Assembly (NCBI GenBank): GCA_029560585.1
Contig: JAKQKQ010000203.1
Coordinates: 1 to 46,387, forward strand
Origin: Verrucomicrobiota bacterium
Lineage (GTDB): Bacteria; Verrucomicrobiota; Verrucomicrobiia; JADLBR01
Reading direction: 5' to 3'
DNA length: 46,387 nucleotides
Positions 1 to 46,387 of this stretch are shown one piece after another. The stretch's first letter is position 1; each line of letters starts with the position of its first letter. The notes below the pieces were generated by a model. That model worked only from the letters and a program-made list of their open reading frames with translations. It was not told the DNA's origin and did no database searches. The translations under genes and the position numbers were made by a program.

Positions 1-65
1 CCCCGGAGGTGCTCGAGAATAGAGAACCCAGTCGGCCGCGCCGTCTGGCGAGGCGTTGCGGTGGG

Positions 66-1988
66 CTATTCCCCGGTCAGGCGTCCGGATCGGCGGCGCC
101 CACGGCGATGTGCGACGCCGAGGATCAGGCCGAGGCCCAGCGCCAATAGTGCGAGGGCAGATGGCTCGGGTATCACGAGCGCGATGTGATTGCCCTCGAA
201 GGCGTAGTCGATCGTGTAGCCGAACGGCAGATTCTGCACATCGAGGAAGGGTTCCCCGGAGAGCGAGTCGTATTCGGCGAAGACGTAGGTGCCGTTGGTG
301 AGGGTTTCGGAATAGACGAACTGGAGGGTGCCGTTGGTGATGTCGAAGAAGCCGTTGACATCCAGGAGGTCGCTAAGGCCGGCGCCGGGGCCCGCGGCGT
401 TGGCCAGCTCGATCTGCAGGGTCCCGTCCAGATCGAAGCTGTTGCTGGTGGTCAGCGTACCGATCGAGTTGCCCGGCGCCACGATGCCGCCGCCCAAGAC
501 CTGGATGGCGGCGGCGATGAGGCCGGTGCCGCCGAGGGTGCCACCGCCTTGGATCGCGTAGGCACCGCCGCCGATGTGGGAGCCGTTCACGCGCAGGGTC
601 CCGTTGGTGACCGTCGTGGTGCCGGTGTAGGTGTTCGCGCCGGCGAGGTCCAGTATGCCGGGGCCCTTCGAGATCAGCGCGAGATTGTTCTCGTTGGCGC
701 CCGGCCCGCCGATGTAACCGCCGAAGAGGTTGTTGGTGCCAGCGCCGACACTCAGCGTCAGGGTGGAGAGGGTGGTCCTGCCGCCCACCACGCGGTTCTC
801 CGTGCCCGTTCCCAACGTGGTCAGGCCGGCGAGTTCTTGGTTATTGCCCGCGAGGACGAGACGGCCACTGGCGCTGCTGACTCCCACGCCGTTCAGGGCG
901 CCACCGAGGACGACCGTCGTGCCTGTGGGCAACCGGTCGTTGCCGTTGGTCAGGCGAAGGTTGCCGCTGAATGGCCCGGCCCCATCGGGGGCGCGATTCG
1001 CGGTGATGTGCGTGTAGCCCCCGTAGCTGTTGGCGCCACCGACCACGATCTCGCTGGTGCGGCTGACGGTGCCCGTCGCGTTCGGGCTGCTGGCATCGAA
1101 CAGGAAATGTGCCCCGCGCCCGTTGCCATCGTCGGATATCGCGCCGGTGATGATGAAGTCCATTTTGCTCCCCGGCTGGGAGACGCTGTTCCACGGCGTC
1201 ACGGAGAAAACGCCGTTGGTGTTCAAGGTGACCGCGCCCGCAAGATTCACATTCGGTGCCGCGATCGCGTTGATTGAGCCCACCGTGTTGAAGCTGTTGA
1301 CGGTAATGGGTTCCCAGGTGGTGATGCCCGCCGAGGAAAGGTCGCGCAGGCGCAGCCTCGACGTGTCGTTGAGCGTCGTGCCAACGTTCGTTGTTCCCAG
1401 GGTGTTTGCTGTTCCGCCGCGCAATTCAATGAGGGTAGCGCCGTTGGCGACGATCGCCCCGGAAAAATTGGTGTTGTTGCCGCTCATCTCGAGCGCCCCG
1501 GCGGATACGGTGATCGTGCCACTGCCAGCCACGGTGCCGTACGTTCGGACGTTGCCCACCCCGGTCTTCGTCAGGCCTGCCGCACCAAAGTCGATCGGGG
1601 TGTAGATCTGCAACTGGGCGGTGAACAAATCACAGCTGTTGTCGATGAAGGGGCTCGTCCCCGCGAAGCCAAGCGTCGCCGAACCGATCGGCCGGAGGGC
1701 GAGGACCGACGTGTCGCCCGCGCCGGGGTCATTGTAGATGATCCCATTGACCGTCTGGCTGACGTCCTGGGTGACGGTGAAGTTCGCGGTGTAATCGGTG
1801 GCGAACCTTGCCACGTCAGTCGCCGAATTTGGGATACCGGAACTCCAGTTCGAGGCGTTCGTCCAGTATCCTGAGGCCGTCGATCCGGTGGGCTGCCAGT
1901 CGTTGGTGGTCAACTGGGCGATGCCCGGGCTCGTCGCGAGCGCCAGGACCGCCGCTGCCGCCAGGCATCGTCGGCCAAGCGTAACCAT
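66..1988 (-). CDS. PEP-CTERM protein with autotransporter-type beta-strand repeats
   Basis: A large secreted protein of about 640 residues, predicted to sit on or beyond the outer membrane. The N-terminus (MVTLGRRCLAAAAVLALATSPGIAQ) is a clean signal peptide. An in-frame ATG 24 bases upstream, at 2012, is an alternative start; neither has a clear ribosome site. The middle is low-complexity, rich in Gly, Thr and Asn, with repeats of the autotransporter-associated beta-strand type (GPGILDLAGANTYTGTTTV is the best copy), which normally fold as a beta-helix. The C-terminus has the PEP-CTERM sorting tag: VIPEPS, then a hydrophobic stretch, then an Arg-rich tail. Such tags are processed by an exosortase, usually in exopolysaccharide producers; none is encoded here. 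There is no beta-barrel autotransporter domain. The ligand or role of the passenger region is unknown. Confidence 0.88.
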   Translation of the reverse strand: MVTLGRRCLAAAAVLALATSPGIAQLTTNDWQPTGSTASGYWTNASNWSSGIPNSATDVARFATDYTANFTVTQDVSQTVNGIIYNDPGAGDTSVLALRPIGSATLGFAGTSPFIDNSCDLFTAQLQIYTPIDFGAAGLTKTGVGNVRTYGTVAGSGTITVSAGALEMSGNNTNFSGAIVANGATLIELRGGTANTLGTTNVGTTLNDTSRLRLRDLSSAGITTWEPITVNSFNTVGSINAIAAPNVNLAGAVTLNTNGVFSVTPWNSVSQPGSKMDFIITGAISDDGNGRGAHFLFDASSPNATGTVSRTSEIVVGGANSYGGYTHITANRAPDGAGPFSGNLRLTNGNDRLPTGTTVVLGGALNGVGVSSASGRLVLAGNNQELAGLTTLGTGTENRVVGGRTTLSTLTLSVGAGTNNLFGGYIGGPGANENNLALISKGPGILDLAGANTYTGTTTVTNGTLRVNGSHIGGGAYAIQGGGTLGGTGLIAAAIQVLGGGIVAPGNSIGTLTTSNSFDLDGTLQIELANAAGPGAGLSDLLDVNGFFDITNGTLQFVYSETLTNGTYVFAEYDSLSGEPFLDVQNLPFGYTIDYAFEGNHIALVIPEPSALALLALGLGLILGVAHRRGRRRSGRLTGE

Positions 1989-2063
1989 CCCCAGGATGAG
2001 GTTTTCAATCATAATGAGCGCCAGACAGGATCGATCATAAGATCCGTAGGACGATGGACACAA

Positions 2064-2442
2064 GGAAAACCCTGGGATCGAAGCGCACCTGGGATGCGCG
2101 GCCCGCGAGGCGAGCCTGTCTCACAACTCAAACGCCCAACACGGGACACCCAACAATCAATGCCCATCAGATGATAGGGGGGACTTCCAATGGTGTGCGG
2201 CGCGCGACATTGCACGGCATCTCACAGAGATGCCCCACAAAATTTGTAGGCCGCCTGTGCCAGGCGGTTCGGTTCAAAGGTTTTGAGACACGCTCAGGCC
2301 GCGGGCCCTCCCGGAGGGATCGGGCCAGGCATGGCGTCATGGCCGACCGGAGACGTTTTTCAACGGGCTGTTAGGGGGCACCATCGAGGGCGGCTTCGGC
2401 GCGTTTGACGGGATAGTGCATGGGCGCGCGGCCGAGATTGCG
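2064..2442. repeat. Intergenic stretch holding E-type inverted-repeat element copy E1
   Basis: There is no gene here. Positions 2117-2290 form a 174-bp element with inverted ends: TGTCTCACAAC at 2117-2127 and GTTTTGAGACA at 2280-2290. The match continues outward as GAGCn. A second copy of exactly the same length lies at 12800-12973 with about 14 mismatches (roughly 92% identity by hand alignment). The inner part contains the hairpin GGCCGCCTGTGCCAGGCGG near 2250. The rest of the gap (2291-2442) is GC-rich and shows nothing I can name. Confidence 0.75.
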
Positions 2443-3300
2443 TCAGGGGCATCGCTCGATGGGCGCGCGCACACGGTTGCCCCACTCGGTCCATGAGCCG
2501 TCGTAATTGCGCACCTTCTTGAATCCGAGCAGGTAGGTCAGCACGAACCACGTGTGGCTGGATCGTTCCCCGATGCGGCAGTAGACGATGATCTCGTCAT
2601 TGGGTTTGAGGCCAAGTTCCCGGGTGTAGATCTTGTGCAACTCCTCGGCCGACTTGAACGTGCCGTCGTCGTTTGCGGCGGTTGTCCAGGGGATCCCGTG
2701 GGCGCCGGGGATGTGGCCGCCGCGCAGCACGCCCTCCTGCGGGTATTCGGGCATGTGCGTGATCTCGCCCCGGAATTCGCCGGGCGAGCGCACGTCGACC
2801 AGTGGCTTCCCGGCCTGGCTGAAGGCGAGCGCGTCATCGTAGAACGCCCGGATCAGCTCGTCCCGGCGCTCTGGAATCGGGTACCTCGCGTGCGGATAAT
2901 GGGGTTTTTGGCGCGTCATGGGGCGGTGGTCCTTGATCCACTTGTCCCGCCCGCCGTTGAGCACCTTGACGCGCTCGTGGCCGAAAAGGCGGAAAGTCCA
3001 CAGGGCGTAACAGGCCCACCAGTTGGCCTTGTCGCCGTAGAAGACGCACGTGGTCTCCGGGCCGATGCCGGTGTACTCGCACAACTCGGCAAATGACCTC
3101 GGTCCGATATAATCGCGGATCACCGGATCCTGGAGATCCCTGCGCCAGTCAATGTGCACGGCTCCCGGGATGTGGCCGGTGTCGTAGAGGAGCACGTCCT
3201 CGTTGCTCTCGATGATGCGGATGGTGGGGTCATCAAGGTGCTCCTGGAGCCAGTCGGCATCGACGACCGTTTCAGGATGGGAATACTTCTTGGTGGCCAT
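2443..3300 (-). CDS. Two-domain sulfurtransferase (rhodanese)
   Basis: Thiosulfate or 3-mercaptopyruvate sulfurtransferase, 285 residues, the usual length for tandem rhodaneses. The N-terminal domain (about 1-135) is the inactive repeat. The C-terminal domain carries the active-site loop [11 protein letters not shown] with catalytic Cys241, which forms the persulfide. This loop is the form found in the CysA/SseA-like thiosulfate sulfurtransferases of Actinobacteria and many other phyla. There is no signal peptide, so it is cytoplasmic. The start at [18 protein letters not shown] matches the family N-terminus; the longer open frame upstream is not credible. It is transcribed divergently from pckG across a 235-bp gap. 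Substrate preference cannot be read from sequence. Confidence 0.93.
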
Positions 3301-3526
3301 GAGGCCAACCCTACTCCCGCAGGCACCCCCTGCAACCCCCCCAACCTCGGCCAAGGGGCAGGTGCGAAGGTTCGCAACTTCGGGTCGCGCCCGCCGCCAG
3401 GTTGCCACGAGGTCGGCGCAAGGTGCCAGAGCGCATCAGCGCCGGGAATAATTCGCTGGACACCCCGCAGGCCGTCCCTACTCGTATGACGGCGCCACGA
3501 GACAACGCTCGGGGCCCAACCAAGGC

Positions 3527-3532
3527 AGGAGG
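3527..3532 (+). promoter_or_regulatory. Ribosome binding site of pckG
   Basis: A perfect AGGAGG lies only three bases before the ATG at 3536. The spacing is short, but this is the only strong Shine-Dalgarno in reach and it fixes the start. Confidence 0.6.
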
Positions 3533-3535
3533 CCC

Positions 3536-5350
3536 ATGGACACCAAACCCGGACACACTAAATGCGAGAAGCTCATCCGCTGGGTCGAGGAGATCGCTAA
3601 ACTCACCCAGCCCAACGCCGTTCACTGGTGCGACGGCTCGCAGAAGGAGTACGATGAGTTGTGCGATCTCATGGTCAAGCACGGCACGTTCATCAAACTG
3701 AACGAGAAGCTGCGCCCCAATTCTTATCTGGCCCGCTCGCACCCCAGCGACGTGGCCCGCGTGGAGGATCGCACCTTCATCTGCTCGGAGAGCAAGGCCG
3801 ACGCCGGCCCGACGAACAACTGGGCCGATCCCGCCCAGATGCGGGCCGAGCTGCGCGAGCTTTTCAAAGGATGCATGGCCGGCCGCACCATGTACGTGAT
3901 CCCGTTCTGCATGGGGCCGATGGACTCGCCCATCGCGAAGGTGGGCATCGAGATCACCGATTCGCCGTACGTGGTCGCGAACATGCGGATCATGACGCGC
4001 ATGGGCCAGGCGGTGCTCGACAAGCTGGACGGGACCGGCGAGTTCATCCCGTGCGTGCACTCGGTCGGTGCGCCGCTCAAGCCTGGCCAGGCGGACGTTC
4101 CCTGGCCGTGCGAGCCGGAAGTGCCCCGCAAGCACATCGTGCATTTTCCCTCGGATCGCTCGATCTGGTCGTACGGCTCGGGCTACGGCGGCAACGCCCT
4201 GCTCGGCAAGAAGTGCCTGGCGCTGCGCATCGCCTCGATCGCGGCGCGCGCGGAAGGCTGGATGGCGGAGCACATGCTCATCCTTTGCCTCACGTCGCCG
4301 GAGGGAAAGAAGCACTACATGTGCGCGGCATTCCCGAGCGCCTGCGGCAAGACCAATCTCGCCATGATGCAGCCGACGCTGCCCGGCTGGAAGCTGACTT
4401 GCCTGGGCGACGACATCGCGTGGCTTCGCATCGGCCGGGATGGCCGGCTCTATGCCATGAATCCGGAAACTGGCTTCTTCGGCGTGGCGCCCGGCACCTC
4501 GGAAAAGACGAATCCGAATGCCCTGGCGACCGCCGCCCGGAATAGCATCTTCACCAACGTCGTGCTCACGCCAGAGAACGATATCTGGTGGGAAGACATG
4601 GGCAGGCCCGCCCCGGCCAAGGGCATTGACTGGCAGGGCCAGGAATGGACACCCGATTGCGGCCGGAAGGGCGCGCATCCGAATTCCCGATTCACCGCAC
4701 CCGCCTCGCAGTGCCCGGTGATCGATCCAGACTGGGAGAATCCCAGGGGCGTGCCCATCTCGGCGTTCATCTTTGGCGGACGACGGGCTTCGACCATCCC
4801 GCTGGTGTACGAGGGCTTCAGCTGGGAGCACGGTGTATTCATGGGTTCGGCCGCGGGCTCAGAGACGACCGCCGCGGCGATCGGTTTGGCGGCGGGCGTC
4901 CGGCGGGACCCCATGGCCATGCTGCCATTCTGCGGTTATCACATGGGCGATTACTTCGCCCACTGGCTGTCGTTCGCGCAGCGCACGGACCGCTCCAAGC
5001 TCCCTAAGGTGTTCTTTGCGAACTGGTTCAGGAAGAGCGCGGACGGCAAATGGCTCTGGCCCGGATTTGGCGAGAACAGCCGCGTGCTCAAGTGGATTTG
5101 CGAGCGCATCGACGGCACGGGCAAGGCCGTCAAGACGCCCATCGGCTGGTTGCCGACCCCCGATGCGCTGGACACCAATGGCCTGAAGGTTAGCCGGCCG
5201 GAGCTTGCCGAATTGCTCTCCGTGGACGTGGAAGGCTGGAAGAAAGAGGCGGATGACGTGGCCGAAAACTACGCGAAATTCGGTGATCGCCTGCCCAAGG
5301 CCATGGCCGACGAACTCAAGGCCCTCCGGCAGCGTTTGGGTGGGTCTTGA
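3536..5350 (+). CDS. pckG: Phosphoenolpyruvate carboxykinase (GTP)
   Basis: Converts oxaloacetate and GTP to phosphoenolpyruvate, the committed gluconeogenic step, or runs in reverse as an anaplerotic CO2 fixation. The protein has 604 residues, typical of the GTP-dependent family and longer than the ATP type. The kinase-1a P-loop reads FPSACGKTN, with the family's reactive Cys270 and Lys272. Also present are the conserved substrate-loop segment [12 protein letters not shown] near residue 70, the [15 protein letters not shown] block near 215-230, and FGGRR near 415. It stands alone as a single gene and is probably followed by its own non-coding RNA or terminator region (5492-5599). Confidence 0.97.
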
Positions 5351-5469
5351 CTTTTCCAGAACAGGTGGCAGGAAATGGTAGAGGTAAAGAGGGATCGGCG
5401 GCGAGAAAAGACCTTGCACGATGAAGCCCGGTTCCTTAGGCTCTTTGACTGATGCTGGAAGAGACGATT

Positions 5470-5497
5470 TTGAAAGGGAATTACTGATTTGTAGACT
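5470..5497 (+). promoter_or_regulatory. Candidate sigma-70 promoter of a small RNA
   Basis: TTGAAA at 5470-5475 and TAGACT at 5492-5497 are separated by 16 bp in an unusually AT-rich patch (5455-5505) between GC-rich sequences. The -35 matches consensus at 5 of 6 positions and the -10 at 4 of 6. Transcription would begin near 5503, just ahead of two hairpins. Confidence 0.45.
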
Positions 5498-5502
5498 ATA
5501 GA

Positions 5503-5599
5503 AAGATCACCCCCCCAAGACGGGCGACCGCGCAAAGCTGGTCGCCCATTAAAGCCGGGCCGCACCCCCTCCCAATTTATGCGGCCCGGCTTCTTTTTT
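5503..5599 (+). ncRNA. Candidate C-rich small RNA downstream of pckG
   Basis: A predicted transcript of about 97 nt. It has a first hairpin (GGGCGACC 5522-5529 with GGTCGCCC 5540-5547). A second, perfect 10-bp hairpin (GCCGGGCCGC 5554-5563 with GCGGCCCGGC 5581-5590) is followed by TTCTTTTTT, the shape of an intrinsic terminator. Its 17-nt loop is unusually large and contains CCCCCTCCC, complementary to purine-rich Shine-Dalgarno sequences; a second C run lies at 5508-5516. C-rich loops of this kind are how several regulatory RNAs (for example the Rsa family of staphylococci) seize ribosome sites. It could instead be only the distal terminator of pckG, about 200 bases beyond that stop codon. 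Confidence 0.45.
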
Positions 5600-5755
5600 G
5601 GGGGGCGCGTTCGGTATCCTCTCCTTAGCAGAGCGCCGAGCGAGAGCCTGCGGGCGCGTAGGCCCCCGGATATCCCATCCCACAGAGTCGGCCTCCAAAT
5701 TGAATGGGCGCCAGAGTTCTCGACTTGGATCTCTTGCCCCGCGCGGCCGGGGCAC

Positions 5756-5839
5756 CACCGCAGTCCAAAACTCTCTCGGCCCGGATCCTGGGTCGGGGCA
5801 CGAGCCGTGCCCGCGATCAGCGCCCGAAGTTTCTGGCTA
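5756..5839 (-). repeat. A-type stop-codon repeat, copy A1 (partial)
   Basis: Read on the minus strand this begins TAGCCAGAAACTTCGGGCG, where TAG is the stop codon of the zinc-ribbon gene, and runs to TTTTGGACTGCGGTG. It matches the left half of copies at 10132, 19947 and 35178; the right half is missing. The neighbouring sequence 5600-5755 shows no gene or other recognisable element. Confidence 0.7.
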
Positions 5840-6028
5840 AAACTCCGAGCAGTTGAAGACGATCCGGTAGATGCATATCGCGCTGCGGCAGATGACCTTG
5901 CATTTTTCTTGGACGAGTTCTCCTCCGCAAACGGGGCAGCGGGAGTCTGCGGTCGGCGGATTTCGGGGCTCCGGGGGTGCGTTCGGCCTAACTGGCCGAA
6001 ATCGATATGGGATGAATGAATCGTCCAT
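5837..6028 (-). CDS. Small zinc-ribbon protein
   Basis: A 63-residue protein with a proline-rich N-terminal half and a C-terminal zinc ribbon. CPVCGGELVQEKCKVIC supplies two CxxC-like knuckles, followed by CIYRIVFNCSEF. The pattern CPxCGG...KCKxxC...FNCSEF recurs in small uncharacterised zinc-ribbon proteins of diverse bacteria, from memory of the family. No function is known; a nucleic-acid or protein docking role is only a guess. The start at MDDSFIPY is preferred, but no ribosome site is evident and the frame stays open upstream to 6118. It diverges from the AsmA-like gene. Its stop codon is the first three bases of an A-type repeat. Confidence 0.6.
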   Translation of the reverse strand: MDDSFIPYRFRPVRPNAPPEPRNPPTADSRCPVCGGELVQEKCKVICRSAICIYRIVFNCSEF

Positions 6029-6123
6029 GGCCGGGGGAACAACATGGCATCGGTTTTCGGAGTCCACAACGCTCAGACGGCGCTTTGCAAAGTGGGCCGA
6101 TGGGCATAGACGTAGCACATACT

Positions 6124-7611
6124 ATGAACACCTTGACACTCCATCGCTCACGATCCGGGCGTTGCCTCACGATCCTGGTGGTCTTGCTCGTTCTTCTCGC
6201 CATTGCCGTGGCTGGTGCCTGGTTCGGCATCAACACGTGGCTGAAATCTGGCAACCTTGATGCGTCCATTAAGTCAACGCTCACGGATGCCGTGGGTGCG
6301 CCCGTAGATTTCGAGGGCCTTGGCTTCGTGCCGTTCACCCGGGTGGCGCTGCGGAAGCTGTCGGTGGCGAACCCCGACGCCAAGGGCGCGGCTCCCCTGG
6401 TGACCTGTCGCAACATTGAGCTAGGTCTCTCGCCAACTGATCTCATTCACGGGCGCCTGCGATTCGAACGACTGGGCATCGACACACCCGATGTGCGCCT
6501 GATGCAGGATGCGGCGGGCAATTACCGGCTGCCCTCCGGCGGTGGGGGCAAGGGCGCCAAGACCGAGAAATCGCCTAAGAAGGAGGGCGAGGCCCGCGCG
6601 TCGGCCGGTCCCGCGCAGGAGTGGACCATCGACATGTTTCAGATTCGCGACGGGCGAATTGAGGGCATCGGCAAGGACGGCAGGCGGCTCTGGTTGGCCG
6701 AGGGCCTCAAGGTGAAGGCCAAGGTGGGACAGTCCGGCGCCGGGGTGTCCGCCAAGGGGGACGCCGAGGTCGGCAGGGCGATGCCCGTTAAAGATTTTGC
6801 TCTCACGGGCCTGTCCACGCCTTTCGCCTTCGAGGCGGATAAACTCTCCCTGCCCAAGCTGAGTTTCACCTGCTACGGAGGCAGCGGCTCGGGCATGGTC
6901 ACGTTTGACGCCACGGGCGGGCGCGCCTATCAGGCGACGGTGGATGCCGGCGGTGTCGATGCATCCTCGGCCGTCGCGGCCTTTGGCGCGGATCCCTCCA
7001 CGATCTCTGGCAAGATCTCGTTGCACGTGGAGGTCTCCGGCGAGGCCTCGCGGCCCGAGGCGCTGCACGCGATGGGGAATTTCGCGATCCAGCCCGCCAA
7101 GCTCGTGGGCAACAGCATCATGAAGACCCTCGGGGCGATCCTGATGGTCCCCGAATTGTCTAATTCCGAATTTGCGGCCGTGCGCGGCCAGTTCGAGGTC
7201 CGCGGCGAACAAATCATTTTCTCTGATCTGAGAACCGAACCCCGCGAGCGGTTGCAGGTCGTGGCCACCGGTTCGGTCGGTTTCGACGGGCAACTCGATC
7301 TGAAGGGCACCCTCGCCGCGAAATCCGAGACGCTCAACCTCGCCCCGTTGCTCGCGCGCGCCGGCGGCGCGCAGTCGGCCGACGGTTTCACCGAGGTCCC
7401 GTTCGTGGTCAAGGGCACCACGGACAATCCGAAGGTGTCGGTCGCGCCATCGGCGGCCGGCTCGATGGTCGGCGGGTTTCTCCAGAAACTGATCGGGGGA
7501 GGCCAGAAGCAAAAGACCAAGGGCGACAGCGGCACGCCGCAGACCACGGAACCCCAGCAGGAACAGAAGCCGGCCGATGCCCTGAAGCGGCTCCTGCCTT
7601 TCAGGCGATGA
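6124..7611 (+). CDS. AsmA-like inner-membrane protein
   Basis: A 495-residue membrane-anchored protein. One N-terminal transmembrane helix (about residues 13-35, CLTILVVLLVLLAIAVAG) is followed by a large periplasmic part rich in beta-strand. The C-terminal region (SGKISLHVEVSGEAS... FDGQLDLKGTLAAKSETLNL... PFVVKGTTDNPKVSV) is the AsmA C-terminal repeat-groove signature. AsmA-like proteins act in lipid transport between membranes or outer-membrane assembly. The extreme C-terminus is Lys/Gln-rich and probably disordered. The ATG at 6124 directly precedes the membrane helix; the upstream extension is rejected. yacG follows 25 bases later and is probably cotranscribed. Confidence 0.82.
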   Translation: MNTLTLHRSRSGRCLTILVVLLVLLAIAVAGAWFGINTWLKSGNLDASIKSTLTDAVGAPVDFEGLGFVPFTRVALRKLSVANPDAKGAAPLVTCRNIELGLSPTDLIHGRLRFERLGIDTPDVRLMQDAAGNYRLPSGGGGKGAKTEKSPKKEGEARASAGPAQEWTIDMFQIRDGRIEGIGKDGRRLWLAEGLKVKAKVGQSGAGVSAKGDAEVGRAMPVKDFALTGLSTPFAFEADKLSLPKLSFTCYGGSGSGMVTFDATGGRAYQATVDAGGVDASSAVAAFGADPSTISGKISLHVEVSGEASRPEALHAMGNFAIQPAKLVGNSIMKTLGAILMVPELSNSEFAAVRGQFEVRGEQIIFSDLRTEPRERLQVVATGSVGFDGQLDLKGTLAAKSETLNLAPLLARAGGAQSADGFTEVPFVVKGTTDNPKVSVAPSAAGSMVGGFLQKLIGGGQKQKTKGDSGTPQTTEPQQEQKPADALKRLLPFRR

Positions 7612-7636
7612 GTTCGCGCCACGGCGCGGCCGACCG

Positions 7637-7843
7637 ATGAAAACCAACGGCAGGGGCCCCCGCGAGTTCAAGTGCCCCACCTGCGGCAGACCGGCCGAGT
7701 ACGACGGGCGCTATTTCCCTTTCTGCTGCGAGCGCTGCAAGCTCGTGGACCTCGGCAGGTGGTTCAATCAGGAATACGGAATTCCGGCCGAGGAGGACCA
7801 GGGGGAGGAAGAGGCGCCCCGGAAGCCCGACGAGTGCGCTTGA
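7637..7843 (+). CDS. yacG: DNA gyrase inhibitor / zinc-binding protein YacG
   Basis: A 68-residue cytoplasmic zinc protein of the YacG family, shown in E. coli to bind GyrB and inhibit gyrase. The zinc ligands are visible as CPTC (Cys13, Cys16) and CCERC (Cys30, Cys34), followed by the family motif KLVDLGRWFNQEY. The acidic tail is typical. It lies 25 bases after the AsmA-like gene on the same strand. In many bacteria yacG sits by coaE; that link is absent here. Confidence 0.93.
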   Translation: MKTNGRGPREFKCPTCGRPAEYDGRYFPFCCERCKLVDLGRWFNQEYGIPAEEDQGEEEAPRKPDECA

Positions 7844-7882
7844 AGGTCCTTGGCCGGTTCCCGCAATCTGGCTCGCCGGACC

Positions 7883-7905
7883 GTGGGAGCCTGCTTGCAG
7901 GCGAT
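7883..7905 (+). repeat. REP-like palindrome (single)
   Basis: GTGGGAGCCTGCTTGCAGGC followed by GAT. It fits the consensus GTRGGAGCnnGCTTGCnnGCGAT seen at six other places in the window. The core forms a short hairpin (GCCTGC/GCAGGC). It sits in the 109-bp gap between yacG and the convergent MBL-fold gene. Confidence 0.75.
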
Positions 7906-7952
7906 GGCTGCGATCACCGCGATCGGGCGACCACGAAAACCGTCGCACCATC

Positions 7953-8564
7953 TCACTCGATCAAGAAGGGATTGGATCGCCGCTCCCGGCCGATTCGGGT
8001 CGGCGGTCCATGACCGGGATATAACCACGTCTCGTCCGGCAGGGTGAGGAGTTTCGTGCGGATGCCATCGAGCAGCATTTCAGTCGAGCCGCCGGGCAAG
8101 TCGGTGCGCCCGATCCCGCCCGCGAACAGCACGTCGCCGCCGAAGACGAGTCTTTCGGACTCGCAATAGAAACAGATGCTGCCGGCGCAATGGCCGGGGA
8201 TGTGGAGTGTCCTGAACGAGAAGGGGGCGGCCTCGAGCGCGCCACCATCCTGGAGCGCGATATCGGCCTCCAGTCCGGGGGCGTCGAGATCCAGGCCGAA
8301 CATGCGAGCCTGCCTTCCCGGATCCATGAGGAGGGGCCGGTCATCGGGGTGGTAGGCCACGCGGCATCCGGTCTCGGCCTTGATGGCGGCGGCGTCCCAG
8401 ATGTGATCGAAATGGCCGTGGGTGACGAGCAGCAGATCCACGGCCCAACCGTTCTCGCGGATCCATGCGAGCGCCCCCTCGGGGGCGTCGACCAGGGCGC
8501 GGGCTTCTGGGAGGTAGTAGGCGTTGGTGGCGGCGATCCCGCCGCAGTAGGTCGCGATTTTCAT
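7953..8564 (-). CDS. MBL-fold metallo-hydrolase (glyoxalase II-like)
   Basis: A 203-residue cytoplasmic hydrolase of the metallo-beta-lactamase fold. The metal-binding motif [10 protein letters not shown] (HxHxDH) is near residue 60; further ligands are expected in HIPGHCAGS (near 125) and in the C-terminal YPGHGP. Length and layout fit the small glyoxalase II-like group, which hydrolyse thioesters, but the substrate is not determinable. The start [18 protein letters not shown] is preferred over upstream in-frame codons because it matches the family and leaves a 34-bp gap to purH, which is transcribed divergently. Confidence 0.88.
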
Positions 8565-8598
8565 TGAGGGTTTTCCAGTGCCGTCTATGCCGTGGCGC

Positions 8599-10131
<1,533 letters not shown>

Positions 10132-10134
<3 letters not shown>

Positions 10135-10434
10135 CCAGAAACTTCAGGCGGCATTCGCGGACCCAGGGCGGGCACTCCCGTCCGATGTTCCGGCCTGCGG
10201 CAACATCTGATGCCAGCGGGCGAGCGTCGCTGGACGGTGCGCGGATCATGCCCCGACCCAAGATCTGGGCCGGGAAGATTTTGGACTGCGGTGGCAGAGT
10301 CCGGCAACCGCCGGACGGCGCCACCGCTTTGGCAGGGCGCGAAGCGCGGGCCGGGGCCATCGGCGTTGGCCCCGGCCGAGGCTAAAGCGGTGACGTCGCT
10401 TCGCTTTGTCACCGCAGTCCAAAACGGCCCCGCC
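10132..10434 (+). repeat. A-type stop-codon repeat, copy A2 (complete)
   Basis: Starts with the purH stop codon (TAG-CCAGAAACTTC) and fills the 309-bp gap between purH and the convergent cyclase gene. It contains a perfect 15-bp inverted repeat, TTTTGGACTGCGGTG at 10279-10293 and CACCGCAGTCCAAAA at 10410-10424, enclosing smaller hairpins such as CCGGCAACCGCCGG. The outer arms put A-runs and T-runs at both ends, so it could end transcription from either side. No other gene or signal is seen in this gap. Confidence 0.8.
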
Positions 10435-10443
10435 AGACGCGCC

Positions 10444-12585
10444 CTACTTCGACCGCATGACGTAGGTGCCGTCCCAGTTTGCCGGCGGCGGCGAATCCAA
10501 AAAACGGCGCGCCTCGTCGATGTAGCTGCGGCCCAGATAGTCGTGCGGGTAGTGGGACAGGAAATTCTCGAACAGCGCGATGGCGCCCGGGAAGCGGCGA
10601 TTGTAGAAAGCGGTCATCGCCGCGGCGAAGGTGCCGATCGCTTCGGCCGTGATCCTTGGCGATGGATCGCCGACGGCGCCGATCACCTCGTATACGTTGA
10701 CGGGCTTGCTGCGGCCCTTGACCTGGATGCGGCCCACCGGACGGAGGAGAAATGCGGAGCGGACCAGCGGCTGAACGTCCTCGCCAATGAGGATGTCGGC
10801 CCTGAACTCCTTGGTGGCGCCCTCGAGGCGGGAGGCGAGGTTAACGGGGTCGCCGATGACGGTGAATTCCATGCGCCTGGTGGAGCCGATGTTGCCGACG
10901 ACGACCTCCCCGTGGTTGATGCCGATGCCCATTCGCATGGGGATGCGTCCCTCGGCGGCCCATTTCTCGTCCATCTCGGCGAGCCGCCGGAACATGGCGA
11001 GGGCCGCGCGAACCGCGCGTTGCGCATCCTCCTCTCGCCCGCCGGAGACGGTGTCGCCCCAGACGGCCATCACGGCGTCGCCAATGAATTTGTGGAGCGT
11101 GCCACCCTCGTGGAGGATGCAGTCCACCATGCCGCTCAGGTACTCGTTGAGCTGGGCGACCAATTCTTCGGGGCGGGCGTTCTCCGAGATGGATGTGAAG
11201 TCGCGCACGTCGGAAAACAGGATGGTGACGGGCCTCCGCACGCCGCCGAGCATGCTCTGGAGGCGGTGGCGATCCGACAGCAGGGCGTCGGCGATGTTCT
11301 TGGAGACGTGGGTTTCGAACGTGCGGCGCAGGCGGACCCGCTCGCGCTGCTCGAGCCAGAAATCCTGGGCCTGGCTGCCGATGCCGACGAGCCCCATCGC
11401 CGCGAGCGGCGTGGCCAGCAGGATCACCAGCGAGAATGATGAGAAGAGCCACTGCGCGATGGCGGCGTAGGCGGCCATCACGGCGACCAGCGCGGCGAAG
11501 CGCAGCAGCGCGTTGTGGGGCATGCGGGGCACGGTGTAGGCGACGGCGCTGCAGGCGAGCAGCAGCGGCAGCCAGCTCAGGGGGGGCAACTCGGCGAGCC
11601 GCAGACCCTGGAGCGCCGCGGCCACCACCTGCGCGTGGATTTCCACGCCCTTCATCTCGCCGAAAGGCGTGAGGTGCTTGTCCTGAAAATGTGGTGCCGT
11701 CGGCCCCACCAGCACGATCTTGTCGCGCAGGAGTTCGCCGTTTCGAAACATTTGCGACCAGCTCTTGTCCTCGATGATAAAATGATAGGGGTAGACCGAC
11801 ACCACCCCGCAGTCCCTCCCCTCCCCGAACCCAAGATAGGGGATGAGCGGCCGACCCTTGCGGAAGGTGTCCGCGCGGTCGGCGCCAATGGCCGCGCGCA
11901 GAATCTGGAGGGGAAAGCTGGGCCGGTAGGACCGCTGTTCCTCGGGGATTAACGGCTGCTCGATCGCCTCCGGCGAAATCTCGTAATCGACCCGGCGGAT
12001 CACGCCATCCAGATCAGGAAAGTAATTCACCAGGCCGTGGAGCGTCTTGCGGATGAACCTCTCGAGCGGGAAGAAGACCTGGGTGGCGGCACCCGCATCG
12101 CCCTGGGCGCTATTAATCACCAGGTTGGCACCGATGACGACACGGCCCGTGTACCGGGCTAGGACGGACTCGAAGGCGGCATCGTCCTCTTCGCCGTAAG
12201 AACTGGCATTAAGAAAGAGGAGGTCGAGCGCCACGGCCCTTGCGCCGCCGCGGAGCAGGCGATCGATCAGGATCCCGTGGACTTCGCGCGGCCAGGGGTA
12301 TTGCGAACGCATCAGGCGCAGGCCACGATTCGTCTGGAAGACAGATTCGTCAAAGAGCTGACCCAACTGCATGGAGGCGTCGTCGATGGCAATGACGACC
12401 ACCCCCGGAGGATCGCCCGCCTGTCCCCGCACCCTGAAGCGCCAATCGATGGATCGCAGTTCGGTGCCCACCACCTCGGGGCGCTGGAGCCACAGTCCCG
12501 CGAAGATAAACAGCGGGATCCCAAACCAGAGCAGGCCCAGCGGGCCGGCGCGGTGTGAGGTCGGTTCGTCGCGGGGAGAGGCCAT
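10444..12585 (-). CDS. CHASE2-domain adenylate/guanylate cyclase
   Basis: A 713-residue membrane receptor cyclase. Order: an N-terminal membrane helix (about 14-33); an extracytoplasmic CHASE2 sensor domain (about 40-330, with VVVIAIDDASMQLGQ and RDKIVLVGPTAPHFQDKHLTPFG); three closely spaced helices (about 340-420); then a class III cyclase domain. Metal-binding aspartates lie in LFSDVRDFTSIS and FIGDAVMAVWG. Lys in LHKFIGDA and Asp in VIGDPVNLASRLE are the usual adenylate-specific purine contacts, so cAMP is the likely product. The CHASE2 ligand is unknown. ATG 12585 is preferred over an in-frame TTG at 12627. It is monocistronic and convergent with purH. Confidence 0.93.
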   Translation of the reverse strand: MASPRDEPTSHRAGPLGLLWFGIPLFIFAGLWLQRPEVVGTELRSIDWRFRVRGQAGDPPGVVVIAIDDASMQLGQLFDESVFQTNRGLRLMRSQYPWPREVHGILIDRLLRGGARAVALDLLFLNASSYGEEDDAAFESVLARYTGRVVIGANLVINSAQGDAGAATQVFFPLERFIRKTLHGLVNYFPDLDGVIRRVDYEISPEAIEQPLIPEEQRSYRPSFPLQILRAAIGADRADTFRKGRPLIPYLGFGEGRDCGVVSVYPYHFIIEDKSWSQMFRNGELLRDKIVLVGPTAPHFQDKHLTPFGEMKGVEIHAQVVAAALQGLRLAELPPLSWLPLLLACSAVAYTVPRMPHNALLRFAALVAVMAAYAAIAQWLFSSFSLVILLATPLAAMGLVGIGSQAQDFWLEQRERVRLRRTFETHVSKNIADALLSDRHRLQSMLGGVRRPVTILFSDVRDFTSISENARPEELVAQLNEYLSGMVDCILHEGGTLHKFIGDAVMAVWGDTVSGGREEDAQRAVRAALAMFRRLAEMDEKWAAEGRIPMRMGIGINHGEVVVGNIGSTRRMEFTVIGDPVNLASRLEGATKEFRADILIGEDVQPLVRSAFLLRPVGRIQVKGRSKPVNVYEVIGAVGDPSPRITAEAIGTFAAAMTAFYNRRFPGAIALFENFLSHYPHDYLGRSYIDEARRFLDSPPPANWDGTYVMRSK

Positions 12586-12701
12586 CGTATCCGGCACGAA
12601 TGTGCGCGCGGATTGGCCGTGGGGCAAGCGCCGTCAGGGCGTGGCCTGTGGGCAGCCCTGCGGGGCGCACCTGTCGCAAAACGCCAGGCCGTCACCTTCA
12701 C

Positions 12702-12793
12702 GCTGGCGTTTCAGTATCAGTTGGGAGGGACGCCGTCCCCGGCGTCCGCGATTCACCAGCCGCGCAACGCCCGGGCCAACCCGGCCCGCGAGG
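12702..12793 (+). repeat. D-type 92-bp repeat, copy D1
   Basis: A 92-bp block from GCTGGCGTTTCAGTATCAG to the CCCGCGAGG at its right end. Its reverse complement recurs at 14485-14576 with only three differences (about 97% identity). Shorter relatives occur near 29893, 42823 and 35520. Confidence 0.85.
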
Positions 12794-12799
12794 CGAGGC

Positions 12800-12973
12800 T
12801 GTCTCAAAACTCAAACGCCCAACACGGAACATCCAACAATCAATGCCCATCTGATGACAGAGGGGACCTCCAATGGTGTCCGGCGCGCGACAATGCACGG
12901 CACCTCACAGAGATGCCCTACAAAATTTGTAGGCCGCCTGTGCCAGGCGGCGCGGTTCAGAGGTTTTGAGACA
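12800..12973 (+). repeat. E-type inverted-repeat element, copy E2
   Basis: A 174-bp element, bounded by TGTCTCAAAAC and GTTTTGAGACA, the perfect form of the terminal repeat. It is the same length as E1 (2117-2290). The inner part includes the palindrome ACAAAATTTGT and the hairpin GCCGCCTGTGCCAGGCGG. It encodes nothing, so it resembles a MITE or another short non-autonomous element. Confidence 0.8.
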
Positions 12974-13191
12974 CGCTCAGGCCGTGGGCCCTCCCCAGGA
13001 TGCTCGCATGGCGCACCCATCGAAAGGACATGGGCCACGGGACAATAACGTTTTGTGACAGACTCGGGCCGGGGTCCTCGTGGGCCGCGTCAGCCGGGCA
13101 ACCGCGCGATCCGCGTAACCCAAAAACCCCGCTTGAAACTCTGGCCCGCCGGCCCAAGACTCCCCACCCCGGCGTTTCCGCCGGGGGCGCG

Positions 13192-13914
13192 ATGGAAGTG
13201 CTGGCGATCATCCCCGCCCGTGGCGGCTCGAAGAAGGTTCCCGGAAAGAATATCCGGCCGCTCGATGGTGTCCCGATGATCCACCACAGCATCCGGGAGG
13301 CCAGGCGCTCGCGCCACATCACGCGCGTCATCGTCTCGACCGACGACGAGGCCATCGCGGCGGTCGCGCGAGAGGGCGGGGCCGAGGTGCCCTTCCTGCG
13401 CCCCGCCGAACTGGCCGGGGACCACGTCACCGACCTGCCCGTTTTTCAGCACGCCCTGCGCTTTCTTGAGGAACGCGAGGGATACCGCCCGGCGATCATC
13501 GCCCACCTTCGGCCCACCGCCCCCCTGCGCCGCGCGGAGCACATCGACGCCGGCATCGACCTGCTGCTCGGCTCGGATGCCGATTCGGTGCGCAGCGTCA
13601 CCATCGCGGGCCAACACCCGCACAAGATGTGGCGCTTCGAGGGCGCGGAACTGCGGCCGTTCATGCCGCACCTCACGCTCGCGGATGAGCAGTTCAACCA
13701 GCCGCGGCAACTCCTGCCTCCCGCGTTCATCCAGAACGGGTCGGTCGATATCGTCCGGCGCGAGGTCATCATGGATCTCCATTCCATGACCGGTCGCAAG
13801 ATCCTCGGCCTCCTCATGGACGAGCTGGACTCGGTCAACGTCGATCACGAGGAGGATTTCCTGCTGGCCGAGGTGCTCTTGCGGCGGCGGGGGGCCAAGG
13901 CGAACGGTGCCTGA
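13192..13914 (+). CDS. CMP-sugar (acylneuraminate-type) cytidylyltransferase
   Basis: Activates an acidic nine- or eight-carbon sugar with CTP to give a CMP-sugar for surface glycans. The 240-residue protein opens with the nucleotide-binding signature LAIIPARGGSKKVPGKNI, followed by STDDEAIAAVA and RPAELAGD. HLRPTAPLR is the family segment just after the first domain. The exact sugar (Neu5Ac, legionaminic or pseudaminic acid, or Kdo-like) is unresolved. The ATG at 13192 gives the canonical start; the long open frame upstream crosses repeats. The next gene overlaps its end or starts four bases later, so the two are translated together. Confidence 0.88.
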   Translation: MEVLAIIPARGGSKKVPGKNIRPLDGVPMIHHSIREARRSRHITRVIVSTDDEAIAAVAREGGAEVPFLRPAELAGDHVTDLPVFQHALRFLEEREGYRPAIIAHLRPTAPLRRAEHIDAGIDLLLGSDADSVRSVTIAGQHPHKMWRFEGAELRPFMPHLTLADEQFNQPRQLLPPAFIQNGSVDIVRREVIMDLHSMTGRKILGLLMDELDSVNVDHEEDFLLAEVLLRRRGAKANGA

Positions 13915-14269
13915 CGTCATGAGCGATCCGAACGCCAAGATCGGCCAAGAGGGAAAGACAATCTGCGTCGATATCGACGGCGTGCTGGCCGTGCCCCGCG
14001 CCGATTTGAAGTATGCCGACTGCGAGCCAATCCCCGGGGCCGTCGATGCGCTGCGGCGACTCAAGGCGAAAGGATACCTCATCGTGCTTTTCACCGGTCG
14101 CCACTTCAATCGCCTCGAGGAGACGCGGCTCTGGCTCGAGCGCCACGGCCTTCCCCACGATCACATCGTCATGGGCAAACCCACCGCCCGCTATTACATC
14201 GATGATCGCGGCATCACCTTCCGGGGCGACTGGGCCGCCGTCGAGCGAGAGATCGAGGGCGGCGAATAG
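13907..14269 (+). CDS. Small HAD-type phosphatase of capsule/CMP-sugar clusters
   Basis: A 120-residue single-domain HAD protein. Motif I is CVDIDGVLAV with both aspartates. Motif II is VLFTGRH. A Lys in VMGKPTARYYIDDRG serves motifs III/IV with the acidic pair DD. This order, and the WLERHGLPHDHI segment, resemble the EcbF/BcbF capsule-biosynthesis phosphatases. Paired with a CMP-sugar synthetase, it plausibly dephosphorylates the sugar-9-phosphate precursor, which is inference. GTG 13907 overlaps the upstream stop by eight bases; ATG 13919 just after that stop is an alternative. Confidence 0.8.
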   Translation: MPDVMSDPNAKIGQEGKTICVDIDGVLAVPRADLKYADCEPIPGAVDALRRLKAKGYLIVLFTGRHFNRLEETRLWLERHGLPHDHIVMGKPTARYYIDDRGITFRGDWAAVEREIEGGE

Positions 14270-14749
14270 CAGATTTTCGCCCGCCGAGGCATGCCCTGAC
14301 CCGGGAGCCCGCGCCAGCTTGTGCGGCGCACGAATGCGCCGCTTTGGCCGTTCATCCGGCCCTGGGAAAGCGGCGCCCGGCCATAGGGGACAGCACCTCA
14401 CCAAAACGCTTCGCCAAAGCCACGGCATCTTGATGAATCTTTCGATGGATGCGCCATGCGAGCATCCCTGGGGAGTGCCCGCGGCCTCGCGGGCCGGGTT
14501 GGCCCGGGCGTTGCGCGGCTGGTGAATCGCGGACGCCGGGGACGGCGCCTCTCCCAACTGATACTGAGACGCCAGCTGGGTCGCGGGTCTGGTGATCTTG
14601 GAGCCACGCACCCGTGGACGATCACAGAGGAAGAGCCCTCGAGGAATCGGCGTCGGCGTTCTCATCAGAAGAACACCGTTGCTCCAGATCGGCCGCGCCC
14701 GATCACAAACGCGCTTGAGGACGGCGCCGGGCTCGCGCAGACTGGCCGG
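14270..14749. other. Gene-free 480-bp stretch with inverted repeat D2
   Basis: Contains D2 (14485-14576). Ahead of it is a segment (about 14430-14480) like the region before the D block near 29850 and, inverted, near 13010. The remaining sequence (14580-14749) is GC-rich with no motif I can name. No promoter for the next gene is obvious. Confidence 0.6.
14485..14576 (-). repeat. D-type 92-bp repeat, copy D2 (inverted relative to D1)
   Basis: An inverted copy of 12702-12793 with three mismatches. D1 and D2 bracket the CMP-sugar synthetase and HAD phosphatase genes, giving a 1.9-kb cassette with inverted ends. Confidence 0.85.
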
Positions 14750-15499
14750 GTGCGCACTCCGCTGGCTCTCCAGCTCCATAGCCTCCGCGAAGAAGACACG
14801 GCCAATCCGGGGGGCAAACTGCGGCGCATCCGGGCCCTCGGTTATCAGGCGATCGAACTCGCCGGCTCCTACGGCATGCCCGCGAGGGAATGGAAATCCA
14901 TCCTCGAAGAGACCGGGCTAGCCGTCGTCGGCGCCCATGTTCCCCTCGATGCGCTGACCGCGCGGTTCGATGAAGAGGCCGACTTCCATGCGGCGATCGG
15001 CAACCGCCGCATTGTCGTGCCCACGCTTCCGCCGGAATACCGCGTTCTCGACGGCTTCGTTCGTGCCGCCGAGCTGCTTGGCCGCCTGGGCCAACGGCTC
15101 GCGGACCGCGGCCTCGAGCTCCTGTACCACAACCACGGATACGAATTCCACGAGTTTGATGACGGGCGCACGGGCATGGACGTCCTGTTCGGGGGCACCG
15201 ATGCGGATCGCGTCGGTTTCGAGATCGACGTGGGCTGGGTCGAGACGGCCGGGGCCGACCCGGCCGATTTCCTTCGGGAGAACGCGACCCGCGTGCGCGC
15301 CCTTCACCTCAAGGAGATACGCCACCGCGATGGCGCCCTCGTCCCCATCGGCCAGGGCGACGTCGATTTCGCCGCCATCATACCCCTCGCGCTCCACCGC
15401 CACTGGCCCATGATCGTCGAGTACGAGGGCGGTGCCGCATCCTCCGCCGTCAAGATGTCCGCCGATCACCTCCGCCACCTCATGGAGGCCATCACCTAA
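14750..15499 (+). CDS. Sugar phosphate isomerase/epimerase (TIM barrel)
   Basis: A 249-residue member of the xylose-isomerase-like TIM-barrel family. It begins PLALQLHSLREEDTANPGGKLRRIRALGYQAIEL, the usual first strand and helix. Metal-site residues expected in this fold appear in YHNHGYEFHEFDDGR (about 125-140), GFEIDVGWVETAG (about 155-170) and LHLKEIRHRDGALVPIGQGDVDF (about 187-210), where the last is the hallmark of this group. Substrates are sugars or inositol derivatives and cannot be specified. There is no signal peptide. The GTG start at 14750 is chosen because upstream codons fall in repeat sequence. Confidence 0.85.
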   Translation: MRTPLALQLHSLREEDTANPGGKLRRIRALGYQAIELAGSYGMPAREWKSILEETGLAVVGAHVPLDALTARFDEEADFHAAIGNRRIVVPTLPPEYRVLDGFVRAAELLGRLGQRLADRGLELLYHNHGYEFHEFDDGRTGMDVLFGGTDADRVGFEIDVGWVETAGADPADFLRENATRVRALHLKEIRHRDGALVPIGQGDVDFAAIIPLALHRHWPMIVEYEGGAASSAVKMSADHLRHLMEAIT

Positions 15500-15518
15500 C
15501 CGCCCCCCGGAGAAACCC

Positions 15519-16004
15519 ATGCCGTCCTTTGATGCCGCCGCCGGAGTCGACCTCGCCGAGGTCCGAAACGCCATCAACCAGGCCCGCCGCGAACTCGGCA
15601 GCCGCTTCGATTTCCGCAACGTCGCGTGGGAGATCGTCGAGGAGAAAGACCAGCTCGTCATCTCCGCGCAGGACGAGTTCAAGCTCCGGGCCGTCTACGA
15701 CATCCTCACCGCCAAGCTCGCCGGCCGCAGCGTCAGCCTGAAGAACATCGACCCGCAGCCCGCCGAGATCTCCTCGGTGGGCCGCGCCAGGCAGGTCATC
15801 AAGCTGAAACAGGGCCTCGATACCCCCGTCGCCAAGGACATCGTCGCGCGCATCAAGGACCTCGATCTCAAGGTCCAGGCCCAGATCATGGAGGGCAAGG
15901 TCCGCGTCACCGGCAAGAAGAAAGACGACCTCCAGACCGTCATCGCATTCCTCCGCAAAGAGGATCTCCCCGTCGGCCTCAACTTCGAGAACTTCCGGGA
16001 CTGA
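15519..16004 (+). CDS. yajQ: YajQ family nucleotide-binding protein
   Basis: A 161-residue UPF0234 protein. Members have been shown to bind cyclic di-GMP in Xanthomonas and Pseudomonas and to bind nucleotides elsewhere. Family blocks are clear: MPSFDAAAGVDLAEVRNAINQA at the start, FDFRN near 30, VQAQIMEGKVRVTGKKKDDLQ near 120, and the closing DLPVGLNFENFRD. GGAG six bases before the ATG supports the start. It follows the epimerase by 19 bases and is probably cotranscribed, although no functional link is known. Confidence 0.95.
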   Translation: MPSFDAAAGVDLAEVRNAINQARRELGSRFDFRNVAWEIVEEKDQLVISAQDEFKLRAVYDILTAKLAGRSVSLKNIDPQPAEISSVGRARQVIKLKQGLDTPVAKDIVARIKDLDLKVQAQIMEGKVRVTGKKKDDLQTVIAFLRKEDLPVGLNFENFRD

Positions 16005-16196
16005 GCGGTTTCAGGAAGTCCCGTGGCCAGCACGCCACCGGCGCAGGACCGCCGTCGCGGGCAAGATTGCCTTCGGCACGGCAGGCGGGCGCGTCGAAGG
16101 CCTGCGACACACGCAACTTTGGCGTCACGCACCCCTCCGCGCGCGCGCGGCATAATGCTTCTCAGGCCGCCGACGGGCCTTTACCCTTGGGGTGCC

Positions 16197-19022
16197 ATGA
16201 GCACGCCCGCGCCCCATTCGCATGCCCGCTTTGCGACCCCCGCCGTCATTCTCCTCGCCGCGCTTTCTCTCGCGGCGCTCCAACCCTGCCGGTCGGCGCC
16301 CGCCGCCGAAGGCCAGGGCGGGGGAGACCCCCTTGCCGCGGGATTCATTGCGCCCCCCGATGCGTCGAAGCCTTGGGCATACTGGTGGTGGCTCAATGGC
16401 AACGTGGACGAGCGCACGATCACGCGCGATCTCGAGGCGATGAGGGCGGCCGGTTTCGGCGGGCTGCTGATGTTCGACGCGCGCGGTTACCATGACGACA
16501 CCAGCCACGTGCCGGCGCCACCGGCCAAGATGGACTTCATGGGTGCCGAGTGGCGGCGACTGCTGAAGTTCTCGCTCGCCGAGGCGAATCGCCTGGGGCT
16601 GGAGGTCAGCGTCAATCTCAGCAGTTGCGCGGGCGCGCTGAAGGGACCCTGGGACGTCGGCGATGACGTGCCAAAGAAGCTCGTTTGGAGGGCCACCGAA
16701 CTGCGGGGCCCGAAGTTTGCTGCGGAGCTGACAAAACCGGAGGGCAAGCGGTTTTGGGACGTGGCCGTGATCGGGGTGCGGCATGACGATGCGGCGGCGA
16801 AGCTCTCCGATGAGTGGCAGGATGTGGCGCCGAAGCTCGGATCCCAGCCCCCCGTGACCGAGGTCGTGGATCTCACCGCGAAGGTGGACGAGCGCGGCAA
16901 GCTTGCGATCGATGTGCCGGAGGGGCGCTGGACGCTGCTGCGGTTCGGCTACATGACCCTGGATGGCGACCCCGCCCACCACGGGCAGATGGTCACCGCC
17001 CAAGACGTGGACATCCTCGACCCGGACGCGGTCGGGCGCCACTTCGATCGGATGGGCAGGGCACTCCTGGAGGACGCCGGCCCGCTGGCGGGCAAGACGC
17101 TGACGCATTTTTACAGCGTCAGTTGGGAGGGGGCGATACCGACGTGGACGCGCGGATTCGAGGGGGAATATGAAAAGCGCCGGGGCTATTTGCTGCGGCC
17201 GTGGCTCCCGGCGCTGGCGGGCTTCACCGTGAAGAATCACGCGGATTCGGGGCGCTTCCTGGGCGACTACTACAGGACGCTGGGCGATTGTTTCCGCGAC
17301 AACTTCTACGGCAAGATGCGGGCGCTGTGCGCGCAGGCGGGCCTGAAGTGGCATTCGGAGTCCGGCGGGCCATGGAACCGAAAACTCGCATCTTTCGCCG
17401 ATGCGGACCAGCTCGCGTTCCTCGGTCGCAATGACATGCCGCAGGGCGAGTTCTGGTTCACCGGCGCGCCGATCAAAAGCCGCAGGGACATGAATCGCCC
17501 GCAGGCGATGGCCGCGCACATCTACGGCAGACAACTGGCCGCGAGCGAGGCGTTCACGCACATGATCCAGCACTGGTCCGCCTACCCGGCCGCGCTGAAA
17601 CCGTTTGCCGACTCGGCGTTCTGCGACGGCGTCAACCACCTCATTTGGCACACGTTCACCGCCTCGCCGGACGAATTCGGCAAACCCGGCATCGAATATT
17701 TCGCCGGCACGCACATCAACCCAAACGTCACGTGGTTCCCGCAGGCGCGCGCGTTTCTCGATTATCTTGCCCGCTGCCAGTTCATGTTGCGGCAGGGGCT
17801 GCCCGTCAACGACGCCGCCGTGTACATCGGCGACAAGCCGTATCAGCACTGGGGCCGCGGTGCGCGCTGGAGCGAGAAAGCCACCCTGGGGTTGCCGCCG
17901 GGCATCAATTACGATCTGGTCTCGACCGAAGTGCTGCTGGATCGGCTCACGGCGAATGGCGGCAGGCTCATGCTACCGGAGGGCACCAGTTACCGGATGC
18001 TGATCGTGGATCTCGACGACGAGACGGTTCCACCCGCGACGCTGGAACGGATCTCCAAGCTGCGAAACGAGGGGATCGCCGTGGTGCTGGGGAGCCGCAA
18101 GCCGCAGGGCGCAACCGGCCTCCCCGCCCGCCCTTCCGACGACGCCGATGTGCGGCGCCTCGCCGATGCGCTCTGGGCGAAACCATCGAGCGCCGAGGAA
18201 GCGATGGGCGCCGGGAAGATCCTGCCCGATTACGAGGGGCCATTCGAATACGCGCATAGGCAGGAGGGCAAGACGGACATCTACTTCGTGTCGGGCAAGG
18301 GCACCGCCGACTGCACCTTCCGGGTGACTGGTCGGCAGCCGGAGCTGTGGGATCCTGTCACGGGACGATTGAGCGCCGCCGCCGCATGGCGCGCCACCCG
18401 GGATGGTCGGACAACGGTCGCCCTCGCGCTGCCGGAGACTGGCTCCGTTTTCGTGGTGTTCCGCGCTCCCGGCGAACCGCGCGAATCCGCGCCGCCGTCC
18501 CCACCGGCGGAATTGGCGTTGGCCGGACCGTGGAACGTGAACTTCGGCCCGAAGACCGTCGCGTTTGATGAACTGGTCCCTTGGAACAAGAGCGCCGATG
18601 CCGACATCAGGTATTTTTCCGGGGCGGCCACCTACCACAAAACGTTTGAATTGACCGAGGCGCAGGCCAGCCAATCACTCCGCCTCGAACTCGGGGAGGT
18701 CAATGTCATCGCGCGGGTCCGCCTCAACGGCAAAGACCTCGGGGTTGTCTGGACCGCCCCGTGGAGCCTCGGGCTAACCGGCGCGGCCAAGGCGGGCCGC
18801 AACGAGCTGGAGATCACCGTCCTCAACACGTGGGTCAACCGCCTGATCGGCGATGCCGCGTTGCCGCCCGAGAAGCGCACCACGAAGACGAACGTCGGCC
18901 TGCAGGCTGGCAAGCGCACGTTCAAGGCTTTCCAGGGCTTCGCCTCCGAAGACCCCCTGATGCCCTCCGGCCTCATCGGGCCCGTCCGCATCCAGTTCGC
19001 CGAGAGACGCGAGATCCCTTGA
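16197..19022 (+). CDS. GH106-type alpha-L-rhamnosidase
   Basis: A secreted glycoside hydrolase of 941 residues. A signal peptide (about 1-40, ending near SAPAAEG) precedes the catalytic part, which opens with KPWAYWWWLNGNVDERTITRDLEAMRAAGFGGLLMF, the entry motif of the GH106 (rhamnosidase) family and relatives. Features of that group include FYSVSWEGAIPTWT (about 305) and LKWHSESGGPWNRK (about 382), which probably carry catalytic acids. The C-terminal 160 residues form a galactose-binding-like jelly roll (RLELGEVNVIARVRLNGKDLGVVWTAPW). The ATG at 16197 is chosen because it begins the signal peptide. Its stop overlaps the start of the next gene by one base (TGATG). Substrate within rhamnose-containing pectins or ulvans is inferred. 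Confidence 0.88.
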   Translation: MSTPAPHSHARFATPAVILLAALSLAALQPCRSAPAAEGQGGGDPLAAGFIAPPDASKPWAYWWWLNGNVDERTITRDLEAMRAAGFGGLLMFDARGYHDDTSHVPAPPAKMDFMGAEWRRLLKFSLAEANRLGLEVSVNLSSCAGALKGPWDVGDDVPKKLVWRATELRGPKFAAELTKPEGKRFWDVAVIGVRHDDAAAKLSDEWQDVAPKLGSQPPVTEVVDLTAKVDERGKLAIDVPEGRWTLLRFGYMTLDGDPAHHGQMVTAQDVDILDPDAVGRHFDRMGRALLEDAGPLAGKTLTHFYSVSWEGAIPTWTRGFEGEYEKRRGYLLRPWLPALAGFTVKNHADSGRFLGDYYRTLGDCFRDNFYGKMRALCAQAGLKWHSESGGPWNRKLASFADADQLAFLGRNDMPQGEFWFTGAPIKSRRDMNRPQAMAAHIYGRQLAASEAFTHMIQHWSAYPAALKPFADSAFCDGVNHLIWHTFTASPDEFGKPGIEYFAGTHINPNVTWFPQARAFLDYLARCQFMLRQGLPVNDAAVYIGDKPYQHWGRGARWSEKATLGLPPGINYDLVSTEVLLDRLTANGGRLMLPEGTSYRMLIVDLDDETVPPATLERISKLRNEGIAVVLGSRKPQGATGLPARPSDDADVRRLADALWAKPSSAEEAMGAGKILPDYEGPFEYAHRQEGKTDIYFVSGKGTADCTFRVTGRQPELWDPVTGRLSAAAAWRATRDGRTTVALALPETGSVFVVFRAPGEPRESAPPSPPAELALAGPWNVNFGPKTVAFDELVPWNKSADADIRYFSGAATYHKTFELTEAQASQSLRLELGEVNVIARVRLNGKDLGVVWTAPWSLGLTGAAKAGRNELEITVLNTWVNRLIGDAALPPEKRTTKTNVGLQAGKRTFKAFQGFASEDPLMPSGLIGPVRIQFAERREIP

Positions 19023-19927
19023 TGACACTCCCTATGAAACACACCGCACTCTTCGCCTCGTTGATCCTGGCCGCCTGCACCCTGTCGCCCAGCGGCGCGC
19101 AGACCCCGACGAACGGCGCCCACGTCGTGGATGTCGTCTACGGCCACAAGTTCGGCGTCGCCCTGACCCTCGACGTCTTTCGCCCGGAGAAACCCAATGG
19201 CGCGGGCATCATCTACGTCGTCAGCGGCGGCTGGTTCTCCAACCACAGCGCCATCAAGGTGGCCCGCTACCAGACCTATCTCGACAGGGGCTATACGGTC
19301 TTCGCGGTGGTCCACGGATCGCAGCCGAAATTCATCATCCCGGAGATCTACGAGGACATGCACCGGGCCGTGCGGTTCATTCGCCACAACGCCGCCCAGT
19401 TCGGGGTGGACCCGAACAAGCTGGGCATCACCGGCGCCAGCGCCGGCGGCCACCTCTCCATTTCGATGGGCACGATGGGTCGCCCCGGCCCCGAGAAGGC
19501 GCCCGATCCCATCGACCGCGAGAGCAGCGCCGTCCAGGCCGTGGCCTGCTTCTTCCCCCCGACCGACTTCCTCAACTATGGCAAGCCCGGCGAGGACGCC
19601 GTCGGCGTCGGCATCCTCGAGAAATTCAAACCCGCCTTCGGGCCCCGCGCCGATACCCCCGAGGAACGCCAGAAGTATGGCCGGGAGATCTCTCCTATCT
19701 ATTTTATAACTCCCAAGATGCCGCCGACGCTCATCGTCCACGGCGACGCCGACAAACTCGTCCCCATCCAGCAGGCCGAGACTTTCGTGAAACGCGCGAA
19801 GGAGGTTGGTGTGGACGCCAGGCTCATCGCCAAACCCGGTGTCGCCCACGGCTGGCCCAAGATCGAAGAGGATCTGCCCGCGCTCGCCGACTGGTTCGAC
19901 CAGCACCTCCTCGGCGTCAAGAAATAG
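19022..19927 (+). CDS. Secreted alpha/beta-hydrolase (carbohydrate esterase-like)
   Basis: A 301-residue exported esterase or peptidase-like hydrolase. The N-terminus (MKHTALFASLILAACTLSPSGAQ) is a signal with a possible lipobox LAAC, so it may be a lipoprotein. The nucleophile elbow GASAGG gives Ser140. HGDADKLVP supplies the acid and GVAHGW the histidine near the C-terminus. VVSGGWFSNH resembles the oxyanion-hole segment of BD-FAE/S9-like enzymes. The stop and start overlap (TGATG) couples it to the upstream rhamnosidase, which argues for deacylation of the same polysaccharide. ATG 19034 is an alternative start. Confidence 0.85.
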   Translation: MTLPMKHTALFASLILAACTLSPSGAQTPTNGAHVVDVVYGHKFGVALTLDVFRPEKPNGAGIIYVVSGGWFSNHSAIKVARYQTYLDRGYTVFAVVHGSQPKFIIPEIYEDMHRAVRFIRHNAAQFGVDPNKLGITGASAGGHLSISMGTMGRPGPEKAPDPIDRESSAVQAVACFFPPTDFLNYGKPGEDAVGVGILEKFKPAFGPRADTPEERQKYGREISPIYFITPKMPPTLIVHGDADKLVPIQQAETFVKRAKEVGVDARLIAKPGVAHGWPKIEEDLPALADWFDQHLLGVKK

Positions 19928-19946
19928 ATCGCGCCGGTGGCAACGC

Positions 19947-20185
19947 TAGCCAGAAACTTCGGGCGCCGTTCGCGGGCGCGGCTCGTGCCGCGAGCCAGGA
20001 TCCGGGTCAGGAGGGTTTTGGACTGCGGTGGCAGAGTCCAGCAACCGCCGGACGGCGCCACCGCTTTGGCAGCGCGCGAAGCGCGAGCCGGGACCATCGG
20101 CTTCGGCTCCGCCGGAGGCAAAAGCGGTGCCGTCGCTCCGCTCTGCACCGCAGTCCAAAACGGCCCCGCCCCCAGAAGTTTCATC
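19947..20185 (+). repeat. A-type repeat, copy A3 (complete)
   Basis: Begins TAGCCAGAAACTTCGGGCG 20 bases after the esterase stop. It has the perfect 15-bp arms TTTTGGACTGCGGTG (20016-20030) and CACCGCAGTCCAAAA (20146-20160). It ends near CAGAAGTTTC, a partial inverted copy of the left tip CCAGAAACTTC, so the element has imperfect terminal inverted repeats. Confidence 0.8.
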
Positions 20186-20585
20186 ATGAATAATCCGGCG
20201 CGTGGACCACTCTGGCTAGCGCCGCCCCGGTGCGCCGGGTGCGGCGCTGATTTGCGAGTGCCCGCCCACCGAGGTGCGGGAGTGCTTCGCCGAAATCGCA
20301 GACGATTTCGCCTTTGATGGTTCCTTGATTGCGAATCGTTTGACTCCTTCGGAATGGAATTGCGTGCCACCGAGGCTTCGTGAGAGGAAAAGGAAATCGA
20401 ACTAGGCATCCGACCGCACTGCCGTGCCACGGGTGGTCGGTGAGGGCGGCGTCGGTCAGCACCCACGTTGGGAAGTGTAACAGGGCGGGAGGAACAAGAG
20501 GATGAAGGGGCCATTCGGTGACGTTTTTCGGATGGTGGTCAGGTTCTTGGCCGCCCGTGACTCTCAACGTTGGGGGATAAGATCA
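20186..20585. other. Leader region of the beta-lactamase gene
   Basis: No gene is supported. A perfect hairpin CGAAATCG-CAGA-CGATTTCG lies at about 20291-20310. TTGACT at 20340-20345 could be a -35, but no matching -10 follows. The base composition falls from this point toward the beta-lactamase gene. GGGGGAT just before ATG 20586 is its likely ribosome site. Confidence 0.45.
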
Positions 20586-21374
20586 ATGAGGTGCTCCCTT
20601 GTGGCCGCGACCATTCTGTTGACGGCCCAAGCCAGGGCCGCCGACTGGAAAGAGAATTCCCAGACAGGGGAACTCTTCAGGCGCGCGGGGGTGGATGGAA
20701 CTTTCGTTTTATATGATGTGACCGCGGATGCGTATATCGTCCACAATAGGGCGCGCGCGGAAAAAAGATTTATCCCCGCGTCCACCTTCAAGATCCCAAA
20801 TACGCTGATAGGACTTACGGTCGGCGCCGTTGGGAGCGTCGATGACGTCTTGCCCTACCGGGGACCCCCGGCGCCGTTCGTCAAGGCGTGGGCGAAGGAC
20901 ATGGGATTGAGAGAGGCCATCGCATTATCCAACGTCCCGATCTATCAGGAGCTCGCCCGGCGCATCGGTCTTGAGCGCATGCGGGAGAACGTGGCGCGCA
21001 TCGATTATGGCAACAACGAGATCGGCACAACCGTGAACAGCTTCTGGCTGAGCGGCCCCCTCATGATCAGCGCGGTCGAGCAAACCCGATTCCTTGCCAA
21101 ACTGGCGCAAGGTGCGCTCCCGTTTCCCCCAGGGTTGCAAAGAAGCGTTCGGGAAATCGTCTTGTTGGAGCGGGGACCCAGCTGGAGATTATATGGGAAA
21201 ACGGGCTGGCAGAACGCTCCCGACCAAGGCGTCGGCTGGTGGGTCGGATGGGTGGAAAAAGACGGCCGCATCTATGCCTTTGCGCTGAACTTGGATATCC
21301 GGGAACCGTCCGATGCGGGCAGACGCGCAGAACTGGGCAAGGCAAGTCTCAAGGCGTTAGGAGTGCTCTATTGA
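20586..21374 (+). CDS. Class D (OXA-type) beta-lactamase
   Basis: A 262-residue periplasmic serine beta-lactamase. The signal peptide MRCSLVAATILLTAQARAAD is followed by all class D motifs: STFK with nucleophile Ser66 and carbamylatable Lys69, SNV at 115-117, YGN near 140 (IDYGNNEIG), FWLSGPLMIS, and KTG near 215 followed by WWVGWVE. Layout resembles OXA-10-like enzymes and their environmental relatives. The family hydrolyses penicillins and sometimes carbapenems; spectrum is not predictable. The gene is visibly less GC-rich than its neighbours and uses TTA and other AT-rich codons. With repeats on both sides, this suggests horizontal gain. A BlaR1-type sensor domain is excluded because there is no long membrane N-terminus. 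Confidence 0.93.
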   Translation: MRCSLVAATILLTAQARAADWKENSQTGELFRRAGVDGTFVLYDVTADAYIVHNRARAEKRFIPASTFKIPNTLIGLTVGAVGSVDDVLPYRGPPAPFVKAWAKDMGLREAIALSNVPIYQELARRIGLERMRENVARIDYGNNEIGTTVNSFWLSGPLMISAVEQTRFLAKLAQGALPFPPGLQRSVREIVLLERGPSWRLYGKTGWQNAPDQGVGWWVGWVEKDGRIYAFALNLDIREPSDAGRRAELGKASLKALGVLY

Positions 21375-21650
21375 GCGTTCCAAAATCGCTTCGTATCCCC
21401 TCAATCTGACTCGAAAATACGGCCTAACGAAAGGGTAGCGAAGGGCTTGCGCCCTTCGGCGGGGGCCATGGGCAAGATGCCCATGCCACGGTCCTGTGGC
21501 ACGGGCGTCCCGCCCCTAACGGCCGAGCGAACGCCGAAGCCGGAATGTCGTAGAATCGCCTCTGGCGATCGGCTTCGCTACGAATTTTCCGCTCCCGGTG
21601 GTCCGGCAGCCGCAGGATGGGATCTGACTCGAAAATCCAGACACCGAATC

Positions 21651-21700
21651 GTAGGAGCCTGCTTGCAGGCGATTCGAATCGCGCGCAAGCGCGCTCCTAC
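21651..21700. repeat. REP-like palindrome pair (head-to-head)
   Basis: A forward copy (GTAGGAGCCTGCTTGCAGGC plus GAT, 21651-21673) and an inverted copy (21678-21700, ending CAAGCGCGCTCCTAC) are separated by four bases. The whole 50 bp can fold into one long hairpin. This is the arrangement called BIME in enterobacteria and pseudomonads. Confidence 0.8.
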
Positions 21701-21827
21701 GAGGCGATCCCATGCGCGAATCGCGTGCGAGAGCGCCCCTGCATCCCATTTGGATCCCGCGTAATACCTCCCACAGGGGTGAGCGGGCTCTGCGCGAGAG
21801 AACTTGCAGACGCAACAGCGTCGTGCG

Positions 21828-21856
21828 TTGATTGGCGGTCAAATAAACCTGATAAA
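21828..21856 (+). promoter_or_regulatory. Candidate sigma-70 promoter of the CYTH gene
   Basis: TTGATT (21828-21833), a 17-bp spacer and GATAAA (21851-21856) lie in the only AT-rich patch ahead of the gene. The predicted leader is about 28 nt. Confidence 0.35.
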
Positions 21857-21890
21857 GTCCAAAGCGGGAACGCTGATCGGATAGTCGCCC

Positions 21891-22409
21891 ATGGCACGAA
21901 ACATTGAGATAAAGGCGCGCATCGAGAGCATCGCGGGCCTGTTGCCGCGGGTTGCCGCGATCGCGGACAAGGGTCCGATCGAAATCGCCCAGGATGACAC
22001 CTTCTTCCGTTGCGATTCGGGACGATTGAAGCTCCGCGCGTTTTCTGAAACGGAAGGAGAACTCATCTTCTATCGTCGCGCGAACCAACAGGGGCCCAAG
22101 GAGTCCTTCTACGTGAGGACGGCCACGTCCTGCCCGGCGGCGCTCCGTGAGACCCTGGGCCTTGCCTGCGGCGTCGTCGGGCGAGTCGTCAAGCGCCGCA
22201 CCCTATTCCTTGTTGGCCGGACACGCGTCCACCTCGATCGGGTGGAGGGACTTGGTGACTTCATGGAGCTTGAGGTGGTGTTGGATGAGAATGAGCCGGC
22301 TGAGGCGGGGGTTCACGAGGCGCGCGATCTCATGGCCCGCCTTGGAATAGGCCCATCGCAACTCATCGAGGGCGCCTATCTGGACCTGCTGACGCAAAGG
22401 GCCTCATAG
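21891..22409 (+). CDS. CYTH-domain protein (class IV adenylate cyclase-like)
   Basis: A 172-residue cytoplasmic CYTH/triphosphate-tunnel protein. The N-terminal metal-binding strand reads NIEIKARI (ExK motif); basic residues in RLKLRAF, LIFYRR and VVKRRTLFLVGRTRVHLDRVEGLGDFMELEVVL line the tunnel in order, and the last segment is the signature of the CyaB/class IV cyclase group. Members hydrolyse or cyclise triphosphates (ATP to cAMP, thiamine triphosphate, or inorganic tripolyphosphate). The function here is open. The ATG at 21891 is the natural start. No operon partner is visible. Confidence 0.88.
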   Translation: MARNIEIKARIESIAGLLPRVAAIADKGPIEIAQDDTFFRCDSGRLKLRAFSETEGELIFYRRANQQGPKESFYVRTATSCPAALRETLGLACGVVGRVVKRRTLFLVGRTRVHLDRVEGLGDFMELEVVLDENEPAEAGVHEARDLMARLGIGPSQLIEGAYLDLLTQRAS

Positions 22410-22573
22410 CGGCTCGCTGGAAACCCATCGGCACCGAAGATGGCGCCCGATCCCGAATAGCGGGGGGAGGGCCGCGGCCTCGCGGGCCGCGTTGGCCGCG
22501 GAGCGGGGTTGCTCCGATGGATCGCGGCTTTGCACGATGACCGCGAGCCGCATAGGCTTAAACCCAAAATCGC

Positions 22574-23968
22574 ATGAAGATAGCGGGGCTTCGGTGGTGG
22601 ATCGTGGTGCTGCTTTTCTTGGCGGCGGTCCTGAACTATGTGGATCGCCAGACGCTCTCGGCGCTCGCGCCGACGATCCAGGCGGACCTCGGGATGGACG
22701 ACCGCGATTACGCCAACATCGTCAACATCTTCCTGGTCGCGTACACGCTCTCCTATCTCGTCTCGGGGAAGCTGGCCGATCGGATTGGGACGCGCGGCTC
22801 GATGGTGCTGTTTGTCGCGTGGTGGTCGGTGGCGAACATGCTCACGGCTGCGGCGCATGGCATCCGCTCGCTCGGGGCGTATCGCTTCCTCCTGGGACTT
22901 GGGGAGGCGGGTGTCTGGCCCGCCGCATCGAGGGCGGTTTCGGAATGGCTGCCCGCCCGGGAACGCGCCTTGGCCATCGGCATCTACACGATGGGGGCGA
23001 CCGCCGGGGCGACGGTGGCGCCATACGTCGTCATCCCGCTCGCGTCGTTCCCCTACGCGGAGAAATTCCCGCTGGTCCAGTCGGTGCTGGGCGCGGGCGC
23101 GGGCTGGCGGATCGCGTTTGTTCTCACGGGTGCGGCCGGGCTCGCGTGGCTATTGCCGTGGCTCTGGCTCTATCGGCTCCCTCGCCAGAGCCCTTATTTG
23201 GGCGATGACGAGCGCCGGCTCATCAGCGAGGCCGAGGCGTTGACCCGCGATGCGGACGAGGGCGCGCCATGGACGTGGGGCCGCATTTTCGGCAGTCGCG
23301 TGGTCTGGCTGCTCCTGCTGGGGCGGCTACTCACCGATCCCGCATGGTATTTCTACCAGTTCTGGTTCCCGAAGTACCTGAATGCCGAGCGCGGGCTTTC
23401 GCAGCAGGCGCTGACGATCACGTGGGTGGTCTACGCGGCCGCCGGCGTCGGCAGCCTGCTCGGCGGTTGGCTGTCGGGGCGCTTGGTCCGGCGGGGCATC
23501 GATCCGCCCGCCAGCCGCATGTGGGTCATGGTCGGGTGCGCGTGCCTCATGCCGCTCTCGTCACTGATCCCCGCCGCCGATTCCACCGCCGCCGCCATGG
23601 CCATCACGTCCATCGTGGTGATCGCGTCCCTCGCGTGGCTCATCAACCTCGGCTCGCTCGTCATCGACCTGATCCCGCGGCACTCCCTCGGGACGGTGTT
23701 TGGCGTCGTCGCGGCCGGCAGCACGATCGGCGGCATGCTGATGAACACGCTCGTGGCCACGATGGTGTCGGGCCCCGCGACCAAGCCGGCGGGTTTCCTC
23801 GACCAGTCCGTTCAGGCAGTGTTCGGTTGGGTGCTTGACGCGGTGGCGGGCAAGGGTTACGCACAATGGTTTATCCTCATGTCCATCCTGCATCCGATCG
23901 CGCTGCTGATGCTATTCTTCGGCGGGGCACACCGCCCTCATCGCGCCGACAACCAACCAGCCGCATAG
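22574..23968 (+). CDS. MFS transporter (anion:cation symporter family)
   Basis: A 464-residue inner-membrane carrier with about 12 helices. The first loop contains NYVDRQTLSALAPTIQADLG, and the loop between helices 2 and 3 carries GKLADRIGTRGSM, the MFS motif. FLLGLGEAGVWPAASRAVSEWLPARERALAIGIYTMGATAG is characteristic of the ACS branch (hexuronate, glucarate and galactonate transporters such as ExuT). A sugar-acid substrate is therefore likely. The FAD oxidoreductase starts seven bases after its stop, so the two are cotranscribed. Confidence 0.9.
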   Translation: MKIAGLRWWIVVLLFLAAVLNYVDRQTLSALAPTIQADLGMDDRDYANIVNIFLVAYTLSYLVSGKLADRIGTRGSMVLFVAWWSVANMLTAAAHGIRSLGAYRFLLGLGEAGVWPAASRAVSEWLPARERALAIGIYTMGATAGATVAPYVVIPLASFPYAEKFPLVQSVLGAGAGWRIAFVLTGAAGLAWLLPWLWLYRLPRQSPYLGDDERRLISEAEALTRDADEGAPWTWGRIFGSRVVWLLLLGRLLTDPAWYFYQFWFPKYLNAERGLSQQALTITWVVYAAAGVGSLLGGWLSGRLVRRGIDPPASRMWVMVGCACLMPLSSLIPAADSTAAAMAITSIVVIASLAWLINLGSLVIDLIPRHSLGTVFGVVAAGSTIGGMLMNTLVATMVSGPATKPAGFLDQSVQAVFGWVLDAVAGKGYAQWFILMSILHPIALLMLFFGGAHRPHRADNQPAA

Positions 23969-23975
23969 GCCACGC

Positions 23976-26255
23976 ATGATCACCGCCGGTCCCATCTACA
24001 GCCGCGAGTTGAAAACGGCGCGCGTCGCGGCGGACCTGGCCGTGGTCGGCGGCGGGCTCGCGGGCACCTGCTGCGCGATCACCGCGGCGCGGGCCGGGAT
24101 CCGCGTTGCCCTGGTGCAGGATCGCCCCGTGCTGGGCGGCAATGCCTCCAGCGAGATCCGGCTCTGGATCCTCGGCGCCACCTCCCACATGGGGAACAAC
24201 AACCGATGGGCCCGCGAGGGCGGAGTCATCGACGAGATCCTCGTCGAAAATACGGCCCGCAATCCCGAGGGAAACGCGACGCTCCTCGATGCCCTGCTGC
24301 TGGAGAAGGTGGTCGCCGAGCCCAACATCACCCTGCTGCTCAACACCGCCGTCTTCGCCGCAGAGAAGTCTGGCGCGGCGACGATCCGCCTCATCCGCGC
24401 CTTCTGCGCGCAGAACTCCACCCTCTACGAATTGCAGGCCCCCCTGTTTTGCGACGCGTCGGGTGACGGCATCCTGGGATACCTCGCGGGGGCGGCGTTC
24501 CGCGTCGGGGCCGAGGGGCACGACGAATTCGGCGAGGGTTTTGCGCCAGAGCACGCCACGCACGACCTGCTCGGGCACTCGCTCTATTTCTACTCGAAGG
24601 ACGCCGGCAAGCCCGTGAGGTTCCAGCCGCCCGCCTTTGCGCTCACGGACATCACGAAGATCCCCCGCTGGCGCGACTTCAAGCCCCGGGATTCGGGCCC
24701 GCACCTCTGGTGGCTGGAGTGGGGAGGGAGCCTGGATACCGTCCATGACACCGAGACCATCAAATGGGAACTCTGGAAGGTCGCCTACGGGGTCTGGAAC
24801 CACATCAAGAATTCCGGCATGTTCCCCGAGGCCGAGAACCTCACCCTCGAATGGATGGGCGCCATCCCTGGCAAGCGCGAGAGTCGCCGGTTCGAGGGCG
24901 AATACATCCTCCGCCAGCAGGACATCGTCGGGCAGCGCGCCCAGCCCGATGCCGTCTCCTACGGCGGATGGGCCATCGACCTCCATCCGGTGGATGGCGT
25001 GTATAGCGAGAAGCCCGGCTGCACGCAGTGGCATGCCAAGGGCGTCTACCCGATCCCGTACCGGTGCCTTTTCAGCCGGAATGTCACGAACCTTTTCCTC
25101 TCGGGGCGCCTCATCAGCGCATCGCACGTCGCGTTTGGCTCGACCCGCGTCATGGCCACCTGCGCCCACAATGGCCAGGCCGTCGGCATGGCCGCCGCAC
25201 TCTGCCGCCGACACCACGTCCTCCCCGCCGATCTGCTCGATCCCGCTCGCGTGTCCGAACTCCAGCGCGAGCTGCTCCGCGCCGGGCACTTCATCCCCGG
25301 CATCGCCCTCGAGGATCCCGACGATCTCGTGCGTCAGGCGACCGTCACCGCATCGGGCGAATTGCGGCTCGCCAGCCTTGCGCCCAACGGCGAAACCCTG
25401 CGGCTCGAGAATGCGTCGGCCATGATGCTTCCGGTCCCGGCGGGTCCCGTGCCCCGATTTGAGTTCACCGCCGATGTCGCCGAGGCCACCACTGTGCGGG
25501 CCGAACTCCGGATCAGCAGCAAGCCCGACAACCACACGCCCGACGTCACCCTCGCCACGCTCGAGGTCCCGCTGCCCGCCGGTACGGGCCAGCGGATTTC
25601 CCTCGCGTTCGACGCGATGATCGAGACGCCGAGGTATGCGTTCATCTGCCTGATGGACAATCCCGCCGTATCCATTCACCTCAGCGACCAGCGCGTGACC
25701 GGGATCTTGTCCCTGTTCCAGCGATTCAACCGCGCCGTCGCCAAGTCCCCGCGGCAGGAGCCGCCCCCCGGCATCGGCATCGAATCATTCGAGTTCTGGC
25801 TCCCGCAGCGCCGTCCCACGGGCAAGAACTGCGCCATGGCCATCGATCCGCCGATCGCGTGCTTCGGCCCCCCGAACATCAGCAATGGCATCGCCCGCCC
25901 CATCCGCCAGCCGAATGCATGGGTCGCCGATCCCGCCGATCCCCGCCCGTGCTTGAGTATCCGATGGGACGAGCCCAGGGCGATCCACCGCATCGAACTC
26001 GCGTTCGACACCGACCTCGACCACCCGATGGAATCGGTCCTCTGGAATCACCCCGAGCGCACGATGCCCTTCTGCATCCAGGATCTCGAGATTCGCGATG
26101 ACGCGGGCAGAGTCCTCGCCGCCCTGGCGGGCAACCACCAGACGCGCCGCACTATCGTCCTCGATCCTCCCGCGCGCACGGGCCGCATCGACATCCTGCC
26201 GCGCCATCCCTCCACGCACACCCCGGCCGCGCTCTTTGAGGCGAGGTGCTACTGA
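23976..26255 (+). CDS. FAD-dependent oxidoreductase with C-terminal carbohydrate-type domain
   Basis: A 759-residue protein of the FAD-dependent oxidoreductase family PF12831. The dinucleotide site is VVGGGLAGTCCAITAARAGIRVALVQDRPVLGGNASSEIR (about 20-60). It is followed by the family landmarks HMGNNNRWAREGG, LFCDASGDGILGYLAGA and CTQWHAKGVYPIPYRCLFSRNVTNLFLSGRLISASHVAFGSTRVMATCAHNGQAVG (about 345-400). Residues beyond 620 form a discoidin-like beta domain (IRWDEPRAIHRIELAFDTDLDHPMESVLW). No signal peptide is seen, so it is probably cytoplasmic and may oxidise a sugar acid imported by the upstream MFS carrier, which is inference. The stop TGA abuts CCTGAAACTTC, the tip of an A-type repeat. 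Confidence 0.87.
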   Translation: MITAGPIYSRELKTARVAADLAVVGGGLAGTCCAITAARAGIRVALVQDRPVLGGNASSEIRLWILGATSHMGNNNRWAREGGVIDEILVENTARNPEGNATLLDALLLEKVVAEPNITLLLNTAVFAAEKSGAATIRLIRAFCAQNSTLYELQAPLFCDASGDGILGYLAGAAFRVGAEGHDEFGEGFAPEHATHDLLGHSLYFYSKDAGKPVRFQPPAFALTDITKIPRWRDFKPRDSGPHLWWLEWGGSLDTVHDTETIKWELWKVAYGVWNHIKNSGMFPEAENLTLEWMGAIPGKRESRRFEGEYILRQQDIVGQRAQPDAVSYGGWAIDLHPVDGVYSEKPGCTQWHAKGVYPIPYRCLFSRNVTNLFLSGRLISASHVAFGSTRVMATCAHNGQAVGMAAALCRRHHVLPADLLDPARVSELQRELLRAGHFIPGIALEDPDDLVRQATVTASGELRLASLAPNGETLRLENASAMMLPVPAGPVPRFEFTADVAEATTVRAELRISSKPDNHTPDVTLATLEVPLPAGTGQRISLAFDAMIETPRYAFICLMDNPAVSIHLSDQRVTGILSLFQRFNRAVAKSPRQEPPPGIGIESFEFWLPQRRPTGKNCAMAIDPPIACFGPPNISNGIARPIRQPNAWVADPADPRPCLSIRWDEPRAIHRIELAFDTDLDHPMESVLWNHPERTMPFCIQDLEIRDDAGRVLAALAGNHQTRRTIVLDPPARTGRIDILPRHPSTHTPAALFEARCY

Positions 26256-26285
26256 CCTGAAACTTCCCCCTTGCGCGCCTGAATC

Positions 26286-26523
26286 TGTCTCAATACCCGA
26301 TCGTCCCAGGGAGCGTGGCACTTCGATGGATGTGCCAGTTTTTGGAGTGCGGCGGCAACGCCGCCGCTTTCCGCGACCGGCGGAGCCGGTCCGTCACTGC
26401 GCGACGTGCCAAAGCGGTGGCGTCGCCACCGCACTCCGAAGGAAGGATCCCGCCACGAGCCTTGCCTGCACTTTATCCTACGCCAGGCGGTCTGCTGCGA
26501 ACTCTGGCCCGACTTTTGAGACA
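26286..26523. repeat. E-type element, copy E5, with nested hairpin
   Basis: Ends TGTCTCAATAC and CTTTTGAGACA are imperfect versions of the E terminal repeat. Inside are outer arms GGAGTGCGG (26344-26352) and CCGCACTCC (26429-26437) enclosing GCGGCG-GCAA-CGCCGC. A related interior in the opposite orientation is found at 42560-42770. The 488-bp gap 26256-26743 otherwise has an A-type tip (26253-26270) and a degenerate REP-like palindrome near 26672-26720, and no gene. Confidence 0.7.
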
Positions 26524-26743
26524 GGCTCGGGCCGGCGTCCCTCCCAGCTGGCTCGCAGGCTCATGCGATATATCCGGCGGCACAACGGCAGCGCCACGCC
26601 GTTCAAGTGGACCTTCGTGACGTCGCCAAGTCAAATCTCGCCTGAAGGTGGCAGAATCACGTGTTACATGGCAGTAGTCCGCCTGCGGGTGATTCAAATC
26701 CCGCGCGGGCGCGCGCCCGCTTGATGCGATCTCGATTCGGACT

Positions 26744-27973
26744 TCATTCGGCCATCCGGTTTGGCCGCGCCCACCGGATCCGGGCCAGGAGCACGTCGCC
26801 GCGCCAGGTCTTCGGGATCACCTCGCCGACCGTCACCCACGATTCGTCGGGCGAGATGGGTTCCACGTGGAAATTCCCGAGATGCGCCACCCCCTGAGGG
26901 TCATTGATGGGATCGCCCACGAGCGGCAGCACCACCCGCTCGGTCGCGCGGATGAGGCGCAGTCGCTCCCGATCAACGAGGGAGACGAAGAGCGGCGAAC
27001 GCCATCGCATCACCTTCTGGTTCTCCTCAGTCTTTCGGGTGTACACGAGGTACAATTGCTCCGAATGCGTCAGCCATCGCTGCTGCGTGGTGGACATCGT
27101 AATCGGTTCGCCGTCGTCCCACGCCCAAGCGATCTGCGGTGCCCAGGTGAGGCCGTCGTCGCTCGCGCTCACGTAGCCGCGCTCGTCCTCCGCGCGCAGC
27201 GTCATGAAAAATCGGCCCCCGACCCGCGCCACCGATGGCTCCAGCAGGCCGCGGCCGACGGGATTGTTTAGGACGGTTCCCATGGCCCTGACCGCCAGTT
27301 CCCTGCCGTCGAAGGAGCACCGCACCGTTGCGACGGACCGGGCCTTTTCATTGGGGCCGAACGACAGGGGCACGATCACATCCCCGTCCGGCATCGTCAC
27401 ACGCTGCGCGCAATTGCTCGTGTAGATGTATCCGCCGCGCGGGTCGTCCCACCGAAACCGCCTCGGCCCCGACCACTGTCCCGCCGCATCGCGCACGGCA
27501 TAGACGGCCTGCCGCGGGGGCTGATCGCGGAAGAATTTTCCGCCCCGATAGAAGACGTTGTGGCCCATCGCGAGCACGGTCTTTGTCGGCGCATGGTATT
27601 CGGGGACGAAGTCGCAGCTTCCCTCCTCGGTGCCGTTGTCCGCAGGGCGCCTGCCCAGGCCGGGCACGGGCCTCGGCTCGCTCCAGGTCTTGCCGCCGTC
27701 GGCGGTCTCGGTCTCGTGCACCGGCCCGAAGTAGTCGCTGCCGGTGATCTGCGCCATGAGCATCAGTACGCGCGTCCCGCCGGACGAGGGCACGGCGCAC
27801 GCCCGCGTGCTGAACCAGGTCACCCCGCCATCGCGGCCGCGGAAAACCGTCTCTCGAGCGATGTCCCCGATGATGTCTCCGGGGGTGCCGGGAGCGGCGC
27901 CGAACGAGGGGCCAGCCATCCGCCCAGCGCCCGCGGCCACGAATGACCATTTGAGAAACTCACGCCGTCTCAT
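26744..27973 (-). CDS. Sialidase-fold (BNR/Asp-box) exported protein
   Basis: A 409-residue exported beta-propeller. The N-terminus MRRREFLKWSFVAAGAGRMAGPSFGAA has a twin-Arg-like motif RRREFLKW and resembles a Tat signal. Asp-box repeats are visible as TADGGKTWSEP (about 95) and SASDDGLTWAPQ (about 275), marks of the sialidase/neuraminidase superfamily. Whether it cleaves sialic acid or another sugar is not decidable: the arginine triad and nucleophilic Tyr cannot be assigned with confidence. Start ATG 27973 is supported by GAGGGG seven bases upstream; GTG 27979 is an alternative. It overlaps the end of the upstream ABC transporter gene by 14 bases. Confidence 0.82.
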   Translation of the reverse strand: MRRREFLKWSFVAAGAGRMAGPSFGAAPGTPGDIIGDIARETVFRGRDGGVTWFSTRACAVPSSGGTRVLMLMAQITGSDYFGPVHETETADGGKTWSEPRPVPGLGRRPADNGTEEGSCDFVPEYHAPTKTVLAMGHNVFYRGGKFFRDQPPRQAVYAVRDAAGQWSGPRRFRWDDPRGGYIYTSNCAQRVTMPDGDVIVPLSFGPNEKARSVATVRCSFDGRELAVRAMGTVLNNPVGRGLLEPSVARVGGRFFMTLRAEDERGYVSASDDGLTWAPQIAWAWDDGEPITMSTTQQRWLTHSEQLYLVYTRKTEENQKVMRWRSPLFVSLVDRERLRLIRATERVVLPLVGDPINDPQGVAHLGNFHVEPISPDESWVTVGEVIPKTWRGDVLLARIRWARPNRMAE

Positions 27974-29759
27974 GTGCACCCCTCAGCGCAAGCTGCGCCA
28001 GTTCCGAATAATATGGGCAATCCCGCAGCAATTCCGCGTGCGTCCCGCGCGCGACGATTCTGCCTTCGCGCATGACATAGATTACACCGGCGCCGATGAC
28101 GGTGGAAAGCCGATGCGCGATGATCAGGCAGGTGCGGTCTTTTCGAAGCGCCTCGATCGCGCGCTGGATGAGGCTCTCGGATTTCGCGTCCACCGAGGAC
28201 GTGGCCTCATCGAGCAACAGGATCGGCGCGCCCTTCAGGAATGCCCTGGCCATGGCGATCCGCTGCCGCTCGCCGCCGCTGAGCCTTCCGCCGCGCTCGC
28301 CCACCGCCTCGTCCACCCCCCCGGGCAACGCGCGCACGAACTCCTCCGCGCACGCCAGCCGCAGCGCCCCCCACAGTTCCTCGTCTGTCGCGCCCGGTTT
28401 GCCCGGCAAGAGGTTCTCGCGGACCGTGGTGGCAAAAAGAAAGGTGTCCTGCGTGACGTAGCCAATCGCATCCCTCAGGCTCGCCTTGGAGAAGGACCGG
28501 ATCGGTCGCCCATCCAGCAGGATCTCGCCGGATGTCGGCTCATAGAACCTTGTCAGCAGTTGGAAGAGGGTGCTCTTGCCTGCGCCCGTCGCACCGACGA
28601 CGGCCGCGGTCTGTCGCGGTGCCACCCGCAGGTCCACGCCATCGACCGCCGGCGTGCGCCCCTCATACGAGAATCCCACGCCCCGGAATTCGATCTCGCC
28701 GCGCACCGCGGCCGCCTCCAGTCGCTCGCCCGCATCGAGATCCTCCTCGCGCTCATGGTCCAGGATCGCGAACACCCGCCTGGCCGATGCGAGGCCATTC
28801 TGCAGCGTCTGGTTGACGCCATGCAGCCGCGCGATGGGCTCGTAGAGGAAGCCCACCAGCAGGATGAATTTCATCAGCGCGCCGGGGGTCATGTGGCCGC
28901 CGAGGCACCAGAGCGAGCCCACGACCAGCAGCAGCACCAGTCCCGCGTTCCCGAGGAATGTCATCGCGGGAGCGTACACGGCCCATGCGACCATCAGGCG
29001 CTTTTGCATCGCGCGCAGCCGGTCGCTCCCGGCCGCGAATTCCCGCTGCTGCTCGTCCTCATGCGTGAAACTCTTGATCTGGCGGATGCCGGCGACCGTG
29101 TCGTGCAGCAGCGAATTCAGCCCGCTGGCGGCCTCGCGCGCCCGCACGGCCCGCGGCGATATCCAACGGGCGTACATCCAGCCCCCGGCCGCGATCAGCG
29201 GCGTCGGCAGCATCACGATCGCCGCCAGCCGCGCGTCCGCCGCAAACATCACCACCGCCACGATCAGTATCTGGAATACCGCCGTTGCCCCCTGCTCGAT
29301 TCCCTCGAGGATCACGCGCTGCGTCGCGGGGACGTCGTCGGCCATCCGCGTCAGGATGTCGCCGGTCGCCTGGCGGTCGAACCACGCGAGGGGCAGGTGC
29401 TGGATCTTGCTATGCAGGGCCGAGCGCAGGTCGTGCGTCATGCGCTGCTCGAACTCCGTATTCACCAGCGTCCGAAAAAAGAACAGCACCTCCCGCGCGA
29501 AAAACGCCGCGAGCGCAAGGCCGCCAGCCACCCACACCTCGTCGCGTCTGCCCTTCGGGATGATGTCGTCCACGAACCACTGCACGATTCCGGGGAACAC
29601 GAGGATCAGGGCCGTGCCCGCCAGCGCCAGCGCGAGCTGCAGAACGGCCATCCGCCAATGCCGCCTGGCAAATGCCACCAGCCGGCCCAACGCCGCGCCC
29701 GACCCGTCTGTAGCCCCGTCAGCCAATTCGCCTCGCCTCCATCGCCACCGCCACAGCAT
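27960..29759 (-). CDS. ABC exporter (fused permease and ATPase, MsbA-like)
   Basis: A 599-residue half-transporter that works as a dimer. The N-terminal membrane domain has six helices (about 35-310). The ATPase domain has Walker A GATGAGKST, Q-loop in YVTQDTFLF, signature LSGGERQR, Walker B ILLLDEATSSVD and H-loop IAHRLSTV. Substrate may be a lipid, glycolipid or peptide. ATG 29759 is preferred; GTG 29795 is an in-frame alternative. It shares 14 bases with the sialidase-fold gene, which indicates translational coupling. Confidence 0.93.
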   Translation of the reverse strand: MLWRWRWRRGELADGATDGSGAALGRLVAFARRHWRMAVLQLALALAGTALILVFPGIVQWFVDDIIPKGRRDEVWVAGGLALAAFFAREVLFFFRTLVNTEFEQRMTHDLRSALHSKIQHLPLAWFDRQATGDILTRMADDVPATQRVILEGIEQGATAVFQILIVAVVMFAADARLAAIVMLPTPLIAAGGWMYARWISPRAVRAREAASGLNSLLHDTVAGIRQIKSFTHEDEQQREFAAGSDRLRAMQKRLMVAWAVYAPAMTFLGNAGLVLLLVVGSLWCLGGHMTPGALMKFILLVGFLYEPIARLHGVNQTLQNGLASARRVFAILDHEREEDLDAGERLEAAAVRGEIEFRGVGFSYEGRTPAVDGVDLRVAPRQTAAVVGATGAGKSTLFQLLTRFYEPTSGEILLDGRPIRSFSKASLRDAIGYVTQDTFLFATTVRENLLPGKPGATDEELWGALRLACAEEFVRALPGGVDEAVGERGGRLSGGERQRIAMARAFLKGAPILLLDEATSSVDAKSESLIQRAIEALRKDRTCLIIAHRLSTVIGAGVIYVMREGRIVARGTHAELLRDCPYYSELAQLALRGAHETA

Positions 29760-29795
29760 CCACGATCTAGGCGATTCCCGCAAGGAGAGGGGCAC

Positions 29796-30216
29796 GCTGC
29801 CCCCGGGCCCGAGTCTGTCTCAAAACGTTATTGTCCCGTGGCTCATGGCCTTTCGATGGGGATGCGGCATGCGAGCATCCTGGGGAGGGCCCGCGGCCTC
29901 GCGGGCCGGGTTGGCCCAGGTGTCGTGCGGCCGGTGAATCGCGGACGCCGGGGCGAGCCTGTCTCAAGACTTGGTCGGGATTCGGCGTTTGGCGTCTCGC
30001 AGAGACGCTCTACAAATTTGTAGGCCGCCTGTGTCAGGCGGCGCGTTTCCAAGGGTTTTGATACAGCCTTGCCCCGGCGTCCGCACTCCACCGGTGTCGA
30101 GAGGGACATGGCACGTGCGGCCCGCGAGGCCGCGGGCCCTCCCGGCAGAGCCGCTCGCTGCGTGCGACCAGGGTTGCCATTAAGCCGCCTTCCCTCGCGT
30201 TCGACGCCGCGATAAC
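29796..30216. repeat. Repeat-filled 421-bp gap with E3, D3 and an inverted copy of 12985-13070
   Basis: A block at about 29806-29900 is an inverted copy of 12985-13070, starting with the E-type end TGTCTCAAAAC (29816-29826). A D-type block (about 29893-29950) follows. Element E3 (29960-30065) has ends TGTCTCAAGAC and GTTTTGATACA and an interior with ACAAATTTGT and GCCGCCTGTGTCAGGCGGC. A reduced D-like block (30068-30160) comes last. No gene or promoter is recognisable. Confidence 0.7.
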
Positions 30217-33200
30217 ATGCGCGGTGTGAAATCGGCATTGCTTCCCTTCGCGCTCCTTTTCGTTGCTTGCCCATTTGATGCGGGTCGAGCCTTGGTCGGC
30301 GGGCGCGAGATTTCCGCGGGAGAACTGTGCGTGGAATTTGATGCGGCCACGGGTCAACCTGTGAAAATCCTCTTTGGGCGTGAACCGATCATCACGCTGC
30401 CGACTTCGGCGCCGCCCTTCACCTTTGGCATCGGCCCGACGAACAAAGTCGTCTGGCTGTACGACATGAGGCTGGCGAGGCAGTTGGGTGACTTCCGATT
30501 GGGCAAGGATTCCGCGGAGGCCGTGGCGCGCTACGGGGATTTTGAGATCGTGGAGACGTATCGAATCCATGCCGATCCGCCGCGGCTCGATCGGTCGGCG
30601 CGCCTGACATACTCGGGCAAGGAACCGCTGAAGCTCCGTGGCGCGACATTTCAGACCTTCGGGCTCAAGGCGGAACCCGGCGGCTACGCGTGGCTCCCCG
30701 AGCGCTGGCCCGAGGCGAAGAAGTCCTTTGATGCGATGGAATCTGGTTCCCGAGCGACGAGCGCCGGGGCGACGGCCCCGCTGGTTACCGTGCTGCGTCC
30801 AGGCCTTTCGCTGCTCTGGCTCTCATGCACGGATGACATGCCCTCGACATACGTCGGACGGGGAGGGGACACCATCAACGTCGGCCAATCAGTTAACGCA
30901 GTTGGCCATCTGCGCCCCGGCCAACCGCAAGAGCTGGGCGCGGTCTCGATGCTCGTGGCCCGCGGCGACCACCGCGTCGCGCTGGGCCTGATGCCACGAT
31001 GGCTCGCGGATAATGGGATCGCGTTGCCGAAGGATCGGGCCGATTGGGTTAATGGAGCAGTTTTGTACGCATTTCATCCCGGGGGGACCATCGGCAGCGG
31101 CTGGAAGGATCTTGGCGGATTTGAGGCGGCGACGCAGCGGCTGGTGCCATCGCTGGGCAGGCTCGGGGTCACCGCCGCGTGGGTCCTGCCGGTCGAATAC
31201 CGCAGCCCCTACTGGCCGTTGGATTACTATAGGTTCATGGACGGCCTGGGGGACGCCGCACAGTACCGCGAACTGGTCTCGCGGCTGCACGGCGTCGGCC
31301 TCAAGGTCATCCAGGATCTTGTCCCGCACGGCGGATCGCCCGAGGCCGTCCACAACAAGGCCCACCCCGAGTTCATGCTCCGCCGCGAGGATGGCTCCAC
31401 GCTCAATTACTGGCTCAACGACTTCGCCCGAAAAGACTGGCAGGATTACATCGCAGGGGTCGCCACGCACTACGTCCGAGAGTACGGCATCGAGGGCTAC
31501 CGCGTGGACGCATGCATGGGTAGCAAGGAGCCCAACTGGGATCCCGGCATCGCCTATTCCCGCGCGAGCCTGGCGGGACTCTGGGGCGGGCTGCGCATGC
31601 TGGAGAGGATCCGCTCCACCGTGAAGGGCATCAAGCCGACGGACGGCGCCATCCTCGCGGAGACGCAGAGCGCCCGCCACCTGCCATTCTGCGATCTCAT
31701 GTACGACTTCCGACTGTGTTACGAGACGCTCCACGGCTGGTCCAAGATGACCGCGGCTGAATTCGCCTCCGCGCTCAGCGAGAACCTCGAGGACCAGCGG
31801 CAGGTTTCATCGCCCGGCGCGCTATGGCTTCGCCACATCGAGAGCCACGACTCGCTGCGTTCCCAGCTCTGGTACGGCGTCGAAGGGATGCACGCCTTCT
31901 ACGCCCTCGCCGCGTGGATCGATGGCGTGCCCATGATCTATCAGGAGATGGAAAAGGGCCACGCTCCGGCGCTCCGGCGCATCAACGAGATCCGCCTCGC
32001 GCGACCCGAACTGGCGCGCGGTACCGCCAACTACCGCGACGTGAAATGCGACACGCCCGGTGTCTTCACGTGCCTCCGCACGATGGGGGAACGGCAATCC
32101 GTCGCCGCCATCAACTTCAATCGCGAGCCCGTCCGCGCGAAGATCACATGGCCCGGCGGTTCGGGCGAGGCGGAGTTGCGCCCACTCGGCTACACGGTCC
32201 TGCCGCCACCGCCGCCCGAACCCACAGAACCAACCGCCGCCGGGGTACCCGAGCCCGCGGCGCGTCAGGGGGATGCCGTGGTCTTCGATGGTGCCGAGGA
32301 GTGGTTCGTCGATACCGCCGAGGGCCGCCTCCGCGACAACTTCGTGCCGCTTCGGCCCGACAAGGATCTCGCCGAATCCGGCAGCATCTATCGCCGGCCG
32401 CAGGGCACCCCCGATATCTGGCGCAACGACATGCAGCCGCTGCATCCAACGCGCGCCACCGTGAGCGTGCTCCGCAGGAATAGGGGATGGACGTTACTTC
32501 GGCCCAAGTCCGCCACAGGCCCAGACCTCCGCCTCGTCGAACGCCATGAGGGGAAACGGCAGCTCGCGCTCGTCGGACTCGGCAATGGCGCGTGGGAGGT
32601 CACCGCCGCGGCGCAACCTCCGCCACCTCCCGATCCCACGGAACCCAGCGACTTCGGCGGCGTCACGCTCCGCGTCGTCGGCCCCGATTACATCATCGCC
32701 AACAAACACTATGAGATCGTCCTGGGTCGCCAGGGCGGCGTCATCCGCTGGCTCCGCGCGAATGGCAAGACTCTCACGCGCGACTGGGACCTCTATGGCG
32801 ATCAGGAATATTTCCGCACCGAGCACGCGAGTCGGATGAATGCAGCGAACGAGGTTGAAAGCGCGATCCGCATCATCCCCGAGAAAGGTGCGCTCAACCT
32901 CGCGTTCGAGGGACAGATCCGCGGCTCCAATCGCTTCGCGCGGAAACGGCCGCCCGTGTGGTTTCGCACCGAATACCGGTTTGATGCGACACCCAGGCTC
33001 CAGCAGAAATGGGCATTCCGCACCGAAAAACCCTTCCGCGACAAGAGGGCCTTCCTCGCCATGTGGGTCGAGATCCCCGAGGCCGAGAAGGTCCGATTCC
33101 TGCGCGACGACGGGGCCGCTTCGTTCGTGGGCCCGCTCGCACCCTCCCGCGAACGCTCCGGACAGACCCGCGGCAACCCCGCCCCGAACGCCATCGAGTT

Positions 33201-33375
33201 CCTCGGCCCCGGCGACAGTTCCCTGCGCCTGTGCCGAATCGTCGCGCCCGATGTCCCCTGCAACTTCTTCATGCAGGGCCGCCGACTCTTCGCCTCGGTC
33301 ATCGAGGGCAGCAACGCCTCCATGGACGAAGGCCGATGGTACGAATTCGCGGCTGACTGGAGCATCGGCCCGTAG
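30217..33375 (+). CDS. Large exported GH13-like (alpha-amylase fold) protein
   Basis: A 1,052-residue exported protein in several modules. After a signal peptide (about 1-25), residues 25-270 form a beta-sandwich of unknown type. Residues about 280-640 are a TIM barrel with GH13 regions: I GLKVIQDLVPHG (Asp367), II GYRVDACMG (nucleophile Asp431), III AILAETQ (acid/base Glu482) and IV HIESHDS (Asp545). The three catalytic carboxylates are thus all in place, although region I has PHG rather than NH. Two proline linkers, PPPPPEPTEPT (about 663) and PPPPPDPTEPS (about 802), bracket a small domain and lead to a C-terminal beta domain (about 812-1052). Glycan specificity is unknown. The stop codon lies inside a REP palindrome. 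Confidence 0.8.
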   Translation: MRGVKSALLPFALLFVACPFDAGRALVGGREISAGELCVEFDAATGQPVKILFGREPIITLPTSAPPFTFGIGPTNKVVWLYDMRLARQLGDFRLGKDSAEAVARYGDFEIVETYRIHADPPRLDRSARLTYSGKEPLKLRGATFQTFGLKAEPGGYAWLPERWPEAKKSFDAMESGSRATSAGATAPLVTVLRPGLSLLWLSCTDDMPSTYVGRGGDTINVGQSVNAVGHLRPGQPQELGAVSMLVARGDHRVALGLMPRWLADNGIALPKDRADWVNGAVLYAFHPGGTIGSGWKDLGGFEAATQRLVPSLGRLGVTAAWVLPVEYRSPYWPLDYYRFMDGLGDAAQYRELVSRLHGVGLKVIQDLVPHGGSPEAVHNKAHPEFMLRREDGSTLNYWLNDFARKDWQDYIAGVATHYVREYGIEGYRVDACMGSKEPNWDPGIAYSRASLAGLWGGLRMLERIRSTVKGIKPTDGAILAETQSARHLPFCDLMYDFRLCYETLHGWSKMTAAEFASALSENLEDQRQVSSPGALWLRHIESHDSLRSQLWYGVEGMHAFYALAAWIDGVPMIYQEMEKGHAPALRRINEIRLARPELARGTANYRDVKCDTPGVFTCLRTMGERQSVAAINFNREPVRAKITWPGGSGEAELRPLGYTVLPPPPPEPTEPTAAGVPEPAARQGDAVVFDGAEEWFVDTAEGRLRDNFVPLRPDKDLAESGSIYRRPQGTPDIWRNDMQPLHPTRATVSVLRRNRGWTLLRPKSATGPDLRLVERHEGKRQLALVGLGNGAWEVTAAAQPPPPPDPTEPSDFGGVTLRVVGPDYIIANKHYEIVLGRQGGVIRWLRANGKTLTRDWDLYGDQEYFRTEHASRMNAANEVESAIRIIPEKGALNLAFEGQIRGSNRFARKRPPVWFRTEYRFDATPRLQQKWAFRTEKPFRDKRAFLAMWVEIPEAEKVRFLRDDGAASFVGPLAPSRERSGQTRGNPAPNAIEFLGPGDSSLRLCRIVAPDVPCNFFMQGRRLFASVIEGSNASMDEGRWYEFAADWSIGP

Positions 33376-33453
33376 GAGCCCGCTTGCGGGCGATTCCTCG
33401 CGGGCGATCGGACCTACGGGACCGGCGCGCATCGCCCGCAAGCGGGCTCCTGC
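33372..33453. repeat. REP-like palindrome pair overlapping the GH13 stop codon
   Basis: A forward copy at 33372-33394 (GTAGGAGCCCGCTTGCGGGC plus GAT) and an inverted copy at 33431-33453 (CCCGCAAGCGGGCTCCTGC). The TAG inside the first GTAGGAG is the stop codon of the upstream gene. The 36 bases between hold a third, degenerate copy. Confidence 0.8.
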
Positions 33454-33499
33454 GGGCATCCGGAGGACCACGCATCCAAGCCCCTTGAAAAAACCGATA

Positions 33500-33538
33500 T
33501 TGACCGCAGCCCAACGGGATTTAGTTTAATCACTAAAC
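33500..33538 (+). promoter_or_regulatory. Candidate promoter with palindromic operator upstream of the MocA gene
   Basis: TTTAGT (33520-33525) and ACTAAA (33532-33537) are perfect inverted half-sites around six bases; an alternative reading is GTTTA-N5-TAAAC. The palindrome covers TTTAAT (33525-33530), a near-consensus -10, with TTGACC at 33500-33505 as a possible -35 (spacing 19, longer than ideal). It is the most AT-rich spot in the gap. LacI-, ROK- or GntR-type regulators bind such sites. Confidence 0.5.
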
Positions 33539-33596
33539 ACGCTGCGTCGGTGCTGGGCGCGGTGCCCGGCCGAGGCGCGGCAGGAGGTAGCGTCAC

Positions 33597-35063
33597 ATGA
33601 AGCATTCATTGAGCAGGAGGCGGTTCATCGGGAGGTCGATTGGCTACGCGGGGGCGGTGGCGCTGGCGCCGAGGGTGTGGTCACAGGCGCAGGGGGCGAA
33701 CGAACGGGTGCGGATAGCGATCGTGGGTTTGGGCGCCAAGACGAAGAATGGCGGCAAGGGCACGGCGCACATCGAGGCATTCCGCAAGCTGGAAGGCGTG
33801 GAGGTCGCGGCGCTATGCGATGTCGATACCGCTTTTCTTGAGCGCGAGGTGGCGAAGTTCACGGAGCGGGGCGAGACGGTCAAGACGTACACCGATTACC
33901 GGAAGCTTCTTGAGGACAAGTCGATCGATGCGGTGGTGATCGCGACGCCGAACCACTGGCATTCACTGATGACGATCTGGGGCGTGCAGGCGGGCAAGGA
34001 CGTGTACTGCGAGAAGCCCGTTTCGCACAACGTCTGGGAGGGGAGGCGCGCGGCGGACATCGTCGCGAAATCCGACCGGATCGTGCAGGCGGGGACGCAG
34101 TCGCGCTCGGACCCCGGCGTGCGCGAGTCGCTCGCTTGGATCAAGGCCGGGAACCTCGGCAAGATCCTGTACATCCGGGGCCTGTGCTACAAGAACCGGC
34201 CGAGCATCGGCAAGGTCACTGGCCCGCAGCAACCGCCCGCGACGGTGGATTACGATCTTTGGTCGGGCCCGCGCGAGAAGGAACCGCTCATGCGCGAGAA
34301 CCTTCACTACGACTGGCACTGGTTCTGGCACACGGGCAACGGCGACATCGGCAACCAGGGCATCCACGAGATGGATCTCTGCCGCTGGTTCCTCGGGCAG
34401 GGCAAGATCGCCCCGAGCGTCATCAGCGTCGGCGGGCGCTTCGGCTATATCGATGACGGCCAGACGCCGAACACCCAGATCACTCTCTTCGGCTATGAGC
34501 CGGCCCCGCTGATCTTCGAGGTTCGCGGGTTGCCACTCTATCGGGATTCCAAGACCGGTCCCCGGTACCGCGCCGCGGCATCGGGCGTGGGGATCGTCGT
34601 CCACTGCGAGGGCGGGTACCTCATCCGCGGCACCGCCTACGACAAGGATGGCAAGAAGATGAAGACCTTCGAAGGCGACATGGGCGGCGGCCACCAGGCC
34701 AACTTCATCGCCGCCGTGCGCAGCCGGAAGAAGGCGGACTTGAACTGCCCCTTCATCGAGGGACATCTCTCCAGCGCCCTCTGCCACATGGCGAACATCA
34801 GTTATAGGCTGGGGCAGCCCGCGCGGCCCGAGGCCATCGTCGATGCGCTCGCCAAATACCCATCGGCGGTCGAAACGGCCGGCCGCATGACTGAGCACCT
34901 ACAGGTCAACGGCGTCGATATTTCCGCGCAACTCGCAAACCTCGGCCCATGGCTCACCATGGACCCCGACAAGGAGCGCTTCACCGGGCCCCTCGCCGAG
35001 CAGGCGAACGCCATCCTCATGGATACCTACCGCGAGGGCTTCAAGGTCCCGGAGAAAAGCTGA
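33597..35063 (+). CDS. Gfo/Idh/MocA family oxidoreductase (exported)
   Basis: A 488-residue NAD(P)-dependent dehydrogenase-fold protein with a twin-arginine signal (LSRRRFIGRSIGYAGAVALAP). The Rossmann start is RIAIVGLGAKTKNGGKGTAHIEAFRKLEGVEVAALCDVD, and the family motif is YCEKPVSHNVWEG (catalytic Lys of EKP). The C-terminal domain contains GDIGNQGIHEMDLCRWFL, found in the PVC-type enzymes, some of which work as glycosidases with bound NAD in the periplasm. AGGAGGT ahead of the ATG fixes the start. Proximity to GH13-like and GH43-like genes fits glycan handling; the substrate is unknown. Confidence 0.92.
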   Translation: MKHSLSRRRFIGRSIGYAGAVALAPRVWSQAQGANERVRIAIVGLGAKTKNGGKGTAHIEAFRKLEGVEVAALCDVDTAFLEREVAKFTERGETVKTYTDYRKLLEDKSIDAVVIATPNHWHSLMTIWGVQAGKDVYCEKPVSHNVWEGRRAADIVAKSDRIVQAGTQSRSDPGVRESLAWIKAGNLGKILYIRGLCYKNRPSIGKVTGPQQPPATVDYDLWSGPREKEPLMRENLHYDWHWFWHTGNGDIGNQGIHEMDLCRWFLGQGKIAPSVISVGGRFGYIDDGQTPNTQITLFGYEPAPLIFEVRGLPLYRDSKTGPRYRAAASGVGIVVHCEGGYLIRGTAYDKDGKKMKTFEGDMGGGHQANFIAAVRSRKKADLNCPFIEGHLSSALCHMANISYRLGQPARPEAIVDALAKYPSAVETAGRMTEHLQVNGVDISAQLANLGPWLTMDPDKERFTGPLAEQANAILMDTYREGFKVPEKS

Positions 35064-35757
35064 TCCGAAAATAGGGACCTCGAAATACGCTGAATGCGCG
35101 AGTGACGGCTCGTCCTTGAGGCGCGCCCCGATATGGTTGGAGTACAGGCTTCAGCCTGCCGCGCTATCCCCACGGCGTGACCCGAGACTTCGGGCGCCGT
35201 TCGCGGGCCCGGCTCGTGCCCAGAACCAGGATCAGGGCCGGGAGGGTTTTGGAATGCGGTGGCAGAGTCCGGCAACCGCCGGACGGCGCCACCGCTTTGG
35301 CAGCGCGCGAAGCGAGAGCCGGGACCATCGGATTCGGCTCCGCCAGAGGCAAAAGCGGTGCCGCCGGATGGGATCTGACTCGAAAATTCAGATGCCGGGC
35401 AGTGGGAGCCTGCTTGCAGGCGATCCCATGCGCGAATCGCGCGCAAGCGCGCTCCTACGTCCCATTTTCTGCCCCGGTGGTGCCCCGAATGCCTGCCGCC
35501 GGTGTTGCGGGCCCGTCACACCCGGACGCCGGGGCCGGCGTCCCTCCCAGCCGTGGACAAAGTCGCCCCGGCCGATTCTCCCTGCCTTACTGAGTTCCAG
35601 ATTGCCTGAGACTGGCGCCGGTCCCGTTGGACAGCGAGAGTCCCGTTAGGTGGCCAGAATAGCCAGAGATATCTGGGCTGCGTGCCAATGTGGGTCATTT
35701 GCTCGATCCGACGTGCCAAATTGGCGCCTCGGGGGTGCCGCCGAACGCCATGCGGCC
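35064..35757. repeat. Repeat-filled gap: A4 fragment, F-type segment, REP pair, D fragment
   Basis: A4 (35178-35366) begins TGACCCGAGACTTCGGGCG and has the left arm TTTTGGAATGCGGTG (35247-35261). It is cut short before the right arm and fused to the segment GATCTGACTCGAAAAT (about 35371), the same F segment seen at 21621. The REP pair follows: GTGGGAGCCTGCTTGCAGGC at 35402, and an inverted copy ending at 35458. A D-type fragment lies near 35517-35560. No gene is present. Confidence 0.7.
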
Positions 35758-35790
35758 ATCGCAATACGCTTATAATAAGCATATTACGAT
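35758..35790 (+). promoter_or_regulatory. Near-perfect 33-bp palindrome over a -10 box (dnaK promoter/operator)
   Basis: ATCGCAATACGCTTAT, one central A, then ATAAGCATATTACGAT: 14 of 16 positions pair. A consensus TATAAT lies at its centre (35771-35776), about 53 bases before dnaK. No good -35 is present. The site is neither CIRCE (TTAGCACTC-N9-GAGTGCTAA) nor HAIR. It probably binds a dimeric regulator of the heat-shock operon. Confidence 0.55.
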
Positions 35791-35828
35791 ACTTTCCAAC
35801 AAAGGCACGGATCTTGCCAAGAAGAGGC

Positions 35829-37751
<1,923 letters not shown>

Positions 37752-37878
37752 ACCCATTTCAGAACATGCCGAGCGCGCGCTCGAAACCGACGGACCAGGC
37801 CCAAGGGGCCGGGGCCTGAGGCCGGTCGCAAAGCAAGGCGGATCTAAGAAAAACGCAACCACTAAAGGAGGCAACAAC

Positions 37879-38181
37879 ATGGCAGCAAAAGCAGCAAAAA
37901 TACGGCCCCTCGGGGACCGGGTGCTGGTCAAGCCCGTCAAGGAAGAGGAAGTGAAAAAGGGCGGCATCATCATCCCGGACACCGCGAAGGAAAAACCTTC
38001 CGAGGGCGAAATCGTGGCCGTCGGCACCGGCAAACTCAACGACAAGGGGGAGAAGATCCCCTTCGTGGTCAAGGTCGGCGACCGCGTGCTCCACAGCAAA
38101 TACGGCGGCACCGAGGTCAAGCTCGACGACCAGGACTACCTGATCATGCGCGAGGAAGACATCCTCGGCGTCATCGGCTGA
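37879..38181 (+). CDS. groES: Co-chaperonin GroES
   Basis: The 100-residue cap of the GroEL chamber, acting as a heptamer. [12 protein letters not shown] is the family start. [16 protein letters not shown] contains the mobile loop that docks on GroEL, and the C-terminal [15 protein letters not shown] is typical. AAAGGAGG seven bases before ATG 37879 makes it one of the clearest ribosome sites in the window. It lies 127 bases after dnaK and 30 before groEL. Confidence 0.98.
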
Positions 38182-38205
38182 CCCAACCCAATACGAAAGG
38201 AGTGA

Positions 38206-39855
<1,650 letters not shown>

Positions 39856-39896
39856 TCCAGACCGCGTCATGCGCCAATGGCGCTTGCGCAAGATTG

Positions 39897-39927
39897 GCGG
39901 GCCCGGGAAACCGGGCCCGCTTTTTTT
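39897..39927 (+). terminator. Intrinsic terminator of the chaperone operon
   Basis: GCGGGCCCGG, tetraloop GAAA, CCGGGCCCGC, then seven T. This is a perfect 10-bp GC stem with a stable GNRA-type loop. Confidence 0.95.
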
Positions 39928-40025
39928 ATGGGTCAAGGACTCACGGAGAATGGGGGTTCGCCCGGAGCCTGTCGAAGGACGGACGCGCCACGCGAGCATC
40001 CCTGGGAGGGCCCGCGTCCTGAGGC

Positions 40026-40253
40026 TGTCTCAAGACCTTTAGAAACGCGCCGCCTGACACAGGCGGCCTACAGATTTGTAGGGCGTCTCTGCGAGACGCC
40101 ATCTGCCTCATCCTTCCCGGCTTCCTGAGTTCCCGATAAAAAACGCGAAACACCAGATTCCTTCGTCAGTTCGGCGCTCCAATCAGGAACTCAGGGGGGC
40201 AGGAAACGAAACGGGCGCATCCGTCCGCCGCATCCCGACCAAGTTTTGAGACA
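40026..40253. repeat. E-type element, copy E4, split by a smaller inverted repeat
   Basis: Ends are TGTCTCAAGAC (40026-40036) and GTTTTGAGACA (40243-40253). The interior is the inverted form of E3: GAAACGCGCCGCCTGACAC, then CAGATTTGTAG, and CATCCCGACCAAG near the right end. Between them lies extra sequence framed by CCTGAGTTCCCGAT (40124-40137) and ATCAGGAACTCAGG (40182-40195), which looks like a later insertion. The flanks 39928-40025 and 40254-40391 show no gene. Confidence 0.7.
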
Positions 40254-40391
40254 CGCTCTCCTCGCGGGCCGGCGTCCCTCCCGCGCCACCGGCTGCGGCC
40301 AATCCCATTTCGCCGATGGAGAAATCAGTGTCAATCGAATCGCCTCGTCGTTTGACCTCGGCGCATCGGCGCGCAAATATCGTTGAAGTTT

Positions 40392-41387
40392 ATGCGCCCC
40401 ATCTCCGTCGCGATGCTCTTCGTCTGGGCGCCACTCGTGCCTGCTCCCTCCGCAGGTTCGAGCGCGACCATGCTGGCGGCCCTCGCATCGCCCGTGCTGT
40501 TTCGCGGCGATGCCCGCACGGCGTATCGCGATCCCGCCGCGATATATCACGAAGGAACCTTCCACCTCTTTTTCACCCTGGTTCGGGCGGGCGACGACGG
40601 CGTCCCGTTCCTGCACCTGGCCAGCAGCCGATCGCGCGATCTCGTTTCGTGGAGCGAGCCCCGCCTGCTCACGCCCGCCGACCGCCGACTCAACTACTCG
40701 AGCCCGGGGAATGTTGTCCGCTTCGGCGGCGAGTGGGTCATGTGCCTGCAGACCTATCCGCGCCCCAAGGGCGAGAAATACGGAGACGCAACGTCGAGGC
40801 TTTGGATCATGCGCAGCCCCGACCTTGAGGCGTGGGGCGCGCCCGAGCTGCTTCGCGTCAAGGGTCCCGATGTGCCGTTCGAGTCCATGGGACGGATGAT
40901 CGATCCCTTCCTGCACCAAGACGCCGCCGATTCCGGCAAGTGGTGGTGCTTCTACAAGCAGAAGGGCGTGAGCTGGTCGTGGTCGCGCGACCTCCGGGAA
41001 TGGGTTTTCGCGGGATCGGCCGAGGCTGGGGAGAACGTGTGCGTGGTCCGCGACGGCGACGAATACACCATGTTTCACTCGCCCCGCAACGGCATTGGCA
41101 TCAAGCGCAGCGCCGACCTCCACCAGTGGCGCGACTGCGGGCTGCTCACGCTGGGCCAGTCGCATTGGCCGTGGGCCGCGGGGCGCATCACCGCCGGCTT
41201 CGTCCTCGATGCCCGCACCATCCCCGGCGTCGCCAAATGGCTCATGTTCTTTCACGGCTCCGCCTTTCCCGAGGAAGATCCCCGCGGCGGTTTCGATAAC
41301 CACGCCAGCATCGGCATCGCGTGGAGCGACGACCTGGCTCACTGGTCATGGCCCGAGGATCATGCCGAGCACCGCGAGCGACCGTGA
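40392..41387 (+). CDS. GH43-like five-bladed propeller glycosidase (exported)
   Basis: A 331-residue protein with a signal peptide (MRPISVAMLFVWAPLVPAPSAG). The rest reads as a five-bladed beta-propeller of the GH43/GH117 type: TAYRDPAAIYHEGTFHLFFTLV (first-blade Asp), repeated S.DLVSWSEP, SPDLEAWGAPE, SRDLREWVFAG and SADLHQWRDCG at one per blade, and GRMIDPFLHQD. These repeated D-L-x-x-W motifs are characteristic of this clan. Sugar specificity (arabinose, xylose or anhydro-galactose) is unresolved. ATG 40392 is preferred over TTG 40383. Confidence 0.78.
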   Translation: MRPISVAMLFVWAPLVPAPSAGSSATMLAALASPVLFRGDARTAYRDPAAIYHEGTFHLFFTLVRAGDDGVPFLHLASSRSRDLVSWSEPRLLTPADRRLNYSSPGNVVRFGGEWVMCLQTYPRPKGEKYGDATSRLWIMRSPDLEAWGAPELLRVKGPDVPFESMGRMIDPFLHQDAADSGKWWCFYKQKGVSWSWSRDLREWVFAGSAEAGENVCVVRDGDEYTMFHSPRNGIGIKRSADLHQWRDCGLLTLGQSHWPWAAGRITAGFVLDARTIPGVAKWLMFFHGSAFPEEDPRGGFDNHASIGIAWSDDLAHWSWPEDHAEHRERP

Positions 41388-41420
41388 CAGATATCGGTTG
41401 GGATCGGCCTCGCGGCTCTC

Positions 41421-41443
41421 GTAGGAGCCCGCTTGCGGGCGAT
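41421..41443 (+). repeat. REP-like palindrome (single)
   Basis: GTAGGAGCCCGCTTGCGGGC plus GAT, the same form as at 33372, in the 100-bp gap between the propeller glycosidase and the metallopeptidase. Confidence 0.75.
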
Positions 41444-41487
41444 CTTTCTTTCAAGGAAGGCGCGCCTCCCTGCGCCGAACAAGGTCG

Positions 41488-42501
41488 TTGACGGCGCGAT
41501 GGGCCGCGAGCCACGATGGCGCGTTGAGAGTTCTCGGCCCTATCCGCTGGCTGGCCTGCGCCGCCCTCATCCCGTGGGGCGGTGCCGCGGCGGAAATCCA
41601 ACGGCCCGAGTGGCAGAAATCCCGCGTGACGCTGGATCGCTGCCTCACGCGGGAAGAGTTTCGCATCTACTACGCGCTTGAGGGCCCGGACGCGATCCCG
41701 CGCGAAGATCGCGCGGACACCGATGGCGATGGCGTGCCAGACAAAATCCAAAACCTCGCGCTCCAGTTGTTTGCGGCCCGACGCATGTACGTCGAGGTCA
41801 TGGGCCTGCGGCATCCTTTCGACAGCCCGAGGTATCGCGGCAGGGTCAAGTATTTCGATGTTCACGTTCGCGGTATGAAGAATCGGGGAACTGCGGGTGA
41901 TGCCATCGTCAACTTTCATCGGCCCACCGACCCGCCAGAGGGCATCGAGGTCCTCAGCATCGATATCGACAAGAACATCGGCGCCCGCAACCTCACGCCC
42001 GCGCACGAACTGTTCCACGAGTTCCAGAACGGCTACACGCTGTTCAAGAACGCCTGGTACACGGAGGGCACGGCAAGATGGTCGGAATCCGCCTTCCGCG
42101 CGGGCGTCGGCCGCGCGGAATCGAAGCCCGCGACCCGGGCCGGAGTGGATAAGCTCTTCGTGCTCAGTTACGCCGCCGATGGTTTCTGGAATGCCCTCGC
42201 GCAGGCCGCCGATCCCAAAGGCGCGCTGGCCCTGCCCGATTCTTTGAAGGCCATGCGTTACTTGGGCGATCCGAAACCCATCATCGAGGATGACCTCCTG
42301 CATGGCGTGGCCTTCATCAGGGCGTTGCTCGAGGAACTCGATCGGGAGGATGACATCGCCTCGCGCGAGGCGGGCCTCGACCCGTTGGACTGGCCCGAGG
42401 CCCGGCAGCGTTCGCCCGAAAACAACCGGTACATCTGGAGAGCCGTGGCCGAAGTTTGCCGGCGTCTCAAGATCGAGCCGCCCGGTCCGCCGTTGGAATG
42501 A
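41488..42501 (+). CDS. Exported HExxH zinc metallopeptidase-like protein
   Basis: A 337-residue exported protein of an uncharacterised putative metalloprotease type. A hydrophobic signal (LGPIRWLACAALIPWGGAAAE) lies near the start. Residues about 74-84, DTDGDGVPDKI, form a calcium-binding loop like that of thrombospondin type 3 repeats. Zinc motif HELFH (His173, Glu174, His177) is followed by WYTEGTARWSE, where Glu193 is a likely third ligand, as in gluzincins. The layout resembles MXAN_6640-type predicted proteases. There is no ATG at the start: TTG 41488 or TTG 41524 (just before the signal) are the options and I cannot decide. It is probably a secreted protease; substrate unknown. Confidence 0.75.
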   Translation: MTARWAASHDGALRVLGPIRWLACAALIPWGGAAAEIQRPEWQKSRVTLDRCLTREEFRIYYALEGPDAIPREDRADTDGDGVPDKIQNLALQLFAARRMYVEVMGLRHPFDSPRYRGRVKYFDVHVRGMKNRGTAGDAIVNFHRPTDPPEGIEVLSIDIDKNIGARNLTPAHELFHEFQNGYTLFKNAWYTEGTARWSESAFRAGVGRAESKPATRAGVDKLFVLSYAADGFWNALAQAADPKGALALPDSLKAMRYLGDPKPIIEDDLLHGVAFIRALLEELDREDDIASREAGLDPLDWPEARQRSPENNRYIWRAVAEVCRRLKIEPPGPPLE

Positions 42502-43347
42502 AGCCCCATCTCCCTCGATCGGGCTCCAGTAACCGCCGGGAGGGTCCGCGGCCTGAGGCTGTCTCAAAAGTCGCGCCCAGAGTTCACAGCAGGCCGCCTG
42601 ACGCAGGATAAGGTGCAGGCAAGACTCGTGGTGCGGTCCTTCCTTTGGAGCGCGGTGGCAACGCCACCGCTTTGGAACGGCGCGAAGCGACGCCTCGGCT
42701 TGGCCCCCGACGCCCCGGCTCCGCCGGCGGCGCACTCCAAGAACTGGCGCATCCATCGATGTGCCGTTCGTTGCCCGGTGGGACGCCGCACAGCACTTGC
42801 CGCCCGCATCAGCCGGGAGGGACGCCGGCCCCGGTGTCCGCGATTCACCAGCGGCGCGACACCTGGGCCCACCCGGCCCGCGAGGCCGCGGGCCCTCCCC
42901 AGGATGCCCGCATGGCGTGCCCAAGATCCTGTGCGGCGTCTCCGTGAGACGCCGCAAGTCAAGGCGAACGCCATGCGCCGCCCGTGCCAGACGACATTCG
43001 GACACAGAACGCGCCGCCAAGAAGCTCAGTTGCCCAAGTCGACACGTCCCTCGAAGGGTCCAGGCCCATGGAACGCTCTTGTTTTCACACAGCCTCGGGC
43101 CGGCGTCGCTCCCCGGCGGCTTCTCCCGTGCGCGGGCCGAAAGGATGTCTGCCCCTCGGGAGTCAAACGCGACGTAGGAGCGCGCTTGCGCGCGACTTGA
43201 ATCGCCTGCGGGGATGCTCCTACCACGGAATTCCCACAACCTTTGAGCGAGGCGCCCGGACGGGTTTGACAAGGGATCGGGATTGGGTTGCGATGTGCTG
43301 CCGCAAGGAGACGAAACGCCCGCGCCCCGAACGGCAGAGAGACCGCC
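42502..43347. repeat. Longest gene-free stretch (846 bp): E6, D4 and REP-like mosaic
   Basis: E6 starts at TGTCTCAAAAG (42560-42570) and contains GCGGTGGCAACGCCACCGC (42652-42670), an inverted relative of the E5 interior. D4 (about 42823-42910) carries GGGCCCACCCGGCCCGCGAGG-like sequence. Near 43083 GTTTTCACACAGCCTCGGGC is a decayed E end. A REP copy is at 43174-43196 with a degenerate inverted partner to 43224. The longer open frames here have no recognisable protein content. A promoter for the next gene is not evident. Confidence 0.65.
43174..43224. repeat. REP-like palindrome with degenerate inverted partner
   Basis: A forward copy GTAGGAGCGCGCTTGCGCGC plus GAC at 43174-43196 and, from 43201, ATCGCCTGC...GCTCCTACC as an eroded inverted copy. 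It lies about 120 bases before the UROD-family gene. Confidence 0.65.
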
Positions 43348-44409
43348 ATGAACAAGCGAGAGAATCTCGAATTGCTCCTGAAGGGCGGATCGCCCCCATG
43401 GATCCCGTTCACCCTGGACGTGGGGGGCGTGCCCGGATTCACCGATCCGATACAACGCCGCTTCGAGGAGGAAACCGGCGCGCGCGATCCCGCGGAGTTC
43501 TTCGATTATGATTTTAGGACGTTTTCGCTGAAGGCGCGCTTCGGGGGCGAGGATCCCCGCGCTGCGCATCGCTCGCTGCCCGCGTCGGCGAGTGTGCGGT
43601 TCGACGAATGGGGCATCGGCCATGAGGCGGAAGGACTCGAGGGCACCTACGAGCGCATGCACTGCCCGCTGGCCCACGTGGAAAACATCCGCGACGTGGA
43701 GCGCTACCCGATCCCGATCATCGAGGAATCGCCGTCGTTTCCTCAGATCGCCGATTTCCACGGGCGCGGGTATCCGGTCTTTGGATATGCCGGGAGCATC
43801 TACGAGTGGTCTTGGTGGCTGCGCGGCATGGAGGCCTTCATGATGGACCTGCTGGATGAGCCGGCCCTGGCGGAAGCCATCACCCGGCGGGTCACCGATT
43901 ATACCAAGGCGCTCGCCTGCGCCTCGGCGGCGGGCATCGACGTGCTCTGTTTCTATGACGATGCGGGCTCGCAGCAGGCCATGCAGATCGCGCCGGACCT
44001 GTGGCGGCGGTTCATCAAGCCGCGCTGGGCGGAGGTGCTCGATGCCGTGCGCGCCATCAGCCCGGGGACATACTTCTTCCTCCACAGCTGCGGGAACATC
44101 GCCGCCATCGTCCCGGACGTGATCGACCTCGGCTTCCACGTGCTCCACCCGCTCCAGCCGGAATGCCTGGATGCCACGCGCATCAAACGCGAGTTCGGTT
44201 CCCGCATCGCGTGCTGCGCCACCGTCAGCGCCCAGCGGATCCTCCCGTTTGGCAAACCCGAGGAGGTCCGGGCCGAGGTGCGCCGCCTGAAGCGGGAGAT
44301 GGGCGACGACCGCCGCTGCATCCTGTGCCCGTCGAACCGCATCCAGCCCGAGACGCCGTGGGAAAACGTGGTGGCATTTGCCGAGGCCGCCAGACAGGAA
44401 GAAGAATGA
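43348..44409 (+). CDS. UROD-family protein (methyltransferase-like)
   Basis: A 353-residue cytoplasmic member of the uroporphyrinogen decarboxylase superfamily. The zinc-ligand motif HSCGN (His246, Cys248) and the C-terminal ILCPSNRIQPETPWENVVAFAEAA are those of the cobalamin or methyl-transferring branch (MtaA/MtbA, MtvA) rather than true HemE. CCATV at about 292 may supply the third ligand. Such proteins are abundant in PVC-type genomes and mostly uncharacterised. ATG 43348 is the natural start. Its stop overlaps the start of the next gene (ATGA). Confidence 0.83.
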   Translation: MNKRENLELLLKGGSPPWIPFTLDVGGVPGFTDPIQRRFEEETGARDPAEFFDYDFRTFSLKARFGGEDPRAAHRSLPASASVRFDEWGIGHEAEGLEGTYERMHCPLAHVENIRDVERYPIPIIEESPSFPQIADFHGRGYPVFGYAGSIYEWSWWLRGMEAFMMDLLDEPALAEAITRRVTDYTKALACASAAGIDVLCFYDDAGSQQAMQIAPDLWRRFIKPRWAEVLDAVRAISPGTYFFLHSCGNIAAIVPDVIDLGFHVLHPLQPECLDATRIKREFGSRIACCATVSAQRILPFGKPEEVRAEVRRLKREMGDDRRCILCPSNRIQPETPWENVVAFAEAARQEEE

Positions 44410-45989
44410 GACCTCTGGAAATCGTCGCACTGATCGTGTTGCCCCTCGTCGCCGGACTTGGCGCGTCCCCAACGGCAGCGGCCGACTATGACCTCCTGAT
44501 CACGAACGCGCGGATCGCCGATGGCACGGGGGCACCGCTGACCGCGGGTAGCATCGCGATCAAGGAGGGGCGCGTTGTCGCCATGGGCCAGGTCGCCGGC
44601 ACCGCGGCGGCGCAGATCGACGCCTCGGGCCGGGTCGTCGCGCCGGGTTTCATCGATGTGCACACCCATTCGGAGAAGATCCTCGAACTGCCGATGGCGG
44701 AGAATTTCCTGCGCATGGGCGTGACCACGATCGTCACCGGCAACTGCGGTGGCTCGCGCACCGACGTCGAAAAATTCCTCGCCGGCCTCGAGGGGGAGAA
44801 GGTCGCCCTGAACGTGGCCACGCTCATCGGGCACAATGCCGTCCGCCAGAAGGCCATGGGCGGCAATCTGCAACGCGCGCCCACGGCGGAGGAACTGGCC
44901 GAGATGAAGGCGCTGGTCGGAAAGGCGATGGCGGATGGCGCCGTCGGCCTGAGCACCGGCCTCATCTATCCCCCCGGCAGTTTCGCGAAACCGGAGGAGA
45001 TCATTGAACTGGCGAAGGTGGTCGCGGCGCACGGCGGGATCTACGCCAGCCACATGCGCGCCGAGACGATCAAGATCTTCTCCGCGCTGGAGGAACTCAT
45101 CCGTGTCGCGCGCGATGCGAGCGTCCGCGCCGAGGTCTCTCACATCAAGGTCACCGGACCGAGCGCCTGGGGCAAGGCCGGCGAGGTCCTGGCGCTGCTC
45201 GACAAGGCCCGCTCAGAGAGCCTGTCCATCACGCACGACATGTACTTGTACACGGCCTCGAGCACCGGCATCGCCCAGCTCATCCCCGACAGCGCCCGCG
45301 AGGGGAGCCGCACGAACTTCATCGCCCGGATCGAGGACCCCGCAAAGAAGGCGGCAATCAAAGATGAGATGAGGGCGACGCGCGAGCGCCTCGGCCGTGA
45401 GGATTACGGCTACGCCGTGATCTCTAAATTCAAGGCGGACCCATCGCTCAATGGAAAGACGATTCCCGAGGCCGCCAAGCTCGTGCGGGGTTCGGACGCC
45501 ATCGACGACCAGGTGGAACTGATCTTTGACATCGAGCGCCGCGGCGGGGGCAGCGCCATCTATCACGGGATGAATGAACCCGACGTGCAGACGTTCCTCC
45601 GCCATCCGCTCACCATGATCGCCAGCGACGGGGCGCCCTGCCGCCTCGGCGAGGATCTCCCGCACCCTCGCAGCTATGGCAACAACGCCCGCGTCCTGGG
45701 CCGCTACGTCCGCGAACTGAAACTGCTCACCCTCGAGGAGGCCATCCGCCGCATGACCTCGTTGCCCGCACAAACCTATCGGCTCGCGGACCGCGGCCTC
45801 CTCAAACCCGGCGCATGGGCCGACATCGTTGTCTTCAACCCGGACAAGGTCGCCGACGCCGCGACCTTCGAGCGCCCACACCAATACGCCATGGGTTTCG
45901 ACCACGTTCTCGTCAATGGTGTGTTCGTCATCCGAGATGGCAGCCTCATCGACGCGAAAGCCGGCCAACCGCTGCGGATGGGGAAATAA
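44406..45989 (+). CDS. N-acyl-D-amino-acid deacylase-like amidohydrolase (exported)
   Basis: A 527-residue metal-dependent amidohydrolase with a signal peptide (MRPLEIVALIVLPLVAGLGASPTAAAD). The metal motif is DVHTHSEK (His86, His88). TGNCGGS, GLSTGLIYPPGSFA, YASHMRAE, VSHIKVTG and MIASDGAP appear in the order expected for D-aminoacylases and related N-acyl-D-glutamate deacylases. The C-terminal GLLKPGAWADIVVFNPDKV is the usual beta-sandwich return. It overlaps the UROD-family gene by four bases (ATGA), so they are translated together, an unexpected pairing. The physiological substrate is unknown; peptidoglycan-derived D-amino acids are possible. Confidence 0.9.
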   Translation: MRPLEIVALIVLPLVAGLGASPTAAADYDLLITNARIADGTGAPLTAGSIAIKEGRVVAMGQVAGTAAAQIDASGRVVAPGFIDVHTHSEKILELPMAENFLRMGVTTIVTGNCGGSRTDVEKFLAGLEGEKVALNVATLIGHNAVRQKAMGGNLQRAPTAEELAEMKALVGKAMADGAVGLSTGLIYPPGSFAKPEEIIELAKVVAAHGGIYASHMRAETIKIFSALEELIRVARDASVRAEVSHIKVTGPSAWGKAGEVLALLDKARSESLSITHDMYLYTASSTGIAQLIPDSAREGSRTNFIARIEDPAKKAAIKDEMRATRERLGREDYGYAVISKFKADPSLNGKTIPEAAKLVRGSDAIDDQVELIFDIERRGGGSAIYHGMNEPDVQTFLRHPLTMIASDGAPCRLGEDLPHPRSYGNNARVLGRYVRELKLLTLEEAIRRMTSLPAQTYRLADRGLLKPGAWADIVVFNPDKVADAATFERPHQYAMGFDHVLVNGVFVIRDGSLIDAKAGQPLRMGK

Positions 45990-46387
45990 CACGTGGTCCA
46001 GCCCTCGCTCGCGGTGGCGCAGGCAATCCTGCCTGCGGCGAAACCACCGACATTATGCCCGACCATCTCAGACATGGCATCCTTAGCGTGATGGCCATAG
46101 TATCGGTACTACCTCCGTGGCTTTGCATCTCGATCTTAAACCGCCGCAGGTCGACGTAGGAGCGCGCTTGCGCGCGATCGCCATCGCCCGCTAGCCTGCA
46201 TATTTCACGCTTCCGCGTGAAATATGCAGGCTCAAAGGAAAACCGCGCTCCGAAGAACGCGACTTTGAAGGGTCTGGGGCCACCGGTCCGCGAAACACAC
46301 TCCGCAACCGCGAGAAACCCCAGTTTTTGCCTGACCTTTCCCAATAAATGGCTTTCATGGCGCGGTTTTCCCAGAGCCCGGAATTTC
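45990..46387. other. Right-edge stretch: REP palindrome, perfect hairpin, inverted-repeat element
   Basis: A REP copy at 46156-46178 (GTAGGAGCGCGCTTGCGCGC plus GAT). The hairpin 46193-46232 and the 12-bp arms GGAAAACCGCGC (46237-46248) and GCGCGGTTTTCC (46360-46371) follow. No open frame here looks real. Confidence 0.65.
46193..46232. repeat. Perfect 18-bp inverted repeat with 4-base loop
   Basis: AGCCTGCATATTTCACGC, loop TTCC, then GCGTGAAATATGCAGGCT. All 18 positions pair. No T-run follows, so it is not a classical terminator. It is AT-richer than its surroundings. Confidence 0.85.

Follow-up and report, generated by a model that had tools for sequence, protein, structure and literature searches.

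A conserved two-hairpin RNA at the 3' end of pckG in a Verrucomicrobiota genus is a candidate 3'-UTR-derived small RNA

Downstream of pckG in the Verrucomicrobiota genome G000 (7.06 Mb in 336 contigs), a short stretch of DNA is predicted to fold into two hairpins, the second of which exposes a C-rich loop and is followed by a T-run. The question raised by this locus is whether the stretch is a small regulatory RNA gene with a promoter of its own, as was originally predicted, a small RNA derived from the 3' end of the pckG transcript, or simply the terminator of pckG. We analyzed the 46,387-nucleotide portion of G000 in which the locus lies, referred to here as the window, and compared it with 57 relatives, among which a single genome, G001, belongs to the same genus. 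The name pckG is taken from the original prediction and from homology. The features of the locus are collected in Table 1.

Table 1. Features of the pckG locus and of the conserved RNA element, with positions in the window.
Feature	Position	Strand	Evidence or remarks
Native pckG upstream region and 5' leader	3446..3535	+	blastn of 3446-5149 against G001; blocks AATAATTCGCTGGAC ... CCCTACTCGTATG common to both
pckG, GTP-type PEP carboxykinase, 604 aa; coding region mostly foreign-looking	3536..5350	+	identity comparisons and comparisons of 5' and 3' resemblance
Decayed remnant of native pckG 3' end, ...FERELLICRL-stop (TAG at 5499-5501)	5351..5501	+	tblastn of G001 PckG
Promoter-like pair overlapping codons of the remnant; probably not conserved as a promoter	5470..5497	+	near-chance score; unmatched in G001
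Leader of the RNA, C-rich, single-stranded, AAGATCACCCCCCCAAGAC	5503..5521	+	19/19 identical in G001
Hairpin 1, 10 pairs, bulged T	5522..5547	+	MFE fold; one G-C to C-G compensatory change
Hairpin 2, terminator stem, 13 pairs, no mismatch	5552..5592	+	MFE fold; invariant relative to G001
Loop of hairpin 2, CCCCCTCCCAATTTA, candidate seed or anti-Shine-Dalgarno sequence	5565..5579	+	15/15 identical in G001
C + T6, 3' end of the RNA	5593..5599	+	7/7 identical in G001
G6 directly past the T-run; can pair with the C-run of the leader in read-through RNA	5600..5605	+	folding energy with the flanks included, -62.8 kcal/mol; an outer stem forms

The structural part of the original prediction is borne out by the sequence: both hairpins, the perfect second stem, the C-rich loop and the T-run lie where it had placed them. 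The predicted folding energy of positions 5503-5598 is -47.1 kcal/mol, compared with -26.5 ± 3.2 kcal/mol for shuffled sequences (z = -6.4), and none of the 200 shuffles reached an energy as low. The loop of hairpin 2 measures 15 nucleotides, or 17 if the closing A-U pair is left uncounted. It had been described as much larger than the loop of an ordinary terminator, and this is correct for the terminator used in the comparison (at approximately 39896-39921), which has a 4-nucleotide GAAA loop. A large loop is by itself not unusual when terminators are scanned leniently, and the strong point of the element is therefore its conservation rather than the size of its loop. The C7 run of the leader (5510-5516) and the G run past the T-run (5600-5605, five of six bases kept in G001) could also form a 10-bp outer stem that adds approximately 15 kcal/mol, and would do so only in read-through RNA.

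Among the 57 relatives, we observed a match to the element in G001 only (E = 8.6e-48, 89% identity), the weaker matches being short chance pieces. As in the window, the G001 homolog lies 3' of pckG. A base-by-base alignment of the RNA (5504-5599) with its G001 counterpart revealed 93 identical columns out of 97, compared with 64-73% identity in the flank that precedes the RNA and 50% in the flank that follows it (5608-5640). The stem and tail of hairpin 2 are without change. Within the RNA, the two genomes differ by a substitution and an indel, both located between the hairpins, and by a G-C to C-G swap in hairpin 1 that leaves the two bases paired, a covariation that is statistically weak because it comes from two sequences only and was equalled in 246 of 500 shuffles. 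The stems and the C-rich loop are both kept in G001, and the original prediction thus withstands a test by which it might have been refuted. With the 66% identity of the adjoining pckG remnant as background, the probability that loop and leader would remain unchanged by chance is approximately 1e-6, a background that is rough because the counterpart of the remnant is still coding in G001. Since this conservation exceeds what a terminator needs (19 of 19 bases in the leader and 15 of 15 in the loop), the alignment gives good support to the view that the element is very probably a functional RNA. Selection evidently covers both of the unpaired C-rich stretches, neither of which a plain terminator would need. 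The linkage of the RNA to pckG is specific, since pckG and the RNA are all that the window and the G001 contig (45.7 kb) share in gene order.

The coding sequence of pckG has a history that differs from that of the RNA. At the amino acid level, the PckG protein of the window is 64% identical to the same-genus PckG and 74-76% identical to those of several other families of the class. The first 60 or so nucleotides of the gene are 85% like G001, versus 48-72% for four donor-like genes, and the 3' part is closer to the donor-like genes. Furthermore, the gene in the window stops earlier than the G001-type gene and has a different C-terminus. The G001 frame ends in ...KELIFEKELLICRL-stop, and the conserved RNA begins a few bases further on. 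When G001 PckG was compared with positions 5351-5501 by tblastn, residues 555-585 were recovered at 48% identity (E = 2e-8), followed by ELLICRL-stop in another frame. The simplest reading of these comparisons is that most of the pckG coding region was swapped in place by recombination, leaving behind the native leader, a remnant of the native 3' coding sequence and the RNA; the loss of one of two tandem pckG copies is a less economical explanation. Since the adjoining remnant has decayed and the RNA has not, the RNA is, on this comparison, under selection that is independent of the native pckG coding sequence. Upstream of the gene, the blocks AATAATTCGCTGGAC and CCCTACTCGTATG are identical in G001 and might represent a promoter or operator.

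How the RNA is made is the point on which the original prediction and our analysis diverge. The original prediction held that the element is an independent small RNA gene, transcribed from position 5503 by its own promoter at 5470-5497. The motifs on which this rests are present (TTGAAA at 5470-5475, a 16-base spacer and TAGACT at 5492-5497), they match a sigma-70-like promoter at 9 of 12 positions, and the two genomes agree slightly better in the -35/-10 stretch than in the rest of the remnant (0.73 versus 0.66). However, one such match was found where 0.3 would be expected in that region, which is near chance. Moreover, the corresponding G001 bases are the last codons of pckG and encode the C-terminus of the protein; they have changed at the -35/-10 positions and give no promoter match, and the alignment contains a 4-base indel just past the -10 motif. 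The promoter-like pair thus lies in ancestral pckG codons and has not been kept, and we consider transcription from a dedicated promoter at this site to be unlikely. What stands of the pckG-linked RNA of approximately 97 nucleotides that had been predicted is a conserved structure with an exposed C-rich loop, and what does not stand is its independent transcription.

The position of the RNA, which starts a few bases past the G001 stop codon and ends in a hairpin and T-run, instead identifies it as the 3' UTR of pckG together with an intrinsic terminator, and we propose that it probably accumulates as a 3'-end-derived small RNA of approximately 97 nucleotides, a reading to which we assign a probability of roughly 0.55. 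The RNA would be made by transcription of pckG with termination at hairpin 2, and its 5' end would arise either by cleavage close to the point at which conservation begins or from an internal promoter that has escaped recognition. The loop CCCCCUCCC might then pair with other mRNAs at their G-rich ribosome-binding sites, the C7 leader possibly providing another pairing site, and the translation of such targets would be lowered while pckG is expressed. The RNA would be expected to act without Hfq, ProQ or CsrA. A more specific and more tentative proposal is that the element represents an undescribed family of small RNAs restricted to this genus, whose genomes yielded no match to Hfq, ProQ or CsrA. 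Such an RNA would be released from the pckG transcript at its 3' end, would act in trans on ribosome sites through the C-rich terminator loop, and would have been retained by selection even though a foreign coding sequence had taken the place of the original one.

These proposals have to be weighed against simpler uses of the same structure. If the element were a plain intrinsic terminator that also forms a protective 3' end for the pckG mRNA, with hairpin 1 stabilising that end and without any regulation, its location directly past the ancestral pckG stop codon, its strong stem and T-run, and the lack of both a conserved promoter and recovered targets would all be accounted for; the loop and the leader, however, would be expected to vary freely, and neither has changed at any position, which leaves this explanation somewhat doubtful. 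Control in cis, with the C-rich loop pairing with the ribosome site of pckG itself, has a precedent in icaR of Staphylococcus aureus (PMC3868564), and an AGGAGG does precede the start of the pckG of the window. Nonetheless, the pairing is predicted to be weak, at -8.8 kcal/mol for the window and -6.0 kcal/mol for G001, and it is not conserved; we regard control of this type as very improbable.

Other possible identities for the element were ruled out. A riboswitch or leader of the downstream gene does not fit, since that gene differs between the two species, being a plus-strand ORF in the window and a convergent gene in G001. A repeat or mobile element is excluded by the presence of one copy per genome, and a small protein by the lack of an ATG before the terminator stem and by the 1-nucleotide indel between the hairpins.

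An anti-Shine-Dalgarno role for the loop is plausible, given that the loop contains CCUCC and that, in both genomes, GGGAGGGG often precedes ATG. We counted 73 occurrences of GGGAGGGG at 2-10 nucleotides before ATG in G000, versus 16 for a reversed-pattern control, and 57 versus 24 in G001, although this control is crude because reversal also destroys the ATG. The complement of the loop, TTGGGAGGGG, is not enriched genome-wide in either genome (24 versus 26 and 19 versus 18), and no convincing shared start-site target was found among the approximately 50 loci that were read out of some 130 with the pattern. Two pairs of targets that appeared to be orthologous were rejected: the start in one pair falls inside a longer open frame, and the other pair consists of a short conserved stretch whose coding status is uncertain. 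At loci L210 and L227, near position 1500, the sequence TTCGTGGGATTGTGTGGGAGGGG(C/T)CGTTTCGAATG is strongly conserved between G000 and G001 and is followed by a short frame that is 84% alike over 37 residues. Identical sequences that hold TTGGGAGGGG recur at G000 contig ends (L168, L178, L174 and L190; C15/C107 and C83/C156), which suggests multi-copy repeats at which the assembly broke. The window itself contains a 214-nucleotide direct repeat (2099-2312 and 12782-12995, 93% identical), which may belong to a repeat family spread through the genome.

With respect to RNA chaperones, no match to Hfq was found in any of the 57 genomes of the class, G000 included, and five control genomes were positive. 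Likewise, neither ProQ nor CsrA was found in either member of the genus. Since these are draft assemblies that are approximately 94-96% complete, these absences are likely rather than certain. Given that all three proteins went undetected, a mode of action that depends on Hfq, ProQ or CsrA is unlikely.

The family, as judged from sequence searches, is known only from one genus and two genomes. A covariance model built from the two sequences returned nothing convincing beyond its own genome when run against 388 genomes of the phylum. The single additional match (G357, 32.8 bits) has only the terminator stem AAGCCGGGCCG in common with the element, without hairpin 1 and the C-rich loop. Locus L078 (27.3 bits) also lacks the C-rich loop. 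Matches from the element search outside the genus proved to be coding-like sequence or unrelated GC-rich terminators. CCTCC-type motifs are scattered downstream of approximately 110 other pckG genes, and a matching architecture was not found there; the exact core pattern has no occurrence in IMG/VR.

We also compared the element with known small RNAs, and no Rfam family matched the window at its gathering level. One likeness is to ErsA (Pseudomon-1, RF01719), which also has two hairpins, the last of which is a terminator with a CCCCUCCC-containing loop. The element scores 31.8 bits in the window and 33.2 bits in G001 (E = 0.001-0.0005), compared with a gathering score of 50, and only model positions 34-109 match. 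ErsA is, moreover, a Pseudomonas RNA with its own neighbourhood, whereas the element is linked to pckG in a Verrucomicrobiota genus. Its regulation of amrZ has been reported to be Hfq-independent (PMC5819304). The alpha-r14/NfeR1 ("cuckoo") family (RF02344, gathering score 58.8) matches at 24.2 bits in the window and 27.4 bits in G001. These RNAs are Hfq-independent and leave CCUCCUCCC unpaired in each of three hairpins (PMC10746234); the C-rich anti-Shine-Dalgarno motif in unpaired parts of hairpins is shared, but alpha-r14 is alphaproteobacterial, and the element has two hairpins, one CCCCCUCCC loop and a C7 leader. The factor common to the two sub-threshold matches is a GC-rich terminator whose loop is rich in C. 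Since other C-rich-loop families match the same place more weakly, the likeness to ErsA suggests shared architecture rather than descent. Membership in either Rfam family is not supported by these scores, and the working resemblance to both stands: by analogy with alpha-r14/NfeR1 or ErsA, G-rich ribosome sites could be masked by the C-rich loop. NmsR of Neisseria meningitidis, which act on central metabolism (PMC5362039), also carry two unpaired anti-Shine-Dalgarno stretches, the first located between stems and the second within a loop, but these are UC-rich rather than C-rich and are set among three stem-loops; the likeness is one of description, and no homology is claimed.

In functional class, the element fits the small RNAs derived from the 3' UTRs of metabolic genes, such as SdhX from sdh-suc and the small RNA released from the glutamine synthetase mRNA (PMC6393394, PMC9731577, PMC9438474). 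As with these, it lies at the end of a central-metabolism mRNA with which it would share a terminator, an assignment made by position only, and its conservation continues past the stop codon. Sequence conservation that reaches beyond the terminator downstream of a stop codon is considered a pointer to 3'-UTR small RNAs (PMC9438474), and in the element it extends over the leader, hairpin 1 and the loop. SdhX differs in that it is Hfq-dependent and processed by RNase E, whereas Hfq is undetected in the genome of the element. The genus-restricted family is new, and the kind of RNA is already known.

The locus amounts to a natural control in which a coding sequence was exchanged and its old tail decayed while the neighbouring RNA stayed intact, which separates selection at the level of the RNA from selection at the level of the gene. 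Few small RNA families have been catalogued in the Planctomycetes-Verrucomicrobia-Chlamydiae group, with 8 distinct families in one survey (PMC9029176), and the locus provides a defined candidate for an Hfq-free base-pairing RNA in this group. If the RNA acts on metabolic mRNAs, it would tie the expression of a gluconeogenic gene to post-transcriptional control in a little-studied phylum.
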